Source of the DNA: Methanogenium sp. S4BF
GTDB lineage: Archaea; Halobacteriota; Methanomicrobia; Methanomicrobiales; Methanomicrobiaceae
Assembly: GCF_029633965.1 (NCBI RefSeq)
Contig: NZ_CP091277.1
Span: 1,981,940-2,045,939, forward strand
Length of the DNA: 64,000 bases
Direction of reading: 5' to 3'
Part shown: positions 1 to 64,000 of the stretch, in pieces
Numbering within the stretch: the stretch's first letter is position 1
Layout: every line of letters starts with the position of its first letter
The notes under the pieces: generated by a model
What the model was told of the DNA's origin: nothing
The model's database searches: none
The model's input: only the letters and a program-made list of their open reading frames with translations
Translations under genes and position numbers: made by a program

Positions 1-888
1 CGGATCACAACCGGAACAGAGATGGGGCCGACGGGATGTCCCTGTTATCGTGTAGTGCACGATGAGCCGGGTGTCTGCGAGGGCTGTCCGATACCGGAGG
101 CACTGGAGAGGCAGCACCCGGTGCAGGGTACGGTTGCCACAGCCGACGGGACGGTCACGGAAGTGATCGCAAGCCCGGTACTGGATGAGAGCGGTGTGCC
201 TACCGGTATTGTGGTGACTGCTCTTGACGTTACCGCCCGTGAGGCGGCAGCTGCGGCCCTGCGGACCAGTGAACGGCAGTACCGGGATCTCTTCACCGGC
301 ATGAATACCGGGTTTGCCCTGATCAGGAGGGAAGAAAGTGATGATATCCGCTTCCTTACGGTAAACCCGGCTTTTGCGAAGATAACGGAGATAAAACCGG
401 AAAATGCGATCAACACCCCTGTTGAAGACGTCCTGCCCGGCAGGGGAATAACTGCACGGGAGATCCTCCGGCGGGTCCGTGAGGGCCGGGCCGGTGAACC
501 CATTGAGTTCCGTTCAGAGATACTGGGAAAGGATCTGCGTATCACTGCCTTTTCCACCGCGGAGGGGGATGAAGCAGGCGTCCTTCTGGAGGATGTAACA
601 GGCATTGTCGAACTCAGGCGGCAGCAGCGTGAGACACTGGAGCAGATCGAGCGGAACCTGGAGCACCTTGCCATTCTCAATGATGAGATCAGAAACCCCC
701 TGATGGTGATCCTCGGGTATACCGAACTTGATGAGGGTGTCTATGCGGACCGGATCTATGAGCAGATTGCCACGATCAACGAACTGGTCCGCCGCCTGGA
801 CCAGCGCTGGCTGGAATCAGAGAAGGTCCGTGAGTTCCTGCGCAAACACCATGGCTGGGATCCGGATGAACCCGATGAGCGGTCCTGA
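1..888 (+). CDS. PAS sensor protein, 5' end outside the window
   Basis: The reading frame is open from base 1, so the protein begins upstream and the ATG at 22 is probably internal. The visible part holds the end of one PAS domain with a four-cysteine cluster (CPCY, then CEGCP) and a complete second PAS domain (about residues 85-205 of the visible part). A C-terminal helical segment contains NDEIRNPLMVILGY, which aligns with the H-box of HisKA dimerisation domains (SHELRTPL) but has Asp where the phospho-accepting His belongs. No HATPase domain follows, so it is probably not an active histidine kinase. The same C-terminus ends the six-PAS protein at 52900-55806. No membrane segment is visible, so it is likely cytoplasmic. 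Partner and signal are unknown. Confidence 0.85.
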   Translation, partial: RITTGTEMGPTGCPCYRVVHDEPGVCEGCPIPEALERQHPVQGTVATADGTVTEVIASPVLDESGVPTGIVVTALDVTAREAAAAALRTSERQYRDLFTGMNTGFALIRREESDDIRFLTVNPAFAKITEIKPENAINTPVEDVLPGRGITAREILRRVREGRAGEPIEFRSEILGKDLRITAFSTAEGDEAGVLLEDVTGIVELRRQQRETLEQIERNLEHLAILNDEIRNPLMVILGYTELDEGVYADRIYEQIATINELVRRLDQRWLESEKVREFLRKHHGWDPDEPDERS

Positions 889-919
889 CGGCACCTGGCC
901 CGTGTGCCTCTCTGCGTAT

Positions 920-941
920 TCTCCGGGAGACGTTCCGGAGA
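920..941. other. Inverted repeat downstream of the PAS gene
   Basis: A perfect 7-bp stem (TCTCCGG / CCGGAGA) with an 8-base loop lies 32 bp after the stop at 888. No T-run follows, so a role as terminator or mRNA 3' end structure is only a guess. Confidence 0.3.
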
Positions 942-1045
942 CAGTGGATGGGATTACCGGGAAAAAGGATCTGATCTCTTCTCCATGAAAAGGGGAGCAC
1001 ATCTTCAATGAACAGAGCATGAAAGATACGTTTCACGTTCGTATT

Positions 1046-1453
1046 TTAAAAGAAGGCATCAGAGTAGGTAGCGACAACTGCGGTCTCGGGGAGTGTCCCG
1101 CTGGTAAGCAGGGTATAGGTCTCTTCCTCCACGGTGAGGGTGGTGGTATTGGTACGTGTTGCCACTTCTCCTTTGGAAAGACGCCCGATTGGAAAGACAA
1201 GGTCTGCCTGCTGCCACTCAGGCGCACCGGGAGGCGTTGTCAGGTAGACCGCCACGACTATATTGTCTGCAGCGGCGGTTCCGGTGTTCTCGACGGTCAG
1301 GGTGACAGTGTAAGTGAGTGTGAGGTTTGCGGGATCGGTTTCTGCCACAGCCGCCACTGTCCCGTAGCTGAGGGCAGGGGTGCCGGGTTCGCCGAAGAGG
1401 GCAAACAGCAGCAGACAGCTGCCGGCGATGATAAGGGGGATGTACCACTTCAT
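1046..1453 (-). CDS. Small exported CARDB/DUF11-like protein
   Basis: A 135-residue protein with an N-terminal hydrophobic segment (residues 4-20) that looks like a signal peptide or membrane anchor. The rest is a beta-rich domain with the alternating pattern of CARDB/DUF11-type Ig-like folds (TLTYTVTLTVENTGTAAADN, then Thr-rich strands). These folds are usually adhesive or structural modules of archaeal envelope proteins. There is no C-terminal anchor. It is divergent from the cyclophilin gene and convergent with the PAS gene. Exact function is not recognisable. Confidence 0.65.
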   Translation of the reverse strand: MKWYIPLIIAGSCLLLFALFGEPGTPALSYGTVAAVAETDPANLTLTYTVTLTVENTGTAAADNIVVAVYLTTPPGAPEWQQADLVFPIGRLSKGEVATRTNTTTLTVEEETYTLLTSGTLPETAVVATYSDAFF

Positions 1454-1517
1454 CTTTCGGATAGATTAGGGAGTGGCAGCATTTGCCTGTTGCGGCGGAG
1501 ACAGTGGACTAACCCAT

Positions 1518-1527
1518 GATTATTTAT
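1518..1527 (+). promoter_or_regulatory. Putative TATA element for the cyclophilin gene
   Basis: The sequence GATTATTTAT lies about 70 bp before the ATG at 1595. A start site about 25 bp downstream would leave a short leader carrying the AAGGAG ribosome site at 1580-1585. Assignment is by pattern only. Confidence 0.35.
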
Positions 1528-1594
1528 CTGCCGGGGTGTAAAAAGACTGAGAATACAGGTGCGATAGTGCCTGTACACGAAAGGAGCAACCCCG

Positions 1595-2074
1595 ATGCCT
1601 ACCAGAGTAAAATTAGAAACGACCAAGGGCGACATTATCATCGAACTCTACGATGACATGCCAATCACTGCAGGAAACTTCAAAAAACTCGTTGAGGATG
1701 GATTTTATGACGGAATCGTCTTCCACCGGGTGATCCGGAATTTCATGATCCAGGGCGGCTGTCCGAAGGGCACCGGCACCGGCGGACCAGGCTATACCAT
1801 CAAAGACGAGTTTGTCAAGGGCCACTCAAACATCCGTGGCACCATATCAATGGCGAACACCGGCCAGCCAAACAGCGGCGGTTCACAGTTCTTTATTAAC
1901 CTGGTGAACAACAAATTCCTGGACTTTGATGACCGCCAGACCCCGTCCAAGCATCCGGTCTTTGGCGAAGTGGTTGAGGGGATGGATGTTGTCGATGCCA
2001 TTGCATTCTCCCGCACCGACAAAAATGACCGCCCGGTAGAGAAGGTTGTCATCACAAAGGCAACCATTCTCTGA
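1595..2074 (+). CDS. Peptidyl-prolyl cis-trans isomerase, cyclophilin type
   Basis: A 159-residue single-domain cyclophilin that would speed cis-trans isomerisation of Xaa-Pro bonds during folding. The core motifs are present: FHRVIRNFMIQGG around residues 46-58 (catalytic Arg in FHRV), GTISMANTGQPNSGGSQFFI around 88-107, and HPVFGEVVEGMDVVD near 121-135. There is no signal peptide, so it is cytoplasmic. The ATG is preceded by AAGGAG with 9-base spacing, which supports this start. It is monocistronic and its end nearly meets the convergent surface-protein gene. Confidence 0.95.
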   Translation: MPTRVKLETTKGDIIIELYDDMPITAGNFKKLVEDGFYDGIVFHRVIRNFMIQGGCPKGTGTGGPGYTIKDEFVKGHSNIRGTISMANTGQPNSGGSQFFINLVNNKFLDFDDRQTPSKHPVFGEVVEGMDVVDAIAFSRTDKNDRPVEKVVITKATIL

Positions 2075-2085
2075 AATATTCTTTT

Positions 2086-2655
2086 TTATTCGTTTCGTCG
2101 TCTGAGAGCAGATGCGCATCCAAGAGCACTGATGCCTGCTGCCGCAAGCACGGTCCCCACCCCTCCCGGAGAGGTGGTCGGTGCCGGCACACTGGCGGAT
2201 GGTGCGGTCTCTTTCGGTGAGGCGGCTGGTATTGGTGTAAGGGTGGATGCCGGAGTAGTGGCAGGCACCGGTGTTTCCGGGGGAGCGGTGACGACAAAGG
2301 TCTGCATCAGCACCGCGGAGGATCCATACGGGTACTCCCCGGATTTGGACAGCTGAATTTTATAGGTCGCGGGCAGAAATCCGGTGGTGTCGATGACAAA
2401 TCCCCAGTTCCCTCCCTCTGCTACTGTAAACGGGTAGCGGCCTGCTTCCCTCGCGGGGTAGTTCGGCACTTCCCGATAGAGGATTGCTTCGTCTGCGTAC
2501 CCGGCCGGTATCGTGCTTGTACCGGTGATCGTTACCATCCCGCCTGGCATGGTCTCGGAAGGGTTTACGGTAAATGCGATGGTATACCCGGCGGCCGTCC
2601 CTCCCAGAAGGGCGCAGCAGGCGGCGAGTATGCATATCTTACGTATTGTCTTCAT
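2086..2655 (-). CDS. Surface protein with C-terminal anchor, paralogue of the next gene
   Basis: I place the start at the ATG at 2655, which gives 189 residues beginning MKTIRKICILAACCALL, a typical signal peptide. An open frame continues upstream to 2727 but would bury that signal. One beta-rich domain (about 22-120) contains NGTST/ITGTSTIPAG-type strands and a YPYGSS motif. A Thr/Pro/Ala-rich stalk and a hydrophobic C-terminus ending in a basic tail (SALRRRNE) follow, as in archaeal cell-surface proteins. The domain is clearly related to the N-terminal domain of the protein at 2715-3506, implying tandem duplication. Ligand and role are unknown. Confidence 0.7.
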   Translation of the reverse strand: MKTIRKICILAACCALLGGTAAGYTIAFTVNPSETMPGGMVTITGTSTIPAGYADEAILYREVPNYPAREAGRYPFTVAEGGNWGFVIDTTGFLPATYKIQLSKSGEYPYGSSAVLMQTFVVTAPPETPVPATTPASTLTPIPAASPKETAPSASVPAPTTSPGGVGTVLAAAGISALGCASALRRRNE

Positions 2656-2714
2656 CGCCTGTCTTTCTCTTCTGGCAGTGGCAGGTGGGGTGGACAGCCT
2701 CTCCTGAATGTGAC

Positions 2715-3506
2715 TCATGAGTCCCACCCCCGTCTGCAGCAGTATGCCGCACAGATGAACCCTGCGAGGATACCAGCGAGTGGGGCAGGCGTTCTCTCTG
2801 CCGGTGCAGCTGCAGGTCCTGCTGGAGATTCCGGTGTCACCACCGGCGCCGGGGTGACAGCAGGAACCGGGATGACGGTCACCTCGTCAGTGGTCAGAAG
2901 GCCCTTTTCATCGGAATACCGGACTGTGTAGGTGTCCGGCCCGGGTACAGAGCAACTGAAGGCGAAGGCGCCGTCTGCTGCAACCGGGACCGTGACAGTT
3001 CCACAGATGTCATTGCCGGCGCTGTCGGAGACATCTATCAGGATATGGCCACCCTCAGGGGAATGGGCCACTCCTGAGATGGCGATGTTTCCCTGCCAGT
3101 ACTGCGTCGCAGGGGTCGTTACCACACAGTCCTTTGAGCGGTCAATCACCTCGACAAACCGATAGGTGACCGAGGACGACCCAAGGGGATAGTTGCTTTT
3201 TTTTCCGATCTCAAGCTTGTAGGAGGTCGCCATCCAGCCGTCAGTTGAGAAGGTGGCCGCCCAGGCACCGTCCGGCCCTGTGGTAAAGACCCGGTAGTCG
3301 ACTGATACCGGCATATTGCCCGGCATATCGCGGTAGGCGATGATGGAGCCCTGTGCGCCAGGCGGGCAGGTGCTGGTGCCGTTCACTGCAATCGGTTCTC
3401 CGGCACTCACCCAGGACGGAGCGTCAAATGATATCAGGTATCCGGCAGCTGTCCCGGAAAGGACAGCAGCCGCCAGAATAGTCAGAAACACAACGGATAC
3501 TCTCAT
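2715..3506 (-). CDS. Surface protein with two beta domains and C-terminal anchor
   Basis: From the ATG at 3506 this is 263 residues: a signal peptide (MRVSVVFLTILAAAVLSGTA), then a domain (about 22-120) sharing the NGTSTCPPGA and SNYPLGSSS motifs with the downstream paralogue. A second Ig-like domain (about 125-210) follows, then a Pro/Ala/Thr stalk and a hydrophobic segment with a basic end (YCCRRGWDS). The architecture is that of a membrane-anchored exported protein. A GTG three codons upstream (3515) is an alternative start. It precedes its paralogue by about 60 bp on the same strand and the two are probably co-transcribed. Confidence 0.7.
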   Translation of the reverse strand: MRVSVVFLTILAAAVLSGTAAGYLISFDAPSWVSAGEPIAVNGTSTCPPGAQGSIIAYRDMPGNMPVSVDYRVFTTGPDGAWAATFSTDGWMATSYKLEIGKKSNYPLGSSSVTYRFVEVIDRSKDCVVTTPATQYWQGNIAISGVAHSPEGGHILIDVSDSAGNDICGTVTVPVAADGAFAFSCSVPGPDTYTVRYSDEKGLLTTDEVTVIPVPAVTPAPVVTPESPAGPAAAPAERTPAPLAGILAGFICAAYCCRRGWDS

Positions 3507-3572
3507 GTCAGTCACTTCTTATATAACTGAAAAGAGGGGATGACGGGTCATAACCCTTTCTTCCGAAAATGC

Positions 3573-4391
3573 TCAGGCCCAAAAAAGGAAGGCACCGGCG
3601 GATGCCGCACAAAAAAGGGTGATCATCGATATGATGAGTCCGTATTCCCTGCCGGTGAGTGCTTTTTTTTTCAGATGCTCATAGGCATCCTTTCCGTATC
3701 CGCGGCAGAGCATTGCGGTATAGGTGCGTTCGCCCTGTTCATAACTGCGCAGAAACATCGTGCCGATGGTGTAGGCAAGGATCTTCATCCGGTAGCGGTA
3801 GGATAAGGCCCGGGAGAAGGCGTTGAAGTGGCGGACGGCGAGGGCGTCGTTGATGTCTGCATACATCTCTGCGAAGACGAAGAGGTAGCGGATCATCATT
3901 CCGAGGGAGAGTGCCATCACCGAAGGAAACCCGAGGCGCCGCGCTCCCTGCAGCAAATCCTCCATGGGAGTCGTGGATGACAAAAGAATCACCCAGATAA
4001 TACATGCCGTGAATTTCAGGGCAAGAATGGTCGCGAATTCAACGGATTCAGCATATATCGATATCCCGAACGGGAAGGTGACTATTGGAGTGAATACGTC
4101 ATAATATGGATTTTCAAAGAATATCTGAAAGAAAATGATGAACAGCCCAAAGGGCAGGGTCATCAGGTAGCGCCAGAAAAAGACGCGTGGCGAGAGACCC
4201 GAGAGAGCCCACCAGACAGTAAAGAGCCCAAACCAGCAGAGTGCGAGCGGGTATACCGCGGTGGAGTAGGGCATGGCCACCATCGAGATGATGGCAGCAA
4301 AGGTGATGATTATTTTTACCCGGGCATCCAGCCGGTGGACACGGCTGGTGCCCTGGGCGTCGCGTTCAATGGTGGCGAGATGTTCGATCAT
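3573..4391 (-). CDS. cbiQ: Energy-coupling factor transmembrane protein CbiQ
   Basis: A 272-residue T-component of a group I ECF importer for Co2+ or Ni2+. It links the substrate-specific CbiM/CbiN module to the ATPase. The early hydrophobic helices, the Arg-containing cytoplasmic helices with the family's AxxRG-type coupling signature (LLQGARRLGFP near 145-155; CRGYGKDAYE near 232-241) and the length fit CbiQ. It overlaps cbiO by 4 bp (ATGA), indicating translational coupling. Whether the operon carries cobalt or nickel cannot be decided from sequence; methanogens need both. Confidence 0.92.
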   Translation of the reverse strand: MIEHLATIERDAQGTSRVHRLDARVKIIITFAAIISMVAMPYSTAVYPLALCWFGLFTVWWALSGLSPRVFFWRYLMTLPFGLFIIFFQIFFENPYYDVFTPIVTFPFGISIYAESVEFATILALKFTACIIWVILLSSTTPMEDLLQGARRLGFPSVMALSLGMMIRYLFVFAEMYADINDALAVRHFNAFSRALSYRYRMKILAYTIGTMFLRSYEQGERTYTAMLCRGYGKDAYEHLKKKALTGREYGLIISMITLFCAASAGAFLFWA

Positions 4392-5221
4392 GCCCGGTCC
4401 GCCAGCAGCCGGAGGAGTTCAGCCTCCACATCGCGGTAGGAGGACCCCGCATCAATTCTGATGCCGCTGTCCCTGAGCGACCGCAGGAGGCGTGCCAGAA
4501 TGGGAACGTCCAGGCGTGCCCCGCGGAGGAGTTCTTCACGGAGGAATATCTCATCCGGCGTACCTTCCCCCGCGATGATGCCGTCCTGCATTACATAGAC
4601 ATAATCAGCGATCTCCGGGACCAGGTCAACCTGATGGGTGGAGAAGATGACCGTCATCCCGTAGGTGTCCGGGAGGGTGCGGAGAAAGCCGGTAAGTTCC
4701 CGGACACCCTGCGGATCAAGGCCGGAGGATGGCTCATCCAGCACAATCACCTGCGGCTCCATCGCGAGAACCCCTGCGATGGCCACCCGTTTCTTCTCTC
4801 CTCCCGAGAGCTTGTGCGGGGTGCGGTGGCGCAGATGCCCGGCTTCCATCAGGCGAAGGGCTTCATCGACCCGGTGCGTAACCGTCTCTTCATCGAGGCC
4901 AAGGTTCACCGGGCCGAAGGCGACATCCTGCTCCACGGTTGGGGAGAAGATCTGGTCATCGGGATTCTGGAAGACCATGCCCACGGTCTTTCGCACCTCC
5001 CTGATATTCTTTTTTGTTACCGCTTCTCCGTGCACGAGCACCTGCCCGGAGGTCGGTGTGAGGATGCCACAGAAATGGCTGAAAAGAGTGCTTTTACCCG
5101 CTCCGTTCGAGCCAAGAACGGCTATCCGTGCATGCCTGTGGATATGCATGCTGACCGACCGAAGGGCATCGATCCCTCCCGGGTAGGAGTAGGTGAGGTC
5201 ACGTGTCTCGATGATGTGCAT
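4388..5221 (-). CDS. cbiO: ECF transporter ATP-binding protein CbiO
   Basis: A 277-residue ABC ATPase that powers metal uptake through CbiQ. Walker A is GSNGAGKST (about 34-42), the signature LSGGEKKRVAIAG (about 138-150), and Walker B VIVLDEPSSGLD (about 158-169) is followed by the H-loop STHQVD. It is preceded by a 183-bp spacer after cbiN rather than the tight spacing seen elsewhere in the cluster, so it may use an additional promoter or processing site. Confidence 0.95.
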   Translation of the reverse strand: MHIIETRDLTYSYPGGIDALRSVSMHIHRHARIAVLGSNGAGKSTLFSHFCGILTPTSGQVLVHGEAVTKKNIREVRKTVGMVFQNPDDQIFSPTVEQDVAFGPVNLGLDEETVTHRVDEALRLMEAGHLRHRTPHKLSGGEKKRVAIAGVLAMEPQVIVLDEPSSGLDPQGVRELTGFLRTLPDTYGMTVIFSTHQVDLVPEIADYVYVMQDGIIAGEGTPDEIFLREELLRGARLDVPILARLLRSLRDSGIRIDAGSSYRDVEAELLRLLADRA

Positions 5222-5302
5222 GGATAGATACCGTAGAGAAATCTCTGCAGGGAATGGGTATTAAGATTGTCATATTGTGTATGAAAAAATAGGTATTCGT
5301 TT

Positions 5303-5322
5303 TTCTCTGGTATGTCAGAGAA
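5303..5322. other. Inverted repeat between cbiN and cbiO
   Basis: A perfect 7-bp stem (TTCTCTG / CAGAGAA) with a 6-base loop sits in the 183-bp gap of an otherwise overlapping operon. It could be an mRNA processing or attenuation structure, or an operator. There is no further support. Confidence 0.35.
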
Positions 5323-5404
5323 TGGGGAGGGGTTCAGTCTCCCTGCCCCGGAAACGGGAATCCGGTAATTGTCGGTATACGTGTGCCTGGTGTGGAGGCC
5401 TGTA

Positions 5405-5746
5405 TTAGTTCGCTTTTGCAGCGACCAGACGTGAGGCGATGAAGGCCAGTCCGAAGGCGATGACGATGCCTGCAAAGACAGCAAAGAGTTCTCCCGCTTT
5501 CCCTCCCTCATCGCCGGTGGTGTAGTCAGGCAGCGGTGCTTCGTATTCGAAAGCGTCACTTACCCCGACTGCTTCCGGGTCCCCGTCTTCAGGGGATGGG
5601 CCGGTGAGGGTCTTTTCGCCCTGCACAAAGAGAGCGGTGGACTCCAGGCCGTCCGGGTCACCGGATGCAAGGAATACTGCAAGGCCGCCGATGAGAATCG
5701 CGATCACCAGGCCGCCGATGAGAAACTGGCTATTGGAGATGTTCAT
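5405..5746 (-). CDS. PDGLE-domain CbiN/NikN-type protein
   Basis: A 113-residue protein with two transmembrane segments (about 9-27 and 84-107) flanking an extracytoplasmic loop. The motif DPDGLES (about 30-36) is the hallmark of the PDGLE domain, the archaeal/bacterial counterpart of CbiN that assists the CbiM/NikM S-component in metal loading. It overlaps cbiM by 4 bp. PDGLE forms occur in both Ni and Co systems, so the metal remains open. Confidence 0.88.
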   Translation of the reverse strand: MNISNSQFLIGGLVIAILIGGLAVFLASGDPDGLESTALFVQGEKTLTGPSPEDGDPEAVGVSDAFEYEAPLPDYTTGDEGGKAGELFAVFAGIVIAFGLAFIASRLVAAKAN

Positions 5747-6387
5747 GCTGCAGCCTCCGTGGCGGCGTTGTCTGTCAGCATATCCGGGCGTGCCGTTGCG
5801 ATGAAGTAGATCGCAGCAGCGGTGATGATGCCTTCAATGATGCCGATTGCCGCATGATAGGTGCCCATTGCAATGAGGCCCGGCACAAGGGGGAATGTGC
5901 CTGCAATGGCCATCTCAACAGCTGCTGCAAGTGCTGCAATGAGACAGGCAAGCCATGCTGCAACGCCTGCAGATGCATAGCGGTTCAGTCCTGCCCCGCT
6001 CAGGGTCTGGTAGCCGTAGAATCCGACAAATCCGCCGATGACACCCATATTGAGGATATTGACACCCATTGTGGTGAGGCCGCCGTCACCGAAGATAATG
6101 CCCTGGATGATCAGGACCAGCGTCAGGATGAAGACGGCCGCATACGGTGAGCCGAGCACAATGGCTGCGAGTGCGCCGCCGACAAGATGCCCGGAGGTGC
6201 CCATGGCGACCGGGAGGTTAAATGCCTGGATGGCAAATATTCCTGCAGAAAGGACCGCAACAAGCGGGATTTTGTCTTCAGACAGTTCATTCTTCGCCCA
6301 TTTTAGTGCGAGGGCAATAAAGACAAGTGCCACAATCCAGTAGATGGCACTCTGCCATAGTGGGAGAAACGCATCAGGTATATGCAT
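5743..6387 (-). CDS. cbiM: Cobalt/nickel ECF substrate-specific component CbiM
   Basis: A 214-residue polytopic protein starting MHIPDAFLP. In this family the N-terminal Met-His helps form the metal site after Met processing, so the start is well determined. About six or seven hydrophobic helices follow, with the conserved GTSGHLVGGALAAI segment (about 63-76) contributing further ligands. It is the first gene of a cluster running M-N-O-Q on the minus strand, and the upstream region to 6546 is shared divergently with the RNase III-like gene. Confidence 0.93.
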   Translation of the reverse strand: MHIPDAFLPLWQSAIYWIVALVFIALALKWAKNELSEDKIPLVAVLSAGIFAIQAFNLPVAMGTSGHLVGGALAAIVLGSPYAAVFILTLVLIIQGIIFGDGGLTTMGVNILNMGVIGGFVGFYGYQTLSGAGLNRYASAGVAAWLACLIAALAAAVEMAIAGTFPLVPGLIAMGTYHAAIGIIEGIITAAAIYFIATARPDMLTDNAATEAAA

Positions 6388-6546
6388 GGTAATCCACTTG
6401 AAAATATTACGTTTTTGTTTATATGTGTTACTAAATCAATCAAAATTCAAATTCGTAATATCATTTCTGATTTGTTCCCATATGGGTATTAAATCCGGAG
6501 GGAGAAGGGGTTATCTCTTCACTCATTCCAGATAACATGAATATCT

Positions 6547-6993
6547 ATGAATTTGCTGTACGATGAACTGGAGGATGCGCTTGGCTACCGGTTCCGCGAC
6601 CGTGCCCTGCTTGTTCGTGCCACCAACCGGCTTGCGGCGGCAAAAGAGGATGGATGCGGCGATGGCAGCGCAATGGACGGGCTGGCTACCCTTGGTGACG
6701 CGGTTATCGATGTGGTGGTGCTGGAGCATCTCATCGCAGGGGGGATGGAGAGCAAGGGTGAGCTCTCTGTAACCAAGATGAATATGGTTAATATGACGGT
6801 TCTCCGCCGTCTTGCAGAGTCCATTGAACTGCACCGCTATGTGACGTGGGGGAAGGGGGAGTCCGGGCAGGAGATCTGGCGGTCAGGGCGGGTGCTTGCG
6901 GAGTGCATGGAGGCGGTCTGTGGAGCGGCGTACCTTGACGGCGGAACAACAGCCGTTCAAAGGGTTCTTGCACACCTCGGCTTCTTTCCATAA
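6547..6993 (+). CDS. RNase III-like domain protein lacking a dsRNA-binding domain
   Basis: A 148-residue protein matching only the RNase III catalytic fold. The signature region reads MDGLATLGDAVIDVV (about 43-57), where active enzymes have ExLExLGDAV: the Asp of GDAV (D51) is kept but the metal-binding Glu four residues earlier is Ala. The second half of the site reads AECMEAVCGAAYLDGG: the final Glu is present and the usual Asp three residues before it is Glu. There is no C-terminal dsRBD. Activity on dsRNA is therefore doubtful and it may be a structural or RNA-binding homologue. Confidence 0.75.
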   Translation: MNLLYDELEDALGYRFRDRALLVRATNRLAAAKEDGCGDGSAMDGLATLGDAVIDVVVLEHLIAGGMESKGELSVTKMNMVNMTVLRRLAESIELHRYVTWGKGESGQEIWRSGRVLAECMEAVCGAAYLDGGTTAVQRVLAHLGFFP

Positions 6994-7236
6994 TCACGGT
7001 TTCAGAAATCCAAAGATTTCCGCTCTTTCTTTCATGCAGGATGTTTCCGGCCCGTGTTCTCTTCTCTCTGCATTATTCCTCCCGAACGGAGTATTTAGCA
7101 CCCGTGAGCGGCGGTAACTCCATCCCTGACGTATACAGCAGACCAACGGTTCGGCCCGGTGCATTCCGAAGACATGTGGTGACACTGAAGACCATGCACC
7201 ACAGAAGAGAAGGAAAATTGAGGTTATCTCTTTTGT
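6994..7236. other. Intergenic stretch, no gene seen
   Basis: The 243 bases between the convergent RNase III-like and PEGA genes show no convincing ORF, tRNA or repeat. A weak AAATC/GATTT stem just after the first stop might mark transcript ends. Confidence 0.5.
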
Positions 7237-8568
7237 TCAGCGGGCCCGGCGGGAGTGCATGAAGAGCAGGGCTATAATCCCTGCTGCCGGGATGAAGAGT
7301 GGTGCCGGGGTTGTGGTGGGCACCGGTGTTGCCGCCCCGCCCGGAGCGAGTGGCAGGGAGAGTGAAGCCGTCTGTCCGGCGGTGATGGTCACTGTTGCCT
7401 CTGCAGGCGCATACCCGTCAAGCTGAAGGCGGATGGTGTGGGTACCTGCAGGGATGGCCGAGATGGTGGCAGGGGTCATGCGGCCGGAGAGACTGCCGTC
7501 AATGGAGATCCGGGCACCCGGCGGGCTGGTGCTCACCGCAAGTTTTCCGGTCGCTGCGGATGAGGTGGGTGTGGTGGTGAATATGGCGCTGCCGGTTCCC
7601 TCCTCCATGTCGGCAGAGACCGTGATGGTCTGCCCTTCCGAGAGGGAGATGGTCTCCTGATAGTCATCGTATCCGCTGAGCCTGAGGAGAATGGTATGCT
7701 GTCCGGTCCTGAGGTCAGTGATGGGGAAATATCCGTTCTCCATCGTCTCGCCCTGGTAGATGCCGTTGAGGTATATGGCAGCGCCGGCCGGGACTGACCG
7801 GATGAGGATGGCATTCTCCGGCACAACGGAACTCAGGACGGCGTAGATGTACCGGGTGCCGCTGCCGGTCATGTCAATCGTCTCACGCCAGTTGTAATAG
7901 CCGTTTTTTGTGATGACGATCTGGTGCTCGCCGGGGTCGATATCGGTCTCTGTGTGGGGCGTTGTGCCGATGATGGTGCCGTCAAGTGAGATGTACGCAC
8001 CCGAAGGCTCGGAGGTAAAGATGATCTCGCCGCTGCCGCCCAGATTAAGCGTGACGGTCCGGTATTCACTGCCGGTCATGGTGACGATCTGTGTTGCACT
8101 CTCAGCACCCGGCATCTCGGCGATGACGGTGTATGTGCCCGGACGGAGACGGGTAACGGTCACGGGAGCCGTTCCCTGGTAGATGCCGTTGATATAGACT
8201 GAGGCACCGGTGGGAGAGGTCTGCACGGCAAGCGTACCGGTGGTCGTGCCGCTGTCTGCGGTGAGGGTGAAGTAGAGGTCAGTGGATGATCCGTCCGAAA
8301 CATAGGGCAGATTCTGTGAGACGGTATAATACCCGGCTTTCCGTATTTCAACTGTGCTGTAGCGGGGGCCTGTGGTAGAGACGGTGACGGTCAGAACCCC
8401 TCCTGAGGTCTGACCCTGGTAGACGCTGTCAAAATATACCGGTGCATAATCGATGTTGGTGTGGATGCGGTACTGTGCCAGTCCTGCTGCGGCGGGACAG
8501 AGGAGGAGGGCACCTGCAAGGAGGATCAGAATGCCGGCACAGAGGCGCCGGTGTGCGCGACCTGTCAT
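7237..8568 (-). CDS. PEGA-repeat surface protein with C-terminal anchor
   Basis: From the ATG at 8568, chosen because a signal peptide (CAGILILLAGALLLC) starts a few residues later, the protein has 443 residues. It consists of five consecutive PEGA-type beta repeats of about 65-75 residues. These are recognisable by patterns such as SPTGASVYINGIYQGTAP, SEPSGAYISLDGTIIGTTP and SVPAGAAIYLNGIYQGE, each followed by PGxYTV/GxHTI and a GY motif. A short Thr/Pro linker and a hydrophobic helix ending RRAR then anchor it. PEGA domains are envelope modules thought to contact S-layer or matrix. The open frame extends upstream to 8685 without a better start. Confidence 0.85.
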   Translation of the reverse strand: MTGRAHRRLCAGILILLAGALLLCPAAAGLAQYRIHTNIDYAPVYFDSVYQGQTSGGVLTVTVSTTGPRYSTVEIRKAGYYTVSQNLPYVSDGSSTDLYFTLTADSGTTTGTLAVQTSPTGASVYINGIYQGTAPVTVTRLRPGTYTVIAEMPGAESATQIVTMTGSEYRTVTLNLGGSGEIIFTSEPSGAYISLDGTIIGTTPHTETDIDPGEHQIVITKNGYYNWRETIDMTGSGTRYIYAVLSSVVPENAILIRSVPAGAAIYLNGIYQGETMENGYFPITDLRTGQHTILLRLSGYDDYQETISLSEGQTITVSADMEEGTGSAIFTTTPTSSAATGKLAVSTSPPGARISIDGSLSGRMTPATISAIPAGTHTIRLQLDGYAPAEATVTITAGQTASLSLPLAPGGAATPVPTTTPAPLFIPAAGIIALLFMHSRRAR

Positions 8569-8660
8569 AGGTGAATATACAGTGAGTGCAAAGATATAGC
8601 TGACTGGTCGGGAATGGAGATGTCCGGACATGAGGTATTTGGCATGCATGCGGGCGATAC

Positions 8661-8670
8661 TATATTTTAA
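8661..8670 (+). promoter_or_regulatory. TATA box in the divergent 8.6 kb promoter region
   Basis: TATATTTTAA is a good archaeal TATA box. For the plus-strand gene it predicts initiation near 8690-8695, at an AGGTGAT ribosome-site-like sequence (8691-8697). It is nearly symmetric and could also serve the minus-strand PEGA gene. Confidence 0.5.
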
Positions 8671-8736
8671 TCTCAGGAAAAACATTCTTCAGGTGATTAT
8701 ACGATATATCCTGACCTCGGCGACGATGAAAAACTG

Positions 8737-10479
8737 GTGACGACTTCACCTTCTGTCAGGGTCAAATCTCATTTTTTTGATCTCTTCCTCACGCAAAAAC
8801 GTCTCATTCTTACCCAGCCGGATTATCCGGATGCACCTCAGGTGGATATTGTATTCAGCATGGTTTCGGCCTTCTCGCGCGGTGAGACCGCTGAGGGGGA
8901 CCCGTCCCTCTCCCTTACGGTCATGTCCGAAAGGGGTGAAAGGACGATGGTCCTGGCATTTGACGGGGGTGGTGGGTTTAAACCGGCTGATGAACGGGAC
9001 CGGCTGGCAGAACTGGTTGCTGGTATGCTTGGAAAAACAGCACCCCCGCCGGGCCCTGCCCCTGCTGCTGTCTTCTCACCTTCCATACCCGATCAGGCAG
9101 AAACCGAAGCTCCGTCTTCTACCGGGCCGGCAGAGACTCTGGTATCCGAACCGGCTCCCCCCGTATCCGTTTCGTCGATTTTTCGCCCTGAGAATGAGCC
9201 TGCACCGGAAAAACTCCCTGTCCGGCCTCCTTCTCCCTCTGTTTCCGGTCTGAAAGCAGAGCATATCATCGTGAAAGGCCGTGAGTTCACTGCCTCCCTG
9301 ACACCGGATACCATCTCCCTCGTCCGGCACGAGGACCCGAAGGCGCCTCCGCTTACGGTGCGCAGGAGAGAGATTACCGGCGTTGTCGCGAAGGAGTCGG
9401 CAGGGGGTGACCCCTCCCTGCATCTCCGGGTCCGGGCGGCAGACGGCAATGAGCGGACAATGGTGCTGGTATTCTCGGAGTGGTACTCCGGCGGCCGGGC
9501 ACCGGAACGTGAGGAATGGGCGGCAGCACTCACAGAGACTGCCGCGGCACCCGTGACGCCTGTCGCGCGCCCAATCCGGCCCGTCCGCGGAGAACGGGAG
9601 GCGCCGTTCTCCCCTCCTACAGCCCGTCCACCGGGTGGCGGTTCAATCCCTTGTGGGGCAAAGTTCTGCACTGAGTGTGGAGCACCGCTCACGGGAAGCC
9701 CAAGGTTCTGTCCGAACTGCGGATCGCCGGTTGGTTCCGGGAGCGGATCGGCACAGGCCACCACTGGCATTCGCGACCTGCCCTTTGATGCGGCCATAGA
9801 AGATGAGCGCCCGGCAAAGAAACAGAAACCACGTCAGAAGCGGGAAAAAAAGGAAAAAAAACAGCGGCAGCCACGAAAAAAGGCCTCATTCCGGTTCCGC
9901 AGCCAGGAGCTGGGCCTCTCCGAGGTTCCGTTCATTGAGAAATTTTTCGGTTTTCTTGCTGCACCGGATGACGCATTCCGGTATACACGAACCGACAGTT
10001 TCGGGCAGGCGCTGGTCTATCTTGCAGCAGTTCTTGCCATCTTTGCAGCTGTTACCTCGATTGTGCTGCACCTCTTCGCCGGTTCCCTTGATGCAGCGGA
10101 GTATCCCCGGATGGCCGCTCTGGGAGCTGATATTGTGGGTTCGCTCCTTCTTATCCCGAGAATTGTCATCCTTGGCATCGCGGGCATCCTCATCTGGTCA
10201 CTTGTCATGCACATCCTGCTGCGCATTCTCGGCCAGAGTGATGATGTAACAGAGACCTTCCGTACGTGTGCCTATGCGGCAACGCCCTTTGGCACAGTGG
10301 GGCTCATCCCCTTCTTCGGCCCGTTTCTTGCAGCAATCTGGATGCTTGTACTGCAGTACAAAGGACTTGTTGCGGCAGATGATGTGGAGAACAGGTTTGC
10401 GCTGCTTGCGGTTGCCGTGCCGGTCATCCTCTTTGGGGTGATATTCTCTCTCTTTTTCTCAGCAGGAGGTTCACAGTAA
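8737..10479 (+). CDS. Zinc-ribbon, YIP1-domain membrane protein with duplicated N-terminal domain
   Basis: A 580-residue protein. Two related N-terminal domains (about 5-95 and 170-268) share VKxxxFxxxLTxxxxxLxxxDxPxAP, GDPSL and ERTMVLxF patterns and resemble PH-like membrane or protein-binding folds. A double-CxxC zinc ribbon (CGAKFCTECGAPL, then FCPNCGSPV, about 308-333) follows, then a Lys/Arg-rich segment and a C-terminal YIP1 domain with about five membrane helices (from about 405). The GTG at 8737 is the first standard start after a stop at 8668, but it has no ribosome site. AGGTGAT at 8691-8697 lies six bases before an in-frame ATA (8704), so the true start may be upstream. It overlaps the next gene by 1 bp (TAATG). 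Confidence 0.75.
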   Translation: MTTSPSVRVKSHFFDLFLTQKRLILTQPDYPDAPQVDIVFSMVSAFSRGETAEGDPSLSLTVMSERGERTMVLAFDGGGGFKPADERDRLAELVAGMLGKTAPPPGPAPAAVFSPSIPDQAETEAPSSTGPAETLVSEPAPPVSVSSIFRPENEPAPEKLPVRPPSPSVSGLKAEHIIVKGREFTASLTPDTISLVRHEDPKAPPLTVRRREITGVVAKESAGGDPSLHLRVRAADGNERTMVLVFSEWYSGGRAPEREEWAAALTETAAAPVTPVARPIRPVRGEREAPFSPPTARPPGGGSIPCGAKFCTECGAPLTGSPRFCPNCGSPVGSGSGSAQATTGIRDLPFDAAIEDERPAKKQKPRQKREKKEKKQRQPRKKASFRFRSQELGLSEVPFIEKFFGFLAAPDDAFRYTRTDSFGQALVYLAAVLAIFAAVTSIVLHLFAGSLDAAEYPRMAALGADIVGSLLLIPRIVILGIAGILIWSLVMHILLRILGQSDDVTETFRTCAYAATPFGTVGLIPFFGPFLAAIWMLVLQYKGLVAADDVENRFALLAVAVPVILFGVIFSLFFSAGGSQ

Positions 10480-12113
10480 TGAAAAAATCAATACTCTTCC
10501 TTCCCCAATGGATGCAGAATCTTCCGGACGGGACGATATCCGGCCTTCTCGGCACGCTGATGGCTGTGCTTGTCATCATCGCATGCGCCGTCCCACCGGT
10601 ATGTGCGGATAATACAACGCCAATGGCCGGAATCACGAATACAACAGCTACAGCTACTGCTACGGCAACCGCAACGGCTACTGAAACTGCAACAGCAACT
10701 GCCACAGCGACTGCGACCGCAACTGCAACCGCAACCGCTACCGCAACGGCTACTGAAACTGCTACGGCAACCGCAACCGCTACCGCAACCGCTACTGCAA
10801 CCGCTACTGCCACAGCAACTGCCACAGCGACTGCGACAGCGACTGCAACCGCTACTGCGACAGCCACACAGACACAGGTCGCTCTGCCGGTCGCCTCGTT
10901 CTCGTACAGTCCGTCAAACCCGGCACCGGGAACCGCGGTCACATTTACTGATACGTCAAGCGGCAGTCCGACCGGCTACTACTGGAATTTTGGCAACGGA
11001 CAGATCAGCGCGGTGAAGTATCCTCCTGCCCAGACCTATTCGTCTGCCGGAACCTATATCGTCAGCCTGACTGTTTCGAATGCTGCCGGGACGTCTGCTG
11101 CTTATACACGGTCGATTGTCGTTGCGTCGGCGAATACTCTGGATGCAGATTTCGATTTTTCCCCGTCAAGTCCTGATGCCGGGGATTCCATCTCCTTCAC
11201 TGATGAATCAGAAGGGAATCCAACCAGTTGGGAATGGGATTTTGATGACAATACCGGTTCTGAGAACCAGAATCCGTCTCATACCTTCTCCTCTGATGGT
11301 GAATATGATGTAAAACTTACCATCAGAAAATCAGGTGGGTTCTCCGACACCGTCACCAAAACAATCACCGTGGGGGAAGGCACGACAACCGTAACCGGTG
11401 ATAAACCAACCGCTTCTTTTTCCTGGACCCCCTCAAGCCCGGTGGTGGGGAGTCCGGTCTCCTTCACCGACACCTCAACCGGTGAAGGCATCGATCAGTG
11501 GAAGTGGGACTTTGATGATGCGATGGACTTCACCGGCAACCGGGTAAGCACACTCCGGAATCCTCAGCACACCTACCAGAACTCCGGCAGCTACTATGTG
11601 ACACTCACGGTCTGGAATGACGCCGGGAGCAATATCATAGGAAAGACAGTCACTGTCGGCACCGTCCAGCTCAATGCCCGCTTCAATGCCTATCCGTCAA
11701 GTGGTTCGGCCCCGCTCACTGTGCGGTTTGTGGACGCATCCACGGGCAGCGGCATTGAGTCATATCAATGGAACTTCGGCAACGGCCGGACCTACACGGG
11801 GTCGTCGCCGTCCAATGTCGTCTATTCATCGCCCGGAACCTACACGGCCTCCCTCGAGATAGAGGATGAGAACGGCAGGACGGATGAGTTTACGATGAAC
11901 ATCATCGTCAACCCGGCGGTGACTGCTGCAGCCATGACGCAGACTCCTGTTCCCACCGCGACTCCGGTGCCTGTTGGAGAGGATACCGGATTTATTGACG
12001 GAGAATACCGGCAGATGACCGGTCTCTATAATGAGTATATCCGAATACTCTTCGGCTTCCTTGGAATCGATGATGAACCCGGTTTCCTGATCTTTGCGGT
12101 GAAAAAGAGCTAA
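10479..12113 (+). CDS. Exported PKD-repeat protein with a long Thr-Ala spacer
   Basis: A 544-residue protein with a hydrophobic N-terminal segment (about 22-43, probable signal peptide). Next comes a low-complexity spacer of alternating Thr-Ala with two Glu interruptions (about 55-131), then four PKD domains (about 138-215, 222-298, 306-395, 398-478) with the typical WDFDD / WNFGNG and HTYxxxGxYxVxLTV motifs. The C-terminus ends without a membrane helix. The spacer is a likely O-glycosylated stalk as in other archaeal surface proteins (inference). It is translationally coupled to the YIP1 protein. PKD domains usually mediate adhesion at the cell surface. Confidence 0.85.
   Translation: MKKSILFLPQWMQNLPDGTISGLLGTLMAVLVIIACAVPPVCADNTTPMAGITNTTATATATATATATETATATATATATATATATATATATETATATATATATATATATATATATATATATATATATATQTQVALPVASFSYSPSNPAPGTAVTFTDTSSGSPTGYYWNFGNGQISAVKYPPAQTYSSAGTYIVSLTVSNAAGTSAAYTRSIVVASANTLDADFDFSPSSPDAGDSISFTDESEGNPTSWEWDFDDNTGSENQNPSHTFSSDGEYDVKLTIRKSGGFSDTVTKTITVGEGTTTVTGDKPTASFSWTPSSPVVGSPVSFTDTSTGEGIDQWKWDFDDAMDFTGNRVSTLRNPQHTYQNSGSYYVTLTVWNDAGSNIIGKTVTVGTVQLNARFNAYPSSGSAPLTVRFVDASTGSGIESYQWNFGNGRTYTGSSPSNVVYSSPGTYTASLEIEDENGRTDEFTMNIIVNPAVTAAAMTQTPVPTATPVPVGEDTGFIDGEYRQMTGLYNEYIRILFGFLGIDDEPGFLIFAVKKS
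10641..10869 (+). repeat. Hexanucleotide-type tandem repeat encoding Thr-Ala
   Basis: About 230 bp of degenerate (RCN GCN) codon pairs, mainly combinations of gcaacc, gctact, gcaact and gcgaca, encode the Thr-Ala spacer. Its reverse complement encodes Val-Ala, which creates a spurious antisense ORF. Such a tract is prone to length change by slippage or recombination in units of six bases. Confidence 0.9.
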
Positions 12114-12287
12114 TAAAATTCATTTTTTCGACGTGAAAGGATTTTTCGGCACACACACTGCCAGACTTACTGTTTCAGTCAAAAGAACCTGTGTCCGGAT
12201 ACCGCCACCGTACATCCCTTTCCAAATGCCTGAAGAGTTCCAGCATTGCTCTCAGGAACAGGTATCGCTCTATCCGGAAAAAAAGAA

Positions 12288-13037
12288 TTATTTCTTAGCT
12301 TTTCCCTGGTTTGCTACGGCCTGTGCTGCCGCTTTGACCGCCTCTTCATCACCGAGGTAGTACGACCGGATGGGTTTTAAGTCATCATCAAGTTCATAGA
12401 CGAGCGGGATCCCGGTCGGTATATTGAGTTGTGAGATGTCTTCGTCAGATATGCCCTCCAGATTTTTTACGAGTGCCCGCAGACTGTTGCCGTGTGCAGC
12501 GATGAGCACATTCTTCCCTGCCCGGATGTCCGGGGCAATCTCCCCGCTCCAGAGTGGGAGGAAACGGGCGACCGTATCCTTAAGACACTCGGTGAGGGGA
12601 ATCTCTTCCGGTGAAAGAGAAGAATACCGGGGATCATTTGCCGGTGAACGTTCGTCATCCGCTGCAAGGGGTTCGGGAGGAATGATGTAGCTTCTCCGCC
12701 AGATGAATACCTGCTCGTCACCGTATTTTGCTGCGGTCTCTGCCTTGTTTAAACCCTGCAGGGCACCGTAGTGGCGTTCGTTCAGGCGCCATGAGCGTCG
12801 CACGGGAATCCACATCAGGTCCATTTCGTCGAGGGTGATCCAGAGTGTGCGGATGGCCCGTTTCAACACCGAGGTGTAGGCGACATCGAAGGTGAACCCC
12901 TCGCGGCGGAGGAGGGCCCCTGCCGCATGCGCCTCTTCCAGGCCTTTTTCAGAAAGGTCAACGTCAGTCCACCCGGTAAAGCGGTTCTCGCGGTTCCATT
13001 CGCTCTCCCCATGACGGAGCAGCACAAGTCTGTACAT
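12288..13037 (-). CDS. gpmA: 2,3-bisphosphoglycerate-dependent phosphoglycerate mutase
   Basis: A 249-residue enzyme interconverting 3- and 2-phosphoglycerate in glycolysis/gluconeogenesis. The active-site residues are in place: RHGESEWN (phospho-His H9), the substrate Arg cluster in [18 protein letters not shown] (E87) and [13 protein letters not shown] (H182). The length is that of the bacterial dPGM family, whereas most archaea rely on the cofactor-independent ApgM type, so bacterial ancestry is plausible. It is monocistronic, on the same strand as the AEC gene upstream. Confidence 0.95.
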
Positions 13038-13160
13038 AGATCAGAAATCTCCTGCATACCTCTCGTCGGGACCAAAAAAATACCTTGTCATCCTGCCCGT
13101 TCGCTGCACCCTGCTCCTGTCCTGCCGGGTGGGGAGGAGTACCCTCTTCTTTGTCTCCCT

Positions 13161-14078
13161 TCAGGTGATGAGGAGGGTGATGAGCGGGAGTGTTGCAAGA
13201 GAGAGGGTGGTCGTGAGAAAGACCCCTTTCGAGGCGATGGTGGCGTCTACATGGTATTCTTCTGCAAGCATAACCGCATTGGCGGCAACCGGCATTGCCG
13301 CGAGAAGTACCGGGATACCCAGCAGGAATGGCCCCGATACAAAGGGACGGAGAAGGAGAAAGACTGCAAGGGGAATGATACAGAGGCGTAGTGCGGCGAT
13401 GACCCATATTTTTTTGTCGGTAAACAGGCCCTCAACAGGCAGGGTTGCAAGCAGTGCTCCCACGACGACCATTGCAAGCGGGGTGGTGGTGCTGCCGAGC
13501 AGGGTAAGTACGTCAGCGAACGGTGACGGAATATGGATCTGGAGTACGAAGAGAATCAGACCCGTCACTGAAGCGATGATGCCTGTGTTCAGGAAGAGTT
13601 TCGGGTCAAGGTAGCGGCCCATGTCTGGCCTGAGCATAAGCACGCCCACTGAGAAGAGCAGGAGACTGAATGTGAGGTTGAATATGGAGACATAGAAGAT
13701 AGATTCCGGGCCGAATACCGCGCCTGCTACCGGGATGCCCATGAACCCGAGGTTTGAGAAGACGAGCATAAACCGCATCACGCCCTCCTCAAGGTCAGAG
13801 TCTGCGACAAAGCGGGGCACGGTGAAGGCGAGCGTAAAGGAGACCGCATAGAATACCGCCACCCCGAGCAGAATACCGCCCGCATTGGCCACCAGTTCGG
13901 GAGTGAGAGGCACCTGCATGGCCATCACAATCAGGGCAGGAAGGCTTACGTTCACCACAAACGAAGAAAGTCCGCGGGCTCCGTCCGGGCCGATGACGCC
14001 GGTCCGCCTGCAGAGAAAGCCGATGCCCATCAACAGAAAGAGGATGATGATGCTCTCTGCAATGACCGTGACACTCAT
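13161..14078 (-). CDS. AEC-family (auxin efflux carrier-like) permease
   Basis: A 305-residue integral membrane protein with about ten hydrophobic helices in two five-helix halves, the AEC layout. Family-like features include the early GFLCRRTGVIGPDGARGLSS loop and NVSLPALI, and the helix-breaking Asn/Pro positions in the second half (IPVLLAAMPVAANAVML). AEC members export or import small organic acids or related anions; the substrate here is not predictable. No cytoplasmic regulatory domain is attached. Confidence 0.88.
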   Translation of the reverse strand: MSVTVIAESIIILFLLMGIGFLCRRTGVIGPDGARGLSSFVVNVSLPALIVMAMQVPLTPELVANAGGILLGVAVFYAVSFTLAFTVPRFVADSDLEEGVMRFMLVFSNLGFMGIPVAGAVFGPESIFYVSIFNLTFSLLLFSVGVLMLRPDMGRYLDPKLFLNTGIIASVTGLILFVLQIHIPSPFADVLTLLGSTTTPLAMVVVGALLATLPVEGLFTDKKIWVIAALRLCIIPLAVFLLLRPFVSGPFLLGIPVLLAAMPVAANAVMLAEEYHVDATIASKGVFLTTTLSLATLPLITLLIT

Positions 14079-14151
14079 ATGTTCAGTACATTGGCGAAGC
14101 GGCTACAATACTATTTGCGAACGTGGCAGGTGTCTGGAAAAAAAGGGGGAG

Positions 14152-15042
14152 TTACCGGCGGATGACCACCAGTGCTGTGGCACAGCCGAGAAGAGCCGCC
14201 ATCAGGCCAAATCCTGGAACCGGAGTTGACGAGGGTGTGGTGGGCACTTCAGACGCGGTGGGTGCCGTGGTCTCTGTTTCCGGCAGTGTTGCGGGCACCG
14301 CAGTCGTCTCTTCGGTCACCGGTGCTGTGGTGGGCACTGCAGACGCGGTGCTCATGGATTTGATAAAGAAGGCAGACACGGCTTGTGGGCCGACAATCAT
14401 CTCACTTTGCGGACAGGCTGATGCGGGGGCCTCACCTTTGATGAAGAGGATCTCCAGATACTGCTGGTTTCCTGTCGCCAGTGCATTCCAGGTCTCTGCC
14501 GGCAGCAGGGTCTGTGTCCCGACATCTGATACCGTGTACTCCTTTCCATTTGCGTCATACCCGACAATGGTCGCGACTACATCCACCGACTGCGCGTAGC
14601 AGACTGATCCCATGCAGGAGTCACACTTCGGCGTTGCCGTATACGTTACCCTGTAGTTGCCGACAAATGGGGTTACCATCGCATTCGGGTCGCCGACCAT
14701 CCACGCCAGCTGTTTCTGGGTGGACTGTTTCGACCCGACGAGGCCGATGGCAATCCACTCTTCACCGCCCATCAGGGTGCCGACCACCTCATCGCCCTGT
14801 TTGATGTTGTCAAACAGGACATCGAATGTCGAGGTCCCATAGATGGTCACCGGGTCGACCGGCGCAAACTGCTTCCCGTTCCACTGCGCAGATATCTTCA
14901 CATCAAGCACGCCTGTCGCTTTATCCGCCTTTGTCACTGTTCCCAGGAATACCTCTTCCAGTTCAACTGCCGCAGCGGGCATCACAATACACATTGCAAT
15001 GAGAAGAATGACCAGAAATTCCATTATATACCGTTTCGTCAC
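14152..15042 (-). CDS. Exported protein with PGF-like C-terminal anchor
   Basis: The start is set at the GTG at 15042 because GGAGGTG (15055-15049) lies 8 bases before it. The 296-residue product begins VTKRYIMEFLVILL with a clear signal peptide. The mature part (about 27-230) is a beta-rich domain of unknown function with cysteine pairs (CDSCMGSVC, about 140-148) that may form disulfides or bind metal. A Thr/Pro/Glu stalk follows, then VPGFGLMAALLG with a terminal RR, resembling PGF-CTERM sorting signals recognised by archaeosortases. The ligand is unknown. Confidence 0.7.
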   Translation of the reverse strand: MTKRYIMEFLVILLIAMCIVMPAAAVELEEVFLGTVTKADKATGVLDVKISAQWNGKQFAPVDPVTIYGTSTFDVLFDNIKQGDEVVGTLMGGEEWIAIGLVGSKQSTQKQLAWMVGDPNAMVTPFVGNYRVTYTATPKCDSCMGSVCYAQSVDVVATIVGYDANGKEYTVSDVGTQTLLPAETWNALATGNQQYLEILFIKGEAPASACPQSEMIVGPQAVSAFFIKSMSTASAVPTTAPVTEETTAVPATLPETETTAPTASEVPTTPSSTPVPGFGLMAALLGCATALVVIRR

Positions 15043-15050
15043 AAGACACA

Positions 15051-15055
15051 CCTCC
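15051..15055 (-). promoter_or_regulatory. Ribosome binding site fixing a GTG start
   Basis: GGAGG on the minus strand with 8-base spacing selects the GTG at 15042 over an in-frame GTG at 15069 and an internal ATG at 15024. Confidence 0.7.
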
Positions 15056-15243
15056 AAAGAACCATTCACACCGTTCGGTCCTGTGGTACTCTTCCAATAC
15101 TACCCCTCTCTATAATAACCTTGGGTGCTGATATGAACCAAAATGACTATTCCTGTCCGCTTTTGTCTGGTATAGGGCAAGAGAGCGATTCAGTCATATT
15201 TGGTATATGAGGTTCAGATGGAGCGAACCGGTAAAAATATGAG

Positions 15244-15537
15244 TTATTCTGTTTTTTTCAGTAGCTTTCGTGCATCCTCGACGGCCTCGTTTATCGCCTT
15301 CTCCAGTTTATCTCCGGCCTTTGTCGCCTCCTTTTCCAGGTGGCTGCGGCCTTCTTTTGTACCAAAGAGGGTCTTTCCGAGTGTCTTTACATCCGTTATC
15401 GTCCGTGAGACTGATTTCCGGGCAGTGGCAATTATTTCTTCAACATCGACCTCAGGTGCTGCCCTCTCTGCCTCATCAGCAGGCATCGGTTCTTCCACCC
15501 ATACGCCTTTTTCAAAGTGTCCTCGTGTTCCTGCCAT
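15244..15537 (-). CDS. Small charged helical protein
   Basis: A 97-residue protein with an acidic N-terminal part and a long amphipathic, Lys/Glu-rich helix (about 30-95), a likely coiled coil. It has no signal peptide, membrane segment or cysteine. It is GC-typical for the window and followed by only non-coding sequence, so it appears to be a real but unrecognised gene. Confidence 0.55.
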   Translation of the reverse strand: MAGTRGHFEKGVWVEEPMPADEAERAAPEVDVEEIIATARKSVSRTITDVKTLGKTLFGTKEGRSHLEKEATKAGDKLEKAINEAVEDARKLLKKTE

Positions 15538-15737
15538 AGTATCAGGGAGTTATTCTCATTTGTCGGTAATAATGGCACGGGTTGTTTCAGTACCGGGTTC
15601 GGGAGGACGGCATGAGACGGATATGTGGCAGGACCCTTGTTTGTGCATGGCGATAATGTGATGGTACGGCTATGATCCCGGAAGCAGCGTATCGGCCTGT
15701 AATCCCGGTATCAGTCCTTTTTTTGTTCACCGGTGTA

Positions 15738-16328
15738 TTATCGGCAGGGCAGGGAGAAGAACCGGGTATAATCATAGCCAAAGAAGAGGGGGGCGATACC
15801 GAATGAGCACACTCCGATGAGGATAGCCGCAGGTATGAATACGGTAACAGCCGCCCGGAATAAAGAGAGGTTCTGCAGTTCCCGGATGCCGTACGTGGTG
15901 ACAGCCATGCTCCAGAACGTGGTGAAGATGCCTGCCAGGGGAATCCATCCGATCAGCAGCAGAGGGGTAACCCCATAGAGCAGGGCACGGAAGGTCTCCG
16001 TGACGCCGTTTTTTGCACCGCATGCCACTGCCGTGAGATGGATGCCGGCGCCTGTAGCGGTTACTGAGATGATGCCGAAGAGAAAACTGCCGGCAATGGC
16101 GGCGATGATTGAGTCTGCCCCTGTGGGTGTGGTGCTGATGAAGGGGACACTGCAAAAAAATCCGCCCACGCCGCCCCGGATAACCACACCGGCAAGGATG
16201 CTATGAATACAGAGGGCGGTGAGAAAGAAGAGGGCCGCCTCCATGAGGGTGCCATCCTGTACCTGGCGGAAGAATGCCGCAGGTTTCAGAAGAATATCAG
16301 CTGCCCGGAGGATGAACCCCTGTGCCAT
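15738..16328 (-). CDS. YIP1-family membrane protein
   Basis: A 196-residue protein with an N-terminal amphipathic stretch (LLKPAAFFRQVQDG) and about five hydrophobic helices. The pattern of YIP1/DUF1282-like proteins is visible: helix 3 with GAGIHLTAVACGAKNG, then TFRALLYGVTPLLLIGWIP. It resembles the C-terminal domain of the zinc-ribbon protein at 8737-10479. Archaeal YIP1 proteins are of unknown function; in eukaryotes relatives shape or organise membranes. Confidence 0.75.
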   Translation of the reverse strand: MAQGFILRAADILLKPAAFFRQVQDGTLMEAALFFLTALCIHSILAGVVIRGGVGGFFCSVPFISTTPTGADSIIAAIAGSFLFGIISVTATGAGIHLTAVACGAKNGVTETFRALLYGVTPLLLIGWIPLAGIFTTFWSMAVTTYGIRELQNLSLFRAAVTVFIPAAILIGVCSFGIAPLFFGYDYTRFFSLPCR

Positions 16329-16396
16329 ATACGCCGGGTATCGCTCCCCTGAGCAAATAAATGTACGTATTTTACGTAGTACAGGAATTCAGATGG

Positions 16397-16801
16397 TCAC
16401 CGTTTCAGAATGGACGGCAGGGTGACTACATTATCAAAAGGAATCGTTATTTCGGAGAGATAGGCGTCTATCTTCGCCGTGCCCCGTACGCGGGCGTCCA
16501 TGTCGCGGGTCAGGGCACCGGTGAGGAAGCGGACCGCCTCTGCCGAGGTGACGGTAACGGGAATCGGAACCTCGGTGGTGGTATAGGCGCCCAGGCTGAC
16601 GTTTTCGGTCCATCCGTGGATGATGGCCCGTTCCGTTGTGCCGTCCGTGGGGAGGACATCAAACCTCACCTCTGAGAGGGTCAGGCGGGTCGGTGCACGG
16701 GAGGTGACGGCCATCGTTACGGTCCCGTGAATGGACGCAACTGAGACTCTTTTGATGGAGACAGCCTTCACAGCCACCGAGCAGAGACGGGAGAGGTCCA
16801 T
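16397..16801 (-). CDS. LEA14/WHy-like protein
   Basis: From the ATG at 16801 this is a 134-residue protein whose alternating hydrophobic beta pattern, with VASIHGTVTMAVTSRAPTRLTLSEVRFDV and VPIPVTVTSAEAV segments, fits the LEA14/WHy beta-sandwich. Archaea use such proteins in stress tolerance or as envelope proteins. A longer frame upstream (to 16912) would overlap the cgi121 end on the same strand and lacks coding character. The assignment rests on pattern resemblance only. Confidence 0.55.
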   Translation of the reverse strand: MDLSRLCSVAVKAVSIKRVSVASIHGTVTMAVTSRAPTRLTLSEVRFDVLPTDGTTERAIIHGWTENVSLGAYTTTEVPIPVTVTSAEAVRFLTGALTRDMDARVRGTAKIDAYLSEITIPFDNVVTLPSILKR

Positions 16802-16853
16802 GGATAGTGCTGGTATGGGGTGGCCCGGGTAAAAAAGAATATCGTTCGTGCAC

Positions 16854-17411
16854 CTAGCGGTATACAGCCGATAAGGCGACACGTTCTGCGATGAGTTCCG
16901 GGAGGCGTTCATTCCCTACAGTTGAAAGTTCTTCTTCAGTGACAGAGAAGTCCTGCATCAGGCGTGCCCGCTTCCCGGCATTCATCTCCTCAGCGCTGAG
17001 CGGAGGACTGGCATGGAGGGTCATGCCGGGTAGGCGGGCAATCTCATCTTCCGGCCTCTTTTCTGCACCCACGACCAATACCCAGAGGGCCATCGCCCCG
17101 TTCTGTGCCCCGAAGCCCGCGGCTTCACTTGTCTGGCGGCTTGCCGCCACCCAGAGAAGCACCTCCATCTCAAAGGAGCGGGCGACCGGGTTTTTATCCG
17201 CAAACCAGGCCCGGCAGGCATGGCTCAGTGCGGTCTTTACGTGCAGGCTGCCGGCGACTTTGTCTGCATTAATGCAGATGATGTGGGTCTGCGGGCCGAG
17301 GTGGTCGGCTGCGGTATGTACGGCTGCAAGAAAGGCCCGGATATCTGGTATCTCTGCATCAGCATAGAGGAGGGTGTGCGGGGGCATGGGGTTTTTGTCT
17401 GTGCTATTCAT
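16854..17411 (-). CDS. cgi121: KEOPS complex subunit Cgi121
   Basis: A 185-residue protein from the ATG at 17411, overlapping the hel308 stop by 8 bp. The fold signature of Cgi121 is visible: HVKTALSHACRAWFADKN (about 58-75), then EMEVLLWVAASRQTSEAAGF (about 81-100) and a beta strand ALWVLVVG. Cgi121 binds the Bud32 kinase subunit of KEOPS and helps recruit tRNA for N6-threonylcarbamoyladenosine synthesis at A37 by Kae1. The other KEOPS subunits are not in the window. Overlap with hel308 recurs in euryarchaea and supports the call. The open frame extends upstream inside hel308, which is a shadow. Confidence 0.82.
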   Translation of the reverse strand: MNSTDKNPMPPHTLLYADAEIPDIRAFLAAVHTAADHLGPQTHIICINADKVAGSLHVKTALSHACRAWFADKNPVARSFEMEVLLWVAASRQTSEAAGFGAQNGAMALWVLVVGAEKRPEDEIARLPGMTLHASPPLSAEEMNAGKRARLMQDFSVTEEELSTVGNERLPELIAERVALSAVYR

Positions 17412-19683
17412 CTGATTTCGCTCCGAATGAGAAGAGGCTTTTTTGTGCGGTGGAATCATCAGCTGGGTGGCTGTTTCTTTCGGCTCCTGGTTTTCCGGCA
17501 GGGGCCCCGCCATCCATCTCGGTGGGCTGGTCGCCTTCCCCTTTGCGTGCGGCCATGCGTTCGGATGTGATGTCCCTGCGGATACCGCCCCGTCTTCCGG
17601 CTTTGGCCGCCCGGATGATACTTTCTGCGGTCTTGCCGCCCACAATGCTCCCAATCAACGAAGGGTCTGCTGTGGCAAGCGCTTCGGGGGTGGTGATGCC
17701 ATTCGTGAAGAGTCGTCGTGCCCGGACCCTGCCAATGCCTTTGATCCGCACCAGAGGGATCAGCTCACGCCGGATGCCGTGGCGGACCCGGAGGGTGGTC
17801 TCCTCCACCGCGTCACGGTGCCCGGGAGCAAAAAGGCGGGCCAGCCGCCCGGAGGCGTGCAGCAGCCATCCCACTCCCTCGACCGCATTGTAGATGTCGC
17901 CCGGCCCGACCCCATAGCGCGTGCATATGGTATCGTCACCGATTTCATCCGTCCAGTCAGAGAGGAGCATTGCGGTCTTCAGACTGCGGAAGAACTCCTC
18001 CATCTCATCATAGGAGAACTCGGTCCTGAACTCCTCCTCATGTTCATAGAAGAACTTCTCAAGCATGCCGAGGTCGTTCTTCTTTACATAAAGGGTAAAC
18101 ATGTCAGGTGTCATGCACAGCAGCTGGAGCAGGGCAAGGTCTGTGAGATTCCCTTCTTCGCGGAGGGCAGTGGTGATGATTTCGGCTGAATGTGGGTCGA
18201 TATAGAGTCTGCTGGTCAGCTCCCCGTATTCGGTTGCATGCAGCATACCTGAGAGATCCGTCACCATCTCGGCTTCGATAAGAAACACGAGGGCATCGTC
18301 CAGTGTCCGGGAGAGCGCCCGTTTGCCGGTATGCTGGTATGCATACAGGGTCTTCTCCAGAAATGCCATCAGTTCATCACGGGACCTGGCATACCCGGTT
18401 GCGATAAGCGAGAGGATATGCGCCGTGAGCACCCCTTCCTCTCCACACCGGGACTGCACATCCTCATCGGGTGCCTCTACATATTCCTCATAGAGGTCGT
18501 TTACCGCGTATTCGGCCTTTGCAATGAGGATCGCCTCACCATAAGGGTCCAGATGCGGCCGTCCGGCACGCCCTGCCATCTGGCGGTATTCGCGCACCGG
18601 AATTGGCCGCATCCCCTCACCGCCGGCGAAGCGGAGGTAGTCACGGATGATCACGCGCCGGGCCGGGAGGTTCAGCCCTGCGGCGAGTGTCGGCGTGGAT
18701 GAGATGGCCTTGATAAACCCGGTTCGGAATCCCTCTTCGACGAGTGTCCGCTGTATCCGGTTCATTCCGGCATGGTGGAACGCTGCCCCGTTTCTGACAC
18801 AGGCGGCAAGCACCCGCCCCATATCGGTCTCTGCTGCAGCCTCCAGTTTCTCTGCAATACTGTCCAGTACTGCATGGGAATATTTCAGGGCTGTTGCTGC
18901 CCGTTTCGCATACCCTTCCGCATTCCGCCGTGATGAGACGAAGACAAGGCACTGGCCCCCCTCTGCCACACAGTCAAGCAGGAGATTGATATCCTCGGTC
19001 TTTGCGGGAGCGGGGATTTCCTTCTCCTCATCGGCAAAATAAATGGTATTGCGATAGCAGATGCCTTCCCGGAGGTCTACCGGACGCCAGTCTGAGGTGA
19101 TGAGGCCGGCGCCCAGCCATCCGGCGAGCTGTTTCGGGTTGCCGATGGTGGCAGAGAGGCCAATCACCTGCATTCCGGGGGAGGAATGACGCAGTTTGGT
19201 GATCACCATCTCAAGGGTAGGACCGCGGGATTCATCGTCGATGAGGTGCACCTCATCGACCACGAGGCAGGTGACACGGGAAAGCCACGGGGCACCGTTT
19301 CTGAGGAGGGAGTCCACCTTCTCCGAAGTGGCGATGACGATGTCATTTGCGCCCAGACGGTTCTCTTTCTGGTCATAGTCCCCGGTGGCGACACCGATGG
19401 CAGCTCCCTTGCCGGCAAATTCATGGGCCTTCTCAGTCGCAAGCGCCTTTAAGGGCACGACATAGAGGCACATGCCGCCCCGTGCGATGGCGGCGTGCAT
19501 GGCCATCTCGGCGATCAGTGTCTTGCCGGATGCGGTGGGGATGGCGACCAGCAGATCTGCCCCGTCCAGAAGGCCTGCTGCTATGCACTCACTCTGGGGC
19601 GGGTATAAAGATTCGATGCCTTTCTCTTTGTAATGCTCTTTAAACGCCGTAGGCAGCGACAATTCAGAAAAGTCCAAAGGCAC
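17404..19683 (-). CDS. hel308: Ski2-family DNA helicase Hel308
   Basis: A 759-residue superfamily 2 helicase acting 3'-5' at stalled replication forks. Motif I is PTASGKT (49-55), motif II DEVHLID (143-149) and motif III GLSATIGN. Motif IV-like VFVSSRRNAEG is followed by the HHAGMNR segment, motif V AAGLNLPARRV and motif VI QMAGRAGRP. The C-terminal part holds the winged-helix and ratchet domains and a helix-hairpin-helix-like IKGIGRVRARRLFTNG. The last about 70 residues are charged and low-complexity. It is translationally overlapped by cgi121. Confidence 0.95.
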   Translation of the reverse strand: MPLDFSELSLPTAFKEHYKEKGIESLYPPQSECIAAGLLDGADLLVAIPTASGKTLIAEMAMHAAIARGGMCLYVVPLKALATEKAHEFAGKGAAIGVATGDYDQKENRLGANDIVIATSEKVDSLLRNGAPWLSRVTCLVVDEVHLIDDESRGPTLEMVITKLRHSSPGMQVIGLSATIGNPKQLAGWLGAGLITSDWRPVDLREGICYRNTIYFADEEKEIPAPAKTEDINLLLDCVAEGGQCLVFVSSRRNAEGYAKRAATALKYSHAVLDSIAEKLEAAAETDMGRVLAACVRNGAAFHHAGMNRIQRTLVEEGFRTGFIKAISSTPTLAAGLNLPARRVIIRDYLRFAGGEGMRPIPVREYRQMAGRAGRPHLDPYGEAILIAKAEYAVNDLYEEYVEAPDEDVQSRCGEEGVLTAHILSLIATGYARSRDELMAFLEKTLYAYQHTGKRALSRTLDDALVFLIEAEMVTDLSGMLHATEYGELTSRLYIDPHSAEIITTALREEGNLTDLALLQLLCMTPDMFTLYVKKNDLGMLEKFFYEHEEEFRTEFSYDEMEEFFRSLKTAMLLSDWTDEIGDDTICTRYGVGPGDIYNAVEGVGWLLHASGRLARLFAPGHRDAVEETTLRVRHGIRRELIPLVRIKGIGRVRARRLFTNGITTPEALATADPSLIGSIVGGKTAESIIRAAKAGRRGGIRRDITSERMAARKGEGDQPTEMDGGAPAGKPGAERNSHPADDSTAQKSLFSFGAKSDE

Positions 19684-19862
19684 CCCTTCTTTTCCAGTGT
19701 AAAACAGATTTAATTACTTTATTCACCGAAAACGAGCAGAAAACAGGTATATGCATTCCAGTGGAAATCATCCGTTTAATCCTTTACATTCCAGATTTCA
19801 GGGATTCATGTGTCCTTTTTGATATGCGGCATCTTCAAAAAAATGATGTGCAGATGAAGGGG

Positions 19863-20405
19863 TCAGTAATAATAATCGAGCATGTCGAATTTGGCCTCTT
19901 TCTTCTTGCGATCCAAAAAGGAGAAGACGGTCGCATGCGGCAGACCTTCAACGAGCATCTCGACTGCAGTCCGGGCATTCTTCACCTGATCAATCATACC
20001 GATGATGGCGACGGTCTTGCCCTGAACAGAGAGGATGGCGCCGGTCATGTCCTCAATCTGCTCACGGGCCCGTCCCTCCTTGCCGATGATCCGTCCCCGG
20101 AGACGCTCCATCTGCTTTGGTGTGGTGCAGACGCTGGAAAGGTCCAGGATGTCAAGCATCATGTCCTCATCCTCGAAGATGGTGGCTGCCCGTTCGGGGG
20201 AGAAACCCCGGTTGATGGCACGCACCATCTCTGAAGTCCGGAGGACCGCGATGGCGTCCTCCCCTTCGATCTCAACGAGGCCATCCTCAGAATCGATCCT
20301 GAGAGTGGTGCCGGTCTTTTTCTCAATATCGCGTTTGGTTTTTCCGCCTTTCCCGATGAGGACCGGGATGCGGTTGGCGGTGATTTTTAATTCAGTGGTG
20401 GTCAT
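19863..20405 (-). CDS. Two-KH-domain RNA-binding protein, archaeal Dim2/Pno1 type
   Basis: A 180-residue protein with two KH domains marked by GxxG loops, IGKGGKTK (about 17-24) and IGKEGRAR (about 107-114), separated by the MVRAINRGFSPERA segment typical of the Dim2/Pno1 family. Eukaryotic Pno1 acts in 3'-end maturation of small-subunit rRNA, and the archaeal protein binds 16S rRNA near its 3' end. In many archaea it lies next to RIO1; here rio1 is about 11 kb away. Confidence 0.9.
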   Translation of the reverse strand: MTTTELKITANRIPVLIGKGGKTKRDIEKKTGTTLRIDSEDGLVEIEGEDAIAVLRTSEMVRAINRGFSPERAATIFEDEDMMLDILDLSSVCTTPKQMERLRGRIIGKEGRAREQIEDMTGAILSVQGKTVAIIGMIDQVKNARTAVEMLVEGLPHATVFSFLDRKKKEAKFDMLDYYY

Positions 20406-20561
20406 GGTGGGTATTCTCCCTGTATACAGTATAATGGGGTGGGAAAGGGGATAATGGTTGGTGGCGCGGAAGCTCGCGCGTCTTGTTCACACTGAAGAGA
20501 ATTGATTCCGTCACATCCTGATGTATGACCAAAATCATTATATTGATTCGACCTAATAGTC

Positions 20562-20574
20562 CCCCAAATTGGGG
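20562..20574. promoter_or_regulatory. Palindrome in the opu-type operon promoter
   Basis: CCCCAAATTGGGG is a perfect 6-bp inverted repeat around one central base, about 105 bp before the ATPase ATG. It is a candidate operator upstream of the TATA element. Confidence 0.4.
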
Positions 20575-20608
20575 AACCCAATCCATTCTTGTAAGCTCAA
20601 TAGAAAAA

Positions 20609-20618
20609 GATTTATGTA
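20609..20618 (+). promoter_or_regulatory. Putative TATA/BRE for the betaine importer operon
   Basis: GATTTATGTA preceded by purine-rich GAAAAA fits an archaeal BRE-TATA arrangement. It predicts a start site near 20640, leaving a leader of about 28 bases with GGAG at 20653-20656. Confidence 0.45.
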
Positions 20619-20625
20619 ATTCGGG

Positions 20626-20639
20626 ATTGCCTTGGCAAT
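20626..20639. promoter_or_regulatory. Palindromic candidate operator overlapping the start site
   Basis: ATTGCCTTGGCAAT is a perfect 6-bp inverted repeat with a 2-base centre, sitting between the TATA element and the predicted transcription start. That is the position where an archaeal repressor would block polymerase recruitment. Confidence 0.45.
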
Positions 20640-20667
20640 TACCCAAATTTCCCGGAGTTGCCATAAC

Positions 20668-21888
20668 ATGGAAGAAATCCTGGAAGAAGAACCACAAAAA
20701 CAAATCAAAGTCAGTGTCAGAAACCTTACGAAAATTTTCGGTAAATATCCTGAAGATGCTCTCGCACTTGTGAAACAGGGAAAGAAAAAACAGGAGATTT
20801 TTGAGGAGACACAGCAGAATGTTGCACTCCGCTCCGTCTCTTTTGATGTCTATGAGGGCGAACTGTTCGTTCTCATGGGTCTTTCCGGCTGCGGAAAGTC
20901 GACCCTTCTGCGGTGCATAAACCGGCTCATCGAACCGACCAGCGGAGCCATTGACATAGATGGAACCGATATCGTCGCGATGAGCGAGGATGAACTCAGG
21001 CAGGTGCGACGGACGAAGATCGGCATGATCTTCCAGAGCTTTGCCCTCCTGCCTCACCGAACTATTCTGGAGAATGTGGCATTCGGCCTTGAGATCCAGA
21101 ATATGCCTGTGGAAGAGCGGGAACAGAAAGCGAGGGAGGCCATTGACCTCGTCGGCCTCTCCGGGTATGAGGAGAGCTATCCGTCCGGACTTTCCGGCGG
21201 AATGCAGCAGCGGGTCGGGCTGGCCCGGGCGCTTGCGAGCGATGCAGATATCCTCCTGATGGATGAGGCTTTCAGTGCACTTGACCCTATGATCCGCCGT
21301 GATATGCAGGATGAACTGATTGAACTTCAGGCACGGGTGAACAAGACCATCATCTTCGTCAGCCACGATCTGGATGAGGCACTCAAGCTTGGGGACCGTA
21401 TCGCGCTCATGAAGGACGGTGCCATCGCCCAGGTTGGAACCGCCGAAGACCTTTTGCAGAATCCGCGCTGTGATTATGTGGAACGGTTTGTCGAAGACGT
21501 GAACCTCTCCCGCGTGCTCGTCGCAAAGGACGTGATGAAGCGTCCCGAACCGCTTCTTCCCCCTGATTCGGGGCCGAGAAATGCGCTCCGCCTGATGGAG
21601 GAGTATGGTATATCGAGCATCTTTGTCGCCGGAAAGGATCGGATGTTTCGTGGTCTTGTCACCGTTGAAGGGGCTGTTAAAGCAAAAAAACGGGAGATAC
21701 CCCTCAAAGAGGTGATGGTGACAGACAGCCCGACGGTCCTGCTGGACACACCGGCACAGGAGCTGATGCCTATTATGGCGGAGACTGCCTATCCGGTGGC
21801 GGTTCTTGACGGCGAAAGGAAAATAAAGGGAATCATTGTACGGGGATCGCTTCTTGCGGGCCTTGCCCGGCTGGAGGTTGAGGTCTGA
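20668..21888 (+). CDS. Glycine betaine/proline-type ABC transporter ATPase with CBS domains
   Basis: A 406-residue ATPase of the OpuAA/ProV family. Walker A is GLSGCGKST (about 73-81), the signature [14 protein letters not shown], Walker [13 protein letters not shown] and H-loop SHDLDEA. After the ATPase domain, two CBS motifs (about 275-400, e.g. [13 protein letters not shown] and [14 protein letters not shown]) form a Bateman module, which in OpuA senses ionic strength. The ATG at 20668 (GGAG upstream) is preferred over an in-frame TTG at 20632 that lies inside the promoter palindrome. TGATG overlap couples it to the permease. Confidence 0.95.
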
Positions 21889-22727
21889 TGTCAGACATTC
21901 TGCCGGTCGGTGAGGCGGCTGAAGCAGTCGTTGCATGGATCAATGAGACCTTCGGGTGGCTGCTGGATGCCATAACCACAGCCATGGATATCCTCGTGAG
22001 CGGATTTCAGGACGGGATGGCGGCTGTTCCGCCGCTTATTCTCATCGCAATCTTTGCGGTGCTTGCATGGGTGCTCACCCATAAGAACATCAAAATCGCG
22101 CTTCTGACCCTCTTCGGGCTCCTTTTTATCTATCTTTTGGACCTCTGGGCTGAGACCATTCTGACCCTTGCCCTCGTCCTCACCTCAACGGTGGTGACGC
22201 TTGCAATCGCCATTCCTTTAGGGATTCTCGCCTCACGGTCGGTAGCCGTTGATACCGCCCTCAGGCCCGTTCTCGACCTGATGCAGACGATGCCCTCCTT
22301 TGTCTACCTGATACCAGCGGTCATCTTCTTTGGCCTTGGGAATGTCCCGGGGATGATTGCAACCATCATCTTTGCGATGCCGCCTGCCATCCGTCTCACC
22401 AACCTCGGTATCCGGCAGGTGCCGGTTGAGCTCATTGAGGTGAGTGAGGCGTTCGGGGCAACGGAGTGGCAGAAGCTGATCAAGGTTCAGCTGCCGGTTG
22501 CCCTGCCCACGATCATGGCCGGTGTCAACCAGTGCATCATGCTCGCCCTCTCGATGACCGTCATCGCGGCGATGATCGGGGCGGCTGGTCTCGGTCTCAA
22601 TGTCCTGATGGGTATCCAGCGGGTCGATATCGGCGGCGGGTTCGAGGCTGGCCTCTGTATCGTCATAATCGCGATCATCCTTGACCGGATCACACAGAAT
22701 GTGATCCGCTCCGGCCAAAACCAATAG
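21888..22727 (+). CDS. Glycine betaine/proline-type ABC transporter permease
   Basis: A 279-residue OpuAB/ProW-like permease with about six or seven membrane helices. The binding-protein-dependent permease signature is present: EAFGATEWQKLIKVQLPVALP (about 186-206), with the EAA loop that docks on the ATPase. The preceding PALDLMQT-like segment here reads VLDLMQTMPSFVYLIP, as in the family. It ends 3 bp before the TATA element of the first binding-protein gene. Confidence 0.94.
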   Translation: MSDILPVGEAAEAVVAWINETFGWLLDAITTAMDILVSGFQDGMAAVPPLILIAIFAVLAWVLTHKNIKIALLTLFGLLFIYLLDLWAETILTLALVLTSTVVTLAIAIPLGILASRSVAVDTALRPVLDLMQTMPSFVYLIPAVIFFGLGNVPGMIATIIFAMPPAIRLTNLGIRQVPVELIEVSEAFGATEWQKLIKVQLPVALPTIMAGVNQCIMLALSMTVIAAMIGAAGLGLNVLMGIQRVDIGGGFEAGLCIVIIAIILDRITQNVIRSGQNQ

Positions 22728-22730
22728 TGA

Positions 22731-22741
22731 TATATATATAT
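22731..22741 (+). promoter_or_regulatory. TATA box of the first binding-protein gene
   Basis: An 11-base alternating TATATATATAT lies immediately after the permease stop and about 77 bp before the GTG at 22818. This gives the binding protein its own transcript, which fits the usual need for excess binding protein. Confidence 0.6.
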
Positions 22742-22817
22742 CCCTATCTAATTTCTCCCTAAGTCAGTTCTTAACCGTTTTCGATGGTTTTTTTCTGACA
22801 AATTGGATGTGTTTTAT

Positions 22818-23708
22818 GTGCTACATTTAAAATCGAAAGGAATTATTCTTGTTTTGTTAGTCTTATTCAGTGTCATTTTTGTCGCCGGCTGCACGAATGA
22901 AGCCGGTTCTTCAGCACCCGAAACCGGGGCCGAAGCCGCAAAAGAGGTTTCCATCGGCTATGTGCTCTGGGACTCAGAGATTGCAAGTACGAATGTATTA
23001 AAAACCGTGTATGAACAGGCCGGCTACGATGTCGAGCTCAAGGCCGTTGATGCAGGCCCTCTGTATCAGGCACTCGCTGATGGTCAGGTCGATATGAGCA
23101 TCTCGTCATGGATGCCCGCGACGCATGCCAGCTACTGGGATACCTATGGTGACTCCATTGATATGGTTGGCCAGAATCTCCAGGGAGCAAAGATTGGACT
23201 TGTCGTTCCGACGTACGTGACCATCGACTCAATTGACGAGATGAACAGTGTTGCAGACAAGTTTGACAACACCATCACCGGCATTGAGCCGGGTGCAGGC
23301 ATCATGGCGGCAACCGAAAAAGCGATTGAAGAGTACGACCTCGATTATACCCTTCTTGCATCTTCGAGCGCTGCCATGGCTGCCCAGCTCACCGATGCAT
23401 ATGCAGACGAAAAGTGGATCGTTGTCACCGGCTGGACGCCTCACTGGAAGTTCGTTCGCTTCGACCTGAAGTACCTTGAGGACCCCAAAGGGATATACGG
23501 CGGCGAAGAGTACATCGCAAGCCTTGCCCGCATGGGCCTTAAGGAAGAGAATCCCGATGCCTATGCGATTCTTGAGCGCTTCTCCTGGGAGCCTTCAGAC
23601 ATGGAATCCGTGATGCTCGCTGTTGAAGGCGGAAAAACCCCTGAAGCTGCCGCACAGGCATGGGTTGATGCAAACCAGGATACCGTTATCTACTGGATCA
23701 ACGGATAA
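22818..23708 (+). CDS. Glycine betaine-type substrate-binding lipoprotein, copy 1
   Basis: A 296-residue OpuAC/ProX-like protein. The start at GTG 22818 is chosen by alignment with copy 2 (both have seven residues before GII). The signal peptide ends in a lipobox VAGC, so the protein is probably lipid-anchored on the outer membrane face. The mature domain begins EVSIGYVLWDSEIAS and contains the Trp residues (SSWMPATHASYW, TGWTPHWKF) that form the aromatic cage for quaternary ammonium ligands in this family. It is virtually identical to copy 2 beyond the N-terminal 40 residues. Confidence 0.93.
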   Translation: MLHLKSKGIILVLLVLFSVIFVAGCTNEAGSSAPETGAEAAKEVSIGYVLWDSEIASTNVLKTVYEQAGYDVELKAVDAGPLYQALADGQVDMSISSWMPATHASYWDTYGDSIDMVGQNLQGAKIGLVVPTYVTIDSIDEMNSVADKFDNTITGIEPGAGIMAATEKAIEEYDLDYTLLASSSAAMAAQLTDAYADEKWIVVTGWTPHWKFVRFDLKYLEDPKGIYGGEEYIASLARMGLKEENPDAYAILERFSWEPSDMESVMLAVEGGKTPEAAAQAWVDANQDTVIYWING

Positions 23709-23711
23709 TTC
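22940..23711 (+). repeat. Direct repeat, copy 1 (binding-protein coding region)
   Basis: About 772 bp matching 24006-24777 with about seven single-base differences by eye. The match covers the mature domain up to the stop codon and a few bases beyond. Confidence 0.92.
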
Positions 23712-23722
23712 CCTGATTTCTC

Positions 23723-23728
23723 TTTTTT
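23723..23728 (+). terminator. Oligo-T after binding-protein copy 1
   Basis: A T6 tract 15 bases downstream of the stop, compatible with archaeal intrinsic termination and separating the two binding-protein transcripts. Confidence 0.4.
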
Positions 23729-23801
23729 AGCCGAAAGGTCGGAAAGGATTGTTCCTGACCGGTTACATCAAAATTTACTCCGATTAACGACGGGAGTGAT
23801 G

Positions 23802-23810
23802 TATATATAT
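23802..23810 (+). promoter_or_regulatory. TATA box of the second binding-protein gene
   Basis: TATATATAT lies about 83 bp upstream of the ATG at 23893, a spacing very similar to that of copy 1. The leader between them keeps scattered similarity to the copy 1 leader (for example CGTCAGTTTCC versus AAGTCAGTTCT, and GATGTG just before the coding start). Confidence 0.6.
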
Positions 23811-23892
23811 GATCTGAGAATATGTGTTCTCACGTCAGTTTCCAACTCTTTCCCCCGGCGTGTTGTTTCTGATTCGATGGATGTGATACACC

Positions 23893-24774
23893 ATGTCAAA
23901 TTCGAAATTTAGAGGAATAATACTTGTTTTGTGTGTATTATTATGTGGGATTATCTGTGCCGGCTGCACAGATGAATCCGGCCCTTCTGAACCCGGAACC
24001 GTTCCAAAAGAGGTCTCCATCGGCTATGTGCTCTGGGACTCAGAGATTGCAAGTACGAATGTATTAAAAACCGTGTATGAACAGGCCGGCTACAATGTCG
24101 AGCTCAAGGCCGTTGATGCAGGCCCTCTCTATCAGGCACTCGCTGATGGTCAGGTCGATATGAGCATCTCGTCATGGATGCCCGCGACGCATGCCAGCTA
24201 CTGGGATACCTATGGTGACTCCATTGATATGGTTGGCCAGAATCTCCAGGGAGCAAAGATTGGACTTGTCGTTCCGACGTACGTGACTATCGACTCAATT
24301 GACGAGATGAACAGTGTTGCAGACAAGTTTGACAACACCATCACCGGCATTGAGCCGGGTGCAGGCATCATGGCGGCAACCGAAAAAGCGATTGAAGAGT
24401 ACGACCTCGATTATACCCTTCTTGCATCTTCGAGCGCTGCCATGGCTGCCCAGCTCACCGATGCATATGCAGACGAAAAGTGGATCGTTGTCACCGGCTG
24501 GACGCCTCACTGGAAGTTCGTTCGCTTCGACCTGAAGTACCTTGAAGACCCCAAAGGGATATACGGCGGCGAAGAGTACATCGCAAGCCTTGCCCGCATG
24601 GGCCTTAAGGAAGAGAATCCCGATGCCTATGCGATTCTTGAGCGCTTCTCCTGGGAGCCTTCAGACATGGAATCCGTGATGCTCGCTGTTGAAGGCGGAA
24701 AAACCCCTGAAGCTGCCGCACAGGCATGGGTGGATGCAAACCAGGATACCGTTATCTACTGGATTAACGGATAA
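23893..24774 (+). CDS. Glycine betaine-type substrate-binding lipoprotein, copy 2
   Basis: A 293-residue paralogue of the preceding gene. The signal peptide (MSNSKFRGIILVLCVLLCG) and lipobox CAGC differ clearly from copy 1. From KEVSIGYVLW onward the protein is the same except for one Asp to Asn change (AGYNVEL) that I can see. It carries its own TATA box and oligo-T, so it could be expressed under different conditions from copy 1 while feeding the same permease. Confidence 0.93.
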   Translation: MSNSKFRGIILVLCVLLCGIICAGCTDESGPSEPGTVPKEVSIGYVLWDSEIASTNVLKTVYEQAGYNVELKAVDAGPLYQALADGQVDMSISSWMPATHASYWDTYGDSIDMVGQNLQGAKIGLVVPTYVTIDSIDEMNSVADKFDNTITGIEPGAGIMAATEKAIEEYDLDYTLLASSSAAMAAQLTDAYADEKWIVVTGWTPHWKFVRFDLKYLEDPKGIYGGEEYIASLARMGLKEENPDAYAILERFSWEPSDMESVMLAVEGGKTPEAAAQAWVDANQDTVIYWING

Positions 24775-24777
24775 TTC
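24006..24777 (+). repeat. Direct repeat, copy 2 (binding-protein coding region)
   Basis: Partner of 22940-23711, offset exactly 1066 bp with no indels. Flanking leader and signal-peptide sequences are much more diverged than the repeat itself. Confidence 0.92.
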
Positions 24778-25050
24778 TCTCAGCATCCCTTTTTTAATAT
24801 TTCTCTGAAATCCGGGGAATGCCTTATATGATGGTATTATGGACAGGTATTGATATTCTGGCATTCATCCTGAGTCATCACCAGACGGATTACTTGCAAA
24901 AGATCAGGTTTGGCAAAGGAGTGCATGCCGTTTATTTCCGAACCGGAAATGCGTTGATACGTACTTTTCAGGTATTATTCACGGTGTGTTTCCGGGAATC
25001 GAAAAAGAGAAGGTTGATTTCCATCTCATAATGAGAAGGAAGGAATGAAT
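24775..25050. other. Intergenic region between convergent genes
   Basis: A T6 run at 24790-24795 may terminate binding-protein copy 2. The remaining approximately 250 bases hold only a 70-codon frame without ribosome site or recognisable features, which I do not regard as a gene. Confidence 0.5.
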
Positions 25051-26490
25051 TCAGCGCCGTTGGTGTTTCCTGAATGCATACCAGACGCCGCCGCAGACTC
25101 CTACAAGCAGGAGCAGTCCGAGGATGGTGACAAAAGAACTCTCTTTTATCACCATGCGGAAATCATCGCTCGTCTCGGTCTGGTCGGATGTGACCTTCAG
25201 GGTAACCTTGTATTCGCTTGCGGCAATGTTTGAGGGCGGGATGACGGTGACCGAGATCGTCTCGCTCTCACCGGGCTCTAAACTTGCCAGAGTCTTGGGT
25301 GATATGGTTGCGGTCCAGCCGTCCGGTGCGGAGATCTCAGGTCTGATGTTTGTCAGCGGACCTGCACTGCCGGTGTTTTTCAGCATGACATCAAAGGTGA
25401 CCTTGTCACCCTTCCCCAGTTCATATCGGTATTTATCCGGGTAGACCTTCAGGCGGTACTCACCGCGGAGGGTTATGGCGAGCACCTCTTCATAGGTGTC
25501 ACCGGCCGGGGAGGTCACGACGGAGGTGATCGAATAGTCCCCGGTATCTGTCGCGTATGCAGGAATGACTTCGAGGTAAAGGGTCTTTTCCTCTCCTGCA
25601 TAGAGGAATATCTCTGAGAGGCTCTCCCCCGAATTCTCCGATTCCTTGAACCGGGTGTACCAGTCTTCCGGCATCCCGGTTGCATCCAGGCTGAAGATGC
25701 TGTCCGCCCGTCCGATATTTTTCAGGTTCATCACAAAGACCGAATTTTTGTCGAGGGATGTGGTGATGGAGAGAGTCTTGTACGATACCTCCACTGCGGT
25801 GTTCATCTTTTCGAGCAGGATATTGCCGGCATCCGTCTCGAGACCGGAATTCACCTCGACATCGACCGGGAGGGCACTGTGATATCCATCCTTCGTGATC
25901 ACAAGCGTATAGTCGCCGTGCGGGAGTTCGCTTCTGATTTTTCCGTCTGTTGATGTCTGAATGGTCATGAAAGGTTCGGTGGATTTGTCCTCCATGACGG
26001 CAACGGTTGCGCCCTTCACCGTTTCACCCAGTTCATTGACGGTCGTCAGTTTAAGGACACCGCGCTCTCCTGCATGGGTCTTCGAGATGGTGATGTAGAG
26101 CCAGCAGTACCCGTTTCCTATATGTATTTTCACATAGTATTCGCCTACCGGCGTATCAGAAGAGGTCTTGACGGTAAACCCGATGTTCTGACTGGAACCC
26201 GTGGGAATGGCGGCTCTCGTGATCTCGGTCTCACCGTTCAGGAAATGATACTCCCAGTCGGAAGATTCCCCGAAGGTCTCCACCCAGAATTTTTTGGGGT
26301 CGGCGTTTCCGTTGTTGGTCACCGAGAGTGCGAATTCAGTGCTCTCCCCCGCTTCAAGCACAATGCCCGGAAAGGTGCAGTGTATCTGGACATCGCGGCC
26401 GTCCGCACTCTCCTCTGCCGCGACCGGCGTTGGGAGGGTCACCGTGAAAAGGAGAAGAATGATGAGTAAAAGATATGGCAGTTGTTTCAT
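25051..26490 (-). CDS. Exported NPCBM/CARDB-type membrane protein of the ABC-2 operon
   Basis: A 479-residue protein: signal peptide (LLLIILLLFTVTLPTPVAA), then at least three Ig-like domains of the kind annotated as NEW3/alpha-galactosidase-associated (about 33-130, 240-340, 350-450). These have CTFPGIVLEAGESTEFALSV and LEPGESETISVTVIPP motifs. A carboxypeptidase-regulatory-like domain lies between (about 145-230), and a C-terminal membrane helix plus a basic tail (RKHQRR) follows. It is 9 bp downstream of the permease, so it is probably the extracellular partner of this exporter. Confidence 0.78.
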   Translation of the reverse strand: MKQLPYLLLIILLLFTVTLPTPVAAEESADGRDVQIHCTFPGIVLEAGESTEFALSVTNNGNADPKKFWVETFGESSDWEYHFLNGETEITRAAIPTGSSQNIGFTVKTSSDTPVGEYYVKIHIGNGYCWLYITISKTHAGERGVLKLTTVNELGETVKGATVAVMEDKSTEPFMTIQTSTDGKIRSELPHGDYTLVITKDGYHSALPVDVEVNSGLETDAGNILLEKMNTAVEVSYKTLSITTSLDKNSVFVMNLKNIGRADSIFSLDATGMPEDWYTRFKESENSGESLSEIFLYAGEEKTLYLEVIPAYATDTGDYSITSVVTSPAGDTYEEVLAITLRGEYRLKVYPDKYRYELGKGDKVTFDVMLKNTGSAGPLTNIRPEISAPDGWTATISPKTLASLEPGESETISVTVIPPSNIAASEYKVTLKVTSDQTETSDDFRMVIKESSFVTILGLLLLVGVCGGVWYAFRKHQRR

Positions 26491-26499
26491 CGTCGCCTC

Positions 26500-27582
26500 C
26501 TATCTGATATCCATCCGCATGAACCGCACATAGGCACATCCCAGAAAGAGTGCCGGGAAGGCAAGGAGTGCGATGATGTTTTGGATGATCTGTCCGAAAA
26601 CATCGGTATCCTCAAGTTCATAGTCATCACTCGCCCTGAACGAAATGGATGACATCATTGCTGCATAATCCGGTATCAGCAGGTTGTATGAGACTGTTTC
26701 CAGGTTCTGTGTCGGAGAGATCAGGGTGACGATGTCGGTTACCGATTGGCGTTTCTTCCAGTATTCATCAAATTCCCGTTCGTATTCCTGCCAGACTGGA
26801 TTCGGTTCTTCGATTGCCATCTCTCCCGTTTCCTTTGCGGATGACACCGCTACGACGCTGAATGCTCCGTCCGACATAAACGCATCCTGGGGGAATTCAG
26901 GGGGGTCGCCGATGATCATGTTCATCACCGACCCGTTGATGAGCATCGGCAGGCTCATGAGGGCGACAAAGACGATGAGTGTATAGACAAGGGCCTTGCC
27001 ACTATCGGATGCGATGGTGGACATAAACAGCGAGAGCGCGAAGTACGAGAGGATCATCAGGAATACCGCACCTCCGTAAATGATGATCTTTGCAAGTTCG
27101 TCGCCTGCAGGTACAATTCCCGCGATGAGGAGGATGGCGAAAGTGGCGATGAACGTGATGCCCAGCGCGATGGCAAGTGACATCAGGCCCCCCAATGCCT
27201 TTCCATTGATCACTTCATCACGGTAGATCGGGTGCGAGAGCAGGATCTTCAGGGATTTTGTCTCTTTTTCCTTTGATATCAGGTCAAATCCCATCGCAAT
27301 CCCGAGGACGGCACCAAGCGTGACGATCAGTGAGCTGACACCGAGATAGATGGTCACGATGGAGGGTTTTCCCCATCCGTATCCGCCAGGGTATATATCA
27401 TCGTCTGCGACCGACTGACGGTCGTTATAGTCCTGCAGGTTTTGTGCATACTCTGCGACCCCGGTTGTCATGCCGATGATCGTGATGATCAGGAATATCC
27501 CGAAAATAAGCAGAAATTTCTTGCTTCTGAAGTGATCACGCAGTTCTTTTTGTGCGATCACCGGTAATCCATGTGATTTCAT
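26500..27582 (-). CDS. ABC-2 type permease
   Basis: A 360-residue permease with an N-terminal cytoplasmic KELRDHFRSKKFLLIF segment, a first membrane helix, a large extracytoplasmic loop and about five further helices, resembling NosY/ABC-2 proteins. A second large loop (about 230-310) is polar and may be extracellular. It overlaps the ATPase gene by 4 bp. The substrate is not predictable. Confidence 0.9.
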   Translation of the reverse strand: MKSHGLPVIAQKELRDHFRSKKFLLIFGIFLIITIIGMTTGVAEYAQNLQDYNDRQSVADDDIYPGGYGWGKPSIVTIYLGVSSLIVTLGAVLGIAMGFDLISKEKETKSLKILLSHPIYRDEVINGKALGGLMSLAIALGITFIATFAILLIAGIVPAGDELAKIIIYGGAVFLMILSYFALSLFMSTIASDSGKALVYTLIVFVALMSLPMLINGSVMNMIIGDPPEFPQDAFMSDGAFSVVAVSSAKETGEMAIEEPNPVWQEYEREFDEYWKKRQSVTDIVTLISPTQNLETVSYNLLIPDYAAMMSSISFRASDDYELEDTDVFGQIIQNIIALLAFPALFLGCAYVRFMRMDIR

Positions 27583-28505
27583 GCCTGTTTCTCTCCTGTG
27601 TTGTAATACGAGAGGACGCTCTCCTCGATGGTTGAGCGGTCAAAGCAAAGTTGACGTATCATTACACCCTCATCCCGAAGGGTGTCTGCGATTGTATCCC
27701 TGATGTCGGAGCGAGCAGTGATGACGGCTTCACGGTTATCATTGGCGTATTCTGCCGCGATCAGATCGGGATGGATAAATTCGGGCATGGCATCACGGGT
27801 TTCCACCAGGATCTTCACCTGTTCGAGCCGGGTTGCATCAAAGGCCTGTGTAAGTTCTTTCCAGGTGCCCTGTGCCACCAGTTTCCCCCGGGATAATACA
27901 CCGATGGAAGAGCAGACCAGACTGACTTCTGAGAGGATGTGGGACGAGACGAGGATGGTCTTTCCGTCTGCCGCCATCTGTCTGATTATTTGGCGGTAAT
28001 CGGCGACCCCCTGGGGATCCAGGTTTGCTGTCGGTTCGTCCAGGATGATGACGGCCGGGTCATTCAGGATTGCCTTGGCAATTCCAAGGCGCTGCCGCAT
28101 GCCTTTTGAGTAGCCCCCGACCGGTTTCTCCACGCCGTCGAGGTTCACGAGCGATAACAGTTCGTCAATCCGGGATTTTCGTGCGGCGGCATTCATGCCA
28201 TAGAGACGGGCAAAAAAGTCGAGGTTTTCTCCGGCGGTGAGGTTTGTGTAGAAGCCGACATCTTCCGGCATATAGCCGATACGATGCTTCACCCCGATGG
28301 GGTTTTTTGCAACCTCGACCCCGTCTATCAGGCATCTTCCCGCCGTCGGTTCGATAAGGCCCGTGAGCATCAGGATTGTTGTACTTTTCCCTGCTCCGTT
28401 TGGTCCTAAGAGGCCGAATATCTCTCCGTCGGGGATCTCAAAGGTGAGATCATCGACGGCAGATATGCCGTTATATACTTTTGAGAGGTGGTCAAAGGTG
28501 ATCAT
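27579..28505 (-). CDS. ABC-2 type exporter ATPase
   Basis: A 308-residue CcmA/NatA-like ATPase. Walker A is GPNGAGKST (about 35-43), the Q-loop region reads YMPEDVGFYTNLT, the signature YSKGMRQRLGIAKA, Walker B VIILDEPTANLD and H-loop SSHILSE. The C-terminal about 90 residues form the accessory domain seen in drug/peptide exporters. It is the first gene of a three-gene operon and divergent from the secreted protein/regulator pair. Confidence 0.94.
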   Translation of the reverse strand: MITFDHLSKVYNGISAVDDLTFEIPDGEIFGLLGPNGAGKSTTILMLTGLIEPTAGRCLIDGVEVAKNPIGVKHRIGYMPEDVGFYTNLTAGENLDFFARLYGMNAAARKSRIDELLSLVNLDGVEKPVGGYSKGMRQRLGIAKAILNDPAVIILDEPTANLDPQGVADYRQIIRQMAADGKTILVSSHILSEVSLVCSSIGVLSRGKLVAQGTWKELTQAFDATRLEQVKILVETRDAMPEFIHPDLIAAEYANDNREAVITARSDIRDTIADTLRDEGVMIRQLCFDRSTIEESVLSYYNTGEKQA

Positions 28506-28847
28506 GGTTTCACTATTCCGGTAGGGGGAATGCAGAAAGATGGTCTGCGAATGGTTATTAGAGTTGTCGCACAGTTGTGAACATATCGGGAAAAGTTAAT
28601 GATTGTGCGATAACCACGACATCCAGGACGTATGTCCGGGTATCCTGTTTGGGTTCCGGAGCGGCACGGAGGGGGCCCCCCGCTCCGGGGGAAAGGAGGA
28701 GCACGGGAAAACTGGTGGGAGACGGGACTGGTATGTGGGATGGCTGATTCAGAGAGAGGAATGGGGTGGTACGACATGTGCCGCGGGGCCGGTCAGGAAG
28801 ACGATTGTGCCATATTATTCTTATCTGTTCTCATCAAACGTAGTACA
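28506..28847. promoter_or_regulatory. Divergent regulatory region, 342 bp
   Basis: Separates the ABC-2 operon from the plus-strand pair. It contains the 10-bp palindrome GGGGGCCCCC (28671-28680), immediately followed by a CCCCC/GGGGG stem (28676-28690), and an AT-rich CATATTATTC (about 28811-28820). If that is the TATA box, it would place the transcript start close to the ATG at 28848. The plus frame open from 28632 lacks coding character before 28848. Confidence 0.4.
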
Positions 28848-29657
28848 ATGATGCATCGGGAGGTCATCCTGTTTCTGGTGGTAATAGTACTGGTCCTTCC
28901 TGCCGGTGCTGCCGGTGACCGCAATGACCTGAATTTCCATTCCGATGCGGACTATGTGCCGGTGATATACATCACTGATACCGGCGAATATACTTCTTCT
29001 CTGACCTTCATCCCCCTGAACAAAGCACAACCGTATGTAAAGGCTGATGGTCCTGAGGGATGGGCCGGTAACGATGTTATTATCCTGAATGCTCTGGACT
29101 CAGGTGTTCTTCAGTATTTGAATGAGAATGAAGTGACGTACGAATATGGAGGTGGCGGCGGTGGCTCCGGGTATTCTGCGGGTGTTCGCGGTTCGGAGAA
29201 ATGCTGCGCAGTACCGGAGCCGGGAGAGGGGGATCTTCTGAGCCTGCTGCAGGATATGATGGTTTCTGTGATGGACCTCGGGATGTTTCTCAACAATCCG
29301 CCGTATTATCTGGTCGATCTGAACCAGAAGCCGGTCGAAACCATGGATTTTTCGCCAGCCAATAATTTTGTGTCATCCGGGAGCACGAATCATCACTTTC
29401 AGCTGTATGTCCCCAAAGAAAAACGGCATCTCTGGGTCGATCTCAACTGGACCGGACCCGAGATGGGATACCAGCTAACCATATATCCGCCCGATACCGT
29501 CATCGGGCCGTTTGAAGATGCGGCCGACGGGAAGATGAATCAACGCATCTATCTGGATATCTCAGCATCGCCGCACCTTTCTCCCGGAATGTGGTACTAC
29601 ACGGTGACCAACCTGAACGGCGGATACAGCAACTTTAATTTCACCAACTACTATTGA
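28848..29657 (+). CDS. Exported protein of unknown function
   Basis: A 269-residue protein with signal peptide (REVILFLVVIVLVLPAG). An Ala/Asp-rich N-terminal part is followed by a Gly-rich linker (GGGGGGSGYSAG, about 101-112) with a nearby CC pair, then a C-terminal beta-rich domain (about 180-268). That domain looks like a pre-peptidase or CARDB-like fold, with HHFQLYVPKEKRHLWVDLNW and PGMWYYTVTN motifs. There is no anchor. It is 13 bp upstream of a membrane-bound DNA-binding protein, so the two likely form a sensing pair. Confidence 0.65.
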   Translation: MMHREVILFLVVIVLVLPAGAAGDRNDLNFHSDADYVPVIYITDTGEYTSSLTFIPLNKAQPYVKADGPEGWAGNDVIILNALDSGVLQYLNENEVTYEYGGGGGGSGYSAGVRGSEKCCAVPEPGEGDLLSLLQDMMVSVMDLGMFLNNPPYYLVDLNQKPVETMDFSPANNFVSSGSTNHHFQLYVPKEKRHLWVDLNWTGPEMGYQLTIYPPDTVIGPFEDAADGKMNQRIYLDISASPHLSPGMWYYTVTNLNGGYSNFNFTNYY

Positions 29658-29670
29658 AGGAGAGGCTGAT

Positions 29671-30405
29671 ATGAAGATATTCCGGTATCTGTTGCTCTGT
29701 ATTGCCGTCCTGGGCGTCTGTATGGCGGGAGTATCAGCGAACCAGTATGTTGTGCAGTCGGGCTACGATCACCCGGCGGAAGGGACGATGGTCTCCCCGC
29801 AGCCCGTCTCCTTCTGGGAGCTGCCCCTCTGGATCATTCTCCTCCAGTGTGCCTGTCTGCCGGTAGAGATGATTGGCACAATACAATCGTGCGGTTTGTT
29901 CGGCCTCTACCGGATCCGTGGAGATGACGTGCTTGCAAATGATACCCGCCGGAAGATCTTCGACTGCATCCGAAGGAACCCGGGGATCCATCTGCGGGGC
30001 ATTGGAAAGGAGACTGATATTACGCTGGGTACCCTTCGCTATCACATCGACCAGCTGCGACGCAGTCATACCATTGCAGCACTTGAAGATCGTGGATATA
30101 CGCATTATTTTGAAAACAGCGGGACCTATTCCGCCTCTCAGCAGACGGTGCTGAAGCATATGCGGAATGCAACGACGCGGGAGATTCTTGCGGTTCTTGC
30201 AGCAGACCGGTTTGCGACGAGAAAAGATATTGCCGAATCGCTCGACATTACCGGTTCCACCGTGACATGGCATATGAAGCGTCTGGAAGAGGACGGGGTG
30301 ATCGATGTCCGCACGGAAGGACGGTCTGTGTCATACATCATTCGTGATGACGCCGAATCCGTGATTCAGGAAAACCAGTATACTATCAGGGGAAAACCTG
30401 TGTAG
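29671..30405 (+). CDS. Membrane-associated winged-helix transcription regulator
   Basis: A 244-residue protein. It begins with a signal-like hydrophobic segment (YLLLCIAVLGVCMAGV) and a second hydrophobic stretch (about 49-68, ELPLWIILLQCACL), then two winged-helix domains in tandem. The first (about 86-145) has HLRGIGKETDITLGTLRYHI and the second (about 165-225) TRKDIAESLDITGSTVTWHM. Both resemble the ArsR/MarR-like domains of methanogen membrane-tethered regulators, with an exported N-terminus and cytoplasmic DNA-binding part. The likely target is its own pair or the divergent ABC-2 operon (inference). Confidence 0.82.
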   Translation: MKIFRYLLLCIAVLGVCMAGVSANQYVVQSGYDHPAEGTMVSPQPVSFWELPLWIILLQCACLPVEMIGTIQSCGLFGLYRIRGDDVLANDTRRKIFDCIRRNPGIHLRGIGKETDITLGTLRYHIDQLRRSHTIAALEDRGYTHYFENSGTYSASQQTVLKHMRNATTREILAVLAADRFATRKDIAESLDITGSTVTWHMKRLEEDGVIDVRTEGRSVSYIIRDDAESVIQENQYTIRGKPV

Positions 30406-30622
30406 GTCTCCACGTTCTCCAAGATTTATCTGATTTTTGAGAAGGGGAGTGTTCTGTCACGGTTTATATTCAGTGAAGAACCTATTTTGTGATTATTTTA
30501 TGAATGCATTAAATAAAGAGAGTGTTAACATTGATTTCAGATAGGATTGTCATTTTTCGGAAAATCAAATAGATTAAAGGAAATTGAGCTCTCGCTCTCT
30601 CTCGATTAAACCATGGAGAATT

Positions 30623-31426
30623 ATGACTCCTGATAGCAGGAAATTAAAAACCTATGACGAATGGATTTCTGCTGTTCAACAATACTATGAACCGGGCAAC
30701 TCTGTTGAGCCGACGTATTGGTACGAACGACTACTCGAACTGAGTTCTGTTGCTGCATATGAATGGTTATGGAAAGGCGACAACCTCCGTAAACACAATG
30801 AGGATGAAAAGGCACTCTCCTGTTACGAGCGGTCAATCGAAATCGATCCAGATAATGCAGATGCATGGAATTTAAAGGCGCTTACCCTTTTCCTCTTATA
30901 TAGATATGAAGAGGCAATTACCTGCTATGGTCAGGCAATCGCAATACGTCCTGAAGATGCCTATGCGTGGTTCAATAAAGGCATGTGTCTTCATGACATC
31001 AATCGGGATGAAGAGGCAATCAATTGCTTTGAAATGTTGAATGGAATCTATCCCAATGATGCATATCCATTTTACATGAAAGCGTTGTGCCTTCGCACCC
31101 TCAAACGCTACGAAGAGGAAATGACCTGCTATGATCGGGTATTAGAATTACATCCTAATGATGGGAATGCATGGCGCAATAAAGGCGTTACTTTTCAGAA
31201 CCTCAATCGTTACCAGGATGCAATTATCTGCTACGATCGGTCAATAGAACTTGATCCAGATGGTGTAGATGCCTGGATGAAGAAAGGTGTTCTCCTCAAT
31301 AACCTCAATCGCGAAAAAGAGGCACTTCATTGCTTTGAAAAGATAATCGAAATCAAACCACTGGGACAGAGTAAATTAATCGTCAGTTGCCTCGAATGGA
31401 TAGACAAAATAAACCAACAATTGTGA
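30623..31426 (+). CDS. Tetratricopeptide-repeat protein
   Basis: A 267-residue protein from the ATG at 30623, chosen because GGAG lies just upstream at 30615-30618; an in-frame TTG at 30584 is less likely. After about 45 residues it contains about six TPR units with the pattern AWNxKxxxLxxLxRYEEAIxCYxxAIxIxPxDA. There is no signal peptide or membrane segment. TPRs mediate protein-protein contacts. The gene and its flanks (about 30450-31520) are AT-richer than the neighbours, which suggests recent acquisition. Confidence 0.88.
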   Translation: MTPDSRKLKTYDEWISAVQQYYEPGNSVEPTYWYERLLELSSVAAYEWLWKGDNLRKHNEDEKALSCYERSIEIDPDNADAWNLKALTLFLLYRYEEAITCYGQAIAIRPEDAYAWFNKGMCLHDINRDEEAINCFEMLNGIYPNDAYPFYMKALCLRTLKRYEEEMTCYDRVLELHPNDGNAWRNKGVTFQNLNRYQDAIICYDRSIELDPDGVDAWMKKGVLLNNLNREKEALHCFEKIIEIKPLGQSKLIVSCLEWIDKINQQL

Positions 31427-31542
31427 TGTAATTCGTTGTTTTAAAAAATTATCGAAATAATCGAATAAATAGGAAGGACTGTAACTCAGTTCTGACCTTT
31501 CCAGGGGAAATCCGGCACCATCTACGGATCTATTCAACTTCG

Positions 31543-32325
31543 TCAGATCTGCATCCGGTGCTCGCCGACGATGTCACTGAAGAGTTCTTCCTCGTCTCTT
31601 ATTGTACATCGGTTCTCAAAGTAGCGGTTGATATTTTTGATATCTCGTACGAGGAATTTGATGGCCAACGGGTGGTTGGGGGTCACCGCCTGGCCGATGT
31701 CGATGATTATTGGGTGCTCGCCGTCCCAGAGAATATTAAACTCTGAAAGGTCGGCGTGGACGAGTTCTGCCTCATTAAAGAGGGTCTTCATCGTAGCGGT
31801 GATCTCATCATAGACTGCCTGGTAGTCATCCGGCCGGGCAAGCCGCAGCTGGGGATAGGCGACTTCATCTTTGCCCATAAACTCCATAATGAGAATGTTG
31901 CGGTCAAAGTGAATCGGGAGGGGCACCCGGATACCTGCGTCGTGGGCACGGGCCAGGTTGGAATACTCCTTCTTGGTCCATGCAAAGATCAGATCCTTTT
32001 TGGACTTTTTCACCGAGGAGAAGCGGGGATCGCCGACAATATACTCGCTAATTGACCGGAAATTGGCCGACTGGATACGGTATATTTTAATGGCAATAGG
32101 CATCTCCTCGCCTTCACCGTAGAAGACGTTTGCCTCCTTTCCGGTGGAGATGGAGCCTCCGATTTCCTTAATCAGCTTCTTGTGCACCAGACGGTAGAGG
32201 GAGAGAAGGGTTACGTCGTCAAAGACGTTTTCAGAGACCTTAAACTGGTCGGCATCCCGTATCCGGACTCCCATCCGTTCAGTTTCGCGGTCAAAGCGTT
32301 CGATGAGTTCGTCTCTTTTTCCCAT
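31543..32325 (-). CDS. rio1: RIO1-type serine/threonine protein kinase
   Basis: A 260-residue atypical kinase. From MGKRDEL it matches the RIO1 layout: nucleotide loop STGKEANVFYG, Lys in IAIKIYR, WTKKEYSNLARAHDAGI, hinge ILIMEFMG, catalytic loop HADLSEFNIL and metal-binding IIDIGQAV. RIO1 acts in late small-subunit maturation in eukaryotes and is conserved in archaea. An in-frame GTG at 32370 would overlap the tyrS stop by 4 bp and cannot be excluded, but the ATG at 32325 fits the family N-terminus better. Confidence 0.93.
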   Translation of the reverse strand: MGKRDELIERFDRETERMGVRIRDADQFKVSENVFDDVTLLSLYRLVHKKLIKEIGGSISTGKEANVFYGEGEEMPIAIKIYRIQSANFRSISEYIVGDPRFSSVKKSKKDLIFAWTKKEYSNLARAHDAGIRVPLPIHFDRNILIMEFMGKDEVAYPQLRLARPDDYQAVYDEITATMKTLFNEAELVHADLSEFNILWDGEHPIIIDIGQAVTPNHPLAIKFLVRDIKNINRYFENRCTIRDEEELFSDIVGEHRMQI

Positions 32326-32366
32326 GGTGTATGTGTTCTCCGGTGTTTTTGTGTATGAATCTGTTT

Positions 32367-33314
32367 TCACTCGCCGTTCATGAATGCACGGGCGTCTGCC
32401 AGTGCCTCAATAAGTCCATTGGAAACAGCGGCCTTCAAATCTGCCGGGTGGACGCTGCCTGCACCGTATGCGGTCTCCATCTCTTCATAGGAGGAGAAGG
32501 TGGCGTCACCGCCGAACTTCTCCGGGCGGTGTATCGTGACGGTACCGAGGCGGGGAAATACGTGGTACTTCAGGGTCTGAAGCACCGGATTCTCTTCTAT
32601 CTCCGGCGGGCAGAAGGCCTTCTTCATCTTCTTTGCGATGGTCTCCTCTGAGTCGGCAACCGAGATATAGTTCCCGGAAGACGAGGCCATCTTCTTGCCG
32701 TCAAGGCCGTTCAGGATGGGGGTGTGGATGCAGAGCGGTGCCTTAATGCCGATGGACGGGAGGTGTTCACGGGCGAGCATGTGAATCTTGCGCTGGTCGA
32801 TGCCGCCGACTGCCGCGTCCACATTGAGGTGAGCGATGTCCACCATCTGCATGATAGGGTAGACCATCTGGGAGACGGTGGGGTTGTCCATCTGGCGTCC
32901 GACCTCGTTCATGGACCGGGTGGCCCGGTTGAGGGTGATGCGCTGTGAGAGCATCAGCACGTCGAGCTGATACTCCGGGGAGAGCTGGAAATCACTGCCC
33001 AGCACAAATTCTGCATCTTTCAGGCCGACTGCCTCGAAACAGCGGCGGTTATAGTCCGCGAGCTCCCGGACTTCGTCCATGGTGCCCTTGCGGTTCAGGT
33101 ATGCGTGAAGGTCTGCTAAGAGGACAACGACCTCAAACCCTGCATTCTGCAGGTCGATGAGTTTATTGATGGTGACGAGGTGGCCGAGATGAATCTCGCC
33201 GGACGGTTCATATCCGGCGTATACCCGTTTTTTGTCCTGGGAAAGGACAGAGCGGAGTTCTTCATCCGTGACGACTTCAACCGTATTTCGCGTTGCAAGC
33301 GCGTATGACTCCAT
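32367..33314 (-). CDS. tyrS: Tyrosyl-tRNA synthetase, archaeal type
   Basis: A 315-residue class I synthetase from the ATG at 33314. The HIGH-equivalent motif is PSGEIHLGHL (about 37-46) and the KMSKS-equivalent is KKMASSSG (about 205-212). MVDIAHLNVDAAVGGIDQRK carries tyrosine-binding residues. The length matches archaeal/eukaryotic TyrRS without the bacterial S4 domain. It is followed directly by rio1 on the same strand. Confidence 0.95.
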   Translation of the reverse strand: MESYALATRNTVEVVTDEELRSVLSQDKKRVYAGYEPSGEIHLGHLVTINKLIDLQNAGFEVVVLLADLHAYLNRKGTMDEVRELADYNRRCFEAVGLKDAEFVLGSDFQLSPEYQLDVLMLSQRITLNRATRSMNEVGRQMDNPTVSQMVYPIMQMVDIAHLNVDAAVGGIDQRKIHMLAREHLPSIGIKAPLCIHTPILNGLDGKKMASSSGNYISVADSEETIAKKMKKAFCPPEIEENPVLQTLKYHVFPRLGTVTIHRPEKFGGDATFSSYEEMETAYGAGSVHPADLKAAVSNGLIEALADARAFMNGE

Positions 33315-33488
33315 TATTAATACTGTGGTGTGCAGCGCATTAATGGTTGCTTCGGGCACAGGGAGGATAAGGGGGGAAACGGTTCCGTATTTCCCGGATG
33401 ATGTGGTGGGGTATCCGTTTCCCCGGAGTCTCTGCTGCACATTCTCTATACCGAATGTTTATCAGGAAATGTGTGACAACGATGATGT

Positions 33489-34748
33489 ATGTCTCTCAAT
33501 GACCGATGGATCGGTGCAGAGTTATCCGGTGTTGAGAGGGAGCTTGCCTGCAATACAAAATATGAGAACGTCGGGTATGTTGAATATTACCGGAATGACC
33601 CGCGGTATTTCTATCTGCATCCGTCTCCGTTTCTGAAGACCAGACCGTCTGTGCTGTACGTTGCCGATCCGTCCGTGGTCCCGCAGGGGCCGCCGCCGGA
33701 GCACCGGTTTATCCGGGTGCATGTCATTGACGAGGAGAGACAGCCTCTGGATGCCATGGGAAATGATTGGCTGACGTTCCGTGATATCGGAGGGTGGGAG
33801 GAGTTTGATGTCTCCTCTCTTGCACGGCAGCGCAAAATAATGGATTTCCATGAAGTGATCGAATTTTTTGCGTATCCCTATGACGGCGAAGCGGACTGCA
33901 TTGAAGAGATTGCAGGGTGTTCTGCATTATTTGCATTCTCCGCACCCCCAATGCATGATGAAACGGGCGGCATACGCTCAGCGGTATTCGGGAAAAAGCA
34001 TCAATGGGATGTGTTCAGGCGCCCGTTTGAAATAATTCCGAAAGAATTCAGGCGGGTCAACTCCTACTATTATTATCTCTTCTCGAATACCGAGACTGCT
34101 GTCCGGAAATCAGAGGGAGAGATTAATCAGGCAGTTCTCAAACCGCAGAAATTAATTGCCGATATTCCGGTTGCCATCGACAATGAATCCGGCAAAAAAC
34201 TGTCCCCGGAATATCGTGATGTCCTCAAAGAAGAGTCGGGCATTATCACCGGACAACTCCTGGACGGCCTCTTTATCAGACCAGAATCAACAGCAGCGAT
34301 TGAAAAAGTGATGACAGAGGCAGTATACGAACTGCGTGAAGAGTATCTTTCCTCAGGCCAGCGGCCGTTCCGGCAGAATATCTCGGGTGCCATTCCGAAA
34401 CTCGCGTCTTCGTATGCCAGATTGCAGTCAAGTTCTGACATCCGGAAAGATGATATCAAATATGTCATGGACCTGTGGTCGTCCATGTCGCATAAGACCG
34501 AAAAAATCCAGTCCTCGGCCCTGAAAGTGCGGGATGCCTTTGCCCTTACCGGGGATGCGAAGACCCTTTATTACCGGCTGTCTGATGTCTATGGGGCCGA
34601 TTGTCCGATTCCGTTTAAAGATGCAGTGAAGACCTCCTCTCTGGATCCGCTTGATTTTAAACTGGCGTATGAATCACTCGAAGAACGCGGGTATTGTCTC
34701 ATTGTAAAAAATAATCTTACTCTTCTTGAACCATATACGAAAGAATAA
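33489..34748 (+). CDS. Unrecognised protein, possible AAA-less MCM relative
   Basis: A 419-residue protein with no close family I can name. The N-terminal half (about 50-105, e.g. PPPEHRFIRVHVIDEERQPL) has an OB-fold-like strand pattern. The C-terminal half has a helical segment (about 265-335: ESTAAIEKVMTEAVYELREE, then SGAIPKLASSYARLQ and IRKDDIKYVMDLW) whose layout resembles the AAA+ lid of MCM helicases. A winged-helix-like end (about 360-415) follows. No Walker A or B motif is present between them. The resemblance is by eye and could be misleading. It lies just upstream of the tubulin-like operon but is separated by 262 bp and a TATA box. Confidence 0.6.
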   Translation: MSLNDRWIGAELSGVERELACNTKYENVGYVEYYRNDPRYFYLHPSPFLKTRPSVLYVADPSVVPQGPPPEHRFIRVHVIDEERQPLDAMGNDWLTFRDIGGWEEFDVSSLARQRKIMDFHEVIEFFAYPYDGEADCIEEIAGCSALFAFSAPPMHDETGGIRSAVFGKKHQWDVFRRPFEIIPKEFRRVNSYYYYLFSNTETAVRKSEGEINQAVLKPQKLIADIPVAIDNESGKKLSPEYRDVLKEESGIITGQLLDGLFIRPESTAAIEKVMTEAVYELREEYLSSGQRPFRQNISGAIPKLASSYARLQSSSDIRKDDIKYVMDLWSSMSHKTEKIQSSALKVRDAFALTGDAKTLYYRLSDVYGADCPIPFKDAVKTSSLDPLDFKLAYESLEERGYCLIVKNNLTLLEPYTKE

Positions 34749-34790
34749 ATCATTTTTATCGTGGCATCAGAATTGAATTGAAACGCCGTT

Positions 34791-34809
34791 CGCTCAGAGA
34801 TTCTGAGCG
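34791..34809. other. Stem-loop between the MCM-like gene and the tubulin-like operon
   Basis: CGCTCAGA / TCTGAGCG is a perfect 8-bp stem with a 3-base loop, 43 bp after the stop at 34748. It could end or stabilise the upstream transcript or act as an operator. No T-run follows. Confidence 0.45.
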
Positions 34810-34976
34810 GAAAGGTTTATCGGGTACATTTGAGCCGGCAGAGCAAAAATGGGGTATCTGGTCTGTGAAATATTTCAGGATACGGTAAAGGATGTGAGAA
34901 TACCGTGCTTGTGCCGCCATGCAACACGGAAAAATATTGCCTTCGGGCACATTTCTGTGCCGGTTTTCTTTTGAGA

Positions 34977-34987
34977 TATATTTAAAT
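34977..34987 (+). promoter_or_regulatory. TATA box of the tubulin-like operon
   Basis: TATATTTAAAT is centred about 29 bp before the ATG at 35011, which predicts a transcript beginning at or within a few bases of the start codon (leaderless). It marks 35011 as the first gene of the five-gene unit. Confidence 0.6.
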
Positions 34988-35010
34988 GTTTTTAAATAAA
35001 TCTTCTCGCC

Positions 35011-35796
35011 ATGGGTGTAAGGTATCGATCATCATTGTGCATATCACTGGCACTGCTCCTTTTGTTTCTGCTGATATGTGTGCCGTCTGCTGCTGTCATT
35101 GCAGAAGTTACGAACGGAACCCTTCTGGAATCCCGGAATGAGGGTGAATTAATACAATATACCATGGAAGTGAGCGGCATCCCCAAGCAGACGCGGATTA
35201 TTGAGATGACAACAGATCTCATGCCTGTGCCGGGCACCAGCCTCTGGCAGCCGGAAGTGAGTGGCTTCATGGTATCCGGGGGGGATGCGGCATTAAACGA
35301 CCACAAAATTGAGCTGACAGAGGACGGTGAATTTCCGGATGCAATCAACGTAACCGTATCAGGCAGGGTGCCCGTGCTGACATCGGTAGAGATCGTTGAC
35401 GGAGTTGTGGTAACGAAACGGATCACACAGACAACAGGGTATGTCTACTACCGCATTCAGGCACTTGATGAGAACCGTGATATCCTTGGATCAGGCACAA
35501 CCGAGACTTTTTCGGTGAAGATCCCGGATGACGAACAGTTCACGGCACGGCTGAACGCGGTCACCGACCCGGATTTGAGAGCCCTGATAGACGACCTCTA
35601 CTCAAGGGGGCTCCGGGATGAGGCAAACGACCTTCTGGAATATGCCGAAGCACCGAAAGAGTCAACGCTGCCGGTGACCATGGCGATTCTGGTGTCCGTA
35701 GTGTTGCTCGTGGGGGGATTTGGGGCCGGAATGGTATTCGGTCAGATGCGGGCGAAGAACATGCAGGAATTTCAGAAAGAATACAAGGGGGACTGA
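35011..35796 (+). CDS. Single-pass surface protein of the tubulin-like operon
   Basis: A 261-residue protein. The signal peptide covers about residues 10-30 (LALLLLFLLICVPSAAV), a beta-rich exterior part of about 190 residues follows, and a helical stretch (DLRALIDDLYSRGLRDEAND) precedes a membrane helix (about 226-246, VTMAILVSVVLLVGGFGAG) and a short charged cytoplasmic tail. No known domain is recognised. With stop at 35796 and the next start at 35803, it is tightly linked to the tubulin-like gene, suggesting that its tail or exterior domain cooperates with the cytoplasmic GTPase. Confidence 0.72.
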   Translation: MGVRYRSSLCISLALLLLFLLICVPSAAVIAEVTNGTLLESRNEGELIQYTMEVSGIPKQTRIIEMTTDLMPVPGTSLWQPEVSGFMVSGGDAALNDHKIELTEDGEFPDAINVTVSGRVPVLTSVEIVDGVVVTKRITQTTGYVYYRIQALDENRDILGSGTTETFSVKIPDDEQFTARLNAVTDPDLRALIDDLYSRGLRDEANDLLEYAEAPKESTLPVTMAILVSVVLLVGGFGAGMVFGQMRAKNMQEFQKEYKGD

Positions 35797-35802
35797 AAAA
35801 TA

Positions 35803-38800
35803 ATGCCTCATGATGATATAATCGAAGGGAAGCCCTTCCAGATGCCGGATGAATTAACCGTTGTAGCCATCGGTGGGTGCGGAAAAAAGCTCATATCAAA
35901 CCTCTATGAGCATGAATGGTTCCTGAGACATTATCTTTCGGACGGGAAACGGCTGTCACTGTTCACCATAGACACTGATACCAACCAGAGAAAGGATGAT
36001 ATCAAACGATCAGAACAGGTGATGGCACGGCTGGGGGATATCCAGCGAACAAACAGCCAGATGGGCGGAAGTGTAAAAAGCTTCCATTACCACCTCCCCG
36101 ACCTGGCGAACGTCGAACGTGTCTCTTCCCTGACATCGCGGGAGGTGACCGAACAGATGAAAAAGAGGCGGGAACGCCCGCTTGTCGATGTATGGTGGAT
36201 GAATGATCCCGAATACGGATTCGACTACCAGATGCTGAAAAAGGTGGACAAAAATATCGTCGACGATTTCGGCGGAGGGGTCCACCGGAGGCGTGCGATA
36301 TCCAAGGCGGTATTCTACAAGGCGATCACCCAGGGCGGAGAGCAGTTCCCCTCATTTCAGGGGCACGGCCCGGTGGCGCTCATTGTTGGTCTCGGAGGCG
36401 GTACAGGATCCGGGATGTTTATTGATCTGGCCCGCTACATCAAGGAGAAACGCGGGCAGGAGTCAAAAATCTGGCTCTTTGTGGTGCTTCCGGCGGCAAG
36501 CGAAGGGGAAAAGGAGCAGTTGAATGCTGCGATCGCACTCTCCGAGATTGAATATCTGAACATGATTGAAGACAAGCTCTTCAACTACATCATCGTCTCA
36601 TCCCTGAGCCCCACCGGATATGTCGACGGAGGGGACAGAAAGCAGGAAGTGGTCGAGTTTGACGCGTCCTTCCCCTATATGTTCATCAATTCCTTCTACC
36701 TCCCGACAGCAGACATCTCAGCCATCGTAGACGCCAAAAAAGATTACTCCGGCTTTATCTTTGCAGATTCGCATGTAATCGAGTACCCGGTGGAAAATCT
36801 CCGGTCATTAAAGAAAGGGTTTGAGGATGTCATCGAAAGCCTCTCCGGTTTCGGACAGAACCGGGGAAAGATCTTAAAAGAGGTCTCTGAATTTATCGCA
36901 ACCAATGAAAGCCTCTACCCCGAGGAATTTTCAAAGACGGACACGGAGATAACCCACAACGATGTGAACCTGTACCGAAAGGAGATCGAGAAAGTCAAAA
37001 AAGTCTGGGAGAATGAGATCACCGATCTTTTAAACTTCAAAACGCAGTCCATTATCGAATCGGCGGTCACAAACAACATGCCTGCCGAGCTCAAGGACAT
37101 CTCTTCTGTGCAGGACTATGACAAACTCACAGAGTACGTCGAAAGGCTCAAAAAGTCCCTTGAAAACGAGAGCAAACCGCATGAAAATGCAAAGGATCAG
37201 GAATTATACGAACTGATAAAAAAGAATCTTCATTTCCTTGAGGAGATGTCACATCTCCAGAAGAAGACATTCTCCATTAGTGAAAAATCAGCACGGATTG
37301 CACTTTTAAACATCATTCGCGGCGAAGAAAACTTCGGCAAGATTTCAGGCGACCTCTCATCGCGCCAGTCGACACTCAGGGCGGAGATCAGTGAAGCGGA
37401 TGTCAGGATCAAAAAGAAGCGTGATGACCTTGAGGAGATCACCGCTGAGCAGAACAGAATGCTTGACCGGATCAGATCCGAGGTTAACGCACTTGCCAAA
37501 CCGGTTGATGATTACGTTGCGCTCGGCCACGGAACGGCCGCTGCTGCCGGACAGGGTTCAATAGAAGGTCTTGAACAGGCATTTCTGGAGAAGTTCGCGG
37601 CACTTCTCTTTGTCCTCAGGGAAAAGCTCAATGAGTCGGAGAAGAAGAAGGCAAAACTGATCCGGCGTGATGAATGGCTCTCCTCACTTCCGCTCGGGGA
37701 CCTTCAGGGAGATATCGAGAGGTTGGAGAAGGCGACATCAGCAGACTTCTCCTACCTGAGGGATCTTGCGGAGTCGGTCTCTCTTTACTTCTACAACGAC
37801 TATATGCTCAGGCTCTCCAAAAAACAGGGCTTTACTGACAGTCTTCTGGGGAGAAAACTCAATTCCGAGATGTACAGAAGCGAAAAGGCGACAAAGGAAG
37901 AGAGAATACGCAAGATATCCCAGATGCATCCCGGAAAGATATCGATACGCGATCCCTTCGAGGTCTTCATACAGGACAAGTTCCTGACACGGGAGTTTGA
38001 CACACGGCTCGTCTCCCTGCGGGAAGCGACCTTAGCGCCGGTTTCATCACAGTTCAACCTTGAATCCGAAGAGAAGGCAGCCCTTGTCCGGTCCTTCTCC
38101 GGAAGGGACACCGCATCGATTCTCACCGGCATCAGGGAGACTCTGACAGAGATCGTAAACAACCGTGAAGGATACTCCACAAAGACCGGAACCATAAACA
38201 GAGAGATAGACTTCCTGATCCAGTCGCAGAAGCAGATGCAGCAGCAGGTCGAATTCCTGCAGAAGACGGACAATCTGGTGAACGCGACCTTTGACCCACG
38301 AAAAAAGTTCAATGCAGACGTGAATGCCTATGAGTCCGGGCTGAGGATCATTGACGAAAAAAGAAAGAGTGGCAATGCAACCATTGAAGGCATGTACCGG
38401 ACGTGGTTCGGGGAGATTAACCCGACCATTCTCTCCCTGCTGCGTGATGACTCTGACCTCTCGGTCCTCGACTATGACACGGAGGGAAAACGTGAGATTG
38501 AAAAGCTCTACAACATCGTGCAGTGGAAGTACAAGGAGCTTATTGATGCACACAAACTTGGGATAAACAATATTTCGATCGGGTATGGAAGCGCCGGAAC
38601 CGAACGATGGAGCTTTGACAAGGCCGCCCTTGTCGCATCGTCCCCCTCACGGTGGCTTTCACAGTTAATAGACAACAAAGGCAGTGATTTCAGGCGCAAT
38701 CTGGTAAAATCCCTGGATTTAAAGGGCGTCGACAGTGCGAAGGTGAACTCCCACAACTACACCAAACCCTGGGAGATATCGCTCACGTTCTTTGCAGCGG

Positions 38801-39063
38801 CAAGTTTCCTGGACAATATATCCCCTTTGACAACCGGCGGAGGATACTGGGAGAAGTACGAGAAGGCAAAGAACAATATCCTCCATCATGCCCTGTATCT
38901 TCACGAGGGGAAGTATGTTGTCCGTGAGAAAACCCTGCTTTTAACCGATGCGGCAGAGACTGCAGATCTTGAATCCGGCGACAAGGCACAGATTCAGGAG
39001 GCAAAGGACAGGATTCTGGACTTATACACGGTAAAGGACATCAAAGAGGCAGCCGGGGAATGA
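35803..39063 (+). CDS. Large tubulin/FtsZ-superfamily protein with coiled coils
   Basis: A 1086-residue soluble protein. The N-terminal domain has the tubulin-superfamily nucleotide signature: an IGGCGKKLISNL loop (about 23-34), a strand with IDTDTNQ (about 56-62) at the T3 position, and GLGGGTGSGMFIDLA (196-210), the diagnostic T4 G-box. FVVLPAASEGEKEQLNAAIA follows, resembling the T5/H6 region. A canonical NxDxxD/E catalytic loop is not obvious, so hydrolysis on polymerisation is uncertain. Residues about 370-900 are rich in long charged helices and coiled coils. The size and layout match the poorly known Tubulin_2-type (PF13809-like) proteins rather than FtsZ or CetZ. It overlaps the next gene by 4 bp. 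Confidence 0.85.
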   Translation: MPHDDIIEGKPFQMPDELTVVAIGGCGKKLISNLYEHEWFLRHYLSDGKRLSLFTIDTDTNQRKDDIKRSEQVMARLGDIQRTNSQMGGSVKSFHYHLPDLANVERVSSLTSREVTEQMKKRRERPLVDVWWMNDPEYGFDYQMLKKVDKNIVDDFGGGVHRRRAISKAVFYKAITQGGEQFPSFQGHGPVALIVGLGGGTGSGMFIDLARYIKEKRGQESKIWLFVVLPAASEGEKEQLNAAIALSEIEYLNMIEDKLFNYIIVSSLSPTGYVDGGDRKQEVVEFDASFPYMFINSFYLPTADISAIVDAKKDYSGFIFADSHVIEYPVENLRSLKKGFEDVIESLSGFGQNRGKILKEVSEFIATNESLYPEEFSKTDTEITHNDVNLYRKEIEKVKKVWENEITDLLNFKTQSIIESAVTNNMPAELKDISSVQDYDKLTEYVERLKKSLENESKPHENAKDQELYELIKKNLHFLEEMSHLQKKTFSISEKSARIALLNIIRGEENFGKISGDLSSRQSTLRAEISEADVRIKKKRDDLEEITAEQNRMLDRIRSEVNALAKPVDDYVALGHGTAAAAGQGSIEGLEQAFLEKFAALLFVLREKLNESEKKKAKLIRRDEWLSSLPLGDLQGDIERLEKATSADFSYLRDLAESVSLYFYNDYMLRLSKKQGFTDSLLGRKLNSEMYRSEKATKEERIRKISQMHPGKISIRDPFEVFIQDKFLTREFDTRLVSLREATLAPVSSQFNLESEEKAALVRSFSGRDTASILTGIRETLTEIVNNREGYSTKTGTINREIDFLIQSQKQMQQQVEFLQKTDNLVNATFDPRKKFNADVNAYESGLRIIDEKRKSGNATIEGMYRTWFGEINPTILSLLRDDSDLSVLDYDTEGKREIEKLYNIVQWKYKELIDAHKLGINNISIGYGSAGTERWSFDKAALVASSPSRWLSQLIDNKGSDFRRNLVKSLDLKGVDSAKVNSHNYTKPWEISLTFFAAASFLDNISPLTTGGGYWEKYEKAKNNILHHALYLHEGKYVVREKTLLLTDAAETADLESGDKAQIQEAKDRILDLYTVKDIKEAAGE

Positions 39064-40625
39064 TCATCAACAATAAAAAAAGAAGAACATACCTTCTTTT
39101 TGCTCTTCCTTTGAGCATTGTTGTTGCCTATATCTTCACATCCATAGCGCCTGTCTTTAAGCTTCACCCGCCGTCGTTTGTATTGACCGTCTGTGTTGAA
39201 TTTTTATGCGGACTCTTCTTTGCCATTGCGGTGGGTATGCTTTTTAACGAGGACTCCCGGATAAACGGCGTTATCTACACCGGAATATTTGCTGCAATAC
39301 CTGTTTTTTATGTGTATTCCTCCCCGTGGGCAGACATCGGCCTCCTGACTCTCACCTTCTCAGCGGGAGTCCTGTGTGGTGCGGTGTTTGTTGCACAGGT
39401 GGTAATCACAAACCGCTATGACAATCTTGCAAAATTCGCCAAGGTGCTCTTTACCCTGTTCTTTGCAATCATCATCGGCTTTCTTGCATACGAGATGTAT
39501 CTTACTTCCTTTGCGCCCGATACAGCAGTGAGTGAGGCATATGTGACGCAAAATATCTTCTTTTTTGGTGCGGGGATTGTTCTCTCACTGATTCTCTACT
39601 GGCTTGCGATAAAAATCACCATCGGCGTACGGGCATCTGAGATATTTATATTCGGGCCGCGTTCATCCGGGAAGACGTATTTTGTCCTTGGCCTGTGGAG
39701 CTACATATCCGAGCATTTCGAGAAGGGTCACTCAAATGAGGGTGTGGTATTAACGGGCGACCCCAATGACGAAGGCGACGAACTGAGGATATCAAGCCTG
39801 TATGCAAGCATTCTCGATGGAAAAATTCTCTCACGGACGTACCGCTACCAGATGGTGATGTATCAGCTTACCGGAAAGAAGTACGGGCTGATTCCGGTCA
39901 AATGGACGGTTGTAGACTATGCAGGAGAGTATTACGATGAGCTAAATGAAATCAACTTTACAAAGGCCGTCTCCCTGTTAAGTGACCGTCTTGGAATGCC
40001 CGAGGGGGAGGTCAGAAAGGGTGCAGGGACGATCGATTTTGTGAAGTACATTAAACTGCACCACCCGGAAGAACTCATCGACCCGGAATTCACCAAAAGT
40101 GTCATCCTGTCGACGATGTACGGTAATTTTATCCGGGCAGGAAAGGTCATCTTTCTTATCGACGGCGAAAAAATAACCGACGACAGGAAGGGCCATGCAC
40201 AGCTGGCACGGGAGTTCGGGGGGTATATGAAGACCCTGATTGATCTGGAAGGAAAAAATTATCTCGGATTTTTCCGGCCCAACAAAAAATACGCCCTTGT
40301 TGTCACCAAAACTGATCTGGTATTCTGGAAGAACCGGGAGATACGAAATCTAATCCAGTCAATGAATGCCGAAAAATTATCCGATATCCCGGAAATGTCC
40401 AGAGAAGCCCTGAATATCGAGAACAGCCTCTTTGAGATCCTCAGTTCAAACAAGGTTTTTAAAAACCTGGTAAACATGATGAACGACATCTCGATGTATT
40501 TTGTCGCTGTCTCTGTTGATGCGTCAGCCGAGCCTTTTCCCACAGAGGAAGGATTTGAAGAGGAGATTGCCCCGACCGCCCTTGCACCGTGGAGGTTTAC
40601 GGAGATATTCAAATTCGGCCTGTGA
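39060..40625 (+). CDS. Six-TM membrane protein with a TRAFAC-like GTPase domain
   Basis: A 521-residue protein. Six hydrophobic helices (about 10-31, 38-61, 68-87, 91-114, 125-147, 164-187) precede a cytoplasmic P-loop domain. The Walker A/G1 is GPRSSGKT (199-206), a DxxG-type switch reads DYAGE (286-290), a strand VIFLIDGEK follows (363-371), and TKTD (416-419) fits the guanine-specifying N/TKxD motif. This suggests a GTPase rather than an ATPase. It resembles the DO-GTPase-like proteins reported in prokaryotic conflict-system surveys, from memory. The ATGA overlap with the tubulin-like gene strongly suggests that the two GTP-binding proteins work together at the membrane. Confidence 0.82.
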   Translation: MIINNKKRRTYLLFALPLSIVVAYIFTSIAPVFKLHPPSFVLTVCVEFLCGLFFAIAVGMLFNEDSRINGVIYTGIFAAIPVFYVYSSPWADIGLLTLTFSAGVLCGAVFVAQVVITNRYDNLAKFAKVLFTLFFAIIIGFLAYEMYLTSFAPDTAVSEAYVTQNIFFFGAGIVLSLILYWLAIKITIGVRASEIFIFGPRSSGKTYFVLGLWSYISEHFEKGHSNEGVVLTGDPNDEGDELRISSLYASILDGKILSRTYRYQMVMYQLTGKKYGLIPVKWTVVDYAGEYYDELNEINFTKAVSLLSDRLGMPEGEVRKGAGTIDFVKYIKLHHPEELIDPEFTKSVILSTMYGNFIRAGKVIFLIDGEKITDDRKGHAQLAREFGGYMKTLIDLEGKNYLGFFRPNKKYALVVTKTDLVFWKNREIRNLIQSMNAEKLSDIPEMSREALNIENSLFEILSSNKVFKNLVNMMNDISMYFVAVSVDASAEPFPTEEGFEEEIAPTALAPWRFTEIFKFGL

Positions 40626-40652
40626 GGGGTCATTTCAGGGAGGGTTTTAGGA

Positions 40653-42089
40653 ATGGATGATGCATACGGAATATTTACCACGGACGGCGAGACGGTCGCA
40701 GGCACCCTGAATGATGAGTATGCACTCCGTCTTGCTGAGCGACTTGACGAGAGCACGGCGTCATTGTATATCAGCACAAAAAATGGTGTTTTTCTGCTCG
40801 GAACCGCGGTAAACGTGCAGAAGAAGGGAAGACGGCCTGATACGTTCATCTATCTTGAAAAGGTCGGATGGAACCGGGAACTTCCGCCGGACATTGATCT
40901 CGCATTCATCCATGCGTTTTACGGCCGCATCGAAGGAAGGCTCGCAGAAATAGAGTATGAGGTGCGTGATCTCGCATCAGACGTTGATTTCTTTGACGAA
41001 CGGCATAAAAAAGTAGTCACCAGTCTCCTGAGTTCCCATGCCGCAGACTACTCTGTCGGAAGGCTGCTTCTGGGAAAGGAGGTGGTGTGCGTATCAGGCA
41101 ACCTCTCAAAGTCTGTCGATTTTGTTGTCGCCGTCACCGAAAAGCTTCATTTTTTCCTCTCCGCCGGGTTTACCATCGTTGTTGCAAAACGTTCTTTTAG
41201 GGATGCCGATCTGCTGGTGACAGAGAAATATGCCGGGACAGTTCATATTGACCTTGACACTGAACGTACAAATGATCCGAAGTGGGGTGAGCTCTATACA
41301 AACCTCGGTATATTTGCCCGGAATCCCGTAGTCCGGCAGAAAATCTCCGCGGAACTGTCCCGGAAAAAACTGGAGGAGCGGCTTGTTTCTGCGTACACCG
41401 GCAGCAATGTCCCGCCTGTCAGTGCAGAACGGTTCAGGGATTTTCTTTCAGAGGAGAAGATTGGTGCCTTTGAGAAATCACAGGAGAAATTCTCTTCATC
41501 TGCGTATGAAGCACCGGCAAAAGAGGGAGTGAAACGGCCGAAGGAGTCAGACTACGGAAAGTGGACGATCACCGAGTCTGACAGGGAGGACCTCAAACGT
41601 GAGTATGAGAAGCACATGGAGGCGAAACGGAAGGGGAGGGTGCGTCTGCTGGCCGTCCTGGGCGTGTTTGTCATCCTGCTTGCAGCCGTACTGGTGCTCT
41701 TTGTCGTCTATCCGGGATTTATGCATGGTGGCCTGAATCTGACTGAAATTCCGCACATCACCCCTTCGGCAACGATTCCACCCGTTGATGCGTCACGTAT
41801 TGTCACACGGCTGAACACCACGCCGGGAAATATCCCTGAAAACCTGTCCGGATTCGGAAGTGCATATGATATCACGCTCTCCGGACCGCAGAATGTGACA
41901 CTTGACCTGAACGCTGATTATAACCCGGATCTGTCGTATTACCTGCTGCTCTACAACCAGTCGGCGTCATCATGGGAGCCGGTTGAGACCACATTTGTTT
42001 TCACAAACGGGTCGGTGACAGCCTTCATTATGGATTCAGGCATATATCGCCTCTTCACGGACAGGGAAAGCACCTTTAATGAGAGTTAA
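40653..42089 (+). CDS. Single-pass membrane protein with large cytoplasmic domain
   Basis: A 478-residue protein without signal peptide. A cytoplasmic part of about 325 residues is mixed alpha/beta and unassigned (opening YGIFTTDGETVAGTLNDEYA), ending in a charged helix (SDREDLKREYEKHMEAKRKG). One membrane helix (about 331-353) follows, and then an exterior beta-sandwich-like domain of about 110 residues with several N-glycosylation sequons. It lies 27 bp after the GTPase gene. Topology would let it carry a signal between outside and the GTPase/tubulin layer; the direction is unknown. Confidence 0.7.
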   Translation: MDDAYGIFTTDGETVAGTLNDEYALRLAERLDESTASLYISTKNGVFLLGTAVNVQKKGRRPDTFIYLEKVGWNRELPPDIDLAFIHAFYGRIEGRLAEIEYEVRDLASDVDFFDERHKKVVTSLLSSHAADYSVGRLLLGKEVVCVSGNLSKSVDFVVAVTEKLHFFLSAGFTIVVAKRSFRDADLLVTEKYAGTVHIDLDTERTNDPKWGELYTNLGIFARNPVVRQKISAELSRKKLEERLVSAYTGSNVPPVSAERFRDFLSEEKIGAFEKSQEKFSSSAYEAPAKEGVKRPKESDYGKWTITESDREDLKREYEKHMEAKRKGRVRLLAVLGVFVILLAAVLVLFVVYPGFMHGGLNLTEIPHITPSATIPPVDASRIVTRLNTTPGNIPENLSGFGSAYDITLSGPQNVTLDLNADYNPDLSYYLLLYNQSASSWEPVETTFVFTNGSVTAFIMDSGIYRLFTDRESTFNES

Positions 42090-42131
42090 AAGTTGAGTTG
42101 TGCGTCCGTACAGCACAGACAGGTATTCTCT

Positions 42132-43760
42132 ATGAAAAAACCCTCAGCACTGAGAATCATTCCCGTCCTCATTTTGTGCCTGCTCATACAGGCGGTCATC
42201 TCACCTGCAGATGCACAGATACAGAAAGGCACGATATCTGTCTCATCAGTGCCGCAGGGAGCGAATATTTACCTGAATGATGAAGATCTCGGCCTTCAGA
42301 CAAATACGGTGATTCAGAATGTTTTTCCGGGCATTCACTATGTGCGGCTTGAGTTGCCGGGCTACCGGACATGGGAGAAGATCTTTGAGGTAAGGGAAGG
42401 GGAGATTACCTACATCAGCCATGAGATGGAGCCGTTGGTGGGCGATGCCTTCTCTGTAACGACAAAGCCCGAGGGTGCACAGATCTATATCGACGGGGAC
42501 TTTTACGGCATATCAAATACCGTTTTTTATGAACTTCCCACGGGGCAGCACCGTGTGCTCCTGCTGCTTGACAACTATTCAGATTATGCGGCAACGGTAA
42601 CCATCAGCGAAGGGATGTCGCAGTCACTTGTGCATACGTTTGAGCCAATACCTGACACCGGACGGATAACTGTTGCATCTGTCCCGTCGAATGCCGGGAT
42701 TTATCTGAACGGAGAGTATCAGGGCACCACCCGAAAGACGCTTGATGAGGTCGTGCCGGGGACGTATGCCATTGTCATCATGAAAACCGGATACGACAAC
42801 TGGACGGGCACGGTTGACGTTGCGGCAGGAAAAATATCTGAAATAATTGCGGAGCTGACGCCTGCAAAGGTCATTTTGTCCGTTACAACGGTTCCGAAAG
42901 GCGCCGGTATTGTCATCGACGGCGTATTCTCAGGCACCACTCCTCTTGAAATACCGGTTGAACAGGGATTGCATACGGTTCTTCTGGAAAAGTTTGGCTA
43001 TGAGAGTCGTGAAGAGGAGGCGGATGTCGGTGCTGAAGGGGCCTCAATTTCTGTGAACCTTGTATCAATGGCGCCGCAGGCAATAGCAGAGGCACAACGG
43101 GTGGTATTCGATAATGTCGACTACCAGCCGGAGAAAGCACGGGAGGCGCTTGAGAATGCACAGAAAAGCTATGCGGCGGGAGACTCTGAAAGTGCAATAA
43201 CCTACGCAGCGTCTGCAATCGCCCTTGCCCGGGACGTTGACGGGGACGGGGTGATAAATCCGCTCGACATCAGCCCGCATCTTCACAATGCTGTGATATA
43301 TATAACGCCGTTTCTTGTTGTGTTTCTTGTAGCCGGATTGATTGCAAAGGACATGCTACGGCATCGGATAAAGCCTGAGATCACGGTCCATCTGCCGGTG
43401 ACCATACGGGAGGATGATATGCTTGCACGGGCTGAGGTGACGGCAAATGCTCCCGGAGGGCCATACCGGGGTTTTGTCTGCACGGTGTACATTGACGGCA
43501 TCTCCGTTGACCACTTCACGGACCCCGGAAAATATGATGTGATGCTCTCAGGACGAAGCCCGGGTGTCCACAGTCTGATGGTGCATCTTCAGGTTGCAAA
43601 GGAGCGGTACGGTAAAGCGGAGAAGAAGGTGAAGGAGAACTTTATCGTTGAACCTCCAGAACCGGCACATCCTGTTACGGATGAGAAAGGTGGCGGGATT
43701 ATTATTCCGGAAGATGAGGACTTCGGGCCTGAGGATCTGTTTGAGGAGGGGAAAGAGTGA
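42132..43760 (+). CDS. PEGA-repeat transmembrane protein of the tubulin-like operon
   Basis: A 542-residue protein from the ATG at 42132 (signal peptide IIPVLILCLLIQAVISP). Four PEGA repeats (about 30-95, 100-165, 170-235, 240-305; e.g. SVPQGANIYLNDEDLG and SVPSNAGIYLNGEYQGT) are followed by a helical segment. An EF-hand/dockerin-like calcium loop (DVDGDGVINPLDI, about 372-384) comes next, then a membrane helix (about 392-412, IYITPFLVVFLVAGLIAK). A cytoplasmic Ig-like domain with an acidic tail (EDEDFGPEDLFEEGKE) ends the protein. It would bind the S-layer or matrix outside and present a domain to the cytoplasmic machinery. Confidence 0.82.
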   Translation: MKKPSALRIIPVLILCLLIQAVISPADAQIQKGTISVSSVPQGANIYLNDEDLGLQTNTVIQNVFPGIHYVRLELPGYRTWEKIFEVREGEITYISHEMEPLVGDAFSVTTKPEGAQIYIDGDFYGISNTVFYELPTGQHRVLLLLDNYSDYAATVTISEGMSQSLVHTFEPIPDTGRITVASVPSNAGIYLNGEYQGTTRKTLDEVVPGTYAIVIMKTGYDNWTGTVDVAAGKISEIIAELTPAKVILSVTTVPKGAGIVIDGVFSGTTPLEIPVEQGLHTVLLEKFGYESREEEADVGAEGASISVNLVSMAPQAIAEAQRVVFDNVDYQPEKAREALENAQKSYAAGDSESAITYAASAIALARDVDGDGVINPLDISPHLHNAVIYITPFLVVFLVAGLIAKDMLRHRIKPEITVHLPVTIREDDMLARAEVTANAPGGPYRGFVCTVYIDGISVDHFTDPGKYDVMLSGRSPGVHSLMVHLQVAKERYGKAEKKVKENFIVEPPEPAHPVTDEKGGGIIIPEDEDFGPEDLFEEGKE

Positions 43761-43920
43761 TGTTCCTGAACAATGGGTATGGAGAGTTCCGTATCTGTTC
43801 ACCGGGGCATCCTCCCGAAACAGCATTCTTGTGAAAAAACCTTCGGGTTCCGGGGAGTCAGGACCTGATGGGTCCATATGCTTAGGCAGAATTATCACCG
43901 TCTGCAGGAATCCTTAGACG

Positions 43921-44418
43921 ATGGCAGACAACAGTATTTTCTCCTATCATTCAACCGTTCTGTTTGTACGCGATGTGGCCGCTTCAAAGAAATTCTACAC
44001 TGAGGTGATGGGAGAGGAAATTGAACTCGATCTCGGCAAAAATATCGGTTTTAAAAGTGGAATTGGTATCTGGGACGGGAGTTACGGCAGGAACGTGATA
44101 TTCGGGGATGCCGGTGCCGGAGATGACGATTTTTCCTCAAAGCGGATGCTCGAACTCTATTATGAAACGGATGACATGGACCGGACATCTGAACTGCTGA
44201 AAGCTGCCGGTGTTGTATTCGTGCATGATGTCGTCGCTCAGCCATGGTGCCAGCTCACGGTTCGGTTTCTTGACCCTGACGGACATATGATCGAGGTGGG
44301 CGAACGAATGGATGTCTGTGTGAAACGGCTGGCCGCGTCCGGCATGTCAGGCGAAAAGATTGCAGAATCAACCACCATGCCTGCTGATATCGTGAAGCAT
44401 ATGCTGAAGAATGGATGA
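43921..44418 (+). CDS. VOC (glyoxalase/bleomycin-resistance) family protein
   Basis: A 165-residue protein whose first about 125 residues form a VOC fold: VLFVRDVAASKKFYTEVMGE (about 13-32) and VRFLDPDGHMIEVGE (about 117-131), with the Glu of IEVGE at a metal-ligand position. The His usually found in the first strand is less clear. The C-terminal about 40 residues contain a predicted helix-turn-helix-like stretch (MSGEKIAESTTMPADIVKHM), unusual for the family. The substrate is unknown. Confidence 0.85.
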   Translation: MADNSIFSYHSTVLFVRDVAASKKFYTEVMGEEIELDLGKNIGFKSGIGIWDGSYGRNVIFGDAGAGDDDFSSKRMLELYYETDDMDRTSELLKAAGVVFVHDVVAQPWCQLTVRFLDPDGHMIEVGERMDVCVKRLAASGMSGEKIAESTTMPADIVKHMLKNG

Positions 44419-44581
44419 TTGAACCCCGGTTCCCCAGGCTGAACATGGAAATATAACCGGGAAAAATGTATTTAGTCCGGTTTGGAAGGGATGCACTCCC
44501 TTCACCGCTGTTTTCAGGATGTGACGGCGCCTGCTGCCACATCCTTTTGGGTGTTTTTATCTGAGGAATGAGGAAATATGC

Positions 44582-45604
44582 TCAGATCGCCTTCAGGCCG
44601 AGCGCCTCATTGGTGATCCGAACCGACTCTTCTGCGGTGTCTGCCGCCTTCATCATCGCACGGATGGCGTCGATGTTTTCGACGACAACATCTGCCTCCT
44701 GGTGGATGGCCTGGAAGAGATAGAGCTCATTGTTTTTACCGACCGAGACTGAGTCCTCGTAGACACAGGACTCCCAGAGGTCACCACGTGGGCGGCCCAT
44801 GTCGGAGGCCAGTTCCCGGAGTTCTGCCGTGGATGTGATGCCTGAGGCGCCCTTCACAATGCCGATTCTCGGGTGTTTGCGAATCAAATCGAGGACGCCC
44901 TCACGGGTAGCCTCCTGAGCGAGCTCCATCCTGATCACATGCATGTGCATGAAGGTCGTCGGCACGATCATCGCTGTCGTCACGATATCGATGGACGGGA
45001 GGACGGTGTTCACATCCGGGCCGTGGTGGGACGGGATGGTGACCGGGTTTAAGACGATGGCATCAATAGGCCCCTTTTTGATGCCGCCGGGGTCAGACCC
45101 GCGCCGCACCATCGTCGCAAAGACCGATTTTACCCCATATGCCTCATCTGCAAGCTGGATGATGCGGCACAGGCCGGTCGTATTGCAGGATACCACCCGC
45201 ACAAAGTCAGCACCGTAGGCATCGCGGTAATTGCAGGATGAATTAAACGAGATCCCTGCGATCTCATGCTTTTCGCCGCCCTGCCAGATGGCCTTGACAT
45301 TGAAGAGCTCGTAGATTTTCCGGTTCTCCTTGCCCACACCGCCCGGCGTTGCGTCCACAACGACGTCGCACTTCTTGAGCATCTCCTCCACATCGCCTGC
45401 GACTGCAATGCCTGCCCGCTCAAAGGCCGGCTTCTTCTCAATATCTGCGATATAAAGGGGGTATCCCCGCTCGTTTGCGATATATGCCTCACCCGAGGGT
45501 CGTGTTTTGGAGACTCCGACCACTTCCATATCCGGCTGGGCGGCCACCGCGTCGGCCACCCGTTTGCCAATTGTTCCGTATCCGTTAATTGCGACTCTGA
45601 TCAT
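44582..45604 (-). CDS. gap: Type II (archaeal) glyceraldehyde-3-phosphate dehydrogenase
   Basis: A 340-residue enzyme oxidising glyceraldehyde-3-phosphate to 1,3-bisphosphoglycerate (or the reverse in gluconeogenesis) with NAD(P). The N-terminal Rossmann motif is INGYGTIGKRVADAV (6-20), the catalytic cysteine C140 is in SCNTTGLCR and the substrate segment is VRRGSDPGGIKKGP. The length and motifs are those of the archaeal family, distinct from bacterial GapA. It is monocistronic, with about 220 bp to the divergent zinc-ribbon gene. Confidence 0.96.
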   Translation of the reverse strand: MIRVAINGYGTIGKRVADAVAAQPDMEVVGVSKTRPSGEAYIANERGYPLYIADIEKKPAFERAGIAVAGDVEEMLKKCDVVVDATPGGVGKENRKIYELFNVKAIWQGGEKHEIAGISFNSSCNYRDAYGADFVRVVSCNTTGLCRIIQLADEAYGVKSVFATMVRRGSDPGGIKKGPIDAIVLNPVTIPSHHGPDVNTVLPSIDIVTTAMIVPTTFMHMHVIRMELAQEATREGVLDLIRKHPRIGIVKGASGITSTAELRELASDMGRPRGDLWESCVYEDSVSVGKNNELYLFQAIHQEADVVVENIDAIRAMMKAADTAEESVRITNEALGLKAI

Positions 45605-45826
45605 AGCTGCACACCTTCAGATGATACTCCCGGTGCAGGCATGTCCGCCCTTCAGCGGGGTATCCCTCGCACCCGTTGTCCCTCTCACCTGATTATTCAA
45701 TTGATACAGCGGGAATACAAAAAAAAGGTTCTCTTTGAATGAGACCGACTGGTGCCTGAGCAATAAAAATATTGAAGAGATCTGTGCTCATATTACTCCT
45801 TTGATTCAACAGCTGGGGGGTTTGGA

Positions 45827-46294
45827 ATAAAAAAGAGCGTATGTCCGCGATGCGGTGAACCGGTGCCGGAGGGGGGTACCATCTGCATGGTCTGCGGTCA
45901 GTCCCTGAAGAAGCGTTCGACGCTGCCAAGGGAAGTGATTCTGGTTGCTATTCTTGGAGTGGCTGCGATTATACTGGCATATCTGCTGTTTCCTGTTTTC
46001 TTTGGTGCAACAGTCGTGACAAGCACCGGAAATGTCAGTTTTGTTGTGACCCTTGCAGACGGGAGTCTGTCCGTTGAGTACGGAGGGACAGAGGACGGCA
46101 GGGATGTGGCAGAGCTGCAGATTGCGCTGCTTGCAGAAGGGGGCAGGTCGTCGCAGATTTTCTCCTTTAAAAATCCACAACCTGACACGGTGCTTGGTCC
46201 GGTAGAGACCGGCACCACGGGAAGGCCGGTTGGTGTCTATTATGTTGCTGTCTATGCCGATGGTACGGAAACTAGTAATACCATTCCCATCTGA
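45827..46294 (+). CDS. Zinc-ribbon membrane protein with non-canonical start
   Basis: The protein reads IKKSVCPRCGEPVPEGG, then CMVCGQSL: a complete double-CxxC zinc ribbon, then a membrane helix (about 36-57, EVILVAILGVAAIILAYLLF) and an exterior domain of about 85 residues. The first cysteine pair lies upstream of the first standard in-frame start (GTG 45863), and no ATG/GTG/TTG exists between there and the stop at 45773. I therefore place the start at the ATA at 45827, preceded by a G-run at 45815-45820 with 6-base spacing; CTG at 45782 is the other option. It resembles other archaeal zinc-ribbon/one-TM proteins of unknown role. Confidence 0.65.
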   Translation: MKKSVCPRCGEPVPEGGTICMVCGQSLKKRSTLPREVILVAILGVAAIILAYLLFPVFFGATVVTSTGNVSFVVTLADGSLSVEYGGTEDGRDVAELQIALLAEGGRSSQIFSFKNPQPDTVLGPVETGTTGRPVGVYYVAVYADGTETSNTIPI

Positions 46295-46329
46295 AGGAAT
46301 GGTGAGATGTATGGTGAAGGAGACAGGAC

Positions 46330-46845
46330 ATGGTGGCAGGGGGTACAGACCATGAATATGCAATCTGGGTGACCCGGGATGAGCTCGGGAAGAAAAAGGA
46401 GATCCACCTCGAAGGGAAGATGATCACCTTCAGAATTCCTGAACAGATTGATGGGCACGCAGTGCTGCGCCTGAAAGGGCTTGGCTACCGGAACGGGTCA
46501 GAGAACGGCAATCTGCTTGTCCGGATTAATCTTATGGAAGAGAACCGCGGGTCGGAGTGGTCATCCTTCCGCGGCAGCCGGCAGCGTTCATCCTCCGGTG
46601 GTGGATTTGGACGGTTCCCGTGGATGAATCCCTCACCGGCTCAGGACGGGCGGCATGAAACGGGTGCTCCCTTCACGCCAAAAAAGGCGGTGAACGACCC
46701 TATGCAGCAGAGGCGGGCAGGGTTTCTGATCGCCGGTTCCGGTCTGGTGCTGGTATCAGGAGGATATCTGGGTATTCTGCCTGTATCCGCATGGGCAGGA
46801 GCTGTCATTGTTGCGGCAGGCATCATCCTCGCCTTTTTTGCCTGA
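46330..46845 (+). CDS. Membrane protein with DnaJ C-terminal-like domain, no J domain
   Basis: A 171-residue protein. Residues about 9-68 read like the substrate-binding beta domain of DnaJ/Hsp40: ITFRIPEQIDGHAVLRLKGLG, NGNLLVRINL. The J domain and zinc fingers are absent. A Gly/Ser/Pro-rich linker follows, then two adjacent hydrophobic helices (about 129-171). It may tether peptide binding to the membrane. The gene follows the zinc-ribbon protein by 35 bp and may be co-transcribed. Confidence 0.65.
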   Translation: MVAGGTDHEYAIWVTRDELGKKKEIHLEGKMITFRIPEQIDGHAVLRLKGLGYRNGSENGNLLVRINLMEENRGSEWSSFRGSRQRSSSGGGFGRFPWMNPSPAQDGRHETGAPFTPKKAVNDPMQQRRAGFLIAGSGLVLVSGGYLGILPVSAWAGAVIVAAGIILAFFA

Positions 46846-47026
46846 TTGGATTTTATCCCCTGAAATTGGTGAATTCGGTATCAATATATTCCTGTTTCCC
46901 CCTGCCGAAGATGAGTGTTCGTTTCATGCACACAGGTTTTAAGTGATGTTTTGAATTGTCGCCCCGGGAGCTGTTCGCTCCCGTCCCAGGCAAATGGTGA
47001 TAAGATCTGGTATCAGAAAGGGTAGT

Positions 47027-47656
47027 ATGTCTGTTCAGATTGATACCGCATTCATCCCTGATCCCTCATTCCGGTCGTATCTGATCCTTGTGACCGCGTT
47101 TGGCATGCTGATCCCCGTCTTCTTCTTCGCATTCATGGTATTTGCGATAACAGAGGGGGCGGGCAGTGCGCTTGCAGTGATGGCGGGCATTTTTGCCGTG
47201 CTTGCTTTTACAGGCGGTCTCTGGGCCTTTCTGTATTATGATACCGTCTGCTACCTTCTCACGCCGACTGAGATGACCTGGGGCCGTGGAATCCTCTGGA
47301 AACAGACGGGCATTGTCCCCTACAATCGTATCACAAACGTCGACATCATCCAGGGTCCTGTGATGCGGGTCTTCGGGATATCAAATCTGCGTATCCAGAC
47401 CGCGGGCTACTCGGCAAATCAGATGGCGGAGATTAAACTCCAGGGTATTCGTGATCCTGAACCCCTCCGTGCCGTCATTATGGACTTTGTACGGTCCGGG
47501 CATCCGGTCGCAGCCGTCACCGGTGCGGAGAACACCGCGACCCCTGCGTTTGTCTCAGCCGCATCACCGTCCGGGCAGGCGGCCGATGCTTCCGTGCTCC
47601 GGGAACTCCGGGAGATTACAGCCGTTCTGAAGAGAATCGAAGAGAAGATGCAGTGA
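47027..47656 (+). CDS. bPH2-domain membrane protein
   Basis: A 209-residue protein from the ATG at 47027 (an in-frame ATG at 46994 is the alternative). Two hydrophobic helices (about 20-45 and 50-72) precede a bacterial/archaeal PH-like domain of the YdbS type with CYLLTPTEMTWGRGILWKQ, then VPYNRITNVDIIQGPVMRVFG and the LRIQTAG strand. A low-complexity linker and a C-terminal coiled coil (LRELREITAVLKRIEEKMQ) follow. YdbS-like proteins are envelope-associated; the function is not established. Confidence 0.82.
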   Translation: MSVQIDTAFIPDPSFRSYLILVTAFGMLIPVFFFAFMVFAITEGAGSALAVMAGIFAVLAFTGGLWAFLYYDTVCYLLTPTEMTWGRGILWKQTGIVPYNRITNVDIIQGPVMRVFGISNLRIQTAGYSANQMAEIKLQGIRDPEPLRAVIMDFVRSGHPVAAVTGAENTATPAFVSAASPSGQAADASVLRELREITAVLKRIEEKMQ

Positions 47657-47888
47657 ACAGAAAATATATTTCTGCCTCCCCTCTCTTCTTTTGCCGCCCG
47701 CCGTGTTATCATCTCCCCTCTCTCCTCTGATGTCATCTCTCCTTCTGCATCCGTCTTTTGTCTCACTAAGACCTCCAACCTTCGCAGGCTGGCATCGGCA
47801 GGAGAAAGAGAAAGGTGCAGGAGATGAGGTGCAGAATGCACCGGGGAAAGGAGAATGCTATTAGCACCGGCGGACAACCATTCTCATA

Positions 47889-49031
47889 ATGAGAGTATAT
47901 ATGAGAGTGGCGTTGCTGGTCTGCATGGCCCTGTTCCTTGTCTGCGGGGCTGCTGTGGCCATTCAGCCGCCGGACCTGAACCGGACGGTCACAATAAATG
48001 GTGCCGCTGAGGTGGCAGCCTTCATCGAATCGCCTGCTGCAGGCGGTTTTGTCGCGGCGGGTGCTGCAAAGGACAGCCCTGCGATCTGGTTTGTTGCAGA
48101 AAACGGGACAGTCACCGGAAATATGACTGTTGCTGTGGATAACGCTTCTGTTATCCGGTACATCCAGGAGGAGGGGGACGCGTACCTGGTCTTCAGCGAT
48201 ACCCACGACTTTGCAGGAGTCACTCCTGACGGTGAAATCCTGTGGACGTGGCATGTGCCTCTCGGAGAAGTCTCTTCAGTGGATGCAGTCCCTGAAGGTG
48301 GTATCATTGCTGCCGCAAACTACCTGCACCCGACCCTCTACCGGCTGGATGCAGACGGAACACCGCTCTGGAACAAGACCTATGCTGACACCTCGGGCGC
48401 CGGTCTCGGGCGGATCCAGTCGGTGAAGGCAGTAGAAGGCGGCTATATCGTGGCCGGCTATGCCACACCGGTGATTGCCTCCGGAGATGCGGTGGGACTG
48501 GTGATGTACCTCAGTGAGGATGGCACCGTGGTCTGGGAAGAGCGCTTTGGTGAGGAGGGCATTGGCTACGTGGTAAACATCAGTCCCCTTCCCGGCGGCG
48601 GGTATATCGCCCCTGCTCTCACTACGGAGGATGAGGCAGCTGTCCTCATTCTCAATGAAACCGGCGCAGCAGATCAGCTATTCTTCTATCCCAAACGGAT
48701 GGAACTGATCTACTATGCAGATGCGGCCCCCGGCGGCGGGTACTATCTGGTGGGATATGACGCCAGCCTGGTAAATGGTGAGCCGCAGTATCTCGTAATG
48801 GGTGTATCCCCGGATGGTGAGGAGGAATGGATGCAGTGGTTCGGAGATACCGGCATCCGGGCATTCGTCCCCCTCGGTGACGGGTTTGTGACCGGAGGAG
48901 AGAACGGGGAGATCTCTTTTTTTACCTTCCACAAGGCCGGAAAGGAGACTGATCTCTCGAATGCATGGATGTTTATCTTTGTTATTCTCGCAGGAATAAT
49001 CGCCGGATATCTTATTTACCGGCAACACTGA
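47889..49031 (+). CDS. Exported beta-propeller protein with C-terminal anchor
   Basis: A 380-residue protein with signal peptide (MRVALLVCMALFLVCGAA). The body consists of about seven blade-like repeats with GGYIVAGYA, GGGYIAPAL and GGGYYLVGYD motifs, as in PQQ-like or Delta-60 propellers; the W-x-x-x-F/Y spacing (ILWTWHVPLG, PLWNKTY, VVWEERFGEEG, EEWMQWFGDTG) is consistent. The C-terminal membrane helix (about 355-375) ends IYRQH. Cofactor binding is not indicated; it is probably an envelope interaction module. Confidence 0.78.
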   Translation: MRVYMRVALLVCMALFLVCGAAVAIQPPDLNRTVTINGAAEVAAFIESPAAGGFVAAGAAKDSPAIWFVAENGTVTGNMTVAVDNASVIRYIQEEGDAYLVFSDTHDFAGVTPDGEILWTWHVPLGEVSSVDAVPEGGIIAAANYLHPTLYRLDADGTPLWNKTYADTSGAGLGRIQSVKAVEGGYIVAGYATPVIASGDAVGLVMYLSEDGTVVWEERFGEEGIGYVVNISPLPGGGYIAPALTTEDEAAVLILNETGAADQLFFYPKRMELIYYADAAPGGGYYLVGYDASLVNGEPQYLVMGVSPDGEEEWMQWFGDTGIRAFVPLGDGFVTGGENGEISFFTFHKAGKETDLSNAWMFIFVILAGIIAGYLIYRQH

Positions 49032-49313
49032 GAACTTCCTTTATCCCCCTCTTTTTTTCTCCCGGCAGGCTATTGGTAGGCACTATCCGGGATTTTATCC
49101 GGTATGCTCTCTGGCCAGTATTGACTGAATGGCGATATATATTGAAATTCTCTGAATTCCTTCTGTTCATCATCTGTATTTCTCTCGGTTCCAATGGAAG
49201 GGTATTTGAGGGATTGAAGGAGAGGTTACATATACTCTATCGTATCTGTATGGGCCGGCGGATATTTCTCTGCTCCGTGTTTCATGCAGGTGCCAGTGAT
49301 CTAAGTGATTTCC
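49032..49313. other. Intergenic region upstream of the chemoreceptor
   Basis: 282 bp without a gene. Two TATA-like elements are seen, GATATATATTG (49134-49144) and TTACATATACT (about 49227-49237). The second would give a leader of about 55 bases for the receptor. Confidence 0.4.
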
Positions 49314-52300
49314 ATGTCGTTACAAATTATTGAAGATGCACTGCGGCGTGCACTGGACGGGGATTTTACGGCCCCACTCAGTCAGGCGGCCGCAGACCCC
49401 GAGACACAAAACCTTGTCGGGCTCGTGGAAAAAGCCATTGGAAAGATGCAGAAGTCTGCTGAGTATCAGGAGATGCTCCGCAGGGTTGACGAGTTCATTG
49501 CCAACTATCCGTATCCTCTGGCTATCTATGGCGCTGACGGTGCCTGTCTGATGCTTAATGATCATTACTGCGCCCTCTTCCGCGATTCGTGTGAGGCGCT
49601 GATGAAAAAGTCATTCTCAGACTTTGATATCACCATTCTTGGTGGTGACAGCCTGTTTGCATCCCATGACACCAAGAAGAACTCTGAGACCGACCTGTCG
49701 GTCACATGGAATGACGGGAGCAAAAACTACCTGAAACTCTACCAGGTGCCTGTCAGTGACGGAGCAGGGGACATCAGTGTAGTCTACCACATCTATCTGG
49801 ACCAGACCGAGGCCATCAGGGAGCAGGAAGAACTGAAAAAGTTCCAGAGGCGTGCTGATGCCTTCCTCCTGGAGAATCCGCAGGGGATTACCGTTCTTGC
49901 GGCAGACAAGCACCGCCTCGACCTGAACCAGGAGTACCAGCGTATCTGGCGCGGCGGCTACGATGAGCTGATGGCAAAGAAGCTCTACGACTTTAACATC
50001 ACTATCGTCGGCGGTGATGACTTCTACGCCTCATATGAGACGAAAAAGAAGGCTGTTACGGATATGGAGATTGCATGGGACAATGGAGAGAAGTCATATC
50101 TGCGTCTCTTCCAGACACCTATTCTCGATGACAACGGCGAAATTGATGTCAACTACTACATCTACCAGGACCTCACCAAGCAGCATGAGGAGATGGCGGA
50201 GATCGAGAGATTGCAGAGGCGTGCTGATGCCTTCCTTCTGGAGAATCCGCAGGGCATTACGGTCCTTGCAGCAGACAAGCACCGTCTCGACCTGAACCAG
50301 GAGTACCAGCGTATCTGGCGTGGTAGCTACGATGAACTGATGGCAAAGAAGCTCTACGACTTTAACATCAACATTGTCGGCGGCGATGACTTCTACGCCT
50401 CATACGAGACAAAGAAGAAGGCCGTTACGGATATGGAGATTGCATGGGACAATGGAGAGAAGTCGTACCTGCGTCTCTTCCAGACACCTATTCTCGATGA
50501 AAACGGCGATATTGACGTCAACTATTACATCTACCAGGACCTCACACAGCAGCACGAGGAGATGGAGGAAATAAAAACGCTTCAGAGGCGTGCAGACGCC
50601 TTCCTCCAGCAGAACCCGCAGGGAATCACCGTGCTTGCCCCTGACAAGCACCGCCTCGACCTGAACCAGGAATACCAGCGTATCTGGCGCGGGGGCTACA
50701 ACGAGCTGATGGCAAAGAAGCTCTACGACTTTAACATCAATATCGTCGGTGGTGATGACTTCTATGCCTCGTATGAGACGAAGAGGAAGGCCGTTACGGA
50801 TATGGAGATTAAGTGGAATAATGGGGAGAAGTCGTACCTGCGTCTCTTCCAGACACCTATTCTCGATGAAAACGGCGATATTGACGTCAACTACTACATC
50901 TATCAGGATCTCACACCGGAACGTTCTCTCTCACAGTTCCTTGACCGCGAGATCACCCGGCAGGAGGCAAACCTGACTCTCCTCGCCCATGGCGATATCA
51001 GTGGGTTTGACCTGACGGTCGGCGAAACCAATGAGTACACTGCTGAGGCAGGTGTCCTCTTCTCAGATATGAATGCAAGCCTCACCGCCGCACAAAAGGC
51101 CATTGAAGAGATGGTGGAGGACTTCGTCGGGACCATGAAGGCGATGCAGGGAGGAAACAGCAAGGCACGGGCACACCCTGACCAGTTTGAAGGTGTCTAT
51201 GCAGTCATCACCGAGGGATTAAATAATGTCCTTGAAACGGTGATGGTTCCGCTCAATGAGTCATACCGTGTCCTGAAGGAGTATGCAGATAAGGACTTCT
51301 CCAGACGGTTCAATGAGGACCTTCTGGTTGAAGGGGACTTCCTGAAACTGAAGACTGCCATCAACAATGTGGGCATCAATGTAGGCAGTGCCCTCAGCGA
51401 TGTGAAAACTGCTGTTGACAATGTCGACGCAAACATGGCCGATGCCTCCCGCGGTGTTGAGGAGATTGCAAAGGCGATGGAAGATGTGGCAGTATCCAGC
51501 CAGCAGTCATCTGAGGCATTCCGGCGCCAGCTTGAGACAGTTGAGGTCGTTGCGCGCGAGATATCTGATCTCTCAGCCTCGATTGAGGAGATCGCCTCCA
51601 CGTCACAGGAAGTGATGGCCCAGGCAGACCATGTTTCCCGCATGGGCAATGAGGCATCCGGGCTGGGCAGAGAAGCCAATAGTAAGATGAATGCGGTGGA
51701 GAAAATAGCAGAAGAGAGCGTCACTCAGATTGAGCAGCTCAACAAGAAGATGACTGAGATCTCAAAGATCGTCAAGCTCATCAATGACATCTCCAGCCAG
51801 ACAAATCTCCTTGCCCTGAATGCCGCGATTGAGGCTGCACGGGCCGGTGAACACGGCCGTGGATTTGCTGTCGTGGCAGGTGAGGTGAGAAATCTCGCTG
51901 CTGAGTCAAAGGCTGCGACAGACTCCATTGAAGAGCTTATTGAAGGCATCCAGCGTGACTCCAATACCACAGCGGTCTCCATGAAGTCTGCCTACAAAGA
52001 GATCCAGGCAAGTCTGGAGAGTGTCCATCAGGCCATTGCGTCCTTAAATGAGATCGTCACCGGCGCCCAGGAGGCATCCGAGGGCATCCATGAGATTGCC
52101 CGTGCGACAGATGATCAGGCAAGTGCGACAAACCGGGTGATGGAGAAGATGGAGGAGACGACGACCCTTACCAAGGAGAATATGTCCCGCATTGATGATG
52201 TCGCAGCGGTGACTGAGGAGGTGGCAGCTTCAACCGAAGAGGTTGGCAGCGGCACCTATGAAGTGACACGGATGACCGAGAAACTGCGGGCGATGGTCAG

Positions 52301-52319
52301 CGTATTCCGGACAGAGTGA
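49314..52319 (+). CDS. Soluble methyl-accepting chemotaxis protein with repeated PAS domains
   Basis: A 1001-residue receptor without membrane helices, hence a cytoplasmic sensor. After an N-terminal helix it has a divergent first PAS (about 60-175), three nearly identical 123-residue PAS units (about 179-547), and a HAMP-like/linker region (about 560-690). A methyl-accepting signalling domain follows with the conserved tip [20 protein letters not shown] and [14 protein letters not shown]. It would control CheA through CheW, encoded 13 bp downstream. The ATG at 49314 is preferred over the in-frame GTG at 49305. The ligand (possibly flavin or haem in PAS) is not predictable. Confidence 0.93.
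49848..50954 (+). repeat. Three tandem 369-bp PAS repeats
   Basis: Units start at 49848, 50217 and 50586 (period 369 bp, 123 codons), each beginning RRADAFL and containing QGITVLA and [12 protein letters not shown]-like text. They are almost identical at DNA level, and identity is higher than expected if old, so unit homogenisation or recent amplification is likely. Confidence 0.93.
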
Positions 52320-52332
52320 GAGGGGGCAGTGA

Positions 52333-52794
52333 ATGTCAAAACTCACTGATGTTGTGGAATTCAGGATTGCAGACGGGTATTATGCAATCGATGTCCAGAT
52401 TGCCCGGGAGATAGTCGAGATGATGACGATCACTCCTATCCCACGGGCACCGGATTATATCACTGGTGTCACCAATCTCAGGGGAGAGGTCACCAATATC
52501 ATCAATCTCAGCAAACTGATAGGGCTCCCTGAGTCGGTTGCATCTGAGACGCAGAAGTTCATCGTCCTCATGCCGGATGCAGCACAGGGATCAAATGTTG
52601 GCATCATTGTTGATGATGTGTGCAGTGTGATGCAGGTGGATGAGAAGGATGTAGAGGCGCTTGGAGAGGGTCTCTCCAGCGATGTAACCGAGTATGTGAA
52701 GGGCATCATCAAGATGAAAGATGATGCCTCGGACACCATGCGCCTGATCATCTGGGTAGACATGCAGCGCGTGCTCTCCCAGATAATCTCCTGA
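52333..52794 (+). CDS. cheW: Chemotaxis coupling protein CheW
   Basis: A 153-residue CheW that links receptor and CheA. The motifs IARELVE-like (here IAREIVEMMTITPIPRAPDY), GVTNLRGEVTNIINLSKLIGLP and VGIIVDDVCSVMQV are present. It starts 13 bp after the receptor stop. No CheA is in the window, so the kinase must be elsewhere. Confidence 0.96.
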   Translation: MSKLTDVVEFRIADGYYAIDVQIAREIVEMMTITPIPRAPDYITGVTNLRGEVTNIINLSKLIGLPESVASETQKFIVLMPDAAQGSNVGIIVDDVCSVMQVDEKDVEALGEGLSSDVTEYVKGIIKMKDDASDTMRLIIWVDMQRVLSQIIS

Positions 52795-52803
52795 TTTTTT
52801 TTT
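52795..52803 (+). terminator. Oligo-T terminator after cheW
   Basis: A run of nine T immediately after the cheW stop codon, the classical archaeal intrinsic terminator pattern. Confidence 0.6.
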
Positions 52804-52899
52804 GAATCGTTATTTTTGGTTTAATTCTCAGATGGATACTATTATATGGCCATACGCAAATAATGGCCATTAATCGGGCATTAATCGGATGATTTATTT

Positions 52900-55806
52900 A
52901 TGATGGCGGCGGGGCAGAATGGGCGGCTCATCTACCGAACTGAGCAGTGTACGGGATGTGATTATCTTGGGGCCCGTTCGTTTGCCCGGATATCTCCTGC
53001 CCGTGAGCTGATTCCTGATGATGTCTTCCTCCGGATATTTCCCTTCTGCCGTGGCAGAACTCCTCTCCCCTTTTTGTTCTGGCTGGAGGGTCTGACCTGC
53101 AATCCGGAGGATCGACAGCGGATCGAAGAGGCCTGTGATCTGGTCTGCACGGCACGGGAAGGGCATACCTTCTCAACTCCCCCCATTATTTTCCGGAGTG
53201 AACGTGAGGAAACAGCCGCGTCCGGACTCTATGGATTGTCCTTTCACGCCACTCCGCCCCAATCCCCCTCCCTCTGTATCATCAGGTTCCCTGCTGCTCA
53301 GAGAAATGCTCCTGCTGACCTGACTGCACCTGACTGGTCATGTCTGGATTCCATGAATGAGGCAGTCATCATCCTGTCCCCGGATGCACGGGTGCACTGG
53401 TCAAATCGTGTGGGCAGAAGAGAACTTTCTTCGGCAGGTATGGAGGAGGGTGCTCCGGTATCTGCCTTCTGGAAAAGGGTCATGTGGGAGGATGGCACAT
53501 GTCCGCTCTCGGAATTTATCCCTGCTTCCATGGAAAAAGCCTCTGTGGATATATTCGTGGAGGACACCCTGGAGAGATCCTGGCGGATTCGCACCGGTCT
53601 TCTGGGAGATTCAGCGGACTCCTTTACCGGGTATATCCAGACCGCAGTGGAGATGACAGAATGGATGGCCCGGCGTGTGAAACTCAGTGATATAGAGCAT
53701 ATGTTTGCGGCATTCATGGAGAATCTTCCCTCCGCTGCGGCTATACTGGATCTCAATGGGAGGGTTCGGTACTGCAATCCTCAGATGGACCAGTTCTTCT
53801 GCAGAAACGGATATGCAGATGGACAGGGTGGATATACTTTCCCGCCGGAGATGATCCGGACTGTTACTGCCCTTTTCCCCGAGGTCCTGAAGAAGGGAAG
53901 TGTCTCTACTGAACGCAGGCATACCGAACCGGAGAAGCATGACCTGATATATCAGCTCACCTTCTTCTCCATTTCCCGCTCGGGCTGCCCCCCCCTTATC
54001 GGTGCCATCGCTGTTGACCAGACCGAGGAGCGAAAGAATGAGAAGCAACGTGCAGCACTTGCTGCCACACTCTTTGAGGCACAGAAGGCAGCACGCATGG
54101 GAAGCTGGCAATATGACGATGAAACAGGCAGCATCACCTTCCGGGGACTATCCCCCGGGGATCTTTTCCTTTCGGATACGCCTCTCTCTATGCCTTTAGA
54201 GGTATTTCTCCGCTCCCTTCCGCCACAGGATGCCGCACGGGTGCGGCAGGCGGTGTCGGATCGTTCGGTTGACGTCCTGCACGAACTGACGGTCTCTCTA
54301 AAGAACACGGATGGCGAGGTGATGTATGCGGCATTTCGGGCACGCAACCGGACAGATGGCATCAAAGGTACGGTAGGTACTATTCAGGACATCACCGACA
54401 GGGTGAAGGCTGAGAAGGCACGTGCTCAGAGTGAGGAGCGGTTCCGGTTATACTTCAACAGCAAGATGGCAGGCTCGATGATCATCGAACCGCTCTACAA
54501 TGATGAAGGAGATTTTTCCAGTTTCCGGTTTCTGGCGGCGAACCAGTCATTTGGCAGAATGATGGGTGTGGACCAGGGGACGGTCATCGGGAAGAATGTT
54601 GATGATCTCTTCCCGGATGATGCGCGGGAATGGGTATCTCTCTTTCATGATGCCGTCATGGAGGGTGGTTCATATACCGCTGAGTGGACCTGTTCTCAGC
54701 GAGGAAAAACCTTTTCCGGGCACATCTTCCCTCTCGGGGGTTCACGGACGTCGTATGGCTGTTCATTCATTGATGTCTCCCATGAATGCGAGGCGCTCCG
54801 GGTGCTGCAGGAAAACGATGAATTCCTCAAGATCATCTTCCCTGCAACCATTGAGGGCATTCTTGTCATCGATGCGGAGATGCACACCATTCTGGATGCA
54901 AACGCGACGGCGTGTGACCTCATCGGGGCAGGAAGGGATGAGATCATAGGCTGTCTCTGTCGGGATGTCATCTGTCCGGCGAAAGACGGGTTCTGCCCGG
55001 TGACAGACCTTGGGGAGGAGGTTCATATGTCAGAGCGGATCCTTCTGACGGCAGATGGTGACCGGATTCCTGTTTTAAAGTCTGTCAGGCAGGTGGTGTA
55101 TCAGGGCAGAAAATGCCTCATTGAGATGATCGTTGATCTGCGAAAGATAAAAGCGGCAGAGGATGCGCTTAACATAGCTGAAGAACGCTACCGGATGGTT
55201 TTTGAGACATCGCCGGATGGAATTCTCATCACGGATACGGAACTCATCAGTGAGGTGAATCCGGCGTTTGCAACAGCACTTGGTTACCTGCCGGAAGAGA
55301 TGAAAGGACGTTCGGTTCTGGATTTTGCCCCGGAATTTCAGGAAGACGGTGTCCGTTCATCCCACCGGAGGATTGAGATTCTGAGAGAGATTATGGGTGG
55401 CAGACGAATAAGCATACAGTGGGATGCCATTTCCCGGGATGGCCTGCTGGTCCGCTTTGAGATCAGGGGGGGCCTTGTAAATTACCTTGGAAAGGTGATG
55501 GTGGTGCTTGTCGGGCGCAATGTCACTGAGCTCCTTAACCTGAAACGGCGCCAGCGGGAGGCACTGGATCAGATTGAAAACAACCTGGCAAATCTTGCCA
55601 CTTTAAACGATCATATCAGAAATCCACTGATGGTCATCAGCGCCTACACTGAGATGGACGCAACCGAGCATGCTAAGGTCGTTATGGACCAGATACAGGA
55701 GATTGATGGTATCATCAATATGTTGGACCGGGGATTTCTGGAATCAGAAAAGATCAGGGAGTTTCTGCGTAAACACCATGATGTTGAGACCATTTCCAAT
55801 GACTAG
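52900..55806 (+). CDS. Six-PAS sensor protein with degenerate HisKA-like end
   Basis: A 968-residue cytoplasmic protein. An N-terminal domain of about 140 residues with a CxxC (EQCTGCDYLG) precedes about six PAS domains (about 145-260, 265-385, 390-505, 510-625, 630-750, 755-875). The fifth contains cysteines (DVICPAKDGFCPV) at a position like the Cys cluster of the PAS protein at the window start. The C-terminal 90 residues (NDHIRNPLMVISAYTEMD, then LESEKIREFLRKHH) match the end of that same protein. The H-box His is Asp and no ATPase domain follows, so it is probably a signal integrator without kinase activity. Confidence 0.88.
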   Translation: MMAAGQNGRLIYRTEQCTGCDYLGARSFARISPARELIPDDVFLRIFPFCRGRTPLPFLFWLEGLTCNPEDRQRIEEACDLVCTAREGHTFSTPPIIFRSEREETAASGLYGLSFHATPPQSPSLCIIRFPAAQRNAPADLTAPDWSCLDSMNEAVIILSPDARVHWSNRVGRRELSSAGMEEGAPVSAFWKRVMWEDGTCPLSEFIPASMEKASVDIFVEDTLERSWRIRTGLLGDSADSFTGYIQTAVEMTEWMARRVKLSDIEHMFAAFMENLPSAAAILDLNGRVRYCNPQMDQFFCRNGYADGQGGYTFPPEMIRTVTALFPEVLKKGSVSTERRHTEPEKHDLIYQLTFFSISRSGCPPLIGAIAVDQTEERKNEKQRAALAATLFEAQKAARMGSWQYDDETGSITFRGLSPGDLFLSDTPLSMPLEVFLRSLPPQDAARVRQAVSDRSVDVLHELTVSLKNTDGEVMYAAFRARNRTDGIKGTVGTIQDITDRVKAEKARAQSEERFRLYFNSKMAGSMIIEPLYNDEGDFSSFRFLAANQSFGRMMGVDQGTVIGKNVDDLFPDDAREWVSLFHDAVMEGGSYTAEWTCSQRGKTFSGHIFPLGGSRTSYGCSFIDVSHECEALRVLQENDEFLKIIFPATIEGILVIDAEMHTILDANATACDLIGAGRDEIIGCLCRDVICPAKDGFCPVTDLGEEVHMSERILLTADGDRIPVLKSVRQVVYQGRKCLIEMIVDLRKIKAAEDALNIAEERYRMVFETSPDGILITDTELISEVNPAFATALGYLPEEMKGRSVLDFAPEFQEDGVRSSHRRIEILREIMGGRRISIQWDAISRDGLLVRFEIRGGLVNYLGKVMVVLVGRNVTELLNLKRRQREALDQIENNLANLATLNDHIRNPLMVISAYTEMDATEHAKVVMDQIQEIDGIINMLDRGFLESEKIREFLRKHHDVETISND

Positions 55807-55872
55807 GCTGGTTTCCTGACAGAGTCCGGTGTGCACCATTTTTTATGGTGAATAGCGCCTACCGTACAGCAC

Positions 55873-56382
55873 ATGGAATATACGAACGATGAGAGCGTTC
55901 GGAAGGTCTGCCAAATAACCCTTGCAGGCGGCTGTTTCTGGGATATTGAGGCAGGCTTCCGGAGAGTGCCCGGCATCCTTGCCACCGTGGTTGGATATAC
56001 CGGAGGGGATGAGGAGCATCCGGACTATACCCGGGTCAGCACCGGGACGACCGGGCATGTGGAGGCAGTCCGTATTGCCTATGACCCGGCTGTCATCGGC
56101 CTGTCTGGCATTCTCAGCTTTTTTTTCAGTCAGTTTGATCCCATGGCAGAGGAGGCACCTGCCGGTTCTGACGGTTCCCAGTATCGGTCGGGTATTTTCT
56201 GCCATACCGAAGAGGACTGCCGGATGGCACGGGTGTTCATCCGGGAAGAGGTGGCGTCCGGGAATTATTCCCGTCCAATTGTGACTCCCGTATTGCCGGC
56301 GGGAGTGTTCTGGCCTGCTGAAGATTACCACCAGCAGTATTATGAGAAACTGGGAACCCGTTACAGGAAACCTCTCTTCTGA
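55873..56382 (+). CDS. msrA: Peptide methionine-S-sulfoxide reductase MsrA
   Basis: A 169-residue repair enzyme reducing methionine-S-sulfoxide in proteins. The catalytic motif GGCFWDIEAGF has C21; most MsrA proteins have GCFWGxE, so the Asp is a minor variation. Further motifs GYTGG, GHVEAVRIAYDP and GSQYRSGIF are present. The resolving cysteines are probably among those in the FCHTEEDC region or supplied by thioredoxin. No signal peptide. Confidence 0.95.
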   Translation: MEYTNDESVRKVCQITLAGGCFWDIEAGFRRVPGILATVVGYTGGDEEHPDYTRVSTGTTGHVEAVRIAYDPAVIGLSGILSFFFSQFDPMAEEAPAGSDGSQYRSGIFCHTEEDCRMARVFIREEVASGNYSRPIVTPVLPAGVFWPAEDYHQQYYEKLGTRYRKPLF

Positions 56383-56557
56383 ATATCTGAAAATCGATAG
56401 AATGTTGCTGTATTTTTAATATTCTGTATTATTTCTCTATTTCTTTTGTCGGGTAAGGCAGATGTCTGCGTGACATCAGATTTCCATATGTTTATCCAAT
56501 GGGACTACATAAGTATGCGATAGTCGGCCCCGAAGAGGTGTGCCCGGGTGTTTGCAA

Positions 56558-57640
56558 ATGATGGTGAAAAGTCCTGTTCCGGTGCTCTATGTTGCTGATG
56601 ATCTCAGGGCATGTGAAGGGGCCTGTCACTTTCTGCAGAAGTCTGGTGAGATATCCCTTGATTTTGCGTTTTCCACAGAGGAGGCCGCAGATCTGCTTTA
56701 TAAAAATGAGTATCATGTTGTCGTCTGTGAATATCATCTGAAGGGGACGGACGGCCTCTCGTTTCTGGATGATCTCCGCTCGCAGGGAGAGCGGATTCCA
56801 TTCATTATTGTAGGGGATGATACTGAAGGGGTCGTCATTGAAGCCATCAACCGGGGTGCCGATTTCTTCCTCAACCGCGGGGAGAACCGGTTTCAGTTCT
56901 ATGTTGAACTCAGTCTCACGATAAAGAGGGCCGCCCGAAAGTATGATATCTCTGCACGCCGGCAGCAGGAAGAGGGGCAGCGGCGTTCGCACTCGGCGTT
57001 TGTCCGGTCCCCAGAAGGGGTACCTGATGAAAAAGATATCCTCATCCAGGAAGTGCACCACCGGGTAAAAAATAATCTCCAGCTGATCTCAAGCATTCTT
57101 AAGATGCACAGTTACCGTACCACAGACCCGGATACACGGGAAATCCTTGAGGACTGCAGAAATCGTATCGCGTCGATGGCCTTAATCCATGAGTACCTCT
57201 ATCGGTCTGACAATCTCGCGACGATACGGATGGCTGAATATGTGCCCCGTATTGCCCGGAACCTCTCTGCCCAGAAGCCGCACGGGATGGATCGGGTGGA
57301 AATAATTACCCGCTGTGATCCTGACATCAGTCTGGACATAGATACCTGCATACCCTGTGGCATCATCATCAATGAACTCATCACCAATGCCCTGAAATAT
57401 GGATTTTCCCCGGGTGAAAGCGGTGAAATTGTTGTCTCCATGGATAAGTACCGGAGGGGGCTTGCCCGTCTGCGGGTATCAGAGAGTGGGTCTTCGACAA
57501 AATCCAATGTTGATATGGAGAGCAAAGAGACACTGGGGATGCAGCTGGTGAAAAATCTGACCACCCAGATTGACGGCACGCTCACGGTATCACACGAAGG
57601 TGGCCTCACCTTCAGCATCGTCTTTCCGTTCACAGAATAA
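56558..57640 (+). CDS. Receiver-HisKA_2 histidine kinase with altered phospho-acceptor
   Basis: About 360 residues. The receiver-like domain (about 8-115) keeps an acidic pair (VADD) but has Glu in VVVCEYHLKGTDGL where the phosphorylated Asp belongs, and the usual KP is absent (DFFLNRG). The second half is a HisKA_2-type transmitter: EVHHRVKNNLQLISSIL with the phospho-accepting His, NELITNALKYGF (N-box) and a degenerate G-box (RVSESGSSTKSN). LGMQLVKNLTTQIDG follows. Kinase activity is plausible but the ATP lid may be altered. The start is among GTG 56540 and the ATGs at 56558/56561. Confidence 0.85.
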   Translation: MMVKSPVPVLYVADDLRACEGACHFLQKSGEISLDFAFSTEEAADLLYKNEYHVVVCEYHLKGTDGLSFLDDLRSQGERIPFIIVGDDTEGVVIEAINRGADFFLNRGENRFQFYVELSLTIKRAARKYDISARRQQEEGQRRSHSAFVRSPEGVPDEKDILIQEVHHRVKNNLQLISSILKMHSYRTTDPDTREILEDCRNRIASMALIHEYLYRSDNLATIRMAEYVPRIARNLSAQKPHGMDRVEIITRCDPDISLDIDTCIPCGIIINELITNALKYGFSPGESGEIVVSMDKYRRGLARLRVSESGSSTKSNVDMESKETLGMQLVKNLTTQIDGTLTVSHEGGLTFSIVFPFTE

Positions 57641-57699
57641 ATTCAAAAGAGATATTGGTTCTCTCCTGCACTTCTTTTACAGATTATCTGAGAAATACC

Positions 57700-59607
57700 A
57701 TGATCTCCGGACTGAAGCGCCGCATTCCGCCAGGCATCGCAGAAACCTTCTTTTTCATCGGCCCCGGACTGATCCTTGCCATTGAGGCGTCCGGTGAAAG
57801 CGGCATCACAGAGCTCATTGAGGCAGGGTTTGAGTATGGATTCGCCCTCTTATGGGTCATTTGTGCAGCCCTTATCTTCAAGTTTGCATTCACAAACGGG
57901 ATTGCCCGCTACACGGTTGCGACCGGCACCTCTATATTTGACGGTCTCCGCACCATTCCGGGCCCGAAGAACTGGGAGGTGAGCTTTATTGCTGTCATAT
58001 ACCTGTTCGAGATGGTGGGATTCGGGGGTATCGCTCTTTTTGCAGGCAGTATGCTCGCAAAGGTAGTCCCGGCCGCAGCACCTGCAGCCTATGCCTTTGC
58101 ACTCCTGATCTTTATCCTCCTTGTGCTCTGGAAGAACTCCTATGAACGCCTCGAACATGTGATCATCACCATCTCTGTAGTGATGTTTGTTGGGCTTGCA
58201 GCGCTCATACTCGCGCTGCCGTTTCCCATTGGCGCCATCGCACAGGGCTGTATCCCGTCCATTCCGGATGGTGCCCTCATCGAAACGATGGCGCTGCTTG
58301 GGGTTGTCGGGTCGGGCCTGAACCTGCTGCTCTATTCGGTCTGGCTGCATGAGAAGGTGGGCGACCGTCATGGCGAGGCCTACTTTAAAAGTCACATGAA
58401 GAGCGTTAACATTGATCTCGTTCTTGCCTTCCTGCTCGTCGGGGTGGTTGCGCTCATCTTCATGACACTTGGATTCTGGGGGCTTGTGCATGAGCATCTC
58501 ACGGATGTCGGTGCAGTATCGTTAACCGAAGCCATCACTGCAACGTTCGGGAAGGTGCCGGGCGGGTTGGATACTGTTCTCTTCCTTGCCTTCGTCATCC
58601 TCACCGGATCCCTCATCTCGGGGATGGACGGTCGTGCACGAGCAGTATCTTTGGTGGTTTCCCGCGCATCGCCCATCCGGTTTGACGAACGGACCTTGTA
58701 CAGGATTGTGCTCCTGGTCTTTGCTGGCGTCATCGCGGCAGGTATTCTCTCTGGTGAGACAACGTCTCTGATCCGGATTGTTGCGGCCGTATCATCGGTG
58801 ATGTTCGGCCTCCTTGGTTTTATGCTCATCTACATCGACCGCCGTCTCCCGGCCTATGCCCGGGGTTCGTCTCTCTGGATGCTCACGGTGGGCTGCGGGA
58901 GTCTCCTCTTTCTTGCGATAGCCCTCATCACCGAACAGTCGCTCATCACCTTCGGCCTGCCGCTCATGGAACATGTGGCTGTGGTCGCAATTATCCTCTA
59001 TGCCTTCACGAAGACCGGTCTTTTTGAACGGCTCGTCACGGGCCGGGCAACGCTGGAGGACCGTGGATGGATGATCCTTACCTTCGGTCTTCTCTCTCTC
59101 TACGGGATCTACCGAGGGATTCTCTATAACGGGGTCATCATTGATTTCGCTGATCTCGGGCCGATGGTCGCAGGCATCCTTGGGGGGCCGGTCGTCGGTG
59201 GATGTGTCGGTATCATTGCTGCTCTCTTCCGGCTGAGCGAAGGAGGGCTTGGGGCGGTGGGCAGTGCGGTGTCTGCCATATGTGCCGGTGTCATCGCTGC
59301 GTACGCCGCCCGCAGGTTCCACAACCATCTGACATACTGGCGGATGATTCTTCTTGCATGTGCAGTGGAATTCCTGCATGTCATCATTCTCATTCCCCTC
59401 TTTGCCGGTGGGTGGGACACGCTTGCAATGTGGCAGATAATCAGGGAAACCTACCTGCCGATGGCCTTTGCCAATGCCCTCGGGCTGGTGCTCTTTCTTT
59501 CCATCCTCCGGGAACGTGGTTATGAAATGCTGGAGCATACGGAGTACCTCTCACTGAAGAGACGGAAGAGAGAAGAGATGTCAGAAGAGCCGGAAGAGTG
59601 CCGGTGA
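57700..59607 (+). CDS. Nramp-like transporter fused to a 5TMR-LYT-type membrane domain
   Basis: A 635-residue membrane protein from the ATG at 57700. The first about 400 residues follow the Nramp fold (IGPGLILAIEASGESG near 20-35), but the metal-site motif DPGN is replaced by SGES-like sequence. The MPHN position of helix 6 reads GSGLN (about 204-208), so classical Mn/Fe transport is doubtful. From about 415 a second block of helices shows the 5TM receptor (LytS-YhcK) pattern: GPMVAGILGGPVVGGCVGI followed by a FRLSEGG loop. A cytoplasmic charged tail ends it. Such 5TMR domains usually sense in histidine kinases, so this may be a transceptor. It is unrelated in strand and spacing to an obvious operon partner except the kinase 59 bp upstream. 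Confidence 0.75.
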   Translation: MISGLKRRIPPGIAETFFFIGPGLILAIEASGESGITELIEAGFEYGFALLWVICAALIFKFAFTNGIARYTVATGTSIFDGLRTIPGPKNWEVSFIAVIYLFEMVGFGGIALFAGSMLAKVVPAAAPAAYAFALLIFILLVLWKNSYERLEHVIITISVVMFVGLAALILALPFPIGAIAQGCIPSIPDGALIETMALLGVVGSGLNLLLYSVWLHEKVGDRHGEAYFKSHMKSVNIDLVLAFLLVGVVALIFMTLGFWGLVHEHLTDVGAVSLTEAITATFGKVPGGLDTVLFLAFVILTGSLISGMDGRARAVSLVVSRASPIRFDERTLYRIVLLVFAGVIAAGILSGETTSLIRIVAAVSSVMFGLLGFMLIYIDRRLPAYARGSSLWMLTVGCGSLLFLAIALITEQSLITFGLPLMEHVAVVAIILYAFTKTGLFERLVTGRATLEDRGWMILTFGLLSLYGIYRGILYNGVIIDFADLGPMVAGILGGPVVGGCVGIIAALFRLSEGGLGAVGSAVSAICAGVIAAYAARRFHNHLTYWRMILLACAVEFLHVIILIPLFAGGWDTLAMWQIIRETYLPMAFANALGLVLFLSILRERGYEMLEHTEYLSLKRRKREEMSEEPEECR

Positions 59608-59623
59608 ATGGCTGCCGGAATTC

Positions 59624-60235
59624 TTACGGATCGATTTTCTGAAAGGTGCCGGTGAGCACTTCCCGTGGGTAGCGGGTGCCGCGTACCCGCATTTCCCACC
59701 GTTCGGCCATGACCCCTCCTTTCCATTTATCCACTGAGAAAAGCGAGCTTACCTCGGATGGGGTAAAATAGTGGGTCATCACACCATCTCCGCGAAGATA
59801 GCTGTTCTCCTCTGCAAGCCTCCCATTTCCGCAGCGAAAATCGGAGACCGAGAATTCGCGGAAGAGGAGCGTACCGCCGGGCACGAGCACCCGGTGCAGC
59901 TCTGCTGCGGCCCGGCGGCGTTCGGGCTCAGTGAGCGCACTAATGATATGGACGGCAACAACAGCGTCAAATGTGGCTGTCCGGAAGGGGAGACGCCGGA
60001 CATCTGCCTGCACGAGGAGGGCAGCTGGTCCGGTTCTCTGCGCAAGTCGGAGTGCGGATGCAGCGATGTCACAGCCGATTGCGTCGCATCCGCCCCGGCA
60101 GAGGGAGGCAAGGCTCTTGCCGTTCCCGCATCCTGCCTCCAGCACCCGTGCACCGGGCGGGAATGACGGAATGCCTGTCGCAGCCCCCTGCCAGAGGGCG
60201 CCCCTCTGTCGGTAATTGCTTTCCCATGCCTCCAT
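59624..60235 (-). CDS. Class I SAM-dependent methyltransferase
   Basis: A 203-residue enzyme. The start at 60235 is supported by GGAG motifs just upstream and by a TATA box at 60293-60301 that would lie inside the longer frame to 60316. Motif I VLEAGCGNGKSLASL, an acidic post-I strand GCDIAASALRLAQ, motif II TFDAVVAVHIISAL and motif III VLVPGGTLLFREF place it in the METTL-like/UbiE-type family. The C-terminus has YPREVLTGTFQ. The substrate (small molecule or tRNA/protein) cannot be predicted. It is convergent with the Nramp-like gene. Confidence 0.88.
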   Translation of the reverse strand: MEAWESNYRQRGALWQGAATGIPSFPPGARVLEAGCGNGKSLASLCRGGCDAIGCDIAASALRLAQRTGPAALLVQADVRRLPFRTATFDAVVAVHIISALTEPERRRAAAELHRVLVPGGTLLFREFSVSDFRCGNGRLAEENSYLRGDGVMTHYFTPSEVSSLFSVDKWKGGVMAERWEMRVRGTRYPREVLTGTFQKIDP

Positions 60236-60292
60236 TTCGCTCTCCTCTCTCCTGTATGCTGTGTACCGAAGCACACCTGCATTCTGCTCGTG

Positions 60293-60301
60293 TTTTATAA
60301 T
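60293..60301 (-). promoter_or_regulatory. TATA box of the methyltransferase gene
   Basis: ATTATAAAA read on the minus strand. It lies about 58 bases upstream of the ATG at 60235 and supports that start. Confidence 0.5.
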
Positions 60302-60419
60302 TGGTTTATCGGGCACCCCATATCCGTGTTGCGGGGTTTTTCACCCTTTCCTGCGGAGGAGGCAATATGTATCGATTCCACAGGCTTTTTGCATACGGAC
60401 TCCCAAACAGGGAGTATCT

Positions 60420-60692
60420 ATGCAGCAGGAGAGGCAGGATGGGGTTCAGCCGGATGAGCCGAACGGCGGTTGTGATGACGGCAGGGGCAAAGGAATGCTG
60501 GCAGATCCACCCGTGCGGGGACTTGTCTACCATGCCGCGCTCTATATGGGTGTAGTGCTCATCCTTATTGCTGTGAACCTCAGAATTGCACCGGACTCTC
60601 TCTGGGTGCTCTGGATCGCTCTGCTCTGGGGTGTTCTTCTCATATGGAACGCGTGGCAGGTTTTTCGGCCCGGTGGCAGAATTCAGAGATAA
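60420..60692 (+). CDS. Small 2TM-domain membrane protein
   Basis: A 90-residue protein from the ATG at 60420, with GGGAG 5 bases upstream. The N-terminal 30 residues are polar, followed by two hydrophobic helices (about 38-55 and 60-78), WVLWIALLWGVLLIWNAW and a short charged tail, as in the 2TM domain family often found next to or fused with regulators. Function is unknown. Its end overlaps the convergent tsr3 end by 10 bp. Confidence 0.65.
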   Translation: MQQERQDGVQPDEPNGGCDDGRGKGMLADPPVRGLVYHAALYMGVVLILIAVNLRIAPDSLWVLWIALLWGVLLIWNAWQVFRPGGRIQR

Positions 60693-61174
60693 CAGGACTG
60701 TATCTCAACGACCTCTGCGGAGTCCTTTGCGGCCGCATATTCGGTGAGGGGGTCATGGTTCACCTCTAAAAATCGCATGCCCCAGCTGAAGGCCGAGAGA
60801 ATCTGCTCCGCCTGCTCAGGCCCACCCAGGATGACGAGGGCCGCGGCAAACGCCTCGACTGAGTTGAGCATAAACGGCCGCCCGAAGTGTCCCGGGTTTG
60901 CAGCAACAAGAAACGGCAGTGCCCGGCGCAGGGGCCAGCGGGATACCTGGATCTGTTCAAAGACCTCCCAGGAACAGTCGAGGGCAGTGAGGGATTTTGG
61001 CGTCCGGTCGGCAGGCGAGAGCGCCTGAGGTGCCGAGGGGTCGAGAATCATGCTTGAACGGGGGATCCTGTCCACCTGTGAGAAGACTCGCACGCATCCG
61101 CGCCGCTCGAGTTTTTTGACAGAACAACGCCGTGGATCGCAGGAATTGTCTCGGTAGGCAAAGAGGGGAATCAT
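60683..61174 (-). CDS. tsr3: rRNA aminocarboxypropyltransferase Tsr3
   Basis: A 163-residue enzyme (DUF367 family) that transfers the 3-amino-3-carboxypropyl group of SAM to a uridine derivative in small-subunit rRNA helix 31. Signatures are CDPRRCSVKKLERRG (12-26), MILDPSAPQALSPAD (about 42-56), DCSWEVFEQ, RALPFLVAANPGHFGRP and SAFSWGMRFLEVN. The length matches archaeal Tsr3. It is divergent from the fusion gene at 61211 with only 36 bp between starts. Confidence 0.93.
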   Translation of the reverse strand: MIPLFAYRDNSCDPRRCSVKKLERRGCVRVFSQVDRIPRSSMILDPSAPQALSPADRTPKSLTALDCSWEVFEQIQVSRWPLRRALPFLVAANPGHFGRPFMLNSVEAFAAALVILGGPEQAEQILSAFSWGMRFLEVNHDPLTEYAAAKDSAEVVEIQSCYL

Positions 61175-61210
61175 CCTTTATCTAATGGATGTCCCCATAG
61201 TGAGTAATCA

Positions 61211-62098
61211 ATGTATGTACTGATGTGCCCCTGCATTGCAGCGCCGTCCCTCCGTGCGGTGGGGATAACGAACGATGCTGACCTCCGGGCCTTTTCCCAG
61301 GCGCAGGAGCGCTGCCGTGCGTTTGGTATTGAGAGCGTGATGATGCCCTGTTCTGAAACAGTCTATCTGGGGCCGGATCACCCGCCCGGGCCGTATGAGG
61401 GACGGCTCGACACACCGGCATTTCTGGCTGTCATGGACCGCTCGGAGGAGGCGGTTCGTGGCGTCATCCGGGAGCGTGGCGCACCCCTCTGTATCGTGGG
61501 AGTGGACTCCTCCCCTGTCTGCGGGGTGAACCGGTGGTACCGAACCGATGACCGCCAGCCGGGCCGGGGCGTCTTTCTCTCACGGTTCCCGGAGATTCCT
61601 GCACTGGATGTCATTGATTTTGCCCGGTACAGGGTATATCTCGCGGCCCCACTCTTTTCAGAGGCCGAACGGGCCTATAATCGCTCAGTTGCCGCTCTTC
61701 TCCGGGAGCACCTCTTTTCTGTCCACCTCCCGCAGGAATGTGGGGATTCCTCTGCCGAACGCTCCGCTGAACACACGGCATGCATCTTTACAGAAAATCT
61801 GGCAGCGCTCAGTCAGGCAGATCTGGTGGTGGCGGTCATTGACGGGGCAGATGCGGACTCCGGCACCGCCTGGGAGATGGGGTATGCCTATGCACAGGGC
61901 ATTCCTGTCATCGCCGTGCGCACCGATTTCCGGCAGGCAGGTGTCTCTGAACGGGTGAACCTGATGCTCGAGGAGGCGGCCGTTGTCACCGACACAGCAG
62001 CGCATCTGCCCCGCCTTCTCGCTTCCCCCCGTCTCTGCCCGCCACGGGGCGATACGGCCATTGGCCGCATTGAATGCCAATCATTATTTCCCCGCTGA
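61211..62098 (+). CDS. Fusion of a DUF523/TudS-like domain and a nucleoside 2-deoxyribosyltransferase-like domain
   Basis: A 295-residue protein. The N-terminal half (1-138) has Cys6, Cys8 (MCPCIAAPSLR) and a GVDSSPVCGV motif (C104) that recalls the DUF523/TudS family, whose three Cys hold a [4Fe-4S] cluster for desulfurising 2-thiouracil. The first pair here is CxC rather than CxxC. The C-terminal half (about 140-280) is a nucleoside 2-deoxyribosyltransferase-like fold: VYLAAPLFSEAE and DADSGTAWEMGYA, where E222 matches the catalytic Glu. A link between thio-base desulfuration and base-sugar chemistry is an attractive inference. Confidence 0.72.
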   Translation: MYVLMCPCIAAPSLRAVGITNDADLRAFSQAQERCRAFGIESVMMPCSETVYLGPDHPPGPYEGRLDTPAFLAVMDRSEEAVRGVIRERGAPLCIVGVDSSPVCGVNRWYRTDDRQPGRGVFLSRFPEIPALDVIDFARYRVYLAAPLFSEAERAYNRSVAALLREHLFSVHLPQECGDSSAERSAEHTACIFTENLAALSQADLVVAVIDGADADSGTAWEMGYAYAQGIPVIAVRTDFRQAGVSERVNLMLEEAAVVTDTAAHLPRLLASPRLCPPRGDTAIGRIECQSLFPR

Positions 62099-62158
62099 CC
62101 GACAGTTCAGGTAGATACGACACCGGCAAGCACACTGCGCCGGTCCCGGGGACATGTC

Positions 62159-63535
62159 ATGGCTCAGCGGCGGATTCTGATTGTGGAAGATGAGGCGATT
62201 ATAGCAATGGAGCTCAGGGAGACGCTCGAGCACCTGGGGTATACGGTCGTCGGGAATGAACTCCGCGGTGAGGATGCCATCCGTGCCGCCGGAAAACTCC
62301 GGCCTGACGTTGTGCTGATGGATATCCACCTGAAGGGACAGATGGACGGTATTGAGGCATCGGATCGCATTGCACGCCGCTATGACATCCCGGTCATCTT
62401 CACGACTGCCCATTCTGACAGGGAGACCCTCTCCCGTGCCATCCGCACTCAGCCCTATGGGTATATCATAAAACCATTCAGTGAGCGGGATCTCTACTCC
62501 AATATTGAGATGGCCCTGCACAAACACCGGGTGAAGAGCCGGCTGGAGGGCAGCCCTGAGATGGTGGATTCCGCCCTCAATATGATTGCAGGTGCAGTGG
62601 TCATCACAGATCCGCAGGGGCGGATCGAACGCCTCAATCTTGAGGCCGAACGGGTGACCGGCTTCCCTCTCTCTGATGTGGAGGGTGTGCCGTTTTTCGC
62701 GGCATTTGGTGTCTCTGTACCCGGCCGTGACCTCCTGATGGAGAAACTGCTGGTCTCCTCAGAGTACGCCGCAGGCTCCATGATCTCCTTTCCCTCCACG
62801 ATACGGGTCGGAATGAAATCCGGCGGTTCTTTTCTTGCCCACCTGAGCACGGCACTTATTCAGGAGAAGGGGAGTTCGCGGATCCAGAAGATCGCCTTTC
62901 TGATTGAACCGTGTACCCCTGAAACAGAGGGGGCGGGGAATGATCATCCGGATGCAGCAACATTGCTGGAGGCAATGCCTGATCCTTTTGCCTGTGTTAC
63001 GGAGGGAGGGGACGTGATTCTGTTCAATGCGGCATTCTCTTCTCTCTGCGAGCGGTTGGGGCATGATATCAGGGGTATGATGCCTCACATCAGCAGTGTT
63101 CTCCCTGAATCATTTATCGGTGGGCCTGGACTCTTTCATGAGGTCATTGCAGATAACCTTCCGGTGACATATGAAAAAGTGGTGAAATACTCAACGGGTA
63201 GTGTCATCTATGCCATCCGGTATCTTCCGGTACCCGATGGAGCGGACGGTGCATCGCGGTCTGTGGTTCTGCAGATCCGTGAAATCACTGCAGAGAATCA
63301 GGCGATGCGTCAGTGTAGGCGCATGCTCAATGAGTCCCGAAGGATGGATGGGGCGATTGAGGAGATAGGGAACCTGTGCGCTGCTTTGAAAGAGACGATT
63401 CTTGCGATGTCCTGGGCCTATGAGAAGGGGCCCGCATTTCGTGACGCGGCGAATGAACAACTCAATGAGGTGAACCGGATTCTGGGGGATCTTGACTTCA
63501 GGCTGATTGAAATAGAAAATAATCGTCGCGTCTGA
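62159..63535 (+). CDS. Response regulator with receiver, PAS and helical C-terminus
   Basis: A 458-residue cytoplasmic protein. The receiver domain (1-125) has conserved acidic pair EDE, phospho-acceptor D in VVLMDIHLKG (about 55), Thr in FTTAHS and KPF. Two PAS domains follow (about 138-250 and 268-380). The C-terminal helical part (about 385-458) has the spacing of the HisKA-like ends of the PAS proteins at 1-888 and 52900-55806, but without the NxxIRNPL motif. There is no HTH or catalytic output, as is common for methanogen signal relays. Confidence 0.88.
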   Translation: MAQRRILIVEDEAIIAMELRETLEHLGYTVVGNELRGEDAIRAAGKLRPDVVLMDIHLKGQMDGIEASDRIARRYDIPVIFTTAHSDRETLSRAIRTQPYGYIIKPFSERDLYSNIEMALHKHRVKSRLEGSPEMVDSALNMIAGAVVITDPQGRIERLNLEAERVTGFPLSDVEGVPFFAAFGVSVPGRDLLMEKLLVSSEYAAGSMISFPSTIRVGMKSGGSFLAHLSTALIQEKGSSRIQKIAFLIEPCTPETEGAGNDHPDAATLLEAMPDPFACVTEGGDVILFNAAFSSLCERLGHDIRGMMPHISSVLPESFIGGPGLFHEVIADNLPVTYEKVVKYSTGSVIYAIRYLPVPDGADGASRSVVLQIREITAENQAMRQCRRMLNESRRMDGAIEEIGNLCAALKETILAMSWAYEKGPAFRDAANEQLNEVNRILGDLDFRLIEIENNRRV

Positions 63536-63721
63536 ATGAAAAATCCCATTGCCGGCGGATAATCACTACGATGAATCGATATCACGTCTCCGTTATATTT
63601 TGCTGAATTTACACATTTAATGGGGTTATTTTGATTTTTATCTTGATTCTGCTTTCCCGGGTTGAGGAAATACTTTATGGAATGACGTCCAAGGAGCACG
63701 CAACCCATGGGGGGTGCTGAA

Positions 63722-64000
63722 ATGGCAGATAGTAAATTAATTCACAGAGATACAACGCGCGAAGCGTATACCGAACAGGCGCGTGCACGGCTGGATGAAG
63801 TCCGGCAGCTGGATGCACAGAACTGTGAGCTTGTGTTGAATGCACCGGATTCTGTGCAGCAGGAGATGAAGTCCTGTAATGTGGATGTGGGGATGTATAT
63901 CAGCCTCGCAGAGGTTGAGATCGACCTCCTTGAGCATGCAGATGAGAAGGATTGGGTGTCACTGCGCAGCAGGGTGGACAGTGCCATAGGCGAAGCGATG
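63722..64000 (+). CDS. Helical protein, 3' end outside the window
   Basis: A 93-codon fragment starting at the ATG at 63722, with GGGGGTG (63708-63714) at 7-base spacing. It is rich in Glu, Asp, Arg and Gln with heptad-like leucines and no hydrophobic segment. The frame is open to the last base. It is similar in style to short helical domains but not assigned. Confidence 0.65.
   Translation, partial: MADSKLIHRDTTREAYTEQARARLDEVRQLDAQNCELVLNAPDSVQQEMKSCNVDVGMYISLAEVEIDLLEHADEKDWVSLRSRVDSAIGEAM

Follow-up and report, generated by a model that had tools for sequence, protein, structure and literature searches.

The window, by which we mean the whole stretch of 64,000 nucleotides of Methanogenium sp. 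S4BF DNA that was analysed, contains five adjacent genes (A to E) on the forward strand, separated according to ORF calling by successive gaps of 6, -4, 27 and 42 bp (Table 1). Judged from the sequence, they form a predicted operon behind a single promoter. The TATA box ATATTTAA occupies positions 34978-34985 within a 28-bp element upstream of A, and the ORFs and this element match exactly the five same-strand genes, spacings and one TATA box given in a sequence-only reading made earlier by a model. The element keeps a nearly fixed distance from A across genera in which the DNA further upstream is otherwise unrelated, and it is present in one copy per genome in five of the seven genomes searched, with zero control matches. 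As the TATA box lies about 25-33 bp 5' of the A ATG, the A-E transcript is likely to be leaderless or to have a short leader. An imperfect inverted repeat rich in A and T (DNA fold z=-3.8) lies in the same promoter stretch.

The operon is chromosomal in the window (host genome of 2.51 Mb) and is flanked by housekeeping genes; tyrS, glyoxalase and GAPDH genes flank it in Methanogenium only. The gene at 33489-34748, whose 419-aa product has no Pfam match, was rejected as a sixth member, as it adjoins the operon in Methanogenium loci only. An alternative in-frame TTG start for E is found at 42093.

Table 1. Coordinates of the operon and its features in the window
Feature	Position	Strand	Description and basis
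Promoter element with TATA	34973-35000	+	28 bp; footprint across genera
Gene A	35011-35796	+	261 aa; ORF, hydropathy
A ectodomain	35101-35676	+	~190 aa; follows signal peptide
A TM	35677-35739	+	at residue ~225; hydropathy
Gene B	35803-39063	+	1086 aa; FtsZl1/Tubulin_2 protein; ORF, Pfam
B N-terminal tubulin/FtsZ GTPase domain	35803-36837	+	Pfam, hhalign
Gene C	39060-40625	+	521 aa; multi-pass membrane GTPase; motifs, hydropathy
C TM region	39060-39623	+	5-6 helices; hydropathy
C cytoplasmic P-loop GTPase domain	39624-40625	+	GxxxSGKT, DYAGE, TKxD motifs
Gene D	40653-42089	+	478 aa; single-pass; hydropathy, AF2, family alignment
D cytoplasmic domain	40653-41636	+	first ~100 aa modelled longin-like
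D TM	41637-41708	+	at residue ~334; hydropathy
D ectodomain	41709-42086	+	modelled ZU5/GAIN-like beta-sandwich
Gene E	42132-43760	+	542 aa from ATG 42132; four PEGA repeats; Pfam, hydropathy
E PEGA repeats, outside	about 42228-43092	+	Pfam PEGA 7e-57, 4 stretches

The encoded proteins

Four of the five operon proteins are membrane proteins, embedded or spanning to the outside according to hydropathy, and no Pfam match to A, C or D exceeded the cut-off. The assignment of B to the tubulin superfamily, already made from the letters of the sequence, is confirmed by Pfam (Tubulin_2, PF13809, 1.3e-12, above cut-off; Tubulin, 5.8e-9) and by the hhalign alignment of residues 191-262 with archaeal FtsZ/CetZ-type proteins (E=1.7e-9). 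The T1 (GGCGK) and T4 (GGGTGSG) loops are conserved, the latter within GLGGGTGSG at residues 196-204. Beyond the N-terminal domain, B continues into a long coiled-coil middle and a mostly helical C-terminal part. The AF2 model is weak (pLDDT 60.5, 10 sequences), showing long helices at residues 330-855 and, at low confidence, the mostly helical C-terminal part. Foldseek found no match to this model in the PDB at E<0.001; its high-probability matches are mostly FtsZ, CetZ and tubulin, those at 1.00, 0.99 and 0.95 being FtsZ and CetZ. The FtsZ/tubulin C-terminal domain has no Pfam match in B, and a coiled coil stands in its place. Residues 300-312 (...ADISAIVDAKK..., GDINISDVK in relatives) may represent a reduced T7 loop, tentatively recognisable in methanogens; we infer this cautiously, since the AF2 model has low confidence in this segment and T6-H7 of the FtsZl1 proteins could not be located by Makarova and Koonin (PMC2875224). 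The FtsZl1 proteins rank with the most divergent relatives of tubulin.

Protein C carries the motifs GPRSSGKT, DYAGE and TKTD. The methanogen C proteins shown retain an intact P-loop and TKxD, and a single one of them has DxxGK in place of the DxxGE motif with the Walker B glutamate. The earlier reading was right about these motifs, and the six TM helices that it counted become five or six by hydropathy. The best Pfam match of C is DO-GTPase2, at E=0.0058 and 16.8 bits against a curated cut-off of 27 (PF19993/PF19975), so that of the profile matches expected in the operon, Tubulin_2 and PEGA were recovered and the GTPase stayed below cut-off. DO-GTPase2 is matched at E<=0.1 by 11 of 18 relatives of C (best 3e-5), and hhalign of C against true DO-GTPases matched the P-loop alone; C looks distantly, and weakly, DO-GTPase2-like. 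In one locus (L141 of genome G210, 9101-10593), C seems to be split after A-B into a 5-TM protein of 178 aa and a GTPase-like protein of 317 aa. A haloarchaeal locus (L138, 2953-6492) encodes a pair of paralogous membrane GTPases, in one of which the P-loop is degenerate, an arrangement that recalls a 'double GTPase'.

Gene D lies directly 3' of the GTPase gene. Hydropathy agrees with the predicted single-pass protein with a large cytoplasmic part, and the domain models go beyond that prediction. The AF2 model (pLDDT 72, 10 sequences) gives residues 4-99 the beta-beta-alpha-beta-beta-beta-alpha order of the longin fold. The best Foldseek matches of this domain in the PDB include TagF (E=5e-3, probability 0.97) and the FLCN-FNIP GAP complex (probability 0.63), with E from 5e-3 to 7e-3; as no structural match fell under 1e-3 and sequence profiles gave no support, the longin call is suggestive only. 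Over ~100 residues the ectodomain resembles GAIN and ZU5 beta-sandwiches (Foldseek probability 1.00). With moderate confidence, the first ~100 aa are thus modelled as longin-like and the ectodomain as ZU5/GAIN-like; sequence methods gave support for neither. Similarity of TagF to the Sec22b longin domain has been reported (PMC3325213), and GTPases are binding partners of longin domains (PMC3521125), which makes D, on its model, a likely regulator of C. A motif resemblance makes GAP1 a lead for D, for which the comparisons gave no significant match: 16 D proteins had no Pfam GAP1 match and hhalign against one archaeal GAP1 was not significant. A 3-sequence GAP1 profile gave no significant hhalign match either (best segment D134-183 to GAP1 197-243); bacterial GAP1 sequences were covered by those of two Rhodococcus plasmids.

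Both A and E have the surface topology foreseen for them. A consists of a signal peptide, an ectodomain, one TM and an 18-aa cytoplasmic tail; in E, a signal peptide precedes the four PEGA repeats, and one TM near residue 387 leads to the predicted cytoplasmic domain, a beta-rich tail of ~137 aa. Mean pairwise identity, for which the genome set differs from family to family, is highest in the B tubulin domain (0.54), the E PEGA part (0.44) and the C GTPase domain (0.42), and the D ectodomain is poorly conserved (0.24). The ectodomain is the most conserved part of A (0.39 versus 0.29 for the tail). Because its tail is not conserved, A is not an obvious anchor for B, and a role as tubulin anchor via a conserved tail was rejected.

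Conservation and inheritance of the gene set

Tblastn and profile searches found the order ABCDE on a single strand in 21 loci with differing flanks, ABCD in nine loci, ABC in seven and BC in six. These subsets are nested by lineage: ABCD belongs to genomes of the f8 family, ABC to f3, and BC to haloarchaea and a Methanohalobium plasmid. The nesting indicates that B-C is the core, A an addition across the methanogens examined, where an A orthologue precedes B, and D and E outer, lineage-dependent layers. Among 150 genomes of the order, 36 encode some Tubulin_2 protein and 32 a long-type B; all 32 also have C, which occurs without long-type B in a single genome (Fisher p=7e-32 for co-occurrence). 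D was found with C in 25 of 33 genomes, and the pairwise identities of B and C are correlated (Spearman 0.91). Such co-occurrence and the 21 ABCDE loci rule out chance clustering; the genes do occur together elsewhere, as the sequence-only reading had proposed to check, and its trans-envelope unit of surface proteins, tubulin-like protein and membrane GTPase holds up in anatomy, co-conservation and topology.

Individual loci deviate from these patterns. In genome G127 (L153, 5692-8776) C and D are present and A and B were not found, and the neighbourhood includes a Ser/Thr kinase-like protein, an antiporter and an AAA ATPase. In the Methanogenium cariaci draft (L034/L041) the operon and tyrS are interrupted by many frameshifts, which probably reflect errors in the draft sequence. 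A contig labelled Bacteroidota (L046) carries an ABCDE unit much like that of a Methanoculleus MAG and is probably misassigned.

For most genus groupings the B tree matches the RpoB tree, and B lies ~15-21 kb from rpoB in several f3 genomes. The B tree contains two old lineages, both present in genome G045, and f4 genomes are scattered in it. The B protein of genome G002 falls outside its own genus, with one clade not rejected by the AU test (p=0.106). Purely vertical inheritance is unsupported at depth, given the scattered f4 genomes and the position of G002; inheritance, as far as the trees reveal it, appears mixed, combining a stable place on the chromosome with horizontal exchange of older date. 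Plasmid matches were found for B, and a search for a phage match for C gave none. Genome G045 encodes three Tubulin_2 proteins, and a second tubulin-like gene (1083 aa, L086, 15110-18361) directly follows its ABCDE unit.

Possible roles of the operon

The gene set, with its hydropathy topology, intact GTP-binding motifs, co-conservation and single promoter, is best accommodated by a mechanism in which a GTPase responding to the envelope controls a tubulin-like scaffold bound to the membrane; we assign it a probability of roughly 0.4. The operon would encode a cytoskeletal scaffold that is anchored in the membrane, switched by GTP and connected to the cell surface, with C as the switch and D as the regulator of C. 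The D ectodomain, with the PEGA repeats of E and with A, would contact the S-layer or sense its state, and the longin-like cytoplasmic domain of D would touch C. A change outside would alter the nucleotide state of C. In turn, C would recruit B, a tubulin-like protein with a coiled coil and a GTP-binding domain, to the cytoplasmic side of the membrane or release it from there; at this site B may assemble. Against this mechanism stand the weakness of the B model, the dependence of the longin call on one 10-sequence model, the unconserved tail of A, and genome G127, in which C and D were found and A and B were not; C evidently works without D in f3, whose ABC loci lack it. A more far-reaching version seems rather unlikely to us, namely an outside-in signalling cytoskeleton in which a receptor-like longin protein acts on the multi-pass membrane GTPase and, through it, on local tubulin-like assembly; if true, it would resemble eukaryotic receptor-GTPase-cytoskeleton coupling, yet in a non-Asgard archaeon.

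In the proposal of Makarova and Koonin, membrane remodelling, B would polymerise FtsZ-like inside the cell and C would act as a dynamin- or Arf-type GTPase, bending the membrane or making vesicles, while the surface proteins would shape or select the site. The same family and GTPase association (PMC2875224) are seen here, and a multi-pass GTPase adjoins the tubulin-like protein. The genome encodes a separate FtsZ/CetZ-type protein at another locus (G000:C1:56388), so B need not divide cells. However, B lacks a detectable FtsZ-type C-terminal domain and has its tentative T7 loop in methanogens, no remodelling-type domain was found in the operon, and nothing in the data requires the formation of filaments or curvature. 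We consider remodelling a rather unlikely explanation.

We consider it distinctly unlikely that the operon is a conflict or immunity system of the Kaur et al. (2020) type, with C as the DO-GTPase switch, D as a GAP1-like coordinator and B as a polymer-forming effector directed at invaders. The DO-GTPase2 similarity of C relatives, the paired haloarchaeal GTPases of which one is degenerate, the vWA, Hsp70 and GrpE neighbours of B-C in Haloplanus, the plasmid copies, and some horizontal transfer are all consistent with such a role. D, however, is not detectably GAP1 by Pfam or by profile comparison with three GAP1 proteins, PADLOC gave no significant system match, and the operon has no nuclease or toxin effector and lies among housekeeping genes. 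Moreover, inheritance is largely vertical at genus level, the A ectodomain is conserved rather than hypervariable, and no pointer specific to phage defence was found in this lineage. A static surface-anchoring or cell-shape scaffold, in which A and E hold the S-layer, B forms a fixed coiled-coil lattice that C only places, and GTP has a structural role, would suit the external PEGA repeats, the conserved A ectodomain and the long coiled coil, but is improbable given the intact, strongly conserved GTPase motifs of B and C and a distribution so patchy that the system must be dispensable for basic shape.

Comparison with known systems

FtsZl1 proteins and their partner GTPases, membrane-associated in archaea, were predicted in 2010 by Makarova and Koonin, whose alignment includes Methanospirillum and Methanosarcina sequences (PMC2875224). 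In 2020, Kaur et al. described GTPase-centric systems with tubulin, DO-GTPase, GAP1, FNIII/PEGA, vWA and Hsp70 components and proposed a conflict role for them (PMC7159879). The sequence-only reading had placed Tubulin_2-type and DO-GTPase-like proteins in prokaryotic gene neighbourhoods and had missed the family and GTPase link published in these two papers. The literature searched yielded no functional study of FtsZl1 proteins. Methanosarcina acetivorans, a genetically tractable archaeon, has a Tubulin_2 protein, which together with the ABCD units of f8 genomes makes the long-standing prediction directly testable.

B resembles FtsZ and CetZ in its GTP-binding domain with T1 and T4 loops and differs from them in its length of ~1086 aa, its coiled-coil extension and the undetected FtsZ C-terminal domain. 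The predicted fold of the D N-terminus is that of longin/roadblock GTPase regulators (MglB, SRX, FLCN-FNIP and the TagF N-domain), and D is likewise genetically paired with a GTPase; unlike them, it spans the membrane once and carries an ectodomain, and sequence similarity is undetectable. With the systems of Kaur et al. the operon shares a tubulin-like protein with a coiled coil, a DO-GTPase-type switch whose Walker B motif has a glutamate, beta-repeat and PEGA domains outside the cell, and TM components. In contrast to those systems, C is weakly DO-GTPase2-like with five or six N-terminal TM helices, D is not detectably GAP1, and Zn ribbons, vWA and Hsp70 are absent from the operon.

A B-C pair lies beside vWA, Hsp70 and GrpE genes on a Haloplanus rubicundus plasmid (L187, 623-15899), and at another haloarchaeal locus B-C adjoins surface beta-repeat proteins, one of them fused to a kinase-like domain; these two loci link the unit of the window to both the 2010 and the 2020 descriptions.

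The A-E operon is a lineage-specific (Methanomicrobiales) version of the FtsZl1 system, and A and D may correspond to the unnamed families A1/A2 of Makarova and Koonin. As in FtsZl1 proteins, B has an N-terminal FtsZ-like domain, GGGTG(S/T)G, a coiled coil and a mostly helical C-terminus, and C corresponds to the partner P-loop GTPase that is membrane-associated in archaea. Unlike the published operons, in the majority of which, not in all, a vWA protein is found (PMC2875224), the one described here has no vWA, OmpA or Ser/Thr kinase gene (vWA was not among the Pfam matches of A, C, D, E or the D relatives) and has A, D and the PEGA-repeat E instead. What is new is this archaeal variant of five genes, with PEGA repeats and no vWA, together with its promoter and the domain model of D, a predicted GTPase regulator thereby added to the FtsZl1 system. 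Its compact form behind one promoter and the nested subsets BC, ABC, ABCD and ABCDE suggest which parts of the system are core and which are envelope adaptors.
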